Virus record (IMG/VR): IMGVR_UViG_3300022188_000013
Location: 1-55,875 of that record
From: a virus
Direction: 5' to 3' (one strand)
Length of the DNA stretch: 55,875 nt
This document shows, one piece after another, positions 1 through 55,875 of the stretch; the stretch's first letter is position 1; the number at the start of each line of letters is the position of its first letter. The notes below the pieces were generated by a model. That model had not been told where the DNA came from, made no database searches, and was given only the letters and a program-made list of their open reading frames with translations. Both the position numbers and the translations under genes were made by a program.

Positions 1-3000
1 ATTAGTTATGCGAGAGATTCTCGTATAGATATTGCACAGAGAGCGGCCGCACGTGCGGCTAAGGATTTGGCCAACTATGAAGAAGAGTATAAAACGTGCT
101 CCTTAGTATAGCGATATACTAAGCAAACCGTGAATATGCTGGAACATCTTGTTAGGTTACAAGTACTAGTCATTAGACAGTAAAAATCTTGTAAATAGAG
201 AAAATCAGCAGAAATGGAGATTTTTATGATAATAGAAAAAGAGATATTAGATAATATATACAACGGTAATGTGTTTGAAACAGCAGCTTTATTGAGAGAA
301 TCAGTACAAACTATTATGGCGTCATTAAAGAAACATGAGATTAAGTTTGATACACCTAAACATATCTATAGTGGACTTAGAAATACAGATTTTTCTGCAT
401 TTCAGAAAAGTTTATTAATAGGTAGTGTTATTGGTGACGGTCATATAGAAAAAAGGTCTAACTTAAAAAATGCTTTGTTTAGGGAAGATCATGCTGTCGG
501 CCAGATCGAATGGTTACGATGGAAACACAAAAATTTAAAACCGTTTACAACTGCTAATATGTGGGAAACAGATAGAGGAAAAAAAGCATTAATGCCTGAT
601 GGGCGTGGTGGTAAGAAGTATTATAATATACAGAAGGTGTGTGCTATGACCACTGGAAGTCACCCATATATAACTAAATTACATGGTTTATTTTATAAAG
701 ATAAAATAAAGGTTTTACCAAAAGAATTTATAGAAAATCATTTTGATTTGATAGCGTTGGCAGTTTTGATAGGTGACGATGGTAATTTTTGTGAAAATAG
801 TATTAGAATATGTACTGATAATTTTACTAAAGATGAAGTTTACTTTTTGGCTGACGTGTGTTCTAAATTTTATAATAGTAGAATAACTGTTAGAAAAGAG
901 AAGGTAGATAGGTACAGGGTAGTATTTACAAGAATAACAAAGGACTTAGATTTTTTTTGTAAAATGAAAGAAGTATTACCGTTATGTATGCATCATAAAG
1001 TTTCTCCAGTTCTCAACGAACACCAAACGGCTACTCAATAAAGAGTAGATGGTATGTTCTGTCCTGCATGGAGATATGCAGAGTCAAGAAGAAATTCTTG
1101 GCCGCCTGAAAAGGAGTAATATTTCAGGTCATAAAAGTAACAGTGAAGCGGATGGAGGGTAATTATGCCCGCCGCCACATCTTCATTTTCAGGTAAAGGG
1201 CTCTTGGGGTCAAGGCCAGCCCCGATTTATGAAATTCAGCCATCATCTACTGGTGCTGGTTATCTTTCTAAAGAACTTATTAACAAAATGATTGTTGGTT
1301 TTAAGAGAATTGGTAGAACATTGACAGACCTTTATGTATCCCCTGAGGATAGAATGACGCAGTATGTTAATAAAAATTTAAATAGTATTAAAACTACTGC
1401 AGTGTCCCGTACTCACGTAAGTGAGTGATGAAAAAAGAACTATATGCTGGAAACCCCTTAGAACTAAACTTACTGATATGTAAAAATAGTTTAGATTGGG
1501 CAATCAGCAGGCAACTTTTAATGAGGAGCCTCAACGACTATACGTTCTTCCCCCAATTATGGGGTGATGATATAGTCTGAACTCATAGGAAACTATGAGA
1601 GGGGAAGTCGAAGAATTTCCCCCGCCTAAAGAAATTTAGGTCATAAAAGTAACAGAATGGCAGCGGATATAAGGGAATGGACGGATTACAAAAGTAGTCC
1701 CCCTATTTGGAAACGAGTAGGTGAAAAGTTAGTGAATTCGGTGGAAGCCCTATTCTTTGGATCGAGAAGGGTAATACCGAGCCAAGCTTGTGCATAACAA
1801 GAAGGTGTAACGACTATAGGAATTTGTTATAAAATGTTTAATGATGAAAAAGGTTTAAGTTTAGATAGAAAAAATAATTTAGTTGTTCAGTCAAAGCATC
1901 AAGCAAATAGTGCTATTATAGGTATGTTGCTTGGAGATGCATCTATGCGACGTTACGTTTTGAAAAAGGCAGAGAATAATAGGGTGAGTATATTGAAGAA
2001 TAGTCGTGTTCAGTTAGATGTTACTCATTGTGGAAAACAATTAAATTATTTATTATGGAAAGAATCGATACTAAGGGCTTATATTAAGTTTTGTAAACTA
2101 ATTAAAGATCGTTCCAAAGAAGACGAAGGGTTTATATATTATAAAAAAACATCTTTGGTTAGTTCTACTAGAAATTTGATTTATTTATATAGAAAATTTT
2201 ACAGCTCAGGTAGAAAGATTGTTGATAGAAAATTATTAAATAGGCTTACAGATTTAGGTCTGGCTATATGGTTTATGGATGATGGAAGTTTAATTCCACA
2301 TAGTTTTAAGCCTGATGGTGAAATTAGAGCTTTAAAATTGAGATTACATACTTCAGGTTTTAATTATGATGAGCATGTGATCATGAAAGAGTATTTTAGT
2401 ACCTTTGGGGTTGATTTTAATATTACTATGGATAAACAGTATTTCCATTTATCCACAGGTAAGATGAGTTCTATTTATAATTTTATTGACAGGATAAAAC
2501 CTTTTGTTGAATTAGTAGGTTGTATGGGCTACAAAATTAAACATTATAATAAATTTTTTAGTACTAACCGCCCTATATATAAGGGCGATGATATAGTCTC
2601 CTCTGCATAGTAATATGCAGCACTATTAAAGAAATTTGATAGTCCATTTTATGATGGAAGAAGAGGACAGATATAGATCCAGTAACCCGTAGAGAGATTT
2701 TTCAGGCTTCTGGTATGGGTTCTATTTGGAATGTAAGTCTTGAAGAGATTCAGCATCTTGGAGCAACTGGTTTGTATAACGTTAATGGCAGTACTTCTGC
2801 TTACGGTAAGTTCATTGCCGACGGTTCTGAAGAGTTTAATGCTTATACTCTAGAAAACCCGAATGTAACTAATGCTGATGGTACTGTCAATACTTTAGGT
2901 GAAACTCAGGTTATCGGTTTTGATCTTACAGAAAACGATTCACTTGTTATGCCTATTAGGAAAGAGTTCGAAGCTTATGATGATCCAACGTTACTTAGAG

Positions 3001-3095
3001 TACAAAAACAGGGTTTCTTTGGATGGGCTGAGCTTGGATTTGCCTGTTTAGACAGTAGAATGCTTGGTATGGGTATTATAGATAGAAGTCTATAA
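1..3095 (+). CDS. Major capsid protein (HK97 fold), 5'-partial, four exons
   Basis: The start lies outside the window. Proposed exons are 1-90, about 1156-1350, 1660-1686 and 2667-3095 (stop TAA 3093-3095), giving 246 residues here. The joined protein runs SYARDSRIDIAQRA..., then LYVSPED/AADIREWTD/TDIDPVTRREIF (slashes mark splice joins), and ends with NDSLVMPIR and GWAELGFACLDSR. The spacing of SPE-DIR-W-IDPVTRREIF and of the NDS-VMPIR/GW-E-G-LD tail fits what I know of a family of phage major capsid proteins, which is why I place the junctions there. Each 5' junction ends in U and can pair with an internal guide sequence through a U.G pair. The ATGs at 1165 and 2715 are read as internal codons, although 1165 has a GGAGGG upstream. 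The first intron's 3' boundary (1155 or 1158) is the least certain. The protein forms the icosahedral shell; a strong terminator follows. Confidence 0.82.
91..1155 (+). ncRNA. Group I intron 1 of the capsid gene
   Basis: Exon GAGTAT (85-90) pairs with GTGCTC (96-101), giving a U.G at the splice site. P2 is CTTAGTATA/TATACTAAG (102-119). Conserved P/Q elements are TGCTGG (137-142) and CAGCAG (206-211). R is TCAACGAACA (1013-1022) and S contains TGTTC (1055-1059); P7 pairs GAACA with TGTTC, a compensated variant of the GACTA/TAGTC seen in the sister introns. P8 is CTACTC/GAGTAG (1031-1048). The 3' part has the shared CATAAAAGTAACAG tail (1130-1143). The 3' splice G is uncertain: 1155 or 1158 keeps the capsid frame, while 1145 would resemble the sister introns but breaks the frame. 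It carries a LAGLIDADG gene. Confidence 0.8.
226..1041 (+). CDS. LAGLIDADG homing endonuclease in capsid intron 1
   Basis: This 271-residue protein should cut intronless capsid alleles and so spread its intron; it may also act as a maturase. The two LAGLIDADG helices read LLIGSVIGDGHI and LIALAVLIGDDGNF, each with the acidic active-site residue (GDG, GDDG), so it is a single-chain monomeric type. The N-terminus (LDNIYNGNVFETAALL) looks like a short helix-turn-helix. I take ATG 226, preceded by GGAG at 216-219, instead of the in-frame ATG at 214, which lies nearly on the Q element. The C-terminus runs into the ribozyme: the codons for LNEHQ are the R element and the TAA stop lies in the P8 loop, so translation to the end would disturb the intron core. 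Confidence 0.85.
   Translation: MIIEKEILDNIYNGNVFETAALLRESVQTIMASLKKHEIKFDTPKHIYSGLRNTDFSAFQKSLLIGSVIGDGHIEKRSNLKNALFREDHAVGQIEWLRWKHKNLKPFTTANMWETDRGKKALMPDGRGGKKYYNIQKVCAMTTGSHPYITKLHGLFYKDKIKVLPKEFIENHFDLIALAVLIGDDGNFCENSIRICTDNFTKDEVYFLADVCSKFYNSRITVRKEKVDRYRVVFTRITKDLDFFCKMKEVLPLCMHHKVSPVLNEHQTATQ
1351..1659 (+). ncRNA. Group I intron 2 of the capsid gene, ORF-less
   Basis: P1 pairs exon GGAT (1347-1350) with GTCC (1404-1407), with a U.G at the splice site; the long loop is closed by GCAGTA/TACTGC (1359-1364/1395-1400). P2 is ACTCAC-GTAA-GTGAGT (1411-1426). P is TGCTGG (1445-1450), Q CAGCAG (1505-1510), R TCAACGACTA (1531-1540), S TAGTC (1573-1577), P9 CCTAAA/TTTAGG (1625-1640). The end is AACAGAATG with the terminal G at 1659, identical to tail tube intron 1. 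At 309 nt it is the only intron here without an endonuclease gene. An alternative 5' site at 1410 is possible but would insert about 20 residues that interrupt the capsid family pattern. Confidence 0.78.
1687..2666 (+). ncRNA. Group I intron 3 of the capsid gene, different subgroup
   Basis: P1 pairs exon GGAT (1683-1686) with GTCC (1697-1700). The P/Q region differs from the other four introns: TCGGTGGAAGCCC and GGGTAATACCGAGCCAAG, which resembles tRNA-Leu-type introns. R is AACGACTA (1809-1816) and S contains TAGTC (2594-2598). The homing endonuclease lies between R and S, i.e. in the P8 region, not between Q and R as in its neighbours. It lacks the CATAAAAGTAACAG tail. The 3' splice G is placed at 2666, which joins WTD to TDIDPV in frame; 2670 with exon end 1687 is the alternative. 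Confidence 0.75.
1834..2610 (+). CDS. LAGLIDADG homing endonuclease in capsid intron 3
   Basis: A 258-residue protein with two LAGLIDADG helices, AIIGMLLGDASM and LGLAIWFMDDGSL. The first ends GDA where its relatives have GDG, but keeps the acidic residue. Unlike the other intron endonucleases here it has no obvious N-terminal helix-turn-helix. Start ATG 1834 has only a weak AGGA far upstream. The last codons (GDDIVSSA) are the S strand of the P7 helix, so coding and ribozyme core overlap at the 3' end. Expected role: cleavage of capsid alleles lacking intron 3, only one 27-nt exon downstream of the site of intron 2. Confidence 0.85.
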   Translation: MFNDEKGLSLDRKNNLVVQSKHQANSAIIGMLLGDASMRRYVLKKAENNRVSILKNSRVQLDVTHCGKQLNYLLWKESILRAYIKFCKLIKDRSKEDEGFIYYKKTSLVSSTRNLIYLYRKFYSSGRKIVDRKLLNRLTDLGLAIWFMDDGSLIPHSFKPDGEIRALKLRLHTSGFNYDEHVIMKEYFSTFGVDFNITMDKQYFHLSTGKMSSIYNFIDRIKPFVELVGCMGYKIKHYNKFFSTNRPIYKGDDIVSSA

Positions 3096-3176
3096 ATCTA
3101 TAAATAACAGTACCTTATAGATAATAGTTATTTTTTATAATTTACTATAGTTGTTTTTATACGACTTACCATAAAG

Positions 3177-3229
3177 ATGGATTTTGCGGCTGTGTATTTA
3201 TTTACATTAGCCGTAAAATACCATTTTTT
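3177..3229 (+). terminator. Intrinsic terminator after the capsid gene
   Basis: ATGGATTTTGCGGCT (3177-3191) pairs with AGCCGTAAAATACCAT (3209-3224) over about 14 bp with one bulge and one G.U, followed by a run of six T ending at 3229. The remaining intergenic bases 3096-3176 are AT-rich with no recognisable gene. It separates capsid transcription from the endonuclease genes. Confidence 0.85.
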
Positions 3230-3310
3230 GTTGAATGTTTAAATTACTTCCCTTTCCCTTTCTACAGATTTATAAACTAACCAGTAAAGAGGTAGGGGGA
3301 TTTGTTATAC

Positions 3311-4114
3311 ATGAAAATTTTGATTACTGAAGATTGTTTAGAAGATATAGATCAATTTTCCTATATTTATACTAGAGACGTGTTTAGGAGAAAGAATCTT
3401 TATTATAAATTTAAACTAGAATGTAGTGTATGTGGTCAGTCTTTTTTTATGCGGATGACTTACCCTACAAATGTATGTAGTATTGTATGTTCCAGTAAAT
3501 TAAAAAGTGTAAGAGATAAAATTTCTTTGTCTTTATCTGGGTTAAAACGATCGTCTTCAGAGTGTGTTGCTATAGCAAAGAGAATGTCTAAAGGTGGTGT
3601 TGTAAAGAAGAATATACCTTTATTCGATACTTACGCCAAGCAGTTAGTTCCAATAGAAGTTGTTAGAAATATTAACGGGGTTCTAGAGGTTAGATGTGCT
3701 AATTGCAATAATTGGTTTGTCCCAGGAAGAACTTCTGTAGAGGGCAGAGCTCAATATATAAAGGGTAATATAGATAGGGAGTGCAGACTCTATTGTTCTG
3801 ATGTTTGTAAACATAGTTGTTCTATATTTAATAAACACGAACACCGTAGTGATACGAGTAGTAAACAAAATAAATATTTTACTAGTGTACAGCTTAGTGT
3901 TTGGTCTGCGGAAGTAATTAAGAGGGCCGGATTTAAATGTGAGTATTGTGGTGAACCAGCTAAACATGCACACCATGAGCGTCCGAAAAAGCTTGAACCG
4001 TTCTTTGCTTTAGACCCAGATAATGGGGTTGCCTGCTGTGTTAATTGTCATTATAAATATGGGCATATCGGTGATTGTTCCACTGTTAATATATCTAAAG
4101 CAAGTCCATGTTAA
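3311..4114 (+). CDS. Free-standing HNH homing endonuclease
   Basis: A 267-residue protein with three Cys-rich modules. The N-terminal one has CSVCG and paired Cys further on; the middle one has CANC and YCSDVC; the C-terminal one is the HNH nuclease proper, CEYCG...HAHHERPK...NGVACCVNCHYKYGH, with the two zinc knuckles framing the His pair and Asn. A segment around SLSLSGLKRSS resembles NUMOD-type DNA-binding modules of homing nucleases. ATG 3311 is chosen because GGGGGA (3295-3300) lies about ten bases upstream; the in-frame TTG at 3302 is almost on top of it. It sits between terminator-closed capsid and a second nuclease gene, with no intron of its own, so it is probably a free-standing mobile gene. 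Confidence 0.85.
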   Translation: MKILITEDCLEDIDQFSYIYTRDVFRRKNLYYKFKLECSVCGQSFFMRMTYPTNVCSIVCSSKLKSVRDKISLSLSGLKRSSSECVAIAKRMSKGGVVKKNIPLFDTYAKQLVPIEVVRNINGVLEVRCANCNNWFVPGRTSVEGRAQYIKGNIDRECRLYCSDVCKHSCSIFNKHEHRSDTSSKQNKYFTSVQLSVWSAEVIKRAGFKCEYCGEPAKHAHHERPKKLEPFFALDPDNGVACCVNCHYKYGHIGDCSTVNISKASPC

Positions 4115-4131
4115 GGAGAAATAGTTATTAT

Positions 4132-5580
4132 ATGAGTTTATTATGTTTGACAGAAAAAATCAATAAAAAACGTAAGTATAAAAATAAGAAATGTGCGATG
4201 TTAGGGTGTGGTGTGGTTTTTACTCCGACATCTGGAAATCAAAAATATTGTGATGCTTGTAAAGAAAAAGCTAAAGCTATAAGGGATAAATCACAGTGGA
4301 GAGTCAAGAATAGAAAACGTAACGGGCATGTTCAATACAATAGGAAATGTTTAGCTTGCGGTACAGAATTTATAACATGCTATTCAAAACAGAAATACTG
4401 CGGAACAATTGAGTGTGAGAGATACAGAAAGAAAATTAATAGTGTTGTTATTGAAGAAAAAAGAAATAAATTGCGTAAAGAAGCTAGGGCAGTAAAGCGA
4501 GCATTGGCTAGACTAGACAACTTAAAAAACGTAGAATTATTTTTAAATTCCAATAATTATGAACTTTTAGATTCTTCTAACTACATAAATTCACATAGAG
4601 GTAAATTATTGGTAAAGTGCCCTAATGGCCATGAGTGGCAAACTACATTTCATAATTTTAAAGATAATAAAAATAGATGTTACAGTTGTTATGTTAAAAA
4701 TAATTATGTTTCTAAACCAGAACAGAAAATCCGTGATTTTATAGACTCGAATTTTCCAGATCTAGAAGTAATTTACAACGATCGTACACAAATACGCCCA
4801 AAAGAACTTGATTTATATTTTCCAGACCATAATCTGGCTGTAGAGGTGTGTGGTTTATATTGGCATTCTGATACTGCTAATGGTGTGGAACGTGATTATC
4901 ATTATAACAAAATGACAAGTTGCTGTAAAAAAGGAATAAGACTTATAACTATATTCGAGGATGAGCTTTATAATAATTTTGATGTAATAATGTCTAGAAT
5001 AAAGCAGGCTTTAGGTGTTACTAAAAATATAATATACGCTAGAAAATGTACTATAAAGCCTATTGAAAGTAAGGAAGCAAATGATTTTTTTATTGCGAAT
5101 CATTTACAAGGAAGATCCACTGCGAAGAAACGTTGGGGTTTGTTTTATAATGGTAGTCTATCTGGTGTTTGTAGTGTTGGTAACATTATAAGGAAACATA
5201 CGTCTAAAGAAGATGTGTTGGAATTAAAGCGTTTGTGTTTTCTTCCAGGTATAAGTGTGGTTGGGGGAGCAAGTAAATTGTTTAAAAGAGCAATTGAGTT
5301 TGCAAAGGAAGAAGGATACACTGAGATAAAATCTTATTGTGATATGAGGTATGCTAATATATTTAATCCTATTTACGAAATATTGGGATTTAGCTTATTA
5401 ACATATACTAAGTATACTCCACATTACTTTAAAAATGGGGTCCGGTATAGGAATATGTCTCTGAGAAAAACTCCCAAAGAGCGTTTAACTGGGAAAACGG
5501 AATTAGAATTGCGACAGGAACAAGGGTATGATAGGATTTGGGATTGTGGGCATAGAACTTATACTTATCATATAAACTAA
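4132..5580 (+). CDS. VSR/EDxHD-like homing endonuclease with zinc fingers and C-terminal domain
   Basis: About 482 residues. Two N-terminal Cys modules (CAMLGCG..YCDAC; CLACG..YCGTIEC) are followed by a zinc-ribbon module (CPNGHEWQTTF..RCYSC) that recurs in the HNH proteins at 19392 and 25421. The nuclease core KELDLYFPDHNLAVEVCG followed by YWHSD puts E225, D227, E238, H245 and D247 in the order expected for the VSR-like EDxHD family (I-Bth0305I group). The last 170 residues (NHLQGRS.., VVGGASKLF.., YDRIWDCGHRTY) match a C-terminal domain common in free-standing phage endonucleases, perhaps acyltransferase-like. ATG 4132 follows AGGAG at 4114-4118; the in-frame ATG 4108 overlaps the previous stop and has no ribosome site. 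Confidence 0.8.
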   Translation: MSLLCLTEKINKKRKYKNKKCAMLGCGVVFTPTSGNQKYCDACKEKAKAIRDKSQWRVKNRKRNGHVQYNRKCLACGTEFITCYSKQKYCGTIECERYRKKINSVVIEEKRNKLRKEARAVKRALARLDNLKNVELFLNSNNYELLDSSNYINSHRGKLLVKCPNGHEWQTTFHNFKDNKNRCYSCYVKNNYVSKPEQKIRDFIDSNFPDLEVIYNDRTQIRPKELDLYFPDHNLAVEVCGLYWHSDTANGVERDYHYNKMTSCCKKGIRLITIFEDELYNNFDVIMSRIKQALGVTKNIIYARKCTIKPIESKEANDFFIANHLQGRSTAKKRWGLFYNGSLSGVCSVGNIIRKHTSKEDVLELKRLCFLPGISVVGGASKLFKRAIEFAKEEGYTEIKSYCDMRYANIFNPIYEILGFSLLTYTKYTPHYFKNGVRYRNMSLRKTPKERLTGKTELELRQEQGYDRIWDCGHRTYTYHIN

Positions 5581-5643
5581 TTTTGCAGTGTTTACTCTTT
5601 ACTAATAAACTGACTTATGTATAGATAGAAGAGCTTAAGTTAA

Positions 5644-5689
5644 TTTTAAATTGTAATCACGTAAACTTTTAAATTGTAATCACGTAAAC
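5644..5689 (+). repeat. Perfect tandem 23-bp repeat, two copies
   Basis: Two identical adjacent 23-bp units, each starting TTTTAAATTGTAATC and ending ACGTAAAC (5644-5666 and 5667-5689), lie in the 140-bp gap before the small membrane protein gene. The position suggests a regulatory or recombination site, but no promoter consensus is clear. Confidence 0.9.
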
Positions 5690-5720
5690 TAATTTTAGTT
5701 GTTACTATTGGGTTTTTAAT

Positions 5721-6035
5721 ATGGTTTTATTTTTTAAATTTTTATTAGCAATAGTGCTTACTGAAGCTTTTACTGAAATTGTAACAAAATCAGCCATCTT
5801 TAATCCTTTTAGGAAAAAGATATTTGAGTTTGGACATAACAATAAGTTTTTTAAATATCTACATGATCTACTTGATTGTGGTTATTGTTTTTCAGTTTGG
5901 TCAGGAGTATTTATTGCTTTTTTGTTGTTAAGCGACATAAATTTCATCGGTTTTGGAGTAGATGTGTTTATAATAGGGCTGGTCTTACATAGATTATCCA
6001 ATTTATTCCATAATGTTATGGATAGGTTACACTAA
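5721..6035 (+). CDS. Small membrane protein, DUF1360-like
   Basis: A 104-residue protein with a hydrophobic N-terminus (LFFKFLLAIVLTEAF) and two further hydrophobic stretches (WSGVFIAFLLL and GVDVFIIGLVL), so two to three membrane spans. The central LLDCGYCFSVWSG and the later HRLSNLF resemble the C-x-x-C-x-S-x-W-x-G and R motifs of DUF1360-type phage/bacterial membrane proteins. Function is unknown; holin is possible from size alone but not supported by any motif. There is no good Shine-Dalgarno. The 23-bp tandem repeat lies just upstream. Confidence 0.7.
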   Translation: MVLFFKFLLAIVLTEAFTEIVTKSAIFNPFRKKIFEFGHNNKFFKYLHDLLDCGYCFSVWSGVFIAFLLLSDINFIGFGVDVFIIGLVLHRLSNLFHNVMDRLH

Positions 6036-6088
6036 ACATACCGCATGAAACGGACAAGGTTTAAACTTACTGAAAAGGAGAAGTTATT

Positions 6089-6574
6089 ATGGTTATGGAA
6101 GGTTATGTTAAGAATATTTCACCAATGTGGATGCATGCAATGAAGAGGTCTATTGGTCCAGGTGCAGAGGTTCCGATAGAAGAGCTTTACGAGCAATACG
6201 GTGTAAAATATGATATCAGAGAGGGAGAGGATTTTGTTCAATGGCTTCGTAACGTTAAGCTAAAAGACTCAAAAAGATGGAGAATTGTATTACAACAAGA
6301 GGAGGATGAAGCGAAAGACGTTAAAGTCGAACAAAAAATAAATGGTAAATCTAAAGAAATTGGTTTGGATAACGTAGCCCCACTAGTTCCTAAAAAAATG
6401 GAGGTGTCACACGTTGTTGAGTTGTCTGTTCGTAAAGGACGTGAAGTTTTACCAAAGATAATGGATTTAAGTTTACTAAAATATGCTCTACAGGAAGCTA
6501 ACCAGCTTTCTGGTAAGGACAGTCTTTGTAGAATTATAAGAAAACGTATTAAAGAGTTGCAAGTTGGTCGTTAA
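6089..6574 (+). CDS. Hypothetical protein between capsid and structural block
   Basis: A 161-residue hydrophilic protein, preceded by AAAGGAG at a good distance from ATG 6089 (a second ATG two codons on is also usable). The N-terminal part (WMHAMKRSIGPGAEVPIEELYEQYG) resembles short phage proteins encoded near capsid or neck genes that bind the ribs of structural proteins, but I cannot name a family. The middle is charged and low in complexity, and the end (LLKYALQEANQLSGKDSLCRIIRKRI) is a predicted helix. It is followed after 35 bases by the first large virion protein, so it is probably a virion or assembly component. Confidence 0.65.
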   Translation: MVMEGYVKNISPMWMHAMKRSIGPGAEVPIEELYEQYGVKYDIREGEDFVQWLRNVKLKDSKRWRIVLQQEEDEAKDVKVEQKINGKSKEIGLDNVAPLVPKKMEVSHVVELSVRKGREVLPKIMDLSLLKYALQEANQLSGKDSLCRIIRKRIKELQVGR

Positions 6575-6609
6575 ATTATACAAATTTTAATATAATAGGA
6601 GAATAAACA

Positions 6610-7926
6610 ATGGCTAGAAGTTTGCTGAGACAATTAGAACAGATTAGACGTGCAGCTACGTATGATGACACTGTTGCTGACGTTAATTTATCTGCTGTTG
6701 CAGAGCCTACTATTTCTGGTTCTTTAGAAGAAGATACTAATGTAATTCGTACTTTGATGAAACAAATAAAACATGGTGACGCGGCAGGTAATTGGTTTGA
6801 TGCTCCGCCGAAATATTTTGATCCTACTGACACAGACGCAGGTAATGCTGAAAATAAAGACACCACGCTGGTTAATATAGCTAATAACACACTTGATGCT
6901 AATACCATTATAGTTGCTGTTAGTGATGATAATTCAGGTAGTGGTTATACGGTTTCTGGAACATCTAATGGTGTATTACTTGCTCCAATAACTACTAATT
7001 ATGCTGATCCGGCGAATCGTACAGGACTTCCGATTTTTGCTTCTACAGCAAATAACGGTTCTTATTATGATGAGGCTGGTGATAATAATGTATGTCGTAT
7101 AGATATAATTAATACTGCTACAGATTCTGAGTTCGTAACAAATGGCGGTGATGTAGTATATGCTAAGTTCCATGATGGTGCAGATTTTGGTGGAACTGGT
7201 GAGAACACAGACGCTTTTGCCCGTTTTTACGCTAACGAGGTTCCAGTGGATATGTCTACAGTTTCAGGCACAGTAACAAATATTATGTTTGTTTATCCAG
7301 TACGTAAAAAACTGTCTGATATGCAGGAACATGAATGGTTAAGAACTGACTTTATCTCATCCTGGGAGGGTGATATTGAGTTAATTGAAGATATTCAGAA
7401 TGTATGGAGTTACACTGGTGCTGGTAACAATATTGATACTACAGCAGGTACTTGGACAAACACTTCTGCTTCTTACTTACTTCAAGCTGACCCATCGAAT
7501 TTAAAAGTAGCTGTAGATACAATCAATACTGGTGTTGGTGATCGCATGTTCTCTGAAGAGAATTATATTACCAGCGGTTCAGTTATTTCTACTGCTTTGG
7601 ACACTTTGGATCAGGAGTTGAAAGATATCGCTGATAGTGTTGATGCAGGTGTTGGTGAAAAATATGTGGAATCAGTGGCTGGTGCTATAACAAAGAATAC
7701 CTCCCATACAATTCCAGTAGCTATTGGTACTTATACACCTGAAAGTTCTGCTGGACGTGAGGGTAAAAATATGGATATCTATGTCGACGGTCAATTACTT
7801 GCTGCAGACACTGGAGTAGCTGGTGCTAACGCAGATCGTGATTATGCTGAGGCATCCAGTACACAGATAACATTTAGATTTAATATCCAGGCTGGACGTA
7901 ATATTACTTATATAGTACGTCAATAA
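6610..7926 (+). CDS. Virion structural protein, paralog of the next gene's C-terminal half
   Basis: A 438-residue protein starting MARSLLRQLEQIRR, with AGGAG upstream. It aligns over its whole length with residues from about 370 to the end of the 8023-10446 product: shared landmarks are LRQLEQI/FRQYEQI, the DPTDTD/DPEDTD loop, LPIFAST-NNGSY, YAKFHDGAD, EHEWLRTDF-SWEGD, and a final MD-YVDGQLLAA segment. The strong Asp/Gly/Ser/Thr bias and lack of helices suggest a beta-rich decoration or adhesion protein. It lies in the block after the capsid gene. I do not recognise an enzymatic motif. Confidence 0.78.
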   Translation: MARSLLRQLEQIRRAATYDDTVADVNLSAVAEPTISGSLEEDTNVIRTLMKQIKHGDAAGNWFDAPPKYFDPTDTDAGNAENKDTTLVNIANNTLDANTIIVAVSDDNSGSGYTVSGTSNGVLLAPITTNYADPANRTGLPIFASTANNGSYYDEAGDNNVCRIDIINTATDSEFVTNGGDVVYAKFHDGADFGGTGENTDAFARFYANEVPVDMSTVSGTVTNIMFVYPVRKKLSDMQEHEWLRTDFISSWEGDIELIEDIQNVWSYTGAGNNIDTTAGTWTNTSASYLLQADPSNLKVAVDTINTGVGDRMFSEENYITSGSVISTALDTLDQELKDIADSVDAGVGEKYVESVAGAITKNTSHTIPVAIGTYTPESSAGREGKNMDIYVDGQLLAADTGVAGANADRDYAEASSTQITFRFNIQAGRNITYIVRQ

Positions 7927-7964
7927 TTAAAAGTTTAGGAAAACATTATTAATAGAAAGGAGGA

Positions 7965-8033
7965 ATGGCAATTTCTCTCATGACTAAAGTCGTGGGTTTT
8001 TTTGCTGTAAAACTTATGAATTATGGCAAATAA
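7965..8033 (+). other. Possible 22-codon leader ORF spanning a terminator hairpin
   Basis: ATG 7965 opens a 22-codon frame (MAISLMTKVVG...), ending TAA 8031-8033, which overlaps the first 11 bases of the next gene. An AAAGGAGG sits directly before it, with only one base of spacing, which is too close for an ideal site. The next gene's ATG 8023 has no ribosome-binding site of its own, so coupling through this small frame is plausible. The frame contains the terminator hairpin 7979-8003. It may equally be a chance frame. Confidence 0.3.
7979..8003 (+). terminator. Short intrinsic terminator or attenuator
   Basis: CATGAC-TAAA-GTCGTG (7979-7994, one G.U pair) followed by GG and seven T. It lies between two paralogous structural genes and just upstream of ATG 8023, so it may reduce read-through into the second gene. 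Confidence 0.65.
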
Positions 8034-10446
8034 TTTTAATTTACAATATAAAAGTACTGCCGTTTCATCACCCGCTGAAGTGGAGCTGCATTATGGTGCT
8101 TCAGTAGTTAATGGGTTGTCTGTTAATGCTTCTCTTTACGCTGGTTCTGATTTCACACCAACGCATTATAAAATGTGGGGAGTCGAATTAGTGGATGGGG
8201 AAGGTATTGTCACTGTTTCTGGTGCTGTGTGGAATACTTATGTAAACACTAGAGATATACAACTTGCTAGACATAACGATCCACAATACGCTTATGTAAA
8301 GTTCAGAGATACCTCAACTTCTGGAATACCTGAAACTGAGGTTATTCAATCAAATGCTGTTACGTTTGGTTTTGTGGACCCCGTAATTAATGAAACTGTA
8401 GAGTGGGAAACGGATTTTGTTGAGTTGGAGTTTGATTCTGCCTCAGTAAATGTATTGAAAAATGATACATATAGTACTAAGGTTGAATTTAATAAAAATA
8501 ATTTAGATCAATTAGAGTTTAGTGGGCGAGATTTTTCTGGATTAAGATTAGAACCAGAAACTATTTATATTAATCCTTCTAGCGAGATTGGTCGGGTTAT
8601 TGGCCTTGATGCAGTAAATTACGTAACAATTACTAAAGTTTTAGAATCAGCAGAAACACCTTTAATTAAGGTAGCTTATGGTGATGGGTATGATACTCTT
8701 ACTACATTCGACCAAACAATAAAAACTACTGTTAGTGGTGAAAATGCCGGTAGAATTTCTAATGTAAATTGGGTTTCTGCTACTAAAACTTTAACATTCG
8801 ATGCATATAAATTTTCTACTTATGGGTTTTGTACTATACAGGAGGTAGAATTTACTAATGACTCACAAACTGGTGGGTATATTGGTGATACTAACACTAT
8901 TAAAGTTTATGTGCAAGATACAAATGGTGAACCAGTAGAGAGTGCTCCAGTAACTCTTTCTGGAAGTGGTGATATTATTGGTACATTTCAGGAGTCTATG
9001 CCGGTTTCTACTGGAGCAAATGGTATAGCAGAATTTAATCTTGACATTTCATCAGCTGGAACTGCTATTTTTGAAGGCAATGTTGATGACTATTATTTTA
9101 CTGATCCTGATTTACAAGTTCAGGGTATGGCTACTATATCCGGTGCTAGAAGTTTATTTAGGCAATATGAGCAAATACATAGAACGTATAATTACATAGA
9201 TACTGTTTCTGGGGTTAATGACAGTGTAGTAGCAGAACCAATAACTTCTACATTTTCAGGAACTTCTAATTCAGTATTAGAGTATGATTTAAATATTCTT
9301 AGAACATTGGTAAAACAGTGTAAAGGCACAAGTGACTGGTTTAGCAATACTCCAACTATGTTTGATCCAGAAGACACAGACGGTGTTGGTGTAGAAAATA
9401 ATCAAGTTACCTTATCTTCTATTTCGGGAAAGACTCTAGATTCTAAGACTATTCTTATTGCAGTAAATGATTCAAATTCTGGTAACGGGTTTAGTATAAC
9501 TTCAGGAGATGTTGGTTTTTTACTAAATAATACTTTAGGTTATGCAACTCCTGCTGATCGTCGTGGTATTCCTATTTTTGCTTCTACAGTAAATAATGGC
9601 TCTTATCATGATGAAGGTGCTGATGATAAAATAGTTGGAATAGATCTTATTAATATGGAAACTGGTTCAGAATTTAGGGATGCCAGTGGGAATATAGTTT
9701 ATGCTAAGTTTCACGATGGTGCTGACTATAGCGGTGTTGGTGTTGGTACTGATGTTTATGTGAAGTTTTACACAGATACAGGTGCCTATACAACTGTTCC
9801 TGGAGATCCTAGTTCTATTTTGATTGTTTATCCCTATCGTAAAGTTATGTCGGAAGTTGATGAGCATGAGTGGGTTAGAACAGATTTTATTAACTCGTGG
9901 GAGGGAGATGCAGCTATTGTAGACCAGGTTTCTGATTTATGGTCTTATACTGGTGCTTCTAATAATGAGGTTACTCCTGTTTGGACAAGTGTTTCAGGGT
10001 TAACTATAATAACTGACGAGTCGAGTCTTAGAGATGGAATTGATGTACTTAATGACGAATTTGGAGATAGATTATACACTGGAAATTATATTTCAAGCGG
10101 ACAGCTTATTACAGACTCACTAGATGCATTAGATAGTAATATGTATTTGTTATCTCAAGAAGTTTATTCTGGTGTAGCTGAAAAATATGTTGTAGTTGTT
10201 GCAAGTAATATATCCGAAGGGTCACCTTACCAGTTACCCGTAGGGGTTTCTTATACACCAAACTCAGATAGTGACCAACAGGGAGCTAATATGGATGTTT
10301 ATCTAGATGGCCAGCTTCTTGCAGCAAGTACTGGACTGAACGGAATAAATGATGATAAAGACTATTCTGAAACTGATGCAACACATGTTGTATTTAGTTT
10401 TGATATTTACCAATATTCTAACCTTATTTTTCAGGTTAGGACTTAA
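8023..10446 (+). CDS. Large virion structural protein with Ig-like N-terminal extension
   Basis: An 807-residue protein. The first 370 or so residues are beta-rich and include an invasin/Ig-like segment (NTIKVYVQDTNGEPVESAPVTLSGSG, written here in pieces: IKVYVQDTNGEP, VESAPVTLSG) followed by an ANGIAEFNLD turn typical of bacterial Ig-like domains. The remainder is a paralog of the whole 438-residue protein encoded just upstream, beginning at GARSLFRQYEQI. The pair therefore arose by tandem duplication followed by gain (or loss) of the Ig-like module. The start ATG 8023 lacks a Shine-Dalgarno. Probable role: surface decoration, neck or baseplate-associated fibre. A strong AAGGAGG for the next gene follows the stop. 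Confidence 0.75.
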   Translation: MANNFNLQYKSTAVSSPAEVELHYGASVVNGLSVNASLYAGSDFTPTHYKMWGVELVDGEGIVTVSGAVWNTYVNTRDIQLARHNDPQYAYVKFRDTSTSGIPETEVIQSNAVTFGFVDPVINETVEWETDFVELEFDSASVNVLKNDTYSTKVEFNKNNLDQLEFSGRDFSGLRLEPETIYINPSSEIGRVIGLDAVNYVTITKVLESAETPLIKVAYGDGYDTLTTFDQTIKTTVSGENAGRISNVNWVSATKTLTFDAYKFSTYGFCTIQEVEFTNDSQTGGYIGDTNTIKVYVQDTNGEPVESAPVTLSGSGDIIGTFQESMPVSTGANGIAEFNLDISSAGTAIFEGNVDDYYFTDPDLQVQGMATISGARSLFRQYEQIHRTYNYIDTVSGVNDSVVAEPITSTFSGTSNSVLEYDLNILRTLVKQCKGTSDWFSNTPTMFDPEDTDGVGVENNQVTLSSISGKTLDSKTILIAVNDSNSGNGFSITSGDVGFLLNNTLGYATPADRRGIPIFASTVNNGSYHDEGADDKIVGIDLINMETGSEFRDASGNIVYAKFHDGADYSGVGVGTDVYVKFYTDTGAYTTVPGDPSSILIVYPYRKVMSEVDEHEWVRTDFINSWEGDAAIVDQVSDLWSYTGASNNEVTPVWTSVSGLTIITDESSLRDGIDVLNDEFGDRLYTGNYISSGQLITDSLDALDSNMYLLSQEVYSGVAEKYVVVVASNISEGSPYQLPVGVSYTPNSDSDQQGANMDVYLDGQLLAASTGLNGINDDKDYSETDATHVVFSFDIYQYSNLIFQVRT

Positions 10447-10459
10447 GGAGGTATAATTT

Positions 10460-10873
10460 ATGGCATATACACCACCATTAGGGAATGATGTAGACTTCTC
10501 ATTTCAAGGCGGTTACATATCTCCAACTGGTAATAATGTAGACTTCTTGTCTGGTATTGTTGCTGCAATTACAATAGGTAATGTTTCCAGAGATATAATA
10601 TATGACGATCAAATACTTACTGGATTCGATACTTCTGTTGTGAGATGGCAATCCTCTGCTTCTGGAGCTTATAGAATGGAGGTTGGTGGCGATAATGTTG
10701 GTACAGGTTATTTAGTAAAGTCTGGTAATACTACTAGACATCTTTCTATTAAAACTAACTTGACTGACACTGATATTGAAGGAGTTACTACATTTTCTGG
10801 GGAAGGAGTATACCGTTTTAATATATACGTGAAAAGTGTTGATGATGTTTGGAGTCCATATAACCAAGTTTAA
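10460..10873 (+). CDS. Small virion protein, beta-rich
   Basis: A 137-residue protein beginning MAYTPPLGNDVDFSF, with AAGGAGG upstream. The opening PPLGNDVDFSF and SPTGNNVDFLSG are an internal repeat of a short motif (P-x-G-N-x-V-D-F) that I associate with phage proteins of unknown function next to structural genes. The rest is beta-rich (SGAYRMEVGGDNVGTGYL; GEGVYRFNIYVKS) and Ig-like in character. It is the last gene before a strong terminator. Confidence 0.65.
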   Translation: MAYTPPLGNDVDFSFQGGYISPTGNNVDFLSGIVAAITIGNVSRDIIYDDQILTGFDTSVVRWQSSASGAYRMEVGGDNVGTGYLVKSGNTTRHLSIKTNLTDTDIEGVTTFSGEGVYRFNIYVKSVDDVWSPYNQV

Positions 10874-10881
10874 TAAACACT

Positions 10882-10910
10882 AAGGGGGTGTAAAAAATAC
10901 CCCCTTTTTT
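10882..10910 (+). terminator. Intrinsic terminator ending the first structural block
   Basis: AAGGGGGT (10882-10889) pairs perfectly with ACCCCCTT (10899-10906) across a 9-base AT-rich loop and runs into six T (10905-10910). A TA-dinucleotide run follows to about 10930; the rest up to the next gene shows no clear promoter consensus. Confidence 0.92.
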
Positions 10911-11021
10911 ATTATATATATATATATATAAATAGGAAATATTAGAAATATAGGACTATGTGCACTGCGTACTGTAGTGTATTTTATTATTACAAAATTT
11001 ATGGGTTGGGGGAAAAGGATT

Positions 11022-11384
11022 ATGTTAAACGATAGAGTTGAGCGTAACAAATTTAGAAATGTCGTTATAAATGCTGAAGAAAAAAAGATTATTACTAAGG
11101 AAGAGGTCGGGTTTGTTGTATCTTTAGTAGAGCGTTTTAGAAACGATATTGAAAAGAAAATCAAACATTTACATTTGTTACAGGGTGAGATTGCACAATT
11201 GAAATCAAACGAACAAATTATTATGGAATTAATAGAAAATATGGTAGCTGCTGCTGAGCGAGATGTTGCTAGACAGGAAACTATGAATAAGCTTAAGGCG
11301 GATAGGGAAGTACAAGCAGAGCGTCGTGCGGAGTTGAAGGACAAGACTCCTACAGAGCAGGCTGATACCGTAGAGAAAAAATAA
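11022..11384 (+). CDS. Coiled-coil hypothetical protein
   Basis: A 120-residue, highly charged protein that is almost entirely helical (EEVGFVVSLVERFRNDIEKK.., QGEIAQLKSNEQIIMELIE.., then an Arg/Glu/Ala-rich tail). Heptad-like spacing suggests a coiled coil. ATG 11022 is preferred because GGGGGAAAAGG lies just upstream; an earlier in-frame TTG at 10977 has nothing. No family recognised. Its place between a terminator and the fibre genes could suit a chaperone or scaffold for fibre assembly, but this is a guess. Confidence 0.6.
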   Translation: MLNDRVERNKFRNVVINAEEKKIITKEEVGFVVSLVERFRNDIEKKIKHLHLLQGEIAQLKSNEQIIMELIENMVAAAERDVARQETMNKLKADREVQAERRAELKDKTPTEQADTVEKK

Positions 11385-11426
11385 GATGTAACAAAAAAAT
11401 TGAATTATAAGGGATTGAAAAAAAAA

Positions 11427-11525
11427 ATGGTTGAGAATTCGCTGAATTGGTGTACTACTTGCGATCTTGTAGGGCTACGACAGTTTTGTGTATATTCCCA
11501 GCCATTTTTTGTGGAGATAAGCTAG
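11427..11525 (+). CDS. Possible 32-residue Cys-containing small protein
   Basis: ATG 11427 opens a 32-codon frame (MVENSLNWCTTCDLVGLRQF...) with AAGGGA about 12 bases upstream. Its stop TAG 11523-11525 is one base before the ATG of the next gene. A C-x-x-C and a third Cys could bind metal, but there is no full zinc-ribbon. The tight junction with 11527 supports a real gene; its small size argues for caution. Confidence 0.4.
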   Translation: MVENSLNWCTTCDLVGLRQFCVYSQPFFVEIS

Positions 11526-11526
11526 T

Positions 11527-12804
11527 ATGATAATTTTAAGGAGGACTGGAGGACAAGGTTCGTGCAGAGTTATACTATCTGATACGCTTATTGGCGAAAC
11601 AGATAGTGTAAACGGGGCTTTTTCTACCTCTTACGCATATACTCCTGGACGTATAGAAATTGTTTATAATGGTCAGACCCTCACTAGTCCTGCTGATTTT
11701 ACAGAAACAGGCCTTAAAGAGATTACTTTTGTTTATATTAGACCAGATGACGGAGCAGTCCTTAGAGCTAATTATGAAATTAGTAATTACGCTGATGATG
11801 GATTCAGCTTTGATTTTACTGATTTAGAAGATACCCCGCCAGGTTATTCCTCTCATGCAGGAAAATTAGTAAGTGTAAATGGGTCTGAAACAGGTTTATC
11901 ATTCATAGATTTTGAACAAGGTTTTACTAATTTTATTACACTGACAGATACTCCAACTACTTATTCTGGTTTCGAGAATCATTATGTTAAGATTAATTCT
12001 ACTGGTGATGGGGTAGAATTTGTACTACCTGATGGGGAAGCACAAGAAGGGATATCCACAAGTATAGTAAATGGAGCTTACTCAACTACAGTAAATTTTG
12101 ATCGTGCATTTACTAGTGATCAGTATGTTTTAACAGTTGGGTTAGAAAATACAATAGATCTTACGCCTTCAATTTATCCAACACTGCTTAGAGACAAAAC
12201 GATTGATGGATTCACTGTAGAATTTTCAGGTAATATAGACTCAGATAACTATTATCTTAATTGGCGAGCAACGCTCTCAGGTGCTGGTACTTTAGGTGGT
12301 GGGACTGGTATTACTGAGTTGTCTGATGATTTGAGTCCTGAGCTCAGAGGAAATCTAGGGGTTGGGAGTAACCTCATTATGCTCGAAACTACTCCACATA
12401 GTACTACAGTATCTGGAGGGTACGTTAGAGGACATAGTGGTGATGCTTCTGAGATGTTTGTGTTTGATAATTCTCCATCGGCTGGGGACGGATTCAGTAC
12501 TCCGTTATACATGAGGCCGGATGGTAAATGGGGAACTTGTACAGCAGTAAGTGGGACTACACAGATGCCTTGTGCTGCTTTGGCATTAGAGTCAGGAGAT
12601 GGAGAAATTAAAAAGATTTTATGGAAAGGGATCATTAGAAAAGGCGAATGGAGTTGGACTCCCGGAGATCTTATATATGTTTCGACTGTTAAAGGGGCTT
12701 TGACTAAAATTAGGCCTAATGACGGGCACAGGAAGCAGTGTATAGGGTTGGCTATAGAAGCAGATACAATAAGATTTGACCCAGGATTTGATCCTGGAAT
12801 TTAA
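11527..12804 (+). CDS. Tail fibre / virion structural protein
   Basis: A 425-residue protein built of three parts. Residues about 15-85 form a small beta domain (GAFSTSYAYTPGRIEIVYNG..DFTETGLKEITFVY) often seen at the start of phage fibre or spike proteins. Residues about 95-160 hold two copies of a D-x-x-D-T-P-x-x-Y-x-G motif (FTDLEDTPPGYSSHAGKL and LTDTPTTYSGFENHYVK), also present in the beta-helix protein at 14466. The C-terminal part (AALALESGDGEIKKILWKG..GDLIYVSTVKGALT..CIGLAIEADTIRF) resembles a DUF2190-like or capsomer-exterior domain. Start ATG 11527 with GGAG 10 bases upstream. Likely an exposed virion component. Confidence 0.7.
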   Translation: MIILRRTGGQGSCRVILSDTLIGETDSVNGAFSTSYAYTPGRIEIVYNGQTLTSPADFTETGLKEITFVYIRPDDGAVLRANYEISNYADDGFSFDFTDLEDTPPGYSSHAGKLVSVNGSETGLSFIDFEQGFTNFITLTDTPTTYSGFENHYVKINSTGDGVEFVLPDGEAQEGISTSIVNGAYSTTVNFDRAFTSDQYVLTVGLENTIDLTPSIYPTLLRDKTIDGFTVEFSGNIDSDNYYLNWRATLSGAGTLGGGTGITELSDDLSPELRGNLGVGSNLIMLETTPHSTTVSGGYVRGHSGDASEMFVFDNSPSAGDGFSTPLYMRPDGKWGTCTAVSGTTQMPCAALALESGDGEIKKILWKGIIRKGEWSWTPGDLIYVSTVKGALTKIRPNDGHRKQCIGLAIEADTIRFDPGFDPGI

Positions 12805-12825
12805 ACTTATTTGGAGAAAGGGATA

Positions 12826-13254
12826 ATGGCAAGAAGTTTTTTAAGAGAAAATCAATTAGGCGACCCAGATGTATTATCTGAAGGAGAACATAGGGGGTTA
12901 ACCCATGATAATTTAGTAGTTTCTGGTACATTAACAGTTTCTGGAGTAGTTCAATTAGGTATTGACTCAGATGTATGGTGGGATGATACGTCGTCTGAGC
13001 TTCGTTTAAATACTGTTATTAGCGGTGTTTACCCTACTAAGCAAGACCATTTAACCACACGTTTGTATGTGGATGATAAGGTTTCAACAACTTCTGGGGT
13101 ACTTCAAGACCAGGTAGACGCTAAACCAGACAGTCTTATTGAATTGGATGATACATTTAATTCTTATATTGGACATGCAAAAAAATTATTATTTGTCAAC
13201 AGCTCTGAAACCGGTGTTGTGTGTAGTGGAATAATAGATGGTGGTTACTTTTAA
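12826..13254 (+). CDS. Small virion protein of the fibre cluster
   Basis: A 142-residue protein starting MARSFLRENQLGDPDVL. ATG 12826 follows GGAGAAAGGG; an in-frame TTG at 12811 lies inside that ribosome site. The sequence has VVSGTLTVSGVVQLG, LTTRLYVDDKVS and LIELDDTFNSYIGHAKKLLFVNSSETG, matching the V-S-G and L-D-D-T patterns of its neighbours, which mark a common fibre-shaft style of repeat. The start resembles that of the 6610 protein (MARSLLRQ). No enzymatic motif. Probably a fibre or fibre adaptor. Confidence 0.65.
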   Translation: MARSFLRENQLGDPDVLSEGEHRGLTHDNLVVSGTLTVSGVVQLGIDSDVWWDDTSSELRLNTVISGVYPTKQDHLTTRLYVDDKVSTTSGVLQDQVDAKPDSLIELDDTFNSYIGHAKKLLFVNSSETGVVCSGIIDGGYF

Positions 13255-13276
13255 TTAATAAAGGGGGTTTTTAGAT

Positions 13277-14443
13277 ATGGCAGTTAAAATTAGATTAAGA
13301 CGCGGAACAAAAGTACAATTAGACTCTTTGATGAGTGGGGCAACCCCCATGGTTAGCGGAGAGATCGGATTTACAACAGATACCAAAGAGGTTTTTGTTT
13401 CTGATGGGTCAAATGCACATTTAGTTGGTGGGGTAATAGTAGATACGTTTGTTAATAGACCAAGTGCTGGGGTTTCAGGTAGACTTTTTCATGCTTCAGA
13501 TACAGATGCAACTTATGTTGATGATGGTTCTTCTTGGATAGATGTATCAGGAGGTATTTCAGATCTCGATGATGTCCCAGATGGTTCAGTATATGGTAGA
13601 GTAAGACAAACAGAGCTTACAGACGGAAGAGTTGCTCGTTTGGTTACAACAGTTAGCGGTGTATATGTTACTGGACAAGAAATTAGAACTCATGTAAATG
13701 ATGTTACTTTGCATAGAGTAATTAACGATGTTAGTACTACAGCCACCGATTTGTGGTCCGCACAGAAGATAGGTAATGAAATCGACAATGCAATAGCGGG
13801 GTTAGACTTTCAAAGAGATGTTTTAAATAAACAAGTAGATGCTACATTAGACCCTGGCGGATCACCTACGATCGGTGATAGGTATATTTTAACTAATGTA
13901 AGTAATCTTAATGCTAATTTTGGAACTATAACAGGAGTTAGTAATAATGATATTGTAGAGTATACAGGAAGTGCTTTTGAAGTAGCTTATGATGTTTCTG
14001 CTGTAGGTGAAGGTGCTTTAGTATGGAATATGAATGCAAATTATTATGAACGGTGGGATGGGACTGTTTGGTCTGAATTTGGTGGGTTGTCTGGAGTAAC
14101 TGCCGGAGCAGGTCTTACAAAAACAGGGAATACTATAGATGTAGGGACCGGTGATGGTATAACTGTTAATGCGGATGATGTTGCAGTTAATGTTTCTGAT
14201 TTGGTTGGAACAGGTTTACAGGATGACGGTTCAAATAATTTTAGATTAACTACTCAAGGAAATGGAGTCGGTGGGGGAGGGGGTTCTTTGTTAAATGTAT
14301 TACCTTATAGTGTTGTAAATGATATTATAGCCCCTGTTTCAGTAACAGTTAGTGGTGTAGGAGTATCTATAGATAATGATTCTATAAATCATACATTAGG
14401 AGTAATAGAAGTAGTGAAAGTAGATGGTGGTAGTTTTGTTTAA
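13277..14443 (+). CDS. Tail fibre protein with Mtd-like N-terminal module
   Basis: A 388-residue protein. The N-terminus VKIRLRRGTKVQLDSL..SGEIGFTTDTKEVFVSDG matches the widespread phage receptor-binding protein start [IK]-x-RRGT...GE-[IL]-G-x-x-TDT-x-x-x-x-x-GDG, as in major tropism determinant-like proteins. The middle contains a GDRYILTNVS..YERWDGTVWSEFGG segment like DUF2793-type fibre modules. A Gly-rich tract (NGVGGGGGSLL) precedes the C-terminal V-S-G-rich end. Followed at 14466 by a second protein with the same N-terminal module, so the two probably attach to the same site or assemble together. Confidence 0.75.
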   Translation: MAVKIRLRRGTKVQLDSLMSGATPMVSGEIGFTTDTKEVFVSDGSNAHLVGGVIVDTFVNRPSAGVSGRLFHASDTDATYVDDGSSWIDVSGGISDLDDVPDGSVYGRVRQTELTDGRVARLVTTVSGVYVTGQEIRTHVNDVTLHRVINDVSTTATDLWSAQKIGNEIDNAIAGLDFQRDVLNKQVDATLDPGGSPTIGDRYILTNVSNLNANFGTITGVSNNDIVEYTGSAFEVAYDVSAVGEGALVWNMNANYYERWDGTVWSEFGGLSGVTAGAGLTKTGNTIDVGTGDGITVNADDVAVNVSDLVGTGLQDDGSNNFRLTTQGNGVGGGGGSLLNVLPYSVVNDIIAPVSVTVSGVGVSIDNDSINHTLGVIEVVKVDGGSFV

Positions 14444-14465
14444 TTCCATTTAAAAGGAAAAATTT

Positions 14466-16781
14466 ATGGCTATAGATATAAAAATAAAACGCGGTACACA
14501 CTCTCAATTACCGACTTTAGGTTTAGCAGAACCAGGTTTTACAACCGATACAAAAAGTTTATATATAGGTGATGGGGTTGGTAATGTAAAGATAGGTAAA
14601 GAAACATTACTTGATCTTACAGACACCCCAAGTATGTATAATACAGGTAAGTATTTACGGTCTACTGCTGTTGGTACTGAGTGGGCAGATAGTGGTGCTT
14701 TTAGTGGTGTTTCTTCAGAAAACATTATATACATTGCAAAAAATGGAAATGATGTTACTGCGTCTGGAACTTTTAATGACCCATTTTTAACTATTAAATA
14801 TGCTATATCCACTGTTTCCGGTTGCTGTGATGAGGCTAATAGATATGTGTTTAAGGTTAGTCCTGGTATTTTTTATGAGGATAACCCATTACAAATGGAA
14901 GTTTATACACAAATAGTTGGTGAGGGTGGTTTTTTCTCAACAAAGATAGTTGCTAATAATATAAATGAAAGCATTATAAAAACTAATAATGCTACAGAAA
15001 TTTTAAATTTTGAATTAAATGGTAGTACTGGTGCAAGTGCTATTCTTACTACTGTGTCTGGTGTATTTTCTAATAAGTTTTTGGTAATATCTAATTGTCA
15101 AAAAGGTTTATATATAAATAATAAGGATGCGTTAATAAGGTTTTCTGATGTAAATTATGTAGGTAATCTTACTGATGCTGTTTTAGTTGAAAGCGGTTAT
15201 TGTGACATAAAGGGTTTATATGTAAAACCAGGAGCAGCAATTGAGTCAGTTATCAGAGCTACAGGTGCAGATTCAAGAATTGATATTACTTCTTTAACTA
15301 CAACAAATAGTGATATAACTAATTGTTTTTATGGAAATAATCAAAGTGTAATTAATAGTATCGGTGGTATTGTTGACAATTGTACAAATGTTTTTCGTTT
15401 AAATAATGCTTCTACTTTTAATGGTTCAAATATTATAGTTGGAGATAATACAGTAAGACAAGTTCATATTGAAAATAAGAATTGTACTATTGGTTTTATT
15501 GGTTGTGTTATGGACGCAGAAAAAATGTTTGGGCCAGAGAATTATAAAGGCGACTCTGTTTTTTTTAAGGATAGTAAAACAAAGGGTATTACAGTTTACA
15601 CTGATTTATCGGTTGGAAGACCGGATAGAAGTTGGAGTTCTGTGTTTGGTGGTGGTAGGAGTTACAGTAAAGGAATGGTGGTATTAAGTACAGATAGTAC
15701 TGCTTCTACTATAAGTGATGGTGATAATTTTATTGATATTACAGACGAAGCAACTACCATTTCAGGTGCAGATTTTAGTTTTCAAGGTACCTCCTCTGGA
15801 CATTCAGTTTTAGTTGGAGCAGCTTTTACTGAAAACTTACAATTACACGGAGTAAAATTCAATCAAATATCTGCTGCTATAGAAGTAACAAAACGTTCAT
15901 TTGTTACAGAATATTGGAATGGTACTAATTGGCTAGAGTGTACCAATATGTGTACAGAATCAAATAAAGGGTATTCTTATGCTAATGAACTATTTATAAG
16001 GTCAAATAGTGACGAGTATATTTCTTGTAATATACCAGACGATTGTGTAAATAAAACTATAAATGGAATTACTTGTTATTGGATTAGATTTAAAATAAAA
16101 TATTCTCTTACAACTTTACCAGTTTTTTCGTGGTTAAAGTTACAAACAAATAGAACTAAATTTAATACTGATGGTTTTAGTACGTTTTATGGTAAAGCTA
16201 AATTTAAACAGACTGTTTTAGCTACGGGAAATATTTTTGGTGAAACTGGTGGCGTAACAAACGCTTATGTGAATGTTGGTTTTGGAGGGGTTCCTACAGG
16301 TTGGGGACATATGTTCAAAAATAATCAATTAAATAGTAATGGTGATGCTATTTATATGCAAATTAATTTACCTCGTGGTATTTGTACAGCGTTTCCTATT
16401 ACAGTTAAAATAATGGGACATCCGGAACAATCAGGGTCTTCTAGTAATGGTACCATAGTTATTTCGGTTTTACCAATAGAGATACAAGGTGTTTTAGAGG
16501 CTGACCCTGATGGTGGTAATTTTCCAGTAGAGCGTACATTAGAAAATACAGAGGTTTTGACAGCAAATGCAGCACAAACAACAAATATAAGTGTTCCGTT
16601 TGTTGTAAATAATAAATTAATTACAATTGAATCAGACCCTATAAATATTTCTAATTATTATGAAGGAGATATGTTAGCAATAAGAATAGAGTTAGATGAT
16701 GATGGTACTGGTAATAAAGATTTTATAGTGTGGACAGTTGAAGTTTCTGGAGTTAAATGGACACATGGGGAGAGGGTATAA
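14466..16781 (+). CDS. Tail spike-like protein with beta-helix
   Basis: A 771-residue protein. The N-terminal module (IKIKRGTHSQLP..EPGFTTDTKSLYIGDG) pairs it with the preceding fibre. A LTDTPSMYNTGKYLRS motif follows, then from about residue 85 a right-handed beta-helix signature: IYIAKNGNDVTASGTFNDPFLTIKYAI, given here as IYIAKNGND and GTFNDPFLTIKYAI, then VFKVSPGIFYED, VGEGGF and successive short repeats rich in Asn/Ile (pectate-lyase-like fold). C-terminally there is a carbohydrate-binding-like region (SGHSVLVGAAFTENLQLHG..ITCYWIRFKI). Spikes of this form commonly bind or depolymerise host surface glycans; no catalytic residues can be assigned. The stop TAA shares its last A with the next ATG. 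Confidence 0.75.
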   Translation: MAIDIKIKRGTHSQLPTLGLAEPGFTTDTKSLYIGDGVGNVKIGKETLLDLTDTPSMYNTGKYLRSTAVGTEWADSGAFSGVSSENIIYIAKNGNDVTASGTFNDPFLTIKYAISTVSGCCDEANRYVFKVSPGIFYEDNPLQMEVYTQIVGEGGFFSTKIVANNINESIIKTNNATEILNFELNGSTGASAILTTVSGVFSNKFLVISNCQKGLYINNKDALIRFSDVNYVGNLTDAVLVESGYCDIKGLYVKPGAAIESVIRATGADSRIDITSLTTTNSDITNCFYGNNQSVINSIGGIVDNCTNVFRLNNASTFNGSNIIVGDNTVRQVHIENKNCTIGFIGCVMDAEKMFGPENYKGDSVFFKDSKTKGITVYTDLSVGRPDRSWSSVFGGGRSYSKGMVVLSTDSTASTISDGDNFIDITDEATTISGADFSFQGTSSGHSVLVGAAFTENLQLHGVKFNQISAAIEVTKRSFVTEYWNGTNWLECTNMCTESNKGYSYANELFIRSNSDEYISCNIPDDCVNKTINGITCYWIRFKIKYSLTTLPVFSWLKLQTNRTKFNTDGFSTFYGKAKFKQTVLATGNIFGETGGVTNAYVNVGFGGVPTGWGHMFKNNQLNSNGDAIYMQINLPRGICTAFPITVKIMGHPEQSGSSSNGTIVISVLPIEIQGVLEADPDGGNFPVERTLENTEVLTANAAQTTNISVPFVVNNKLITIESDPINISNYYEGDMLAIRIELDDDGTGNKDFIVWTVEVSGVKWTHGERV

Positions 16782-18364
16782 TGGCCAATATACTTAAGTT
16801 AATACACACACAAAATTTTGTTAATACAGACATTATTGAAGTTAATCATAATAGTGGTTATGAGTATTTAAAAGTCAAAGTTATTGTTGATGGTGAGAGT
16901 TCTGAAAGTTTAATTAAAAGTATAATTACTAATAAGAACAATCCAACTAATGTATTAACTGTTACATTGATGTCTTCTCAAACTGGAGTAGTTCAATTAT
17001 TTGGATCAGATGTTGCAAGTGTGGGAGAAAATTCAGCAACAGAACTACACACGATACCTGTAGCTGTGCGAGAGGTTATTAATGAAGAAGTAATTACTAT
17101 TTCTGGGATGCTACAAGATAATATAGACGATAAAGATAATTATCAAAGTTGGTCGTTTGCAGTAAATGGTCTTACACAAGACGAAATAACTTCAAGAGAT
17201 GTGTTGAATTTTGTCGGAGCAGGGGCAATAGCGATCGATAGATCTGCTGAAGACGAAATTACTATTAGTGGCAGCAATACAGTAGATGCTGTAAAGGCCA
17301 TGATGGTTTATAATAGTGTAGTTCAAACAAATGTTGATACTGCAGAAAGTTTACGTTTAGAAGGTACTACAAGATTAGACTCTGGTTTTTCTATGGGTGG
17401 GACCAATTCTACAGAGATAACTATTAGCGAAGCCGGTTGGTATGAATTTCAATATTCAGTTGCGTGGGATAGTGATTATTCAAGTAGAGCCACCATGCGT
17501 GTATATGTCGAAAGAGATGGTTCTAGTTCTTGGGTTTCTATAGATCAGTCTTACTCTTACGAGTATTTGAGATATAACACATACGGTAGGATGAGTAATA
17601 ATACAGCGTCTTTTTTTCTGAATGCCTCAGTCGGTGAGAAGTTTAGGGTGCGTATGGATGGGGCTACAACAGGTAGTTTTCCATCAACATCAGTTGATTC
17701 AGATACGATACAGAATCAGTGTTGGGTTACAGTAAAGTCTATAGACTTTGATGGTCTTAAGGGTGTAGATGGTGCAGACGGTGTTGATGGGGTACAAGGA
17801 CCTCAAGGAAGCGGTTCTACTATTAATGTTCAAAAAGATGGTTCGATAGTATCTGGAAGTCCTTTCCAGACATTAAACTTTAAAAATTTTGATGATGTTT
17901 CTAGTGTGGTAAGTGGTACAGTTGATATAACTGTACCTGTATTTGGATCTGAATATCATTATGCCTCTGTAGATTCCACAACTAATACTAATAGAACCTA
18001 TCCACTTAATAAACTTACTATGATAACATCAAGTTTGCCGGTTGGTAACTATAGGATAGGTTGGTATTATGAATGGAGAAGGAACACTACGTCTAATGAT
18101 TTTAGAGCCAGTGTACAAATAGACAACAGCATAACTGTGATGGAACATTCCGAAGAACCTAAAGATGTGAATTCCTGGCATACTGTGATGGAGCATTCAG
18201 AAGAATCTAAAGATGTGAATTCCTGGCATGTTGAAAGTGGGTTTGTTCACAAGTATGTTCCTACAGTAGCAAATCACACAATAGATATAGATTATTGGGG
18301 AGAGTCTTACGGTGGTACTAGTTATATAAGAAGAGTAAGAATTGAACTTTGGAGGGTTTCATAA
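16781..18364 (+). CDS. Collagen-like tail fibre protein
   Basis: A 527-residue protein. ATG 16781 overlaps the previous stop (TAATG) and has GGGGAGAGGG upstream. The central domain (about residues 180-325) is a jelly-roll/C1q-TNF-like module (EISEAGWYEFQYSVAWDS..FRVRMDGATTG). It is followed by a short collagen-like Gly-x-y run (GVDGADGVDGVQGPQG) and a second beta-rich C-terminal module. Within that module a 16-residue unit ending KDVNSWH is tandemly duplicated (18134-18229). Likely a trimeric fibre. It ends in another TAATG overlap with the next gene. Confidence 0.72.
   Translation: MANILKLIHTQNFVNTDIIEVNHNSGYEYLKVKVIVDGESSESLIKSIITNKNNPTNVLTVTLMSSQTGVVQLFGSDVASVGENSATELHTIPVAVREVINEEVITISGMLQDNIDDKDNYQSWSFAVNGLTQDEITSRDVLNFVGAGAIAIDRSAEDEITISGSNTVDAVKAMMVYNSVVQTNVDTAESLRLEGTTRLDSGFSMGGTNSTEITISEAGWYEFQYSVAWDSDYSSRATMRVYVERDGSSSWVSIDQSYSYEYLRYNTYGRMSNNTASFFLNASVGEKFRVRMDGATTGSFPSTSVDSDTIQNQCWVTVKSIDFDGLKGVDGADGVDGVQGPQGSGSTINVQKDGSIVSGSPFQTLNFKNFDDVSSVVSGTVDITVPVFGSEYHYASVDSTTNTNRTYPLNKLTMITSSLPVGNYRIGWYYEWRRNTTSNDFRASVQIDNSITVMEHSEEPKDVNSWHTVMEHSEESKDVNSWHVESGFVHKYVPTVANHTIDIDYWGESYGGTSYIRRVRIELWRVS
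18134..18229 (+). repeat. Tandem 48-bp duplication inside the fibre gene
   Basis: Two in-frame 48-bp copies (18134-18181, 18182-18229) encode TVMEHSEEPKDVNSWH and TVMEHSEESKDVNSWH. A few substitutions separate them, so the duplication is recent but not brand-new. Confidence 0.93.
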
Positions 18365-19392
18365 TGGTAGATTATGGTTATAATTACACAATAGACCAGT
18401 TTTTAAATAACAAATATGATCTTAGCAAGCTTGACAGGGAAATAAGATCTTCGAGTATTACTGTAGCAATCAATTATTTAACTGGCACAGAAGAAGATGT
18501 TGATATTTATTTTAAGAACTATCTTCAAGTAGATGAAGTTACTACTTTAAGTGGTATAGTTGCTGTGCATGACGGTATAGATGATAGTATAGACTACCAG
18601 CCTGTAAAAATAATGGCGGTGGATGAAGGTACTCATATGAACACAAGTATTTATGATGTTCCTATTGATCGTTCTGGAAAATTAAGAGTACATCAAACAT
18701 CACGTAAACTTGGTACGAAAACATATTGGACTGGGTGTGGAGACGATCTTTCAGATATAACTGATGTTGGTGGTGGGAATCAGAAATTTTTATTGAATCA
18801 TACCATTTCTGGAAGTTTAACTGAGGCTGTATATATAGATTTTAATATTTGTTTAAATGAGACTTGGATCCATGAAGGATTAATTAATTGGGAAAATTGT
18901 AAAGGGGACTCTGTAACGTTAGAAATGGTTAGCAGAGCAACGGGTATTGTTTCTGGAACAAATACAAATTATAATTTATATGGTGGTTACATGGTTATAC
19001 CTGCGGATGGAGATGGGACTATTGAGGTTACCAGTGATATAACATCACCAATAGGTGGATTAGTTTATATGCCAAATAATGATCTTGATGAATCACCGAC
19101 TGCATTTTGGAATGCTGATTTTAATTCTAGTACAGGGTTATATGAAAATATTAGCCCGGCTCCTTATGGAGATGGAAGGTATAATATGTTTGCAGGTGAA
19201 ATACTATTTGCAAGATTTACAAATAGTATTTTGCTCCTAAATAGTGGTTTCATGCCATTATCTTGTTCAGACACAGATGAATTAGGAAACGGTTTCAGAT
19301 TAAAAATGACGGGGGAAACTAATATAGATAAAGGAGATCATGAGTGGAGTGTTGCAGCTACTATAGTGTTTCATAGAGCTAGGATTAGATAA
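18364..19392 (+). CDS. Virion structural protein, unknown
   Basis: A 342-residue protein starting MVDYGYNYTIDQFLNNKYDLSKLDREIRSS, whose first part is listed here as MVDYGYNYTIDQFL. ATG 18364 overlaps the previous stop and has GGAGGG upstream. The N-terminus (DREIRSSSITVAINYLTG..VDIYFKNYLQVDEVTTLSGIVAVHDG) resembles a domain seen in other phage fibre or baseplate proteins. The long C-terminal part is beta-rich (GGNQKFLLNHTISGSLTEAVYIDFNI..; MTGETNIDKGDHEWSVAATIVFHRARIR), like a receptor-binding lectin-type domain. No catalytic motif. It ends TAATG into an HNH remnant, so it may be the last of a co-transcribed fibre set. Confidence 0.68.
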   Translation: MVDYGYNYTIDQFLNNKYDLSKLDREIRSSSITVAINYLTGTEEDVDIYFKNYLQVDEVTTLSGIVAVHDGIDDSIDYQPVKIMAVDEGTHMNTSIYDVPIDRSGKLRVHQTSRKLGTKTYWTGCGDDLSDITDVGGGNQKFLLNHTISGSLTEAVYIDFNICLNETWIHEGLINWENCKGDSVTLEMVSRATGIVSGTNTNYNLYGGYMVIPADGDGTIEVTSDITSPIGGLVYMPNNDLDESPTAFWNADFNSSTGLYENISPAPYGDGRYNMFAGEILFARFTNSILLLNSGFMPLSCSDTDELGNGFRLKMTGETNIDKGDHEWSVAATIVFHRARIR

Positions 19393-19757
19393 TGAGAAAA
19401 AAATTAACAATAGATTATATTTGTTCAGAATTTAAAAAAGAAGGTTATATTCTTTTGACTGAAAAATATATAAATAACAGTCAGAAATTAGATTACATTT
19501 GTCCAAAAGGACATAAACATAGTATTAGTTGGAGTAATTGGAATCACCCTGAAAAATACAGACGTCCTTATTGTTCTGGTAAAGATTCTACATTGGCTGT
19601 GCATCATATAGATTATAACAAAAAATTTTGCGGGGCTGAAAATTTAATTACCGTTTGCAGATCTTGCAATTCTAGAGCAAATACAGATAGAGGGTGGCAT
19701 AAAGCTTGGTATAAAGCAATTTTATATAAAAGATATGGATATGTTTATGAAGGATGA
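19392..19757 (+). CDS. Internally deleted HNH homing endonuclease
   Basis: A 121-residue protein. Its first 55 residues (EGYILLTEKYINNSQKLDYICPKGHKHSISW, seen as EGYILLTEKYINN and CPKGHKHSISWSNW) match one zinc-ribbon module of the 299-residue HNH protein at 25421. It then jumps directly to the nuclease C-terminus: LAVHHIDYNKKF..NLITVCRSCNSRAN. The NUMOD-like linker, two further modules and the first zinc-knuckle Cys pair are missing, leaving only a stray YC. The HHI and C-x-x-C/N residues remain, but with an incomplete metal site it is probably inactive or a domestication product. ATG 19392 overlaps the stop of the structural gene. Confidence 0.75.
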   Translation: MRKKLTIDYICSEFKKEGYILLTEKYINNSQKLDYICPKGHKHSISWSNWNHPEKYRRPYCSGKDSTLAVHHIDYNKKFCGAENLITVCRSCNSRANTDRGWHKAWYKAILYKRYGYVYEG

Positions 19758-19760
19758 TAT

Positions 19761-19880
19761 ATGGAATTATATATTTCAGATTTACATTTAGGTAGTTCAC
19801 TTTTTAAATCTAAACATGAAGTTTTAAATTTAGTATCACAAGATTTTGAAAAAAATAGTAATAGGGATAGACTTATTTAG
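19761..19880 (+). pseudogene. Truncated tandem copy of the metallophosphoesterase
   Basis: ATG 19761 opens 39 codons: MELYISDLHLGSSLFKSKHE..., closely resembling MDIFISDLHISSPLFKFEKE at the start of the intact gene 126 bases downstream. It retains the first metal-binding D-L-H motif but stops at TAG 19878-19880 before the GD, GNHD, HGD and GHTH motifs. It therefore looks like the 5' relic of a duplicated phosphoesterase gene. It may still be translated, and its stop provides the ribosome-site region of the intact gene. Confidence 0.7.
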
Positions 19881-19886
19881 GAGAAT

Positions 19887-20555
19887 ATGATGGATATTTT
19901 TATTTCCGATTTGCATATAAGTAGTCCGCTTTTTAAGTTTGAAAAAGAGGTTACTTGTTTATTTAACGACCCAAAGGTAGAGGCCATCTATATTTTAGGT
20001 GATTTATTTGATGATTGGGAAGAGTGTCCTACGAAAACTGCTAAAAAGAAAAAAGTTTTTATAGACATGATTAACAATTGTAGTAAAATAAAAGTGATTA
20101 TAAAAGGAAATCATGATCCAGACATACACGTTATGGGGGAAATTTTTCCTAATATACTAATACTTGAACGTATGGAATTAGATTTGTTTGGAAAAAAAGC
20201 TATATTAATTCATGGGGATGAAACAGATACTTCGATGGGTTGGACTAAAACACTGTTTTATGTAAATTATTTACTAGAAAGAGTTGGTTTTAACTTGAAA
20301 GCGTTTATCAGAAATACAGTACATTGGTATTTAGTTTGGAAACATAGTGTTTCACCTAATTCTTTAGTGTTTAAAACTGAGAAAGCGTTATATAAGAAAT
20401 ATTCTAAAGATTATGATATTATAATTTCAGGACATACACATATGCCTAAGATCGTTGTAATGGAAGATGCTTATTTTTTGAATACTGGTAGTGTGTTATA
20501 TAAACCAAATTATTTAGTTGTAGACAAAAATACATTTTTTATACAGAGGTTTTGA
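19887..20555 (+). CDS. Calcineurin-like metallophosphoesterase
   Basis: A 222-residue protein with all five motifs of the binuclear metallophosphoesterase superfamily: DLH (D8, H10), GDLFDDW (D39), GNHD (N75, H76), HGDE (H109) and GHTH (H183, H185). Length and motif spacing are close to the LpxH/YfcE-like branch that cleaves phosphoester or pyrophosphate bonds. Its substrate here is unknown. ATG 19887 (or 19890) follows TAGGAG. It lies inside the virion structural block, next to a papain-like hydrolase and immediately after a dead copy of itself, so a virion-associated or early-infection role (nucleotide or cell-envelope metabolism) is possible. Confidence 0.88.
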   Translation: MMDIFISDLHISSPLFKFEKEVTCLFNDPKVEAIYILGDLFDDWEECPTKTAKKKKVFIDMINNCSKIKVIIKGNHDPDIHVMGEIFPNILILERMELDLFGKKAILIHGDETDTSMGWTKTLFYVNYLLERVGFNLKAFIRNTVHWYLVWKHSVSPNSLVFKTEKALYKKYSKDYDIIISGHTHMPKIVVMEDAYFLNTGSVLYKPNYLVVDKNTFFIQRF

Positions 20556-20556
20556 T

Positions 20557-21114
20557 ATGAATTATTATAAAATAAAATCAAGGTTACTGAGTTTTTTTTC
20601 GGATATAAGAATTTATCCTGGCGGTATAATAATAGCAGGCGATTCCCATTACGATTTTAAGGGAAAACATATGAGGCAAGCTTTAGGTAATTTAAAAACT
20701 GGAGACGTGCTATTACGTAGATATTCTCATTATCTTGGCAGTGTATTGACTAAAGGGTATTTCTCTCACGCAGCAATTTTTACCGGCGAAAATAATGTTA
20801 TACACATGTTAGGTGATGGTATAGTAAGAGAGGATATACTAACTTTTATGCATTGCGATGATATGTGTATTTTAAGATCAGTAAATAAAGAGATTGTAGA
20901 ACAAGCAGTTTTAAATGCTTATAAGCACGAATCTGTGGGAGTTGAATATGATTATGATTTCGATATGGTTAGTCCGTCAAGGCTGTATTGTACTGAATTT
21001 GTAGATAACTGTTTTGGGTATCCAATTAAAAAAGAAAAATCTTGTAGTGGTTTTATTTTACCAGATAATTTTTTAGAGTCACCACAATTTAAACTTATTT
21101 GGAGAAAAGGATAA
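20557..21114 (+). CDS. Permuted papain-like (NlpC/P60, YiiX-type) hydrolase
   Basis: A 185-residue protein. The order LKTGDVLLRR, then YFSHAAIF (H71), then RLYCTEFVDNCFG (C145, E147) is that of circularly permuted NlpC/P60 proteins such as YiiX, in which the catalytic His precedes the Cys. These enzymes act as amidases, peptidases or acyl-hydrolases. In a phage structural cluster it could trim peptidoglycan or act on a virion protein, but other substrates cannot be excluded. It begins one base after the phosphoesterase stop, so the two are probably co-expressed. Confidence 0.78.
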   Translation: MNYYKIKSRLLSFFSDIRIYPGGIIIAGDSHYDFKGKHMRQALGNLKTGDVLLRRYSHYLGSVLTKGYFSHAAIFTGENNVIHMLGDGIVREDILTFMHCDDMCILRSVNKEIVEQAVLNAYKHESVGVEYDYDFDMVSPSRLYCTEFVDNCFGYPIKKEKSCSGFILPDNFLESPQFKLIWRKG

Positions 21115-21164
21115 TATCAAATTTTAGAATAAGGAAATTAATGAGTGGTAAAGGTAACTAAATT

Positions 21165-21683
21165 ATGATAAGAGTAAACGTATCCGAGGCATTTCCAATA
21201 ACAGTATCTCTTATAGACGAGATTACTGGGTCAGTAGCTACTGGGAAGACTGTTTACTACGATGTTAGACAGTATTTAACAGATCTTCCTATTTTTCCAC
21301 CGGCCTCAGGAATATTATCAGAATCTATAGTAGAGCCTGGTATATACACTGGTATTGAGTCTATAAATAAAAGTGGAACGTATATAGTGTATGCTACGTG
21401 TTCAGGTTTTTTATCTAATACAGAAGAAATAATAATATCTTCTAATTACAGCAGACATTATAATACTTCAATCGAAGATGTTGTAAGAACGACAGTGACT
21501 CCTACACCATCACAAGTAGTTCGAAATGTTGGTCCTGGTAAGACAGACTATGTTATAACTAGACTTAAACCAGATCATGTACCAGATTGGACTGGTCCAT
21601 CTACAGTGTCTGGTTCAGTGTACGCACATTATAAAGAGTTTGATGATGAAATACCATTCCTGATGGGAGGCTCTGGGGTATAA
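21165..21683 (+). CDS. Small structural protein, beta-rich
   Basis: A 172-residue protein. The N-terminal 95 residues (FPITVSLIDEITGSVATGKTVYYDVR.., seen as FPITVSLIDEITG; SGTYIVYATCSGF) look like an Ig-like or fibronectin-like sandwich of the kind found in phage neck or tail proteins. The end is less ordered (GPGKTDYVITRLKPDHVPDWTG). Shine-Dalgarno is weak (AAGG well upstream). It opens a compact set of genes (21165-24398) encoding probable virion surface proteins. Confidence 0.6.
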   Translation: MIRVNVSEAFPITVSLIDEITGSVATGKTVYYDVRQYLTDLPIFPPASGILSESIVEPGIYTGIESINKSGTYIVYATCSGFLSNTEEIIISSNYSRHYNTSIEDVVRTTVTPTPSQVVRNVGPGKTDYVITRLKPDHVPDWTGPSTVSGSVYAHYKEFDDEIPFLMGGSGV

Positions 21684-21684
21684 T

Positions 21685-22131
21685 ATGGTTGATGTGAGAT
21701 TCATAGGCTGGGCAGGATATCAATTAGCTCCTTGTAGTGCAACTTCAAGCGGCATTTGTGGCTATGGCATAATAGAAATTGAGCCGGGATTTCAGATAAT
21801 AGCTACACCGGTGGAGTATGGTTATTGGAGCACGACAGAGCACAGACATATCCATGATGGTACAACAGTTGCAACAATTTATAATTATATAGACCAGCAG
21901 ATAAGTGATGTGTATGGCGTGCAGTCTAATGCTATGGTGGAGGTTTATAATACTTTGGTTGGCGGTCAAGGAAATTATTGGAATTTCGTGCCAGGAGTTA
22001 CAAATCCACTAAGCCCTCATAACTTCAATCTTAGTTACTACGATTCAGGGGCTAATTCACAGGAAATTGTTGGTTATTTTGTTAAGTCTATACATCCAAC
22101 TAAGTTTACTATTACCTGGGGAGAGCGTTAA
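21685..22131 (+). CDS. Small virion protein, unknown
   Basis: A 148-residue protein starting MVDVRFIGWAGYQLAPC one base after the previous stop. It includes a His/Thr segment (STTEHRHIHDGTTVATIYNYIDQQI) and a terminal domain ending SIHPTKFTITWGER. It looks like a compact phage neck or baseplate protein, but I recognise no family. Stop TAA (22129-22131) overlaps the ATG of the next gene, implying coupled translation. Confidence 0.6.
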   Translation: MVDVRFIGWAGYQLAPCSATSSGICGYGIIEIEPGFQIIATPVEYGYWSTTEHRHIHDGTTVATIYNYIDQQISDVYGVQSNAMVEVYNTLVGGQGNYWNFVPGVTNPLSPHNFNLSYYDSGANSQEIVGYFVKSIHPTKFTITWGER

Positions 22132-24398
22132 TGGGAGTTAACATAGTAATAACTGGTAATATTTATAATGAACACGGTACACAATACACGGGTTCTGAGA
22201 TAGCTTATCAGCCGTATTTCGCTAATGTTGTAGGTGGTGGTTCAGCGTCTATTTGGGGAACTGTCAAATACTCTATATTTGGGCAATACAATTTTAATTT
22301 AGCAGATAATGATTTACTTACTACTGCAGGTGAGGTGTCGTCTGGAGATGTGGTTATAGTAGTTTTTTGGTCTCCAAATTCTGTAGATAGATCTGTAAGT
22401 TGTGAGCACTTAAATAGTTGGAGTGTTTGTCGTTTCGTGTTAGGTACAGGACCGGGTATGGTTAGTGATAGTCTATATGTAGCAGATATACAGATACTGC
22501 CTAATATCTGTCCTAATCTTATATGGTCATTACAAGGTACTGGACTTGCTGGTGTTAATGTAACTGCTAATAATACAAGTACAGACACGCACCAATGGGT
22601 GTTTTCAGGGACCGAATTATACCAAAGAGATGCGTGGTATGGTGAACAGTTAATGTCTATAAATAATGTTGATAATTCAAGTTATGATTGGGGTGATGGA
22701 AACCAAGATAACAACCTGAATGGAACTACAAACGGTATACATAGTTGGGTAATGTCAGGGGATTACGATGTTGAGTTAGTAGTTGAGGATGATTGTGGGT
22801 GCACGGTTACTGGTACAGAGCAGATCAAAATTTTTAATAATGTTCCAGTACCGAATATTATAATGACCCCTGGTGACCCAGATCCAAATGAGATGGTTAC
22901 CTTTCAGTATACTGGGACAGATATAGATGATAATATTACCAATATAGCATGGACTATAGTTGATTCTGGAATTTATGGTAATACTGATACGATAAGTGCT
23001 ACTAACGTTAGAGATGCTGTTGTACCGCATTCTGAGGGTCAAGGTACCCAATGGTATGGTGAGACTTCTAATGTAGGTGCATTCACTAACCCAGGCGGTC
23101 ATGTGGTTTATATAGTGGTAAGTTGGTGGGATGGTTTTGCAATTCAGACAATAAATTATAATGAAAGTTTCACACAAGGTATTTTTTCCGGCCCGGCCGT
23201 AAATTTTACACAAGTACCAAATGAGGCAGAAAAAGATTTACAAGTTATATTTACTAATACATCTACTAATACAGAGAGAGTTGGGTTAGGGTTACCTAAC
23301 CACATAGAATATAACTGGAGATGGATAGATGGTGCTTTAGTAGAAAATGAAATTGATAAAGTATATGGGTATGAATTAATAAAAACACCAACTACTGCTT
23401 CTTGTGAAGTGCAGCTTTGTGCCCAGTGGAGTGATGGTTGGGATACACAAGAAACCTGTGTAGAAAAAGACGCTGTATTTAAAACTACAATTACAGTATC
23501 TGAAGAAGATTGTTATTATAATCTTAATATAATTGGTACTTCTACAGACGGTTCCGTTAGTGGTTATGGGTGGACAATATCTTCTGGTATAAGTGCGGTA
23601 GGTCCGTGGGCAGAGACTTGGACAAGTCCTATAGGATTAAATCAGAATGATAAGAAAATATGTTTTACATCATTGGGCTGGTACAAAATAGAAGGTGCAG
23701 TGCACGGCACAGGTAATTCAACATATGATGATGAGACGTTATATATAACTTCTGTTTGTCCTCCTGGTGAATCAATTAAAAATATTTGGAATGGTACCGG
23801 TGTGCTTGATATTGGTTCCGATTGGACTCATAGTTCGTTTGGTGTAGAAACAGAGCAGGCTATGCATTCAGGTACTTACGGTCTTGATGCTATTGGAATG
23901 AGTAATAATACAAGTATACTTTTTTCAGCCCCGGGAGTAAGTAATATTTTATTAGATGATTATGATTTTTTAAGGTTATGGGTTAATGTTAAGGATTGGA
24001 CTTCTGGAATAAATACGACTGTACAATTTAAAACTGTAGGATCGTCTAACAGTAATATAGTAAATTTAAATTCTTACTTAGATACTGGTATCCTTGATGT
24101 TTGGCAAAAAGCATTAATTCCAGTAACAGACTTTGGTTTTAATACTGGTGGTATATATCTTAATAAATTAATTTTAAAGTCTAAGGGAAGTTTGGGTATT
24201 TGGCTAGATGACATTGCTCTTACAATGGGAACTAGAGAACAGGTAGCTATCCCTATTTGTGCTCCTGATATACATGCACATGAGTTTGGAGTTAAAGGAA
24301 CTACTTCTAAAGAAGTTAAACCAGCTATGAGGTCTTACCCAGATATTCAGAATGGTCCTAGGGTAATAAATACTTTTCCACCACCAAGCGTTAGTTAA
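22131..24398 (+). CDS. PKD-domain virion protein with C-terminal jelly-roll
   Basis: A 755-residue protein. At about residues 180-235 it has a PKD signature, YDWGDG followed by HSWVMSGDYDVELVVEDDCG; two or three further Ig/PKD-like repeats follow (VPNIIMTPGDPDPNEMVTF; GPAVNFTQVPNEAEKDLQVIF). The C-terminal 180 residues (LDIGSDWTHSSFGVETEQAMHSG.., given as HSGTYGLDAIGM; GIWLDDIALTMG) have the pattern of a carbohydrate-binding jelly-roll. Such architecture fits a surface-exposed fibre or glycan-binding protein. ATG 22131 overlaps the preceding stop. The following gene has its own GGAG. Confidence 0.75.
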   Translation: MGVNIVITGNIYNEHGTQYTGSEIAYQPYFANVVGGGSASIWGTVKYSIFGQYNFNLADNDLLTTAGEVSSGDVVIVVFWSPNSVDRSVSCEHLNSWSVCRFVLGTGPGMVSDSLYVADIQILPNICPNLIWSLQGTGLAGVNVTANNTSTDTHQWVFSGTELYQRDAWYGEQLMSINNVDNSSYDWGDGNQDNNLNGTTNGIHSWVMSGDYDVELVVEDDCGCTVTGTEQIKIFNNVPVPNIIMTPGDPDPNEMVTFQYTGTDIDDNITNIAWTIVDSGIYGNTDTISATNVRDAVVPHSEGQGTQWYGETSNVGAFTNPGGHVVYIVVSWWDGFAIQTINYNESFTQGIFSGPAVNFTQVPNEAEKDLQVIFTNTSTNTERVGLGLPNHIEYNWRWIDGALVENEIDKVYGYELIKTPTTASCEVQLCAQWSDGWDTQETCVEKDAVFKTTITVSEEDCYYNLNIIGTSTDGSVSGYGWTISSGISAVGPWAETWTSPIGLNQNDKKICFTSLGWYKIEGAVHGTGNSTYDDETLYITSVCPPGESIKNIWNGTGVLDIGSDWTHSSFGVETEQAMHSGTYGLDAIGMSNNTSILFSAPGVSNILLDDYDFLRLWVNVKDWTSGINTTVQFKTVGSSNSNIVNLNSYLDTGILDVWQKALIPVTDFGFNTGGIYLNKLILKSKGSLGIWLDDIALTMGTREQVAIPICAPDIHAHEFGVKGTTSKEVKPAMRSYPDIQNGPRVINTFPPPSVS

Positions 24399-24409
24399 GG
24401 AGATTATAA

Positions 24410-25411
24410 ATGATTAATTTAACATTTACGGTAGGAGATATAAATAACGTCCTACAAGTATTCAATACGATACAGATTCGTATGTATACTGGAGAAGGTA
24501 CACCAGGATCTCCTATAACAGATTTGGTAGCTTTTTCTGATTATACTAAAATAAATGGGTTTGATGTGATTAATGGTAGGAGTGATGTGTCTGATGTAAG
24601 TTTAAGATCAGATTTCTCTCAATACTACTTTACTCACACGTCAGGCGTTGCTACTGACTGGTATACTTCTAGATATTATAATGATTCTACAGGGGCAACT
24701 TCTGGATGGTCAGACGCAATATTAGGTGAACCAGGAGATCTTTATTATGATCCAGTTTACCCTCCAGAGATAGAGTACGGTTCTGCTGATCAAATGACAA
24801 TAGACCGTATACGGTTGTATATAGGTGATCCTATAGGGTTACGGAGAGAGTATGGTGAAGAGGCTATGTCTTCAATTCATCCAGATGGAAAAACGTATGA
24901 ATTTGACGAAAAAGGATGGCCAGTATATGTAACTATGGGAGGAAAGTCTTATGTAAGTACTACAAACCCATCAGTGAATGGTTATAAATTTTTAAGATTT
25001 ACAGAATTTATTGATGATGTGTGTCAAGAGTGTGTAACATACTCAGGAACTTGTGGCGAGGATGTAGTTAAAGAGGTTACCCACGGTATTGATTTATGGT
25101 ACTACACATTTCGGTTCAGTTCTAGACAGATTATGGAGGCTTACGAGAGCTGTCCGCCCCCATCACCACTTACACCTGTTACTGCAAATGCCGAAGTTTA
25201 TATGGTTCAGACTGCTATTGATCTTCTTAGGAGTGAGCTCTTAGAAGATACTACTGAAGATGGGGCCGTTATCAGTGATGAAGGGTCCAAATATGATCCT
25301 TCTGCTGGGCTTGAGGTAAGAAGTGATTTATTAAAAGATTTAACTAAAAGGCGTGATGATTTAGTTAGAGCTTTACAATTAACCGGAATTACTGGAGTCA
25401 GAGTTGACTAA
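24410..25411 (+). CDS. Head-tail connector / neck adaptor-like protein
   Basis: A 333-residue protein with GGAG upstream. The first 110 residues are a beta-rich Ig/fibronectin-like module with a FTHTSGVATDWYTSRYYNDSTG strand pattern. From about residue 125 the sequence DQMTIDRIRLYIGDP resembles the start of phage adaptor proteins, and the helical C-terminus (VYMVQTAIDLLRSELLEDT..DLLKDLTKRRDDLVRAL) fits an alpha-helical adaptor. The position, just before Zn-containing neck, gp10-like and tail-terminator genes, supports a connector role. The fusion of an adhesive module to a connector is inferred. Confidence 0.65.
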   Translation: MINLTFTVGDINNVLQVFNTIQIRMYTGEGTPGSPITDLVAFSDYTKINGFDVINGRSDVSDVSLRSDFSQYYFTHTSGVATDWYTSRYYNDSTGATSGWSDAILGEPGDLYYDPVYPPEIEYGSADQMTIDRIRLYIGDPIGLRREYGEEAMSSIHPDGKTYEFDEKGWPVYVTMGGKSYVSTTNPSVNGYKFLRFTEFIDDVCQECVTYSGTCGEDVVKEVTHGIDLWYYTFRFSSRQIMEAYESCPPPSPLTPVTANAEVYMVQTAIDLLRSELLEDTTEDGAVISDEGSKYDPSAGLEVRSDLLKDLTKRRDDLVRALQLTGITGVRVD

Positions 25412-25420
25412 AGGATAATT

Positions 25421-26320
25421 ATGAGTAGGAAACTAACATATGAATTTGTAAAGGAATCTTTTGAGAAGGAAGGATATACTCTTTTGTCTACTGAGTACAT
25501 ATGTGCTAACAAAAAATTAGATTATGTTTGTCCAAATGAGCACAAACATTCTATTAGCTGGAATAATTGGCAACAAGGCAAACGATGTTACTTCTGTTTT
25601 GGGTCAGAAAAGCACACTATTGATTATATCAAATTGTGTTTTGAAAAAGAAGGTTACACACTTTTATCTAATGAATATATTAATAACAGTACTAAACTTG
25701 ATTATATTTGTCCTAAAGGTCATAAACACAATATAACTTTCGGTAATTGGATTAGTGGTTATAGATGTCCAACATGTGCAAACATAATTAATGGAACTAG
25801 ACAAAGAAAGCGTGTTTTTGATATAAAAGTTGCGTTGCGTGACGATGATTACACCCTTTTATCTGTAAAATACTCTTTAACAGGTCGTACTGTATTAAAA
25901 TGTAAATGCCCAATAGGACATGTGTATGAGGTTAGGTGGAATTGTTGGCAACAAGGACAAAGATGTCCAACATGTAGGGGTATTAAGATGTCTATAGACA
26001 GATCAGGCCCCAATCATCCAAACTGGAAAGGTGGTATTTCTTGTGATCCTTATTGTGATGCTTGGTCAGATAAAGAGTATAAAAATGACATTAAAAACCG
26101 TGATGGAAATATGTGTTTAAATCCAGAATGTTGGAAAAAAGATAACATACTTTCTATTCATCATATTGATTATAATAAGAAAAATTGTTCTCCTAATAAT
26201 TTAATAACAGTTTGTAGAAGTTGTAATTCTAGGGCAAACAAAGATCGTAAATGGCATACGTCTTGGTACCAAGCTGTCATTAAAAATAGATACATTACAC
26301 TGGGAGCTGAATATGGTTAG
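25421..26320 (+). CDS. HNH homing endonuclease with three zinc-ribbon modules
   Basis: A 299-residue protein. Three modules of about 55 residues share the pattern F-x-K-EGYTLLS-x-EYI-(8)-K-LDY-x-CP-x-x-H-KH-(I/S)-W-x-x-GxRC-x-x-C (roughly residues 5-60, 64-118 and 130-180). A NUMOD3-like GPNHPNWKGG (about 197-206) leads into the HNH nuclease: CLNPEC, IHHIDYNKKN, NLITVCRSCNSRAN. It sits between two neck genes, its 3' end overlapping the start of the next by eight bases. No ribozyme motifs flank it, so it is free-standing. The 19392 gene is a deleted relative. Confidence 0.87.
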   Translation: MSRKLTYEFVKESFEKEGYTLLSTEYICANKKLDYVCPNEHKHSISWNNWQQGKRCYFCFGSEKHTIDYIKLCFEKEGYTLLSNEYINNSTKLDYICPKGHKHNITFGNWISGYRCPTCANIINGTRQRKRVFDIKVALRDDDYTLLSVKYSLTGRTVLKCKCPIGHVYEVRWNCWQQGQRCPTCRGIKMSIDRSGPNHPNWKGGISCDPYCDAWSDKEYKNDIKNRDGNMCLNPECWKKDNILSIHHIDYNKKNCSPNNLITVCRSCNSRANKDRKWHTSWYQAVIKNRYITLGAEYG

Positions 26321-26909
26321 AGGAAGAATTTCACCTAAAACAAAAGAAAGGTTTCGTAAGTCTATACGTGATGTTATTAAGGGGCTTAGTAGAAAGGTTC
26401 TTATTTATAAGCAGCCAATTAAAACAGAATGTATGAACTGTTATTTTGACAAGATGACCGGTCGTTCTACCGGTAAATGTAAGTGGACTGTAGATGAAGC
26501 TGTTCAGAAGCAGGCTGAATGGGGGTCTACACACCCAGGTCAAGTAAGATTTAAATGGTTTAGGGTAGGCCGTTGTCCAGTATGTAGGGGTGATGGTTAT
26601 TTAGAGATTAAACGTAGAACGTGGGTAGATTGTTTAGTTATGTGGAGTCCTGGAAGTAGATACGGTAATGAAACTGTATACACTCCTGCTGGTACAGAAG
26701 GATCAACAATAGTACAACTAAAAACAGACCCTAAGTATTATGATATATTTAAGAACTGTACTGCCATTATAGTGGATGGGGTTGAGTGTAAGTTATCTAA
26801 ACCACCAATACTGAGGGGTCTTGGCAATCAGGCGGTACTGATAATTTCAGCATTTACAACAGACAAGCCTAAGCTTGATAGTGGTGAGATTATTAAGGAA
26901 TATACATAA
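26313..26909 (+). CDS. Neck/head-closure-like protein with zinc motif
   Basis: A 198-residue protein. It has two Cys pairs, CMNCYFD and, about 50 residues on, CPVCRGDGYLE, the latter resembling a DnaJ-type C-x-x-C-x-G-x-G knuckle, so it probably binds a zinc. The C-terminal half is beta-rich (TIVQLKTDPKYYDIFKNCTAIIVDGVEC) in the manner of head-closure (stopper) proteins. Gene order (adaptor, this gene, gp10-like, tail terminator, tail tube) supports that role. Stop TAA shares a base with the next ATG (26909). Confidence 0.65.
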   Translation: MVRGRISPKTKERFRKSIRDVIKGLSRKVLIYKQPIKTECMNCYFDKMTGRSTGKCKWTVDEAVQKQAEWGSTHPGQVRFKWFRVGRCPVCRGDGYLEIKRRTWVDCLVMWSPGSRYGNETVYTPAGTEGSTIVQLKTDPKYYDIFKNCTAIIVDGVECKLSKPPILRGLGNQAVLIISAFTTDKPKLDSGEIIKEYT

Positions 26910-27550
26910 TGAAAAGAGAACATGTAATAAAGAAAATTTCCAAGGGTATGGATAAATTAATTAAGAATTCTTTAGTACATAAGTTTACAAATGTAAGTGA
27001 AGAAGTTCGCGAAGTAATAATAGCTGAGTATGATGAGGAGTTAGTCGATGTTGTAACTGATAGAAAAAGTAAAACAAACCCTAATTTATATAGGGATGAG
27101 TTTATTGAACGCTTAGAATCGTATACTTATGTGAAGTATAGTGGTGATGTAGTAACGTTGTCTGTTCCTGACATGGAAACTTTTGATTTTTCTGGAAGGT
27201 TGAGGGTTATAGAATCCATCATGCGTGGATTGACAGGAATTTATGTTGAAATTAATGAAGAAGATTATATAAAAGTTTTTGGAAAGAGGCCTGTAAACCA
27301 GGAACCAATAGATAACTATGTGTCGCCTAAGGACAGGATATATTTGGTTAAACATACTGGAAAGATTAAAAGGTCAGAACGCGAGCTAAAGAAAAAATTT
27401 GTCCGTTATCCGTTTTCTAATACAGCCCCAATAGAGATACTTGAAGAAGGACAAAAATTTGTGGATGAAAACATAAATATGTGGACCGAAGAAGCCATTA
27501 CAGAAGCTCAAAAGGTATTTGCTTTAAATTATAAAGGAGCTAAATTATAA
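26909..27550 (+). CDS. Neck/tail component (HK97 gp10-like position)
   Basis: A 213-residue protein, helical at the start (VIKKISKGMDKLIKNSLV..VSEEVREVIIAEYDEELVDVV) and basic toward the end. I cannot assign a family by motif; the slot between the stopper-like and tail-terminator-like genes is where siphoviruses usually encode an HK97 gp10-like neck protein. It is joined on both sides by TAATG overlaps, so translation is coupled with its neighbours. Confidence 0.55.
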   Translation: MKREHVIKKISKGMDKLIKNSLVHKFTNVSEEVREVIIAEYDEELVDVVTDRKSKTNPNLYRDEFIERLESYTYVKYSGDVVTLSVPDMETFDFSGRLRVIESIMRGLTGIYVEINEEDYIKVFGKRPVNQEPIDNYVSPKDRIYLVKHTGKIKRSERELKKKFVRYPFSNTAPIEILEEGQKFVDENINMWTEEAITEAQKVFALNYKGAKL

Positions 27551-28491
27551 TGAGTTATGAGATGAGAAGCCTTCGTAAAGAAGACTTAAGCTTATATTAT
27601 TATATAAAAGATGTTGTACTCCGTGATTTTGTAGAGTTAGAGCAGCTTGCAGAGATGACTCTAATGTCAGATATGTGCGGAATGGATAGTTTTGTATACG
27701 AGTATGTGTCTGGCCTCGAACCGTCACCAACAGAGCGTGGTAGGGGGTGGAAATGTTTTGATCATCCTACAGGCTGTACTTCTTGTGAACCATATCCAAC
27801 TGTTTCTGGACTTGACGGTGATGGTGATGCTGCGTATGGGACCCCAGAACAGAGTTACCAAGTAGTAGTGTTTGAAACAACTTCAAGTGGTTTAACTGCA
27901 GTACTGCCCACTGAATACATGGTTGACTATGTAGATGGAAGAATAGTTTCAACAAGAAAATTAAATTCACCAAAAGTAACATACCATTGGAACTACGTTT
28001 CTGTTGTTGATGAGTGGGCTGCTATTGAAGCAGCAGATCCTCCAGTAATTGTTATAGACATGCAAGGTACAGACAAGATGGGTTATCAATTAGGTGGTGG
28101 TAAAAAGACAGTACGTAAAGTCGACATTCACGTGTTTGCTTCAGATACAGCTGAACGGAATGACATTGTGGAGACATTATATGATGGTTTGTATCTTAAG
28201 AGTTGTCCTTTATATAACTTCCCTACAGGTACAGTCTTAGACTATGACGGTACCTTTTATGGTAGGCGTAGTGCAGCAACACCAGCTAATAAACTAACCT
28301 ATCTATTTAATAGAGAGAAGGTTTTAAATGTTAGTCAATTACAGTTTGATTCTGTTGTAGCTAGGCATGTTAATTTACCACTAGTAATGTCGAGAGGACG
28401 CGATGAAATTATGCTAAGTGATTTAAATGCATATAGGTCAAAGGTATCGTTTAACGTGTTTTCATATGATGACAGGACAATTACTATATAG
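27550..28491 (+). CDS. Tail terminator / tail completion-like protein
   Basis: A 313-residue protein placed directly before the tail tube gene. After a helical N-terminus (YYIKDVVLRDFVELEQLAEM) it shows the beta pattern TEYMVDYVDGRIVS.., PPVIVIDMQGTDKMGYQLGGGKKTVRKVDIHVFASD (seen as PPVIVIDMQG and VRKVDIHVFASDTAERNDIV), which fits tail-terminator proteins that cap the tube. A Cys-rich loop (CFDHPTGCTSC) is an unusual insertion. The 220 bases after the stop carry a structured leader for the next gene. Confidence 0.62.
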   Translation: MSYEMRSLRKEDLSLYYYIKDVVLRDFVELEQLAEMTLMSDMCGMDSFVYEYVSGLEPSPTERGRGWKCFDHPTGCTSCEPYPTVSGLDGDGDAAYGTPEQSYQVVVFETTSSGLTAVLPTEYMVDYVDGRIVSTRKLNSPKVTYHWNYVSVVDEWAAIEAADPPVIVIDMQGTDKMGYQLGGGKKTVRKVDIHVFASDTAERNDIVETLYDGLYLKSCPLYNFPTGTVLDYDGTFYGRRSAATPANKLTYLFNREKVLNVSQLQFDSVVARHVNLPLVMSRGRDEIMLSDLNAYRSKVSFNVFSYDDRTITI

Positions 28492-28509
28492 AGTATTATA
28501 ATTAAACGA

Positions 28510-28663
28510 ATATGATTTACAGGTTCACACTTTGAAAGAAGAAAGATGAACCAAAAGATATAGTGGTAACAAGAAATATATCTTGGATAAGGAACGTGTT
28601 GTAGTAAATTAGCCTCAATTTACGCAACATATTAAGGTAAATATCGACCTGATATGATTTACA
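28510..28663 (+). promoter_or_regulatory. Structured leader upstream of the tail tube gene
   Basis: Between the tail terminator and tail tube genes (28492-28711) three hairpins follow each other: GGTTCA/TGAACC (28522-28552), AAGATATA/TATATCTT (28555-28584), and GTTG-GTAAATT/AATTTAC-CAAC (28598-28628). The block is flanked by a perfect 12-base direct repeat, ATATGATTTACA (28510-28521 and 28652-28663). None has a T-run, so these are not plain terminators. Candidate: an mRNA-stabilising or regulatory leader for an abundant product. AGGAGG for the tube gene is at 28695-28700. Confidence 0.5.
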
Positions 28664-28711
28664 CATACTATTAAGACCCAAATAAGGGAATGATAGGAGG
28701 AAAAATTTATT

Positions 28712-31700
28712 ATGGCTAGAAATAGAATTATATATGCATCCCAGAGTATATGGGCAGAGGGGGAAGTTCTATATAGGGTGCAATCCCTTGGAACAACTAC
28801 TACTTTCACTTCTGAGGACATAAATTCGATTGTGTCCCTTATCTGGTAACAGGTAAGCTAAAAATTTTACTGTATGCTGGAAACCCCAGTTAAGTTTTAG
28901 ATACTAACCAATTGGTAGTGATAATTCTAAAATTATGGGCAATCAGCAGGAAAGGGGTTATAATGAAAAGAAATAAAATAGGAAAAGAGAGATTAGTTGC
29001 TCTTTTAAATGAGTTTGGTTCTGTTGGTAAAGTATCATCTATGCTATCTATACCATATACAACTATTTATTACTGGTATAAAAGTTATGATATAGAGCTT
29101 TTACCGAGTTGTATGACTATATATGAAGAATTACGTAGTGTGCCCTTATCGGATACTCATAAATCAGTAATAGTTGGGTCTGTTTTAGGGGATGGGTCTT
29201 TGGTTAAACAAAGGCACTCTAAAAATGCTAGACTTCAAATAGGACATTGTACAAAACAGCTCGGGTATTTAAAATGGAAAAAAGGACTACTAAACCCTTT
29301 TGTAAATAAAGTTACTAAGGGAGAGTCTGCCGGTAAAAAAATAATATGTGGAAAAGAGTCTTTTTCTACAGGATATTGGTTAATAAATACTATATCTCAT
29401 CCTGGTGTTAATGATTATTTTGACAGGTATTATATTGCTGGTAAGAAAAGGGTAGACAGCTCTATTATAGATGAACTAGATTGGTTGGCAACAGCTATAT
29501 GGATGGCAGATGATGGTAGTTTTACTCTTAGAGATACTAATGGGTATTCATTAAGAGCTTCTGTGGCCACTTGTAGTTTTACTTTAGATGAACTTGCGAT
29601 TTTAAAGATAGCTTTTAGTAAATTTTATAAGGGGTCTATAACTGTAGACACATATAATAATACACTAAGGCTTGGTGGCGGAACCAAATATATAGATAAT
29701 TTTTTAGACCGAATTTCAGATATTTTACCAGAGTGTATTCATTATAAACTCGCTCCTCAGAGACTACACGTAAAACCCCTTTTTTATAAAGGGTGAAGAT
29801 ATAGTCCGAACTTCGTAGGAGACTACGAGAGGTTGCTTCGCAGTAACCCGCCTGGAAAATTTTTCAGGTCATAAAAGTAACAGAATGTTTCGAATTAGGG
29901 CATTTAGATATTGTTGATGTTGTTGATAATTAAAGTTGTCCTTCATTTAAAGTAATTTTTATGAAGAACTTCACGATATGCTGGAATACCCAGTCAAGCC
30001 TTTACTACTACCGATATCGGAGTGATAATGTAAAGGATATGGGCGATCAGCAGGGAGCGGATTATGATAGAAAAAATTAAAAAAAGTGATTTGAAAAGAT
30101 TGTATAATGAGTTAGGGTCTGTTTATAAAGTAGCAGATAGATTAGGAAAACCTCCATCCACGGTGTATTACTATATTGATAAATATGATATTGATATTAG
30201 TAAAAGAAGATTTCCATACACTAAGGATGAGTTAATTGATTTACACAGAGAGTGCGGTTCAATTACTAAAGTGGCAGCTAAATTATCTAGAAGCTATTCT
30301 ACTGTTAGATATTGGTACAAAGCATTTAATATTGTGCAGAATGCTTCTGGAATGACCGTTTTTCAAGAGTTAAGAAAAACACCAATGTCCCAAAAACATA
30401 AGTCTGCTTTGGTTGGTAGTATGTTAGGGGATGGTGGGTTATGGTTAGCCCCACACAGTAAGAACGCTAGGTTATATGTTAGTCACTGTGAAAAACAATT
30501 GGGTTACTTGAAATGGTTACATAGTTTATTCCAGCCTTTTTCTAGGCCTATAGTACAGACCGAGGTAGCTGGCAAGAAGATTATAGGGGACTATGTAGTA
30601 CAAGGGAGCAATTTTTACAGGTTTTACACTATAGCCCATCCTGATGTTACTAGAGTATTTCATTCTTACTATAGAAAAGGATTAAAGCATGTAACCTCTA
30701 CTGCTATTATTGATGAGGTAGACTTATTGTCAATGAGTATATGGTTTGCAGATGATGGGTCAATATCAAGAAATAAACAAGGTGTTCCGGTTAGCTGTAC
30801 GATATCCACAAATAGTTTTTCATACAAAGAGCAAATAATACTGGTTGATGTTGTACGTAAGTTTTTTAAAGGTACAATTGGAATTAGAAAGCAAGGTGGA
30901 TACTATAATGGTACTAAGCGGACAGACTATGTGATTTCTATGTCAGGTAAGGAAGCGGTTAATGATTTTTTGACATTAATAAAGTTAGTTCTTCCTGAAT
31001 GTATATACTATAAACTATCATAATTTGACCCTCAACGACTGTGTGTGAAGCTCCTAACATTAGCGTTAGGATGATGATACAGTCTGAACTTGCTGGAGAC
31101 AGTAAGAGGGGAGGTCGAAGTGCCGCCCCCGCCTAACAGGTAAAGCTGAGGTTATTATAAGTAACAGATTTGGATGTCCCAGCGGTGGCTGTGACTCTCA
31201 ACACCAACGATTTCGGTGATGTAGCTACTTTAGCAATTTTGGCCCAGGTACCTGCAGCAAAGCGTGTTATGGCTGAGAATGCGACTTCAGCAGCCAACGC
31301 AAACATAGTGTCAGGGGCGACCTACCTCCATGGTGTCTCCTTGGCTGACTTTGCTGTAACATGTGGTAACCTTACCGGTATTACTATGTGGGCACCTGTT
31401 CAAGGTGAATGTAGTCTTGGTACTCTTGCAAATGATATTGACCAGACTTTATTTTTGGATGAGGTTTATATCAATAGTCTTGAGTTTAGTTATACTACCG
31501 GTGCTAATGCAACAGAGAACTACGGAGCTGAAACAGACAATAAGATGTGGTTGCTGAATAGTGGGGCTTTTGTTAACCACTTTATGGCCACAATCTCTGG
31601 TACTGTTATGAACTTTGATTTTAGTGCAATTGGCTATGATACTACATCTGTAATTCCTGATCTTTCTACAGGAAACTATGCTTTTTTGAGAAAAGATGAG

Positions 31701-32594
31701 GATGGTTCACCTGCAATTACTTTGTTTGATGTTGCTAGTAATGAAAAGGTTAATTATCCAATGATGAAAGGAGTTGCTGCTAATACAGATGCTGAGTCTA
31801 AGACTTTTGTTTTTGATGAAAGTGACGGTACTCTATATTTCCCAGCTGGTCCTTCACCTGCAGTTACTGTAGCAGACGGCGATGAAATTGAAATTATTTA
31901 TGCTGCAGATAAGTATTCGGATCCAATGAATACATATTTTGTAGAAAAAACTGACGGAGCTAACGCTGATGTTGGTGCCTTACGTCAGGGTCAGGTAGAA
32001 ATTTATATAATTGATGGTGATGACGCAGCAGCTGCATGGCGTTTGACTGGTGTTACAATTTCTGCTGATCTTACTCGTGAGCCTCTAACTGAGCTTGGCC
32101 ATCTCGGTCCTTATGATCGTCCGTTGACTCTGCCTATTCCTCTTACTGTAACTGTAGATTCTACAGCCGGTGATCTTGAGAATTGGGCTAGATTTTCTGG
32201 GCAGATCGTTGAGTTCGAAGATGGTACTATGTCCGACATCGATCTTAATGACCTTATGAATAAGGATGATCTTATGCTTATGGTCAAGGTTTATGAACAA
32301 ACCGATGAGGAAGCTGGCGGTACTGGCGTAAAACGTAAAGCTCTTACTGATAGTGTTATTGGTGAGCAGCAGTTCTTGGACGGTGTATTACAGCCGGCTT
32401 ATACTGCTAATGACTTAGAATACGCTCTTAAGACTATTGTAGTAAAGAATCTGAAAATTACTGATGAGGGAATGACTCTCGATGTCGGTGCGAATGCGAC
32501 ACAGACATTTGGTTTCCGTTCTACCAATGATTTATTTGTGGTCAAGGGTGATCTTTCTGCCAATTTGGCTGCTGGACTAACACGTGCTGTTTAA
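28712..32594 (+). CDS. Major tail tube protein, three exons
   Basis: Proposed exons: 28712-28821, 29888-29930 and 31173-32594, 1,575 nt in total, 524 residues. The joined N-terminus reads MARNRIIYASQSIWAEGEVL..FTSED/IFELGHLDIVDVVDN/DVPAVAVTLNTNDFGD, continuous and without gaps, which supports the junctions. Internal repeats and the beta-rich composition with a late DLNDLMNKDDLMLMVKVYEQ segment fit a tube protein; order before chaperones and TMP agrees. The last exon is richer in C-ending codons than its neighbours, as expected of a highly expressed gene. An unspliced reading stops at 28847-28849. The TTG at 31170 is not a true start; it spans the splice junction. AGGAGG precedes ATG 28712; a terminator follows the stop. 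Confidence 0.83.
28822..29887 (+). ncRNA. Group I intron 1 of the tail tube gene
   Basis: P1 pairs exon GGACAT (28816-28821) with GTGTCC (28832-28837), U.G at the splice site. P2 is CTTATCTG-GTAA-CAGGTAAG (28838-28857). P TGCTGG (28875-28880), Q CAGCAG (28944-28949), R with GACTA (29762-29766), S TAGTC (29802-29806), and the shared tail CATAAAAGTAACAGAATG ending at the terminal G 29887. Exon start bases (TCGAAT) can also pair with loop ATTCGA (28824-28829) as P10. Carries a LAGLIDADG gene. Confidence 0.87.
28963..29796 (+). CDS. LAGLIDADG homing endonuclease in tail tube intron 1
   Basis: A 277-residue protein. One N-terminal helix-turn-helix (LLNEFGSVGKVSSML..YTTIYYWYKSY) precedes LAGLIDADG helices VIVGSVLGDGSL and LATAIWMADDGSF. 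ATG 28963 with AAAGGGG just upstream is preferred over an upstream in-frame GTG at 28912 that lies within the P-Q region. The C-terminus (LHVKPLFYKG) is encoded by the ribozyme's P7-P8 segment and the TGA lies within P8. It is a close paralog of the endonuclease in the next intron (shared KNARL, HC-KQLGYLKW, AGKKII, LPECI-YKL). Confidence 0.87.
   Translation: MKRNKIGKERLVALLNEFGSVGKVSSMLSIPYTTIYYWYKSYDIELLPSCMTIYEELRSVPLSDTHKSVIVGSVLGDGSLVKQRHSKNARLQIGHCTKQLGYLKWKKGLLNPFVNKVTKGESAGKKIICGKESFSTGYWLINTISHPGVNDYFDRYYIAGKKRVDSSIIDELDWLATAIWMADDGSFTLRDTNGYSLRASVATCSFTLDELAILKIAFSKFYKGSITVDTYNNTLRLGGGTKYIDNFLDRISDILPECIHYKLAPQRLHVKPLFYKG
29931..31172 (+). ncRNA. Group I intron 2 of the tail tube gene
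   Basis: P1 pairs exon GATAAT (29925-29930) with GTTGTC (29935-29940), U.G at the junction. P2 is CTTCAT/ATGAAG (29941-29966). P TGCTGG (29979-29984), Q CAGCAG (30048-30053). P7 is GACTG (31037-31041) with CAGTC (31080-31084), a compensated pair compared with GACTA/TAGTC. P8 CCTAAC/GTTAGG. The tail reads ATAAGTAACAGATTTG with terminal G 31172. Only 43 nt of exon separate it from intron 1. Confidence 0.86.
30064..31023 (+). CDS. LAGLIDADG homing endonuclease with duplicated HTH in tail tube intron 2
   Basis: A 319-residue protein. Two helix-turn-helix units in tandem (LYNELGSVYKVADRLGKPPSTVYYY and LHRECGSITKVAAKLSRSYSTVRYW, each below given by landmarks GSVYKVADRLG and GSITKVAAKLS) precede the LAGLIDADG helices ALVGSMLGDGGL and LSMSIWFADDGSI. 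Its single-HTH paralog sits in the preceding intron, so either this copy duplicated its module or the other lost one. ATG 30064 follows GGGAG. Unlike the other intron ORFs it ends (TAA 31021-31023) before the R element. Confidence 0.87.
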   Translation: MIEKIKKSDLKRLYNELGSVYKVADRLGKPPSTVYYYIDKYDIDISKRRFPYTKDELIDLHRECGSITKVAAKLSRSYSTVRYWYKAFNIVQNASGMTVFQELRKTPMSQKHKSALVGSMLGDGGLWLAPHSKNARLYVSHCEKQLGYLKWLHSLFQPFSRPIVQTEVAGKKIIGDYVVQGSNFYRFYTIAHPDVTRVFHSYYRKGLKHVTSTAIIDEVDLLSMSIWFADDGSISRNKQGVPVSCTISTNSFSYKEQIILVDVVRKFFKGTIGIRKQGGYYNGTKRTDYVISMSGKEAVNDFLTLIKLVLPECIYYKLS

Positions 32595-32615
32595 TAATTG
32601 ATATAAGGTAAAAGG

Positions 32616-32651
32616 AAGCGGCCGGTTTAGGCTGGCCGCTTTAAATTTTTT
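32616..32651 (+). terminator. Intrinsic terminator after the tail tube gene
   Basis: AAGCGGCC (32616-32623) pairs perfectly with GGCCGCTT (32634-32641), extended inward by two pairs, and followed by TAAATTTTTT. It is unusually GC-rich for this genome and should insulate the abundant tube transcript from the chaperone and TMP genes. Confidence 0.9.
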
Positions 32652-32669
32652 AATTGGAGAGGGAATATT

Positions 32670-32927
32670 ATGGCTGTTACTGATAAAAGTAGGGAAAAAT
32701 TAATACGAGATATAGAATCTGAAGTAACTAATTTGTTTGAACAGGCTTTAGATTATGCACAAGTAGCGTGTCCTACTCAAGATATTTATAAGATACTTCG
32801 TTCTAAGATATTGAGGGTAGGAAATAATTGTATCCGTAATATAAAGAAAAAAGCTCAACATTATGATGTAGAGTTTATTCCTCAGTCTGAGGAAATAATA
32901 GAGGTTATTAAACTAAATAATAAATAA
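32670..32927 (+). CDS. Small helical protein before the chaperone genes
   Basis: An 85-residue, mostly helical, mildly basic protein (KLIRDIESEVTNLFEQALDYAQVAC...) with GGAG upstream. Two Cys residues and no recognised motif. Position between tail tube and chaperone-like genes suggests a tail assembly factor. Confidence 0.6.
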   Translation: MAVTDKSREKLIRDIESEVTNLFEQALDYAQVACPTQDIYKILRSKILRVGNNCIRNIKKKAQHYDVEFIPQSEEIIEVIKLNNK

Positions 32928-32949
32928 AGGAAACGGGGAGGGTAAAAAC

Positions 32950-33690
32950 ATGGATGCACAAGAAAAGGAAGTTAGAAGATTTTTTTTAGGACCTGACGAG
33001 GAAACTAAATATTATATAGAAACACCCACTGCTGAAGATATTAGAGGTGCGGATTGGCAGTATAGTAAAATTTACACACAGTGTCTTGTAGAAGGCATAA
33101 CTACTGCTGCTGAGATGATGGATATTTTAAATAGAAGAGGAATTATCGGTCCAGAATTTGAACAACGTGTTAATGAGTTGGCTGAGAAGTTGACTGAAGC
33201 TATTACCCAACTAGAATTAACTGACGATATGAACGCTAAACGTGAAATGTCTATTGATGTAGCTAGAGCCCGTGAGGAGTTATTTCAGTGGAACCAGCGA
33301 CTTAATGGGCCTATGAACAATACCGCAGAACAGATGTCGGACGACTCTCGTCTTGAATATCTAACATCAGCTATGATTCTAAATTGTGACTATAATAAAG
33401 TATGGGATAGTTATGATACATATCTTAAGGAGAAAAGTCAAGCCTTAGCCACAAGAGCTAGATTTGAGGTAATGCTTTACTTGCAAGGGTTAGAGTCTGA
33501 TTTTCTTGATCAAACTCCAGAAGCCCAGGCTATGAAAGAGGTTGAAGCTGATATTATTTCCAAAGCACAAGAAGCTATTAAGGCGGCCGAAGCTGTGCAT
33601 GATGAAGAAGCTCAACAAGTAGAAAAAAAGTCGGTCGGTAAAAAGAAGGTATCTAAGAAAAAAACATTAAGTAAAAAGAAAGAAGAATAA
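32950..33690 (+). CDS. Tail assembly chaperone-like protein 1
   Basis: A 246-residue protein with a strong GGGGAGGG upstream. The N-terminus (RRFFLGPDEETKYYIETPTAEDIRGADWQYSKIY, landmarks FLGPDEE and PTAEDIRGADW) matches the typical opening of chaperones encoded just before TMP genes. The middle is helical, and the end is a Lys-rich low-complexity tail (KKKVSKKKTLSKKKEE). In the G/GT slot; it ends TAA and the next gene starts two lysine codons later in the same frame, so the usual frameshift fusion is not available. Confidence 0.7.
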   Translation: MDAQEKEVRRFFLGPDEETKYYIETPTAEDIRGADWQYSKIYTQCLVEGITTAAEMMDILNRRGIIGPEFEQRVNELAEKLTEAITQLELTDDMNAKREMSIDVARAREELFQWNQRLNGPMNNTAEQMSDDSRLEYLTSAMILNCDYNKVWDSYDTYLKEKSQALATRARFEVMLYLQGLESDFLDQTPEAQAMKEVEADIISKAQEAIKAAEAVHDEEAQQVEKKSVGKKKVSKKKTLSKKKEE

Positions 33691-33696
33691 AAAAAA

Positions 33697-34707
33697 ATGA
33701 TCTTGACCTACGACGAAACAGATCAGTATCTCACTAAAGTTTTTACTGGTATAGATTATCAATATATAGACGATCTACTTGTAGTTTTTAAATTTCCTAA
33801 CCATGAAACAAGACAAAAAGCACATTTAGTTTACAAAAGGTCTTTTGAAAGTGCTGTGGAACAAGGTATGCTGCCTGTCGAAGAGCTAAGGATTTTGATA
33901 GAAAAACGTAATTTAATTACGGCTGCTGATAAGTTACAACTAAAGAAGTTAGAAAACCAACTTGAAGCACAAGAAGTACTTTTATCAAAAACTACAAGAG
34001 TGAAAGCTAATCAAGAGCGTATTAAGGGTGTAATAAGAAGACTAAGGCACGAGATACGTGAAATAGAAATTAAGCACTCCTCTAAACTTATGATGTCTGC
34101 AGAAAATAAAGCTGAGGAAGATAAGACTTTTTACGTATGTACTCGGTGTGCGTTTATGGAAGATGAAAAAACTCTTATATGGTCTTCGTATGAAAAAGCC
34201 TTGAAAGAAGTTAAAATAGAATTAAAAGATAAGATTTTACTTGGATTTCTGAGATTTTTTTCTGGATTTCCAGTATCAATAGTGCGAGCACTATCCCGTA
34301 GTAGTTTGTGGAGAATTAGATATATAAATAGTATGAAGACGTCGGACCCTTTGTTTGGTGTATCGACGTCTGAGTACACAACTGACCAATTAAATCTAGT
34401 TTACTGGTCTAACTATTATCAGAATATATACGAAATGATGCCAGAAGATAGACCTTCTGAAATAGTTATCGAAGATGACGATGCTTTGGACGCTTATATG
34501 AAAGCGTTTTACGAGGAAAGGAATAGACAGGAATCTGAACGTAGACACAAAAGCAATCGATCAGGTAAACTATCTGCATTTGATGCAGAAGAAGTTATAA
34601 TCACACGATCTCATGAACTTTATGAAGATATAGAGTATGATAAACCAAGAGAAGCACAGAAACTTAAGAATCGAACTGACATTCGAAAAAGGACTAAGCG
34701 TGGTTAG
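33697..34707 (+). CDS. Tail assembly chaperone-like protein 2
   Basis: A 336-residue protein in the second chaperone slot, immediately upstream of the TMP gene. It has a helical N-terminal half with a coiled coil (KKLENQLEAQEVLLSKTTRV, about residues 90-120), a Cys-containing FYVCTRCAFM, and a conserved-looking middle (LLGFLRFFSGFPVSIVRALSRSSLWRIRYI), given as GFLRFFSGFPVS, which resembles the C-terminal part of two-part chaperones. The tail is charged. ATG 33697 follows TAA-AAA-AAA with no Shine-Dalgarno, suggesting reinitiation after the upstream gene, or read-through of the in-frame TAA. Confidence 0.65.
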   Translation: MILTYDETDQYLTKVFTGIDYQYIDDLLVVFKFPNHETRQKAHLVYKRSFESAVEQGMLPVEELRILIEKRNLITAADKLQLKKLENQLEAQEVLLSKTTRVKANQERIKGVIRRLRHEIREIEIKHSSKLMMSAENKAEEDKTFYVCTRCAFMEDEKTLIWSSYEKALKEVKIELKDKILLGFLRFFSGFPVSIVRALSRSSLWRIRYINSMKTSDPLFGVSTSEYTTDQLNLVYWSNYYQNIYEMMPEDRPSEIVIEDDDALDAYMKAFYEERNRQESERRHKSNRSGKLSAFDAEEVIITRSHELYEDIEYDKPREAQKLKNRTDIRKRTKRG

Positions 34708-34740
34708 GATAGGCTAATTATTTAACTTCAGTAAGGATAA

Positions 34741-34758
34741 GTGCAGAATTTTCTGCAC
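34741..34758 (+). promoter_or_regulatory. Hairpin upstream of the tape measure gene
   Basis: GTGCAGAA-TT-TTCTGCAC is a perfect inverted repeat 25 bases before the TTG start. There is no T-run after it, only ATTTTAATG. It may be an operator, or an RNA element that tunes translation of a very long message. Confidence 0.5.
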
Positions 34759-34783
34759 ATTTTAATGTTTCGGAGGTGCACTC

Positions 34784-37700
34784 TTGGCTGATAATAACGT
34801 TAATATAAACATTAACGACAACTCCAACCGTAAAGGCTCAGCTGGCGGTATAGCAGGAAAAGCTGCCCAAACAAGTGTAAACGATCCTGCGTCAATAACC
34901 AAACTCGCTCGCCTATTAAAATCCGCTTTAGAAGAAAACTCTAAGAAGACTGGTGACGTCATTGACAAGGCCATATCTAAGCTAGTTCGTGTTATGGTCG
35001 AAAGTGCTGGTGGTGGTTCAATTAGCGATGCCGATATTAAGAGTATTATGAAGGGTGTTGGTAAAGAACTTGGCGACGAAGTTGTAAAATCTATTGCTAA
35101 AACCCTACCTAGGTCTTCCGGAGAAAAGCAGGATTCTACTGCTATAACTAAGGCCATAGACAACAGCATGGTAAGAGCTGCCGATAAAATGGCCCAGACT
35201 ATTTCAAGTCGACTATCAAAACAAGAGAACGTTTCAGTTAATTCAACAGAACTAGCTAAAGGAATCGCTAACTCTATGCGTAGAGCGGTGCCTGCTAGTA
35301 CTGATAAAGCTACAAGAGAACTTATACAGGCCATTGGCTCCATGAAAACTATTTTCAGAGATATTAAAACTTTGGTTAGTCAAATTGGATCTATGCGTAA
35401 GTCTGAGGGTAAAGTTGATGTTGGTGAGATTAGTAGTGTTCTTGGAAGCATTAAAAGAATTCTAACAGATTTTAAAGCTCTTTCACAGGAAGCTAGTAAC
35501 GCTAAAGATTCTTTGAAAGATTTAGCGTTAGAAAGTAAGCAGATGCTCGGTACTCTTACTACAGCTATTAATGATGTTAAGAGAAGTGCTGAAAAAACTG
35601 TTTCTGGTGTAAAGCAGAGAGCTGTTGGCGACCCTAAAGATTTTACTAAAGAAATTGTTACTTCTGTTGTAGGGATTATAACTAAATCAGAATCACTAAA
35701 AGGGACTTCTTTAGAGAAAGCTGTACGTAGTCTTGAGGGCAAGATCGGTGATATGTCCAAACTTTCTATTGAATTACAGAAATTTCAAAAAACATTTAAG
35801 CAGGAAATTACTTCTGGAACTATTAAAATAGAAGGTATTGAAAAGGTTTTAAAGGAATTTGATCAAATTGTAACAAAGCTAGGTAATGTGCCTAAGCAGA
35901 TTGGTATGGATAGAGCCTCTAAACAGGTTGGCATGGATAAGTCACCTAAGCAGATTGGTATGGGTAGATCTCCTAAGCAGATAGGTATGAGTAAGCCACC
36001 TAAGGAGTGGAAGGACTTCGCTAACTCTCTCAGTGGGTTCACACAGAGAACTACAAAATTAATTACACAAGTTAAACTTATAGTAGACGACTCTGAGATC
36101 AGAAAGATGATACCAGATGAAATTGCTGTAAAAATTACTCCAAAGGTTGAGTCTAAAACTATATACGATGATGTTGAAACAGCAATAATTCGTGCTCTTC
36201 ATGATGCTGAAAAGACAAAGATTACACCTAAAGTTGAACCGGTTGTTTCAAAAATTGAGATAGCTTTAAACAATAAAGATTTGGCAGGTATTAGAAAGGG
36301 GTTAGCAGAGCTTTCAAAGATTAAACTAGATTCTAGCCAACTTATCGATGATCTTAGAAAGAGAATTAATGTAATAGAAGGTAGTGCTGAACTAAAAATA
36401 AAGGCAGTTTTAGATACTAAATCTTATGACGATATGCTTGCTACTAAGGTTAAAGCTGATCATAAAAGACTTCAAGCAGCTTTGGCTACTACTGCTCCTA
36501 CTACTGTTGGGTCTACTGGCAGGTCTTTTTCAAAGATAGACCCAGTTGGCCGTTCTCTTTACAAACAGCAGACAGTTAAACCAGTTGAGGGTGGAGAGGT
36601 TAAACGTGCTAGTACTATTAGAATTTTGTCAAGAGATGCTCAAGGTATTAAGCAAGATACAGAGCAGAATATTAAAGCTTTGTCTGCTTCGTTATATAAA
36701 TTACAAGACCAGGTAGTTAGTGGGTTAGAGAAACAGTTTTCAGATGCTGAAAAGAAATGGGCTGTAGTTAAACCAACAGGAGGTACTGCAAGAGACGCTT
36801 TTAAATTAACTCCTGGTGAACGTCAGTGGACAATGCAAATTGCTAATCTAGATAGATTACAAAGAATAATGAAAGATTTTGATTCTGGTGTAATGGATTT
36901 AGTAAATGCGTATAAAGCACAGGCTGTACAAGAACGTGTTACTATGGCTGGTGGTCCGCAGAAACAGGCAGATTTGGTAGGACAATGGTTAAAGACTGTG
37001 TCTGCCCCACAGATTAAATCTGTAGAGGGTCTTGATAGTATAACAAAGGGTAAATTATCTAAGGTTAAGACCTCTTTTTCTGGTACAGACGTTAGTGACG
37101 AGATGCGTACACAGATACGTAAGCTTTTTGGTGATGTAAAACTAGAGAATATTTTTAGAAAAACTTATGCAGAATCTGAGGCTAAGCGTGAGTTACAGAG
37201 TGAGGGTTTAGTAAAACAGGTAGCTCTTCCTGCAGCTAAAGTGACAAAGACCGGTAGTGTTTCATTCCAGACGGTTCATGGTGCGGAACGTGCTTTGTCT
37301 AAATTTGCTAAGTTTGAGACTGGTTTTGAAAAACTTTATGAGGAGTTGACTGGTTTAGCTGTTAACGCAAGTAAAGAGGGTAAGAAACAAATTTTCACAG
37401 AAGCACGTGGTTTTACTGTAGCAATTAAAGAGTTGGGGGTACGCCCAGGCCCAGATAATTTAGCATCAGCGGATGCTCTTGCTAATAAGATGCTTTCATC
37501 TATAGTAAAAAATATAGGTGACAAGGCTGCAGGTTCTACATATACTAGAGAGTTATACACTGGGGCTGCTGCTTCAAAGAGGTTTGCAGTGAAAGAAGCG
37601 GGTGGAGATCCTGCTAAGTTCATGAAAGATTTTGAAGCTGCAATGTCAAGGACATATAAAAGTTTTGATGAGTTTTCAGCCGCTATGAAGGCGATAAACC

Positions 37701-40700
37701 TTTCAGCATATGATGTAGCTAAAAGTTTAAATAGTATAGAAGTTACTAATGTATACGATACAATTGGGAAGGTACTACAAGGGTCTAAGGGGTTATCTCC
37801 TATAACAACATTAGGTGAGAGTCCACAGTTCGAAAGGTCGGTTCGTGGATTTGAAAAAGCTGTTAGTGAAATTGAGGGGTTGATGCCTCTTTTAGAACAG
37901 AATCGTCCTCGTCGTGGTTTTCATCAAGAGAGTGTGGTTAATTTAATGTCTAGAACTGCTCCTTTTTATAGTTCAAAAGACAGACTTGATCCTGATGCAC
38001 AAAAGAAACTTATTAAAGATCTTAATTTAACTGTTAATGAGACTCTTACTAGAATCAAGCAGACAGACCCAACTAAACTTCCTGGTAATTTACAGAGGCT
38101 TACTAGTTTAGGTATTCCTGAATCACAGGCTGGTAATATAGAGGAGTACAGACAAGGTGGTACTAGCCAGACTAAGTTTTTGAAATCTTTGCAAGCAACA
38201 GGAATTAAATTATATAGCCAAGATTTGACAGCCCAAGCCCCTTTTCAACAGTTCCAACAGGTTGGTAGAAATATTTCTAATATAAGTAATGCCATGGTAG
38301 ATTTGGCAGGATCTGCAGAACTTCCTAAACTACGTTCTACAAAAGAGCGTGCCATTATTGAGAGTGGTAGATATGGTGAAAAGGGTTACGGTTATAACGT
38401 AACGGCAGAGTTACGTAATACTGCAGCTAACTTTGAGGATCAGATTATTATTGCCGGTAAGTTAGCGACTGCACTTACATCCGCTGTAAGTACTTTGGTT
38501 AAACCTAGTGCGACTGGCCGTGTTCGTGGTGCTACTACAGAGGATAGAATTTCTGGTACTGGTGTAACAGAACTCAAAGAACAAGAGATTACTAAGGTTG
38601 CCAGAGAGTATATGAGTATTTTAGGTGTGCCAGAGGAATATAAGGGGCGTGCAGATAAAGTTCTTATCGAGGACGTAAGGAAGACAGTCTCTGTTGTACG
38701 TGGTGAAGATGTAGAGGTACAGCAAGCTAAATTAGCTGAGACGTTTTTGAATTACTTTGGCAGAAAGATAACAACTAGATACGGGTCTAAGGGCGTTAGT
38801 GTTACTCCTACTGGACCTACTGAAAACCTTTCTGATATCATATCTAAATATTCTGGAGCAAAGATAAAGTTAGATCCGTCACAAACACTCGGTGCTGCTT
38901 TTGTACCTAAGACTATGGGTAAATTAGTTTCAGAGTTGTTTGGAGACAAAGTTTCTCAAGAGTTAAAGACCCAACTTATAGCTTCTGGTAATAAATTCAT
39001 TATTGACATATTTCAAAAAACAGGTAAAGGTGCTGTTGTTGCAGCTGATGAAGCTAAGAAGACTGCAGGATTATATAAAGAGTTTACTGCTGCTTGGGAA
39101 GATGTTTTTAGTAGTAAGGCTCCCAGTGTTGGTACTGGAGGAATAGCACAGATCCGGGGTAAATATCAGGATCGTTTTGGAGACAAAGCTCTAAAAGAAG
39201 TTAAACCAATCGATGTACGTATTAGTTCTTATGGTGCAGCTAAACGTGGTCTTCAGACTGAGTTTCTAGAATCTATATTCAGTAATGTAGCTGGTACAGG
39301 TAAAGGAGGCGTTACTACTGTAAAGAAACTTGATAAGCCTGCGTATGAGTGGCTTTTAAAGCACGGTGGTTTATCTAAATATTCATCTGCATTGGGGTTT
39401 AAGGGGTCAGGTAAGATGGAGGCTCAAATAGCTCCAGAGCTTTACAGTAAGTTTACTGGTAAGCCTGCAGACAAGTTTGCAGAAGCATTAGCTTCGGGGG
39501 ATGAAAAAGCTGTACTGGCCAAACGTGCTGCTTCTTTAGAGGCTGCTTCTAGTTTTTACTCTGAGCTGATAGATGAGTTTGGTAATAAACGTACCGGTCT
39601 TATTGGTGAAAAATTTCTACAGATTGTAGAAGAACCTGGTGAAAATCCAGAATGGCAACGAGGTCAGATTGATAGTGGGATGAAGGGGGCAAGGCTTAAT
39701 CTTCCAGCATTCTCAGCGTATGCTACTGTGTTTGGTGAGCAGTCTAATTTTATGAAAGAGTTACAAGGTAGTCTCGATGTTAACGCTAAGAAACATTGGG
39801 AATACATGAAGGCCCTGCAGACTATTCAGGATGAAGATAGTACCGTTTACAAGAATATTACTAAGGGATTGAAAACTGTGGATATTGGTGATCTTAGATC
39901 ATTTGATTCGTCTACTGGTGTTTATGGTAAAAAGCATATTACAGATGAAGCTGGTAATCAAGTAATCAATCAGAGAAGTTTTGATGACACAGTTTTAGAT
40001 CTAAATAAGTTTTCTGAGGCTTTTAAGATTGCAATTCCTACAGGTAAGTATGGTCCGGAAGGAGAGATTAAGAAGCAAGAGTTTTATGTTCCAGGAGCCC
40101 CTGCTAGAGGTACATACCCAGAACCGCTACTTGCAGGTGAAAGGGGCATGGACCAGATTACTCGCCGTTTGTCGCATTTTGTAAATATGGCTAAAGAGTT
40201 GCAGGAAGTTATGGAGGACCCAGATAAGTCTTTAGATGCAAATGATATTAGAAAAAAGATTCCACCAGTTATAGGAACATGGATTGGTGAGTCTTGGGAT
40301 ATAGCTAAATCTAAGGCTCCAGATGCCGAGGAACAATTGAGCGGTATACTTAACAAAATGTTTTCAGCTATGTCTACTACAAGTGCCCCTAGTTCATCAC
40401 TAATTAATACTTCTGGTAGGACAGAACAGCAGTTTGCTCAGGATTTCTATAAAGGTCAAATTAACAAAGTATCTCAGGGGCTCAAGACAAAGCCAGAAGC
40501 AATGGCAACTACTATATCCACTATGGGGGATTTGTTAGTTGGTAAAAAGAAGGGAACCCATGAACAGTTGGCAGCTCCTACAGGATTAACTCGTGCATTA
40601 GATCAGGGTATTGGTGGAGTTTTCGCACAGAAGTTGGGCATAGATGTTGTGCAGGACACTATAGATAAACGTGTATCTGCATTAAATAAAGCTAGAATAG

Positions 40701-43700
40701 ATTATTATAACTCACTTGCTGATGCTGCTACAGGGAAAACTGGAAGTATTAATGAGTTGTTGTTTAGTAGAAAGATTCCTGCTGTCATTGGAAAAGCTGT
40801 TACGGCAGTAGTAGATAAGAGAGATGATATTACAAAGTTTGGTAAAGATTTAGTAACCATAGAGTCTAAATATGGTGTTAATCTTGGTGTATCTGCTGAT
40901 AGTTTAGCAGATATTTCTAAGAAACATTCAGAGGCAGTTGTAAATTACCAGAAAATAGGTGTGCCAGTTTTAAAAGAAACAGAACTTGGAGTACCTACTA
41001 CTTTTGCCAAGAAGATACCTTTAGATTTTGTTAAGAAGTTTGTTGACACAAAGGATCCAATTATGGGGGTTAAGGAACAGAAGCCTGAAGCTGTTTCTGG
41101 TACACTGTACGATCTTCTTAAACATATAGAACAGATTAGAGAAGGGGCTAAAAAAGAGTCTCCTGGAATGCAGGATGTTCTTTCTAAGTATATAGACGAT
41201 GAGCTTGTGCCGTATGTAGAGAGTATTCGTTACCCGTTTACAGGTACTTCATCCATAGTTCCGTTTAAACCTAAGTTACTGGAAGAAAAAGATTATCAGA
41301 CAACCGAAGGTACTAAGCTCGCTAGAAATGTTCTAGTAGCCCCAGGTGTACCTGAAGGTTTGGATGAATTGTCGCCTATTTTAAGTAATTTACAAGAACG
41401 GCTCAAAGATGAAATTTCTAACAGAGAGAAGTTACAGAAAGCTGGGGTTCCTCAGGAGGAGATAGAAAGAGCTACAGGGCTTATTAGAGATCTTAGTGCT
41501 GCTATAGCAGAAGTTATTCCTAAGTACACTTCTCAAGCACAGAAACTTGATTTTGACGGTGATCAGATAGAGCTTCATTCAGCAAGAACAGTATCTGCTA
41601 GAAAAGATATAGAATCTCATTTTAAAAGATTTCACACAAGGGATAGTTCTAAAGATCCTTATACTGCTGACGTGTTTAGAACACAATTTTTATCAGAAGC
41701 TCCAGTTGCATCTACAGGACAGTACGTACTTGGTGAATCTTCAGCAGCGTTTGAGAAAAAATTTCCAGCTGGTAAAGGATTTGATTTTCTCCAAAGTCCG
41801 TTCTTAACAAAAGAACTTGAATACTTATCTTCAGGGGAAGCCCTTAATGTACTTAAGGATAACCCAAATATAGGTAATGTAGAGAACGTTATTAAGGATG
41901 TTCTAGTAACACAAAATAAACCTATTGATCAGATTGCGTCCGTAATGGAAACGATAGGTAATGTAGATACATCAGACGCAGACAAAGCTACTCAAAATAT
42001 AATGGAGGCTATCGGTGCCCATCATGCAGATCTAATGACTGTTATTGAGAAGGGTATTAAAAAGAGGTTGTATGAGGAAAAACTTGGAGACGCCATTGAA
42101 GCCCAGTTGTTTAAGGTACATACTGGCCCTGAAGTTGAGTCTTTATATAGAGTTCAAAGGCTTGCAGAGTCGTCTGTAGGTTTTGGAGGCGGTGAAATTG
42201 CAGGACGCCCAGATAAGAGTTCTAAGTATTTTCAAAGTCGTTTTCCTTCTAGTTTGAAGTCTATGGGGGGTCGCCCAGAAGAAGAATTTAATACAATGAT
42301 GAATGAGGTGGTTCGTTTCGGTATTCAGAAAGGTATGGACGTTAAACATGCAGGAGAAAAACCAGTAGCTGGTGAGATGGTTGGTTATCTTACTAGAGGC
42401 GTTAAGGGGGCTACAGAGCTGTGGTCAAGAGTACAAGATGAAAATGATAAAACTTTTGGTGATTTAAGAGATTTTGCTGGGGCTAACGAATCCGCGGTAA
42501 AAATGAGGCTAGGTGCTTTATCCACATCTGACATTATGTCAGAAGCCAAGAAGGTTATAGACTCTCGTGGTGAAAAAATGGATGTGTCTGGTATGGATAG
42601 GGAAGCTTTAATTCAACTAATGGTAGATAAGATAGGTTTCAAGGGGTTTCTTGAGGAGCTTTCTAGATTAATAAAAAAAGAAGCTATTGATGGGTTGATA
42701 GCACAGGCGGAGACTTGGTCGTCAGCTAAGAAGAAAGATCCTGGAGGAGGTTTACCTGAGGTTAAAGATAGTATAAAAGACTGGGCAAATCAAGCTGTCC
42801 AACAGCAGATGGAACGTGGAGGTATTAATATTCGTCAGGATATTACAGAAGGGAAGCAGCCTTTGTATGGTATGCGTACGTTTTTTTCGTCACCAACAGC
42901 TGAGTATGACAAATACAGAGGTAAGTTTGGCGATTTACAAGTACCTGAAGGTGAATTAGAAGGTTTGTCTGAGAAGGATACTAAATCTTACAAATTTAAA
43001 TATAGAAAAGCAGCGGCTACTGCTTCTAATATTAAACAAGAACTAAGGTCTTTTGCTGGGAGTAAGCAGGGCGGGGCTTACGCTGATATGATTAGAGGTG
43101 CTGTTGACGCATTGTATAGCCAACAAGAAGAAGTTGAAAAATATATAACTGCTTTAATGAAAGAAGGTTACAACTCAGAGGCTTCTAAAGGTGTTGCTAT
43201 AGCAGAGCGTACATTGTCTAGAAGCGGTGTTTCTGATTTTGCTAACTCAGTTCTTAATATGAGAACTGGTATGAAAGATGAGGTCTCTAGGCTTTCTGAC
43301 CTTGCAGGAGTTCCTGGATTAAGTAATACTGAGATGTTTGGTATTCGTCGTGAATCTTCAGAGAAATTTGCAGATATTAAACACAGTGAACTTAAAGATA
43401 CAGGAATGTCTGAAGAGGAGGTTAACTCTTCTGTTAAGGATTATGTAGACAGAATGGTAGATAAAGCACAAGCACTTGCACAATTAGACAGAGTAATTGA
43501 CTCTCTAGTGTCTAAAAAGTTTGAGGGAAGAGTGTTGCAAGATTTATTACCAAGACCAGATAAGGTAAGCCAATATAGTACTTATGATAAGACCCGTGGT
43601 GAGGCTTTTACTGCTGCTAGGGAAAAGATGAAGTTTAAGAATGGACGAGCCAGATTAACACAGCCGGCTGCTATGGCTTTTGGTAAAGAAGGAGGCCCTG

Positions 43701-46700
43701 CAAGTGCTAGTATGATGGGTGGTGCAGGTGGTGTTGTACCAGTCCATCTCGTAGGTACAGATCCAGGAGTTACACTTAATGTTAAGGGGCTTGAAGGGTT
43801 GGGTTTAGTAGAAAGAGTTCCTACATCTGTTGATAGAGTTGCAGAAATGGACATCGAACTTCAACAGTTTGCTAAAGATACTAAAGAGTTGGGTGATATA
43901 CTTAAAAAAACTAAGCCTCCAAGAACTGGTGGTAGGTCTACTAGTTATGAGGATTTTTATTCTCCAAGTAAATTTGCTGGTGGTGGTTTTGCTTATAGTG
44001 GAGGAGCAAAAGAGTTTACTGAGGAGGGGCGTCTAAAAGAGCAGGTCGAACGTATAGCTAGAGATATGATTTCAAGAGAGCCATTAGCTCCAGCATCGCA
44101 AGCCTTAGCTGACTGGGGTTCTGCTATTCATGCTAAGTTTGAAAAGTCTTTAGAAAAGCAGGGTAATGTGGAGGTTGAAAAGTACGGTGAGTTTGTAGAC
44201 GGTGTTGGTGGTGTTATTGGTGGATTCGCTGACATTGTTGAGTACGAAGGTACCGAAAAGAAAAAGGTAACCACTGTGGCCGATATTAAAACCGTAGGTG
44301 TTGATAAATTTGAAAAGATTCAATCTGCAGTAAAGAAAGCAGGTTCTACTGATTTTACTGAAGTATCTAAACAGTTGGATGATCGCACAGCTTTGCAGTT
44401 GGAAGATAATTTTAGTCAGCTTAATGCTTACTTAAAAATATTCGATGAAACTGCTAAAGCTGAAATTAGATTCTATGATAGAGAGGGTCGTGGTGAGAAC
44501 ATAGAGGATTACACTGCAGTATCTTTTGGATTTGATCCAGAAAGATTCCAGAAAGATATGCAGGCTTTAGCTAGTGCTAGAACTATAGTTAAACAAGCAG
44601 GAGGCAAGAAGTTCTTACGTACTAACGTAAGAAATCAAGCAGGAGCTGCTAAGCCTGAAGGAGCTTCAACTGAAGAACTTGATAGGGCTATGGAGTTAGC
44701 GAAACAAGCATATGAAAGAGAGCGTGGTGGTGGCGGTATTCGTGCTATGGCGTCTGGTATAGGAGCTAGCAAACGCGGTAAAGAGTACGAAAAGGCTAGA
44801 AAGGGTACGAAGGCTGCTGCCGAGCAAATGTCGAGAAAGGAAATGTATAAGAATCTTACTCCAAGTGAGTTAGATAAATATCTTGTACCACCTCAAGCAG
44901 TAGAGGGAGAAACTGCTGAGGCTTTTTTGACAAACCTTAAGTTATTACACGATCAGTCAAAATTGTATCAAAAGTCTAAGGGTTTAAGTATTGATACTAC
45001 TGACAAAATGCCGAAGCAGATCAAAGAATCTATTGAGTCCGTTAAAGATTCTGGACCAGATTACCAGTCTTTTATAGACCTTACTGGTAAATTAAAAGAA
45101 ATGGATCGTCCAGATTTTACCGGTATGGATATGATTAATGTTTGGAAGCTTTATAGAATAGCTGTTGGTGATTGGTTATTTAAGAGAGCTGATGATGCTT
45201 ATGAAGAGATGCAGGCACTTGAGGCTGCTGGAGATGTTAGGGGATCTAATCAGAAGTATGGTGATTTTACTAATAGGGTGTCTAGAGCCCAAGAGTTTGT
45301 AAGACGTAGTGTTGGGAAGCGTACTGATATTTATACCGATGACAAGAGATTTGTGTATCCTTCACTAGCTAAAAAGGCTGGTGTTTATATGAGTCCGTCT
45401 CAGGTCATGAAGAAGGCTGGAGAGCCGTTAGGTGACGATCCTAAGCTGATAGAAAGTTTTAGGGGTGTTGTACAGGGTATAAAAAGTGAGACAGGAAAAA
45501 CGCCTCCTGTGGAAGCTGCTAGAGCTATTTTTGGTGATCTATCAAATATGAACAAGGATTTTGCTAAGATTCTTTCAGACGGTGAAAAATTTAAACGTTT
45601 AGGTCCAGAGATATTAGACGCTTGGGATTTTGATAAACTTACCGCAAGAACAACAAGATTAAGAGCTGCCCTACAAGAGATCCTTAGAGATAATAAGGAG
45701 ATGGATGCTGAGCAAAGGAAGAATGTTGAAAACATAGTCAAGTATCTTAAGAAGGTAGAGGGTATGTATTCACATATGAATTTAGGGGGTGAACAGACTG
45801 GTTACGGACAGACAGGTATTGTGCCAGTACCTAAATTTGAGACTCCTGCTAATCAGAGAGCCTTACATGCTAGAAATATTCAATCAACAAGGGAATATTT
45901 CAGACGTCCTTCTGAGGAAGGCGGTCCTGACATTGGTGAGCGTTTTAGTTATAGTGAAAAAATAGTTGGTCAGGCAGGCGAAACTATAAAAAATGTTACC
46001 CATCATTTTAGTAAATACGGTGAAGAGCTTTTAGCTTCAGGCCAAAAAGTAGGACAGTTTTCAGAGTCACAACAGGACATAATTGAGAAGATGCAAAAAG
46101 TTAATGCTACATTTAGTAACGCGGTAAGACGTGTTACTTTGTGGGGAGCAGCTTCTCGTTTAGTATATGGTAGTGTGTCTAACCTTAAATCATCTTTAGA
46201 CGAACTTACAAACATCGAGATGGGTGTAGCAAGTTTGAGAATGGTTATGAGCCCTCTTGAAACAGATTTCCAGAAAATGACTAAATCTGCTTCTGGACTT
46301 GCTAAGCAATACGGTGTTCCTGTAACTGATGTGTTGAAATCAATGAAGGTTTTTGCACAGCAAGGTTTGAAACAGGGCGATGTAATTAGTAGAACTAAAA
46401 CAGCTACGCTGGCTTCTAACGTTACTACCTTAAATTCTAAGGAAGCTACCGAAGCTTTAACAGCTGCTATGAGGGTCTTCCGTGAGGAGGGTTCACAATC
46501 ACTGAGATTCTTGGATGCTTGGAGTGAGGTTGAGGCTAAGCACGCTATTACAGCAGATGATATGGCTAATGCTATTAAAAAATCAGCTGCTGCTGCTAAG
46601 AGTGCTGGTGTTAATTTTGACCAATTGAATGGTATGGTTGCAGCTGTTGGTGCTGTAACTAGGCAGACTGGTAAGGAAGTTGGTACGTCTTTTAGGTTTA

Positions 46701-49700
46701 TTTTTAGAAGGTTGTTTGCTGAAGAAGGTCCTAAAACACTTGCTAAACTAAAGATTCCAACTTTAACGCCTGAAGGTGAGTTAAGGGGGGCTTTTGATGT
46801 ATTAGGTGATTTGGCAGGTCAGTGGGATGATTTAACATCAGCCCAGAGAATGAATGTTGCACAATCAATTGGTGGTACTAGACAGTACAATAGTGTACTA
46901 GTTTTAATGGATCAGTGGGATGAAGTTCTTAGAGGAATTAGAAATAGTACTAATTCTAAAGGGTCTGCTGAGAGACGTAATGCTGAAATCATGAAAACTT
47001 ACGGCAAACAGCTTGAGAGGACAAAAGCTGCTGCCACTGAGTTTAAGATGGAAATAGGTAATATAGTTTTACCGACATTCACAGCTGGTGCTAAGTCACT
47101 AACGTTTTTATTTGAAGCTTTGACTGCAATACCAACACCGATTAAGGCTGCTTCTGCAGCACTAGCTGCGTTTTTTACATTCGGTGCTAAAGGTATCAAT
47201 TTATTTGATTCTATTGGTAGCGGTGTAGAGAAGGGGGCTAGTCTTTTTAGTAATTTCGGAAATGAATTCTCGAAGAGCATGAAGATTGCAAAGTATGAAA
47301 TATTAGGTAAAGCTGACGCTACTACTAATATATTTGGTCTTAAAACTTTAACACCTACTGCTACTAAGACTGCTAATGCTGTAAAACAAAAAGGGTTCCC
47401 TCTTACTGAGCAGGGTGAGAAAATGTCAGATTTTCATTCGTCTATAGGTAAGACGATGTCTTTACTACAGGGTTGGGGTAGGGGCTATAATGAAATGATT
47501 GGTGGAATGATAGTCGGTACTGGTGCTCTTACAGAAAAGGTTGGGGAAGGTGCACAAGATGTTGGTGCTTTTTTAAGCCTTGCTGCTGGAGGAGCAGATA
47601 ATGTCGGACTTGAGGGGTTGAAGGACGTACTTCAAGGCGGTGCAGCAAGAAAAGGGCTTAGTGCTGTAGCGATAAAATCAGTTTTGAAAGGTCAAGGTGT
47701 TATGAAGGGTGGTGCAAAGCTTTTGGTTAGATTCGCTGCACTAGCCTCAGAAATAGTTGGATCAGCTACATACTTAACTGGACAGGCCGTGGACGCTGTT
47801 GGGGAGCAGGTAGGTGCCGGTGGACATAAAATTTTAAAAGATTTTACTACACAGAATACTGGTTTTGTTAAATCAGTTGCACCATTAGCGTTAACTGTTG
47901 CTGCTATGGTTCCAGCTATTAAGGCAGCTTCAGAATATTTTGGAAAAATGACAAATAGTGCACAAGGTTTTGAAAAAATCATGGACGGGGCTCGCCGTAA
48001 GAATGAATCTCAACTTAAATCAGTTAGAGATATGGTACAAGAATATGAGGCCCTATCAGGCCAAGTTAAAAATGTAGAAAAGGTTAGAGACCCAGAAGTT
48101 AAGGCCAGAAGGCAGGAATTGGGTACTTACGAGTCGCCCCTAACCACATTACAGAAGGTACAAGGTAGGGCCGTTGATCTTACAAACCAGATAGCAGACT
48201 CTAATCAAAACTTAGTAGTTGGTTATGATGATCTCGGTAATGCTGTTCTTAAGACTGGTAAGAATTTTAAATCTTATCTAAAAGATATAGAGAATTTAGA
48301 TGTACAAGCTGGTGTAGCTACAGAGTTGGAAATACTTGGTAAGTACTTAGATGATTTGTCTAGTGGAAATAAAACTGAAAAGGTAAAGATGGCTTTTAAA
48401 GAATTAGCTGCGGCTTTTCCAGTAATAGGGGATTTGGTAGGTAGACATATTAAAGTTAGTCCTGCACAGCAATTAGAGGTAGCAGCTACAGATCTTAATA
48501 AGAGATTAAATTTAAAACAAAAATATCCTCTATCAACTGCTGGGGATGCTGATATTAAGAGGTTACAGGGAGTTCTTGGTAAAGCACGTGATGCATATAA
48601 AGACACGTTTTCTGATATGACAAGGGTGTATAGTACTGTTCTTTCTCGTGCAAATCTAAGGGGGCTTAATAAAGGACAGATAGAAGAAGTAGTTGGTTCT
48701 CCTGAGCTTAGAAAAGCTTACGAGATGCAGATAAAAATAGATCCAAGATTTAAATTAGTTGAAGGAGTTAAGTGGCAAGATATAATGGGTAAAGAGCTTA
48801 TTACTGCCCTTAACCCATCTACTGCAGGAAGTTTAGACGTTGTATCTGAGTTTACAAAAGCAAATTTAGAATCGGCCGGTGTAAAACCACGTTCCGGAAA
48901 AGCTGCTTCTGGTGATATAGTTATGTTTCATAAAGATATGGCTGATAAATATAATATAGCAGGTGCTCAGGCTATAGTAAAATTGAAAGATACTGATGAG
49001 TGGGTAATAGAATATTTCAATACAAGAACTTTAAAGTTAGAAGAGCGTTCGTTGTCAGATGTTGATAATATGGTGGAGAGTATTTTTCCATTACAGAAGG
49101 TAAAAGAAGATATAGCTTACCGAATGGACGCATTGAATACGTTTGTTGCTGGAGCTTCTGCTGGGTTGACTGGGTTATCTAAGAAAGATTTTAAACGGGA
49201 TTTTAATTTAGGCGAACGTTTTTTTGGTGAAATCCCCACTACTACACTTCTTCAGGGCAATAAAGGGTTTCTTCCTGGGTCAGGTTATGGTGAGCTCGAA
49301 GGAATGAAGGATTTTAAGGGTGATATTGAAAATTATTTTTTCAAACCAATGGGGGAGTTGCGTAATAAGACCGAACAATTCAAGAAGTTACAGTTAGAGG
49401 GTTTAGATGTTAGTGATACTGCTATATCTAAAGGTTTTTACGATGAAATTAATAAACTTTTGGATGTTCTTAAGAATAATCAAGTTGTATTACAATTCAG
49501 AGCAGTTTTTGTTGATCTCATGAAAGAGATGTCTACAGGACAGCGTGTACTTAGAGAAGAGCTAGCTATTATGAGACGTCGTGCAGATATCAATGTTACC
49601 CCAGGGGGGCTTACTCGTGGTATGCCTATAGGTTTAGAAAATATAGATCTTGGTATTAGAGATGTGAGAGATGTAACCGCAAGACAGAGCTTATTAACTA

Positions 49701-52700
49701 GAGATCCTAATTCTAGAAAACAGGCAACTCAATTAAGAGCTTTTGAAATAACAACTCAAAGTAATATGGATATGATAGACAAACTTGAGCGTGCTATTGT
49801 TCATATCGATGATATATCTTCCGTGGCAGGGGGATTTGGGGCAAGTATGTCTACAGAACAACTACAGAACTATGTTGAAAAGGTGGTCCCTGAAAGAGGG
49901 GAAGGTCCATTCTATGAGTTGACACAGATAGATAAGGGGATAGAACAGAATACCTCTAATACAGTGGATAAACTAGATAAGATATTAGAAAATCTAGGAG
50001 ATCCAGAAGCTGTTGAGAAGAGTTTAACTAGTATATTTGATAATTTAGGGGCTGGTTTAGGTGTAGGTGTGAGTGGAAATGCACTGAAGACAGTAAACGC
50101 GTTAGAGCGTGTTTCTAGAGTTAGAAAAAAGGCAGAGGGTAGAGGTGATCAAGACACTGTAATATCTTCAAATAAAGCATTAGATATATTGTCTAAGCAG
50201 CTTATAGCTCAAGTAGGTTACAAGAAGGGTATGGAGATGGTAAGTAGTAATACTACTCTCTTTTCTAAACGGTTTACTGGTAGGGAATTTCAACAAAGAG
50301 CATTTTCAGGTGTGGATTCTAAGGTGTTTTTGGACAGACTAAAGAAGTATGGTCCAGAAAAGAAAGGTTTTCTTGGGATAGGTAGTCGTCCTCCTATGGA
50401 GGAAAGTAAAGCTTTTAAAAATTTTGAGAAGGCTCAGCAGGCTACCGTAAAACAGACAACTTTTTCTAGCAAGAACTTAGCTAGAGTTGGGGCTGTTACT
50501 GCAGCACTTTCCAAGATTCAACAGTCTGGAAATAAAAATATAATTAGTAAGATAGACGAACAAATATCAATTATAGATCAACAGGTTACAGATAAAAGAC
50601 AAGCTGGTGCTGGTGCTGATGAGTTAACTGGGTTAATAAAGAAACGCGAATCTTTAACTCTTAAAAGAGATGAAAAACGTGGTGAGGCTGATTTTTATGG
50701 CACTGTTGCGGCAATCAGTGCCACAGGTTTTGCAGCTGTAGAGCTATCAAAAGCGTTTGGTTTAACCGAAAAACAAATTAATGCCTTAGGTGTAGGTGCT
50801 GCTGGTACTTACGCAGCAATGGTAATAGCCTCTAAGGTTACTGGTGAACAATTACCAGATAGTGCTAAGAAGTTCGGTGAAGAAATTAAGCGGCTAGGTA
50901 AGAAGACAATTCAAGGTGAGAAGCCTGGTTTACGTGATGCTAAAATGCTTAAAAATGCAGGTAAGGAGATGTCTAGAGACTTTGTCGACAGAACTAAAAA
51001 AGTGTTTGGTAAAAGTGCCAAAGATATAGGAACAGCTGCTACAAAAGTAGATTCAGAAGAGTTAATAAAGAAATTGGATGCTAGTTTGGGTCGTCGGGCT
51101 AAATCCATGAAAGATTACACTTCTCTGGGTCCAGATTTTGCTAAGTACGCCGCTATGATGAGAAGTCAAACTAAAGAAAAGTCTGGTCTTTTGGAGGATG
51201 GTAAAGCAACAGATTCAGCGGTTTACAAGGATCTTACAACGCGTCAGAATGCTGAGACTGCCAAGTTTTTACGTGGTTTAGGAAGAGAAGATAAACGCGA
51301 TGTTTTGTCTAAATACCCTGTTACAGGTAAAGACGACTTGCATAAGTATGTGGCTGAGTCTTTTGGCCCAGAGTTAGAAAAAACTGGTGAGTATATGGTA
51401 CGTGGTTTAGAGAAAGCAGAAGCACCATCTAAACTGAAACAGGCTATAGTGGCTTATTTGGCAGTCGGGTTGTCTGATTATATGTCTAATAAAACTGCAG
51501 ATAAGACTGCATTGGCAGAGACAGAAAAGATTATGAAGCGTCAGTCAGAAGCATTAGCTGAGCTCATTAGGAAATACCCAGATGCAGCTGAGATGGCTTT
51601 AACTGATTTACAGAAAGAAGTAGGTACTGCTGTAGCTGAGGTATCCGATATTACTACTATTGACAAGTCTATGGTGCAGGATACCAAAAAAGCTAAAGAG
51701 TCTATTAAACGCCAGATAGCTGAAATTAGAGATACATATATAGAAGAACAAAAGAAAGCTCTTGATGAGCAAAGGAAAGTTCAGAATAAGTTTGCAGATA
51801 GAGAGTCTAGAGAAAGTTTAAAGATTAAACAAGAAACAGCAGCTCGTGACAGAAGGGGTCAAATAGATTCGTTTAACATAAGCCGTCGTTTCTCCCCAAC
51901 TAACTTACTAAATAAACAATTACAAGGTTTTTCGGGGGAAGTGGAGCTTCCTATAGCTGAAGATCAGATGTCTACCCAGCAAAGGGTATATAATGACTCC
52001 GGTAAGAGCTTTAAAGGTGTTATAGATAGTTTTTCTGCCGGTGTGCAACAATTAGAAAGTATGCGTAATAATTTAGAAATGTTAAAACAGGCGGCGAGGG
52101 TTGAGGAAGATTTAGTAGATACTACTGACGATGATGATGTAAAAAGAAGGGCTAAAGAACGTCACAAAGATCTTAATGACACTATGACAGACCAGATTGG
52201 TGTGATAGGTAAGTTTGCCGAAAAACTTAGGGAGTTTGGTAAGTTAAAGGGATTGTTTGATCAGTTTGCTAGCTCTATGCACCGTCTAAAAGACTCTCTC
52301 AAGGAGATTGGTGTTCAAGAAGCTGTAGAAAATATACCAGGTATGCAGCAGTATAAAGGCCGCATGAACAAGTTATTGGGCGGGACAGATCCAGATGCTG
52401 TTGTTCCAGTGTCTACTGAAGAGTCTCGTATGAGTAGTAGAGTAGGTATGGATTTACAGCATATGTTGTCAACTAAATATGAAGTGATGAGGGCACAGTT
52501 ACTTGATCAGTTAAGAACTGCTTCACCAGACGAAGCTAGTAAACTTAGAAGACAGCTTTCTGATTTACCAGAGCAACGTGTAAGAGATATACAGGCGTTT
52601 AAACAACGTGAGGAAGATGACAAGTTACGAAGAGGATTACAACCTTATGAGAAACAGGTCACAGAGCTTGGACGTGTTAAAGCGTCTCCTTTTATAAGTG

Positions 52701-55700
52701 GTAAGCAGGTTATGGCTGCAGGACATATGCAGCAAGAATTAGTCGATATTCTAAATAATGCGGCAAAAAGGATAACCATTGAACAAGCTCGTAAGGAGCT
52801 TAAAGCAAACAAAGGAAGTCTTACTAGAAAGGAGTACAAAGCAGAACAAAGTAAAATAGACGAACTTGAGAAACAGGGTACACCACTAACTTACAGGGGA
52901 ATTAGACCTTGGGACCAGAAAAAAGTACGTAATATGTCAGTAGAGATCCAAGAAGCTATGAAGAAGGCAATGATGGGTTCAAAAGATGGATTAGAAGCAC
53001 AGCTTATTTATGATCCGATAGTTTCAGCTATTACCGATACAAACGCTATTCTAACAATGATAGCTGAAAAAGAGTTTGGTATTGATTACGATAAGAGTTT
53101 TATTGGTGATATGCAGGATAGAGCGTCTAAGATTGGAACAAGGGGAACTGATAAAGTAAAACAGTTCATGGAGGTTTTAAATCCTACAGACATAAGGAAC
53201 CCATTTGAAATAGCTGGTGATGCTATTACTAGGTTTGTAGACAGGCTTGGCGGTTTCGAACCAGAACGTAAGCCTTTCGAGAAAAAAGCTGCCGGAGGAA
53301 GGGTGTTTGGTCCAGGAGGACCGAAAGAAGATAAGGTGCCGGCCTGGTTAAGCCCAGGTGAGTATGTAATTAGGGCTAATTCAGCACAGAAATTAGGTCC
53401 TCAAGTACTTGATTACATGAATTCTAGTGGCAATGTACCGTCATCTATACCAACATTTAGTAATGGTGGTAATGTGTCGTCATCTGTACCAGTATTCAGT
53501 AATGGGGGTAAAGTGTCTTCAATTTCTGACGATATGCAGAATTTTGTTAGTTATCTAGAATCAGAAAGATTGGCATTATCGGACAAAGATATGACACCTG
53601 GAAGCTTGATGAAGCAAGCTGGTCTTGCTACTACAGAGTTGGTTACTAGATTACTTAAATCTCCTGTTGATTTTGGAGCTATGACAGAAAAAATGGCAGG
53701 GTTTGCTGGTAGTGAAGGTTTTGGTGCTACTTTAGATGTTGGAAAGCAAGTGGGTAGTAATTTAATTGATCTCGTAAAAGGAGGTATTACCTCAGAGCAA
53801 GTAGCTAAAGTTACTGGTGGTATGAAGGAAGGTATTAGTAAAGGCGGTATGGGTATAACAACAGCTATACTTGAGACTTTGCTTGGAGGTACTGCGGTAG
53901 TTAAGAAGTTGGCACCACCTACTGATTCACTTAAGGGACAGCTTAAGCTGTTAGCCAAAGATGTTGATCCTATAGTATCGGAACAAGCTAAAGACGCTCT
54001 TAGTTCTCAAGCGGTTAAAGAACTTTCAAAAAGTAAATCCTTTAAAAAAGATTTTAAATATTTGGCCGGTGGTAATGAAGCTTTAGTATTCAAGCGTGGA
54101 GATAAAGCAGTCAGACTAGGCGGACTTAGTAGCCCAACAGCGTTGGAAAAAGTAAGGAAAGGTAATATATTTAGTATTGCTGATGAGCTTACAGATGAAG
54201 AATTGTTGGCTAAAATTGGACAGCATTTAACTAAACGAGAGCTAAATGAAATCGGTTCAGCTAATAAGTTTCTAGCCCATGGTAAATTTAAAGATAAGGA
54301 CATTTCAATCTCTACGTTACTTGACACAGAAAAAGTTAAAAGTTTAGATCCTGTATTAGGTATTAGAGGCATGTTAGAAAAGCAGGGGGCTGTTCCTGGT
54401 AATTATGGGCAAACTTACTTTAGTAGGGGTAAGTCTGGTCAGTTTTACCAAATTGGTGATCTACATCCTGGAAATTTTGGTTTCGATAAGAAAGGTAAGC
54501 TTTCAGGAATAGATCCGGGTATGTATAAAAAAACTGATTTGGATAAACTTCCATACGATGCACAAGATGCTTTTTTTAAAAAGAACCAAGATCCTACATT
54601 GTTTGATTTGAAAGGTAAAGTACTAAAAAAAGCTGAAGGTGGTATAGTAGAAAATTGGCTTAAAACTGCAAAAGAGCATTGGTTTGGTAAAAAAGAAGAA
54701 ACAGAAGATGATGAAAAACTTCTTAGAAGAATAACTGAAGATAGAGGTATATCTTTTGATGAGGGTGCAGGAGGTTCTTACTTTGAGACCGGTAAACAAA
54801 AGAGGAAACGTTATGATGAGATGTTGGGTTATGCTTCTGGTGGTAGGGTTGGAGTAGATGTGGACGAACGAGGAAGACCTATACATTATTACACTGCTGA
54901 TGCTTCAGGGTATGCTAGACACGATAGCAAAGAAGATTTTGATGCTGCTGTTAATAGAAGAAAAGAAGGGAATGCCACACAAAACGGTAGTACTGTTCAA
55001 TCTAATCCTAGTGGTTTAACACAAGCTGAAATTACACAAAGAATTGAAGAGGCATATGGGCCTGCCAATGAAAGGGTTACAGAAAGATTGTTTCCTGAAA
55101 TAGAAAAAAAGTCTCGTCCGGAAAATATTTTTGCGGATACTCCTAAGCAGTTAGATGCCAGTAGTTTAAACTACAATAACGCAATGAAGTATATTGAAAA
55201 TGTGTATAAGCGTATTAGTGGTGGAGTTACAAACAGTTCATCACTTAAAACCAAAACACAAATAAATCTAGAGGAGAGTTTGACTACTAATGGTATATTT
55301 AACAAAGTTAGTGCGTCTTCTCGTGCTTCAGAATTCGCCGAGGTTATGCAGAACATTGAAGCTGCGTATGGGCCTATTAATGATGCGGCTACAAAAAGAC
55401 TGTTTTCTGTAGACATACCGTCTTTCGATTCATACGATCAACTCAGTAGTGGGCTTGAAACAACAGGACAATACACTAGAAATGTAGTAAACGCTGTCGT
55501 ACACCCATTTGAAGCTTCTAAAAAAGCTGCTAAAGCTTCTTACGGAGTAGGTTCGAAGTGGGCTGAGAAAGCTTACGGAGTTGGTTCAAAGATAGCGGTG
55601 CCAACTTACGGAGTTAGTAAAGACATAATAGGGACTGGCAAAGAGATGATTACAAACCCATTAGAAGCTTTGAAGACTTCTGTTAAAGCTGGTTACGGAG

Positions 55701-55875
55701 TAGCTGCGAAGGGTACTAAAGCTGGTTACGTAGTCGCTGCGAAGGGTACTAAAGCTTCTTACGGAGTAGGTTCGAAGTGGGCTGAGAAAGCTTACGGAGT
55801 TGGTTCAAAGATAGCGGTGCCAACTTACGGAGTTAGTAAAGACATAATAGGGACTGGCAAAGAGATGATTACAAA
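34784..55875 (+). CDS. Giant tape measure protein fused to RNA polymerase-like and effector domains, 3'-partial
   Basis: The start is TTG 34784, seven bases after GGAGG (34772-34776). The frame stays open to the window end: 7,030 codons plus two bases. Order of parts (residues): helical N-terminus (1-370), 9-residue repeat x4 (371-406), RNA polymerase beta-like motifs (1216-1338), beta'-like motifs (2149-2545), PD-(D/E)XK nuclease-like domain (3105-3225), TP901-type TMP core (3780-4140) with hydrophobic segments after it, long helical region, GPGG..LSPGEYVIRA motif (6175-6205) typical of TMP C-terminal parts, kinase-like domain (6427-6595), and a 73-residue repeat at the edge. Position after the tube and chaperone genes marks it as the tape measure, which sets tail length and is ejected with DNA. 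I infer that the fused enzymes enter the host this way. Domain calls are by motif only. Confidence 0.88.
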   Translation, partial: MADNNVNININDNSNRKGSAGGIAGKAAQTSVNDPASITKLARLLKSALEENSKKTGDVIDKAISKLVRVMVESAGGGSISDADIKSIMKGVGKELGDEVVKSIAKTLPRSSGEKQDSTAITKAIDNSMVRAADKMAQTISSRLSKQENVSVNSTELAKGIANSMRRAVPASTDKATRELIQAIGSMKTIFRDIKTLVSQIGSMRKSEGKVDVGEISSVLGSIKRILTDFKALSQEASNAKDSLKDLALESKQMLGTLTTAINDVKRSAEKTVSGVKQRAVGDPKDFTKEIVTSVVGIITKSESLKGTSLEKAVRSLEGKIGDMSKLSIELQKFQKTFKQEITSGTIKIEGIEKVLKEFDQIVTKLGNVPKQIGMDRASKQVGMDKSPKQIGMGRSPKQIGMSKPPKEWKDFANSLSGFTQRTTKLITQVKLIVDDSEIRKMIPDEIAVKITPKVESKTIYDDVETAIIRALHDAEKTKITPKVEPVVSKIEIALNNKDLAGIRKGLAELSKIKLDSSQLIDDLRKRINVIEGSAELKIKAVLDTKSYDDMLATKVKADHKRLQAALATTAPTTVGSTGRSFSKIDPVGRSLYKQQTVKPVEGGEVKRASTIRILSRDAQGIKQDTEQNIKALSASLYKLQDQVVSGLEKQFSDAEKKWAVVKPTGGTARDAFKLTPGERQWTMQIANLDRLQRIMKDFDSGVMDLVNAYKAQAVQERVTMAGGPQKQADLVGQWLKTVSAPQIKSVEGLDSITKGKLSKVKTSFSGTDVSDEMRTQIRKLFGDVKLENIFRKTYAESEAKRELQSEGLVKQVALPAAKVTKTGSVSFQTVHGAERALSKFAKFETGFEKLYEELTGLAVNASKEGKKQIFTEARGFTVAIKELGVRPGPDNLASADALANKMLSSIVKNIGDKAAGSTYTRELYTGAAASKRFAVKEAGGDPAKFMKDFEAAMSRTYKSFDEFSAAMKAINLSAYDVAKSLNSIEVTNVYDTIGKVLQGSKGLSPITTLGESPQFERSVRGFEKAVSEIEGLMPLLEQNRPRRGFHQESVVNLMSRTAPFYSSKDRLDPDAQKKLIKDLNLTVNETLTRIKQTDPTKLPGNLQRLTSLGIPESQAGNIEEYRQGGTSQTKFLKSLQATGIKLYSQDLTAQAPFQQFQQVGRNISNISNAMVDLAGSAELPKLRSTKERAIIESGRYGEKGYGYNVTAELRNTAANFEDQIIIAGKLATALTSAVSTLVKPSATGRVRGATTEDRISGTGVTELKEQEITKVAREYMSILGVPEEYKGRADKVLIEDVRKTVSVVRGEDVEVQQAKLAETFLNYFGRKITTRYGSKGVSVTPTGPTENLSDIISKYSGAKIKLDPSQTLGAAFVPKTMGKLVSELFGDKVSQELKTQLIASGNKFIIDIFQKTGKGAVVAADEAKKTAGLYKEFTAAWEDVFSSKAPSVGTGGIAQIRGKYQDRFGDKALKEVKPIDVRISSYGAAKRGLQTEFLESIFSNVAGTGKGGVTTVKKLDKPAYEWLLKHGGLSKYSSALGFKGSGKMEAQIAPELYSKFTGKPADKFAEALASGDEKAVLAKRAASLEAASSFYSELIDEFGNKRTGLIGEKFLQIVEEPGENPEWQRGQIDSGMKGARLNLPAFSAYATVFGEQSNFMKELQGSLDVNAKKHWEYMKALQTIQDEDSTVYKNITKGLKTVDIGDLRSFDSSTGVYGKKHITDEAGNQVINQRSFDDTVLDLNKFSEAFKIAIPTGKYGPEGEIKKQEFYVPGAPARGTYPEPLLAGERGMDQITRRLSHFVNMAKELQEVMEDPDKSLDANDIRKKIPPVIGTWIGESWDIAKSKAPDAEEQLSGILNKMFSAMSTTSAPSSSLINTSGRTEQQFAQDFYKGQINKVSQGLKTKPEAMATTISTMGDLLVGKKKGTHEQLAAPTGLTRALDQGIGGVFAQKLGIDVVQDTIDKRVSALNKARIDYYNSLADAATGKTGSINELLFSRKIPAVIGKAVTAVVDKRDDITKFGKDLVTIESKYGVNLGVSADSLADISKKHSEAVVNYQKIGVPVLKETELGVPTTFAKKIPLDFVKKFVDTKDPIMGVKEQKPEAVSGTLYDLLKHIEQIREGAKKESPGMQDVLSKYIDDELVPYVESIRYPFTGTSSIVPFKPKLLEEKDYQTTEGTKLARNVLVAPGVPEGLDELSPILSNLQERLKDEISNREKLQKAGVPQEEIERATGLIRDLSAAIAEVIPKYTSQAQKLDFDGDQIELHSARTVSARKDIESHFKRFHTRDSSKDPYTADVFRTQFLSEAPVASTGQYVLGESSAAFEKKFPAGKGFDFLQSPFLTKELEYLSSGEALNVLKDNPNIGNVENVIKDVLVTQNKPIDQIASVMETIGNVDTSDADKATQNIMEAIGAHHADLMTVIEKGIKKRLYEEKLGDAIEAQLFKVHTGPEVESLYRVQRLAESSVGFGGGEIAGRPDKSSKYFQSRFPSSLKSMGGRPEEEFNTMMNEVVRFGIQKGMDVKHAGEKPVAGEMVGYLTRGVKGATELWSRVQDENDKTFGDLRDFAGANESAVKMRLGALSTSDIMSEAKKVIDSRGEKMDVSGMDREALIQLMVDKIGFKGFLEELSRLIKKEAIDGLIAQAETWSSAKKKDPGGGLPEVKDSIKDWANQAVQQQMERGGINIRQDITEGKQPLYGMRTFFSSPTAEYDKYRGKFGDLQVPEGELEGLSEKDTKSYKFKYRKAAATASNIKQELRSFAGSKQGGAYADMIRGAVDALYSQQEEVEKYITALMKEGYNSEASKGVAIAERTLSRSGVSDFANSVLNMRTGMKDEVSRLSDLAGVPGLSNTEMFGIRRESSEKFADIKHSELKDTGMSEEEVNSSVKDYVDRMVDKAQALAQLDRVIDSLVSKKFEGRVLQDLLPRPDKVSQYSTYDKTRGEAFTAAREKMKFKNGRARLTQPAAMAFGKEGGPASASMMGGAGGVVPVHLVGTDPGVTLNVKGLEGLGLVERVPTSVDRVAEMDIELQQFAKDTKELGDILKKTKPPRTGGRSTSYEDFYSPSKFAGGGFAYSGGAKEFTEEGRLKEQVERIARDMISREPLAPASQALADWGSAIHAKFEKSLEKQGNVEVEKYGEFVDGVGGVIGGFADIVEYEGTEKKKVTTVADIKTVGVDKFEKIQSAVKKAGSTDFTEVSKQLDDRTALQLEDNFSQLNAYLKIFDETAKAEIRFYDREGRGENIEDYTAVSFGFDPERFQKDMQALASARTIVKQAGGKKFLRTNVRNQAGAAKPEGASTEELDRAMELAKQAYERERGGGGIRAMASGIGASKRGKEYEKARKGTKAAAEQMSRKEMYKNLTPSELDKYLVPPQAVEGETAEAFLTNLKLLHDQSKLYQKSKGLSIDTTDKMPKQIKESIESVKDSGPDYQSFIDLTGKLKEMDRPDFTGMDMINVWKLYRIAVGDWLFKRADDAYEEMQALEAAGDVRGSNQKYGDFTNRVSRAQEFVRRSVGKRTDIYTDDKRFVYPSLAKKAGVYMSPSQVMKKAGEPLGDDPKLIESFRGVVQGIKSETGKTPPVEAARAIFGDLSNMNKDFAKILSDGEKFKRLGPEILDAWDFDKLTARTTRLRAALQEILRDNKEMDAEQRKNVENIVKYLKKVEGMYSHMNLGGEQTGYGQTGIVPVPKFETPANQRALHARNIQSTREYFRRPSEEGGPDIGERFSYSEKIVGQAGETIKNVTHHFSKYGEELLASGQKVGQFSESQQDIIEKMQKVNATFSNAVRRVTLWGAASRLVYGSVSNLKSSLDELTNIEMGVASLRMVMSPLETDFQKMTKSASGLAKQYGVPVTDVLKSMKVFAQQGLKQGDVISRTKTATLASNVTTLNSKEATEALTAAMRVFREEGSQSLRFLDAWSEVEAKHAITADDMANAIKKSAAAAKSAGVNFDQLNGMVAAVGAVTRQTGKEVGTSFRFIFRRLFAEEGPKTLAKLKIPTLTPEGELRGAFDVLGDLAGQWDDLTSAQRMNVAQSIGGTRQYNSVLVLMDQWDEVLRGIRNSTNSKGSAERRNAEIMKTYGKQLERTKAAATEFKMEIGNIVLPTFTAGAKSLTFLFEALTAIPTPIKAASAALAAFFTFGAKGINLFDSIGSGVEKGASLFSNFGNEFSKSMKIAKYEILGKADATTNIFGLKTLTPTATKTANAVKQKGFPLTEQGEKMSDFHSSIGKTMSLLQGWGRGYNEMIGGMIVGTGALTEKVGEGAQDVGAFLSLAAGGADNVGLEGLKDVLQGGAARKGLSAVAIKSVLKGQGVMKGGAKLLVRFAALASEIVGSATYLTGQAVDAVGEQVGAGGHKILKDFTTQNTGFVKSVAPLALTVAAMVPAIKAASEYFGKMTNSAQGFEKIMDGARRKNESQLKSVRDMVQEYEALSGQVKNVEKVRDPEVKARRQELGTYESPLTTLQKVQGRAVDLTNQIADSNQNLVVGYDDLGNAVLKTGKNFKSYLKDIENLDVQAGVATELEILGKYLDDLSSGNKTEKVKMAFKELAAAFPVIGDLVGRHIKVSPAQQLEVAATDLNKRLNLKQKYPLSTAGDADIKRLQGVLGKARDAYKDTFSDMTRVYSTVLSRANLRGLNKGQIEEVVGSPELRKAYEMQIKIDPRFKLVEGVKWQDIMGKELITALNPSTAGSLDVVSEFTKANLESAGVKPRSGKAASGDIVMFHKDMADKYNIAGAQAIVKLKDTDEWVIEYFNTRTLKLEERSLSDVDNMVESIFPLQKVKEDIAYRMDALNTFVAGASAGLTGLSKKDFKRDFNLGERFFGEIPTTTLLQGNKGFLPGSGYGELEGMKDFKGDIENYFFKPMGELRNKTEQFKKLQLEGLDVSDTAISKGFYDEINKLLDVLKNNQVVLQFRAVFVDLMKEMSTGQRVLREELAIMRRRADINVTPGGLTRGMPIGLENIDLGIRDVRDVTARQSLLTRDPNSRKQATQLRAFEITTQSNMDMIDKLERAIVHIDDISSVAGGFGASMSTEQLQNYVEKVVPERGEGPFYELTQIDKGIEQNTSNTVDKLDKILENLGDPEAVEKSLTSIFDNLGAGLGVGVSGNALKTVNALERVSRVRKKAEGRGDQDTVISSNKALDILSKQLIAQVGYKKGMEMVSSNTTLFSKRFTGREFQQRAFSGVDSKVFLDRLKKYGPEKKGFLGIGSRPPMEESKAFKNFEKAQQATVKQTTFSSKNLARVGAVTAALSKIQQSGNKNIISKIDEQISIIDQQVTDKRQAGAGADELTGLIKKRESLTLKRDEKRGEADFYGTVAAISATGFAAVELSKAFGLTEKQINALGVGAAGTYAAMVIASKVTGEQLPDSAKKFGEEIKRLGKKTIQGEKPGLRDAKMLKNAGKEMSRDFVDRTKKVFGKSAKDIGTAATKVDSEELIKKLDASLGRRAKSMKDYTSLGPDFAKYAAMMRSQTKEKSGLLEDGKATDSAVYKDLTTRQNAETAKFLRGLGREDKRDVLSKYPVTGKDDLHKYVAESFGPELEKTGEYMVRGLEKAEAPSKLKQAIVAYLAVGLSDYMSNKTADKTALAETEKIMKRQSEALAELIRKYPDAAEMALTDLQKEVGTAVAEVSDITTIDKSMVQDTKKAKESIKRQIAEIRDTYIEEQKKALDEQRKVQNKFADRESRESLKIKQETAARDRRGQIDSFNISRRFSPTNLLNKQLQGFSGEVELPIAEDQMSTQQRVYNDSGKSFKGVIDSFSAGVQQLESMRNNLEMLKQAARVEEDLVDTTDDDDVKRRAKERHKDLNDTMTDQIGVIGKFAEKLREFGKLKGLFDQFASSMHRLKDSLKEIGVQEAVENIPGMQQYKGRMNKLLGGTDPDAVVPVSTEESRMSSRVGMDLQHMLSTKYEVMRAQLLDQLRTASPDEASKLRRQLSDLPEQRVRDIQAFKQREEDDKLRRGLQPYEKQVTELGRVKASPFISGKQVMAAGHMQQELVDILNNAAKRITIEQARKELKANKGSLTRKEYKAEQSKIDELEKQGTPLTYRGIRPWDQKKVRNMSVEIQEAMKKAMMGSKDGLEAQLIYDPIVSAITDTNAILTMIAEKEFGIDYDKSFIGDMQDRASKIGTRGTDKVKQFMEVLNPTDIRNPFEIAGDAITRFVDRLGGFEPERKPFEKKAAGGRVFGPGGPKEDKVPAWLSPGEYVIRANSAQKLGPQVLDYMNSSGNVPSSIPTFSNGGNVSSSVPVFSNGGKVSSISDDMQNFVSYLESERLALSDKDMTPGSLMKQAGLATTELVTRLLKSPVDFGAMTEKMAGFAGSEGFGATLDVGKQVGSNLIDLVKGGITSEQVAKVTGGMKEGISKGGMGITTAILETLLGGTAVVKKLAPPTDSLKGQLKLLAKDVDPIVSEQAKDALSSQAVKELSKSKSFKKDFKYLAGGNEALVFKRGDKAVRLGGLSSPTALEKVRKGNIFSIADELTDEELLAKIGQHLTKRELNEIGSANKFLAHGKFKDKDISISTLLDTEKVKSLDPVLGIRGMLEKQGAVPGNYGQTYFSRGKSGQFYQIGDLHPGNFGFDKKGKLSGIDPGMYKKTDLDKLPYDAQDAFFKKNQDPTLFDLKGKVLKKAEGGIVENWLKTAKEHWFGKKEETEDDEKLLRRITEDRGISFDEGAGGSYFETGKQKRKRYDEMLGYASGGRVGVDVDERGRPIHYYTADASGYARHDSKEDFDAAVNRRKEGNATQNGSTVQSNPSGLTQAEITQRIEEAYGPANERVTERLFPEIEKKSRPENIFADTPKQLDASSLNYNNAMKYIENVYKRISGGVTNSSSLKTKTQINLEESLTTNGIFNKVSASSRASEFAEVMQNIEAAYGPINDAATKRLFSVDIPSFDSYDQLSSGLETTGQYTRNVVNAVVHPFEASKKAAKASYGVGSKWAEKAYGVGSKIAVPTYGVSKDIIGTGKEMITNPLEALKTSVKAGYGVAAKGTKAGYVVAAKGTKASYGVGSKWAEKAYGVGSKIAVPTYGVSKDIIGTGKEMIT
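35894..36001 (+). repeat. Four tandem 27-bp (9-residue) repeats in the giant protein
   Basis: Units KQIGMDRAS, KQVGMDKSP, KQIGMGRSP, KQIGMSKPP at 35894-35920, 35921-35947, 35948-35974 and 35975-36001. They lie between helical regions and are probably a flexible linker. Confidence 0.92.
38390..42430 (+). other. RNA polymerase beta/beta'-like catalytic core within the giant protein
   Basis: In one frame and in the order beta then beta': NFEDQIII (N1216-; compare bacterial beta NFED[AS]I, E. coli E813/D814); GRKITTRYGSKGV (1326-1338; compare GDKMAGRHGNKGV, with K1328 and K1336 eight apart like K1065/K1073), then LGAAFVPKTMGKLVSEL (compare LGVPSRMNIGQILE); RYPFTGTSSIVPFKPKLL (R2149-; compare RAPTLHRLGIQAFEPVLI); LDFDGDQIELH (D2256, D2258, D2260; compare ADFDGDQMAVH); and KHAGEK..GYLTRGVKGATE (2521-2545; compare bridge-helix HGARKG..GYLTRRLVDVAQ). 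The gap from DFDGD to the bridge-like helix (about 280) is close to the cellular enzyme. No trigger-loop or zinc-domain motif was found. All expected catalytic residues are present, so I predict an active DNA-dependent RNA polymerase of the single-chain type. Confidence 0.8.
44102..44460 (+). other. PD-(D/E)XK (Cas4/RecB-like) nuclease domain within the giant protein
   Basis: WGSAIHAKFEKSLE (H3116) is followed by GGFADIVEYEG (D3150), VADIKTVG (D3167, K3169) and NFSQLNAYLKIF (Q3212, Y3216). This is the H..., GxxD, D-x-K-T, QxxxY order and spacing of RecB/Cas4-type nucleases. The His and QxxxY fit the subgroup with conserved motif I and IV elements. It lies between the polymerase-like region and the TMP core. 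Confidence 0.72.
46121..47200 (+). other. TP901-type tape measure core domain within the giant protein
   Basis: Residues about 3780-4140 show the TMP core pattern: a helical MGVASLRMVM..LAKQYGVPVTDVLKSMKVFAQQGLKQG (seen as LAKQYGVPVTDV and FAQQGLKQGD), AAAAKSAGVNFDQLNGMVAAVG, VGTSFRFIFRRLF, LKIPTLTPEGELR, SAQRMNVAQSIGGTRQYN, then hydrophobic LTFLFEALTAIPTPIKAASA. It fixes the identity of the gene as a tape measure. Confidence 0.85.
53297..53431 (+). other. TMP C-terminal GPGG/LSPGEYVIRA motif
   Basis: AGGRVFGPGGPKEDKVPAWL then SPGEYVIRANSAQKLG..VLDYMNSS matches the G-G-x-V-x-GPG...D-x-(I/V)-PA-x-LSPGE-(F/Y)-V-(I/V)-RA pattern that recurs in the C-terminal parts of many tape measure proteins. 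Here more than 850 residues follow it, so the extra C-terminal region is an extension. Confidence 0.8.
54062..54570 (+). other. Protein-kinase-like / APH-like domain within the giant protein
   Basis: GGNEALVFKRGDKAVRLGG (6430-6448) resembles a glycine loop and the ATP-binding strand with K6437 or K6441. About 120 residues later, IGDLHPGNFGFDKKGKLSG (D6559, H6561, N6564) and IDPG (D6577) match the D-x-H-x-x-N...(I)D catalytic and metal-binding loops of APH/HipA-type kinases. Compact compared with full kinases (about 170 residues). Substrate unknown. Confidence 0.62.
55530..55875 (+). repeat. 219-bp tandem repeat at the window edge, second copy truncated
   Basis: Bases 55530-55656 and 55749-55875 are identical (127 bp, to the window end), giving a period of 219 bp or 73 residues. 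Inside, an 11-residue element (KAGYGVAAKGT, KAGYVVAAKGT, KASYGVGSKWA) recurs. The array probably continues beyond the window. Confidence 0.93.

Follow-up and report, generated by a model that had tools for sequence, protein, structure and literature searches.

Three probable group I introns and a 27-nt exon in a major capsid gene from a large uncultured phage

The major capsid protein (MCP) gene at the start of IMG/VR virus record IMGVR_UViG_3300022188_000013 is very probably split by three mobile group I introns at strongly conserved codons, with both splicing and mobility inferred. The record, all 55,875 bp of which are called the window here, is a virus fragment classed as linear. Its 5' edge falls inside the MCP gene at about codon 109, so three introns is a minimum for this gene. 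Each intron would fold as a ribozyme whose internal guide pairs with the end of the upstream exon through a terminal U.G pair. The introns would then excise themselves using a guanosine cofactor, after which exons of 88, 203, 27 and 429 nt would be joined to encode one capsid protein. The LAGLIDADG endonucleases encoded by introns 1 and 3 presumably cut intronless alleles at their sites, leading to homing. Intron 2 is probably an endonuclease-less relative of introns that, in other phages, occupy this site and carry an endonuclease, and the 27-nt exon would be the remainder between homing sites that are independent of each other.

Identity of the gene

This region holds the 3' two thirds of an MCP gene that belongs to a large uncultured phage. 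Contigs with relatives of the window's genes reach 234 kb, and 545 kb in one distant case, which points to large phages. Compared with named phages, the joined MCP gives only weak matches, to phage G gp27 and the Tunturi_5 major head protein. A profile of 30 intact relatives matches chain A of 6WKK (phage G gp27) at E 2.3e-16 over residues 14-241, and phrog_2522 (major head protein) is matched by 30/30 intact MCP relatives. By this homology the window gene is identified as encoding a phage G-type major capsid protein homologous to gp27. An AlphaFold model of the MCP, built from a shallow alignment, has a pLDDT of 33 and is uninformative as to an HK97 fold. A scan of IMG/VR yielded 184 relatives; the best 80 of the 184 were compared, and these are unbroken across the 212 queried residues at 84-94% identity. 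Unbroken homologs also occur in three metagenome-assembled genomes, whose bin labels are not evidence of a host.

Exon-intron map

Exons were placed with a custom-written spliced protein-to-DNA aligner using the intact 357-aa MCP of relative L006 as the reference. Six unrelated loci, used as a negative control, score 60-91 versus 1170-1670 for capsid genes. The alignment gives introns at 89-1147, 1351-1659 and 1687-2666, and the following features.

1..88, + strand: MCP exon 1, 97% identity to L006 MCP by spliced alignment; P1 with U88.G98
89..1147, + strand: group I intron 1 of 1059 nt, interrupting codon 138, with A as its last base; spliced alignment and covariation
214..1041, + strand: LAGLIDADG homing endonuclease of intron 1, PF03161 E 6e-27
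1148..1350, + strand: MCP exon 2, 99% identity to reference codons 139-205
1351..1659, + strand: group I intron 2, 309 nt without an ORF, separating codons 205 and 206; RF00028 82.3 bits at 1359-1599
1660..1686, + strand: MCP exon 3 (27 nt, AADIREWTD), 9/9 identity to intronless homologs
1687..2666, + strand: group I intron 3 of 980 nt, separating codons 214 and 215; RF00028 halves, P1 GGAUUAC/GUAGUCC
1834..2610, + strand: LAGLIDADG homing endonuclease of intron 3, PF03161 E 1.5e-23
2667..3095, + strand: MCP exon 4 and stop codon, 91% identity to reference codons 215-357

Exon 1, truncated at its 5' side by the contig end, covers reference codons 109-137 and the T of Cys138. Both endonucleases exceed the Pfam cut-off for LAGLIDADG_2. 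With AADIREWTD placed at 1660-1686 all 9 of 9 reference residues agree; the next best placement in the region gives 2/9.

Much of this map had been anticipated by a first-pass annotation, which proposed three group I introns in a capsid gene. Its joined frame yields a continuous protein; since more than one set of junctions can do so, the choice between them was made by homology. Homologs are unbroken across all of the insertions, RNA cores are seen in the introns, and the profile match to phage G gp27 (6WKK) fits the capsid assignment. Its end of exon 2 (1350) and its exon 4 (2667-3095) are reproduced by spliced alignment to homologs, and its nine-codon exon is an exact match to the intronless ones. 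As it had claimed, each 5' exon closes in a U paired to G (U88.G98, U1350.G1404 and U1686.G1697). The residues RMTQYVNKNLNSIKTTAVSR (RMTQYVNK...), which it singled out for comparison with intronless homologs, are found in none of the intact MCP homologs. The ORF reading agrees with its expectation that gene callers would report fragments starting at 1165 and 2715. Where callers miss or fragment the MCP in this way, automated surveys are deprived of a marker gene for genomes of this clade.

The covariance-model search that it suggested bears out one intron above the cut-off. RF00028 matches intron 2 with 82.3 bits (cut-off 50). Intron 3 is matched as two halves of 28.6 bits (1675-1852, E 1.3e-4) and 32.0 bits (2511-2620, E 1.2e-5), both below the 50-bit cut-off, and the ORF that divides the core lies between them. 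Intron 1 is unmatched in the Rfam search because its ORF splits the core; the 3' end of the endonuclease gene overlaps P7/P3/P8.

Intron 1 and its terminal A

Four distinct relatives have an intron in the same place with an orthologous endonuclease, a splice site after GAGU and an end 4 nt past AACAG. The intron 1 endonuclease has 8 relatives (68-78%), every one of them in same-site introns. P1 is GAGU/GCUC with U88.G98 and is kept in 5/5 same-site introns. For covariation these five introns were aligned with their ORFs left out. The group I fold (P1-P9.1 and P10) has 78 pairs, which are standard in 99% of cells. Compensatory changes are found in 17 pairs versus 6.3 in shuffles and 0-2 when the fold is slid, counts that are not independent events since the sequences are related. 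These pairs are located in P2, P3, P5a, P9, P9.1 and P10, with changes on both sides in each of P2, P3, P5a, P9 and P9.1. The conserved core of P3, P4, P6, P7 and P8 is present, as is the guanosine-binding G-C pair in P7, and P7 is invariant across the five introns. L170 and L174 have A-U as the P10 pair adjacent to the junction where the window has G-C, and because this pair covaries there the 3' exon is taken to start at 1148.

This junction leaves A1147 as the last base of intron 1. The last base of group I introns is near-universally G, and a terminal A combined with an unchanged guanosine-binding G-C pair in P7 should weaken exon ligation. In 32 introns drawn from representatives of 18 distinct capsid genes, a U at the exon end and a G at the intron end occur in 31, intron 1 being the sole exception. 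When further copies of the A-ending junction were sought, six exact 17-mer matches came up, none of which is a capsid intron.

It is quite possible, if somewhat short of probable, that this copy of intron 1 is splicing-defective or that an assembly or sequencing error affects its last bases, with other copies ending in G. The last four bases are TGAA in place of the AATG, AACG or AGTG of relatives, the flanks agree, and the junction is shared by no other capsid intron. However, the exon-side P10 base (C at +2) covaries with its guide base, a pattern that points to genuine evolution of the junction and not to random error. There is also a natural precedent in the hexacoral mitochondrial intron ND5-717, which ends in A, as does intron 1, and is still ligated, with exact splicing in vivo (PMC6545197); unlike intron 1 it is mitochondrial and has genes inserted in P8. 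The terminal A may reflect an assembly error, impaired splicing or a genuine omega-A intron of the ND5-717 kind; that intron 1 splices, and how efficiently, is a prediction. If real, the base would be one of the few departures from an almost universal rule of splicing.

Introns 2 and 3 and the 27-nt exon

Intron 2 ends in G1659 and has a P1 of only four pairs, U.G included, closing a 53-nt loop. At its site L295 and L297 have introns of 1,097 and 1,114 nt, whose encoded endonucleases share 56% identity, and the guide GUCC is common to all three introns. Since the same-site introns carry endonucleases and use the same guide, the window's intron 2 seems to have lost its endonuclease. Over 129-228 nt its ribozyme shows 71-87% similarity to introns elsewhere in the MCP gene, and it shares its 3' end with introns at other MCP sites. 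The 3' end of intron 3 differs. This intron has a 7-bp P1 with U1686.G1697, ends in G2666, and encodes a divergent endonuclease whose relatives are only about 21-39% identical. Other introns at its site were sought with a G-anchored pattern, which would overlook diverged codons, and the search returned only intronless capsid genes (GAG codon) and unrelated genes. By their 3' ends and their ribozyme and endonuclease relationships, the introns flanking the 27-nt exon are of two different lineages, in line with the two intron types of the first-pass annotation.

The 5' splice sites of introns 2 and 3 both end in GGAU and both guides are GUCC. Binding of the intron 3 ribozyme to the 5' splice site of intron 2 is therefore conceivable, and skipping of the 27-nt exon is predicted to be possible. 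Frequent skipping would give a second in-frame capsid isoform that lacks AADIREWTD, since loss of 27 nt keeps the frame, and precedents are summarised for Twort orf142 (PMC10136302) and SIOphi (PMC11878797). Such frequent skipping is nevertheless unlikely in the window's gene. AADIREWT is invariant in homologs, so that a skipped product would probably be non-functional, and only at its own site can the P1 of intron 3 form a further three inner pairs. Inclusion of the 27-nt exon in the capsid protein remains the favored reading.

Other readings of the gene

The first-pass annotation had ended exon 1 at 90 and started exon 2 at 1156, so that intron 1 would occupy 91-1155. U90.G96 is another wobble within the same P1, and G1155 yields an in-frame join with an intron ending in the canonical G. 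This placement is very improbable, however, and was rejected. At codons 138-140 homologs read NYEEE-CGW-RVIMP and the 90|1156 junction would read NYEEE-Y-RVIMP, swapping Cys138 for Tyr and dropping Gly139 and Trp140. An alignment of 30 homologs, including one with an identity as low as 68%, shows no variation at Gly139 or Trp140 and conservation of 90% or more at Cys138; the 88|89-1147|1148 junction brings back this conserved Cys-Gly-Trp. The four distinct same-site introns, splicing at GAGU| and ending 4 nt after AACAG, and the P10 covariation also point to 1147|1148. The exon ends were corrected to 88 and 1148 on the basis of homology, the five-sequence covariation and P10.

It is scarcely credible that the gene lacks introns and consists of decayed capsid pseudogene fragments with inserted endonuclease genes: the endonuclease ORFs do break the reading frame, but the joined exons are in frame at 91-99% identity and the insertions are precise, with covarying group I cores.

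Intron sites in the capsid and tail genes of relatives

A survey of 101 capsid loci, which form 74 clusters at 97% identity, found introns in 18/74 clusters (the window counted), a biased figure in that some loci were located via intron sequences. There are 12 insertion sites, after codons 58, 61, 64, 66, 70, 80, 89, 93, 137, 205, 214 and 334 (phases 0, 0, 2, 0, 2, 1, 0, 2, 1, 0, 0 and 0, respectively). Eight of the 12 are packed into about 37 codons, as happens in 0.01% of trials with random placement. Conservation around the sites is 0.957 versus 0.891 for random residues (p 0.0004; 3/348 circular shifts match), as expected because homing endonucleases target conserved DNA. Endonucleases of introns that share one site are orthologous. 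The capsid gene is a family-wide intron hotspot and not the site of one isolated event. With 12 sites, and endonucleases that are orthologous wherever a site is shared, the dynamics of homing, intron stacking and loss of endonucleases can be traced directly.

Short capsid exons are found in L174 (20 nt), L063 (26 nt), the window (27 nt) and L297 (29 nt). The MCP gene is a natural test bed for the minimum spacing of two group I introns. The 20-nt exon of L174, at 2345-2364, lies between introns after codons 58 and 64, the second of which (284 nt) is unmatched by Rfam at its cut-off. The most introns in one capsid gene of the relatives is four, in L058 (2275-5636), where consecutive short exons measure 29, 29 and 40 nt. 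An apparent intron at codon 50 of L016 was excluded as an aligner artefact. Endonucleases linked to the MCP in L138, L151, L157 and L166 are not in introns; these loci have intact, distant capsid homologs (21-22% identity) with a free-standing LAGLIDADG gene immediately downstream, an indication that endonucleases adjoin this capsid gene elsewhere without an intron.

The tail protein gene of the window (28713-32594, start at 28712 or 28713) has LAGLIDADG-bearing group I introns at 28822-29887 and 29928-31172, with a 40-nt exon (29888-29927) between them; a gene caller would be expected to start this gene at 31170. The tail homolog of L319 (4114-5002; also L320 and L321) has three introns of 305, 263 and 276 nt, without room for an endonuclease and all above the Rfam cut-off (89.7, 80.4 and 62.1 bits). 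The exons between them are 13 nt (4419-4431) and 32 nt. A 48-nt tail exon in L348 mismatches the tail protein and was excluded as an aligner artefact. Group I introns have repeatedly targeted the capsid and tail genes of this phage's relatives.

A stronger reading is that the clade's capsid gene is a stacking hotspot, with independent homing introns spaced at 20-40 nt, and at 13 nt in the tail gene, ribozymes that splice adjacent micro-exons, in-frame skipped isoforms, and one intron, in the window, working with a terminal A; in this full form it is distinctly unlikely. Since a phage requires hundreds of copies of its capsid protein, introns this dense would imply efficient splicing of very short exons.

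Comparison with known systems

The arrangement in the window is a denser version of a known kind, and the closest precedent is orf142 of Staphylococcus phage Twort. According to the summary in PMC10136302, where Landthaler and Shub 1999 is cited, orf142 contains three group I introns along with a skippable 23-nt exon; PMC11878797 describes it as later identified as the tail tube gene. On these summaries, both are phage structural genes with three group I introns and a tiny exon between two of them. The window differs in that the gene is a capsid gene of another phage group and the neighbouring introns are of different lineages; exon skipping, given there as demonstrated for Twort orf142, is only predicted for the window's MCP.

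Capsid gene introns are also known. The major capsid gene of mycobacteriophage LittleE has an intron with a LAGLIDADG endonuclease that is spliced in vivo, and a capsid gene intron is known in lactococcal Tuc2009 (PMC3706429). In contrast to the window, these unrelated phages have one intron and no micro-exon. In Bastillevirinae, the phiNIT1 reductase and SIOphi terminase genes have two or three group I introns apiece, along with a small exon and an exon-skipping product (PMC11878797); those introns sit in core DNA-metabolism genes, whereas those of the window are in a capsid gene. Each genome of the Jug huge gut phages has about 18 introns, with essential genes split by group I introns and splicing supported by metatranscriptomes (PMC12363816), but these are gut Bacteroides phages for which terL, nrdD and polymerase are emphasised. 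The major capsid gene of Faustovirus E12 has 13 exons, down to 13 bp, and 12 introns, five of them group I (PMC6247863). Unlike the window's gene, this one belongs to a giant virus of eukaryotes and also has introns of a second, spliceosome-like type. Relative to these published systems, what may be new is the intron density in the capsid and tail genes of one phage clade, and possibly the A-ending intron.

Other genes in the window

An HNH endonuclease gene (3302-4114) lies just downstream of the capsid gene and is directly followed (4108-5580) by a gene whose 490-aa product resembles homing endonucleases and has a Mom/GNAT-like domain at its C terminus. A single open frame of more than 7,030 codons (34784-55873) runs off the contig end; its product is probably a tape-measure-like giant tail protein. 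Between structural genes, 19392-19757 and 25421-26320 encode HNH endonuclease-like proteins with CapR-type repeats, a further sign of a genome rich in homing elements.
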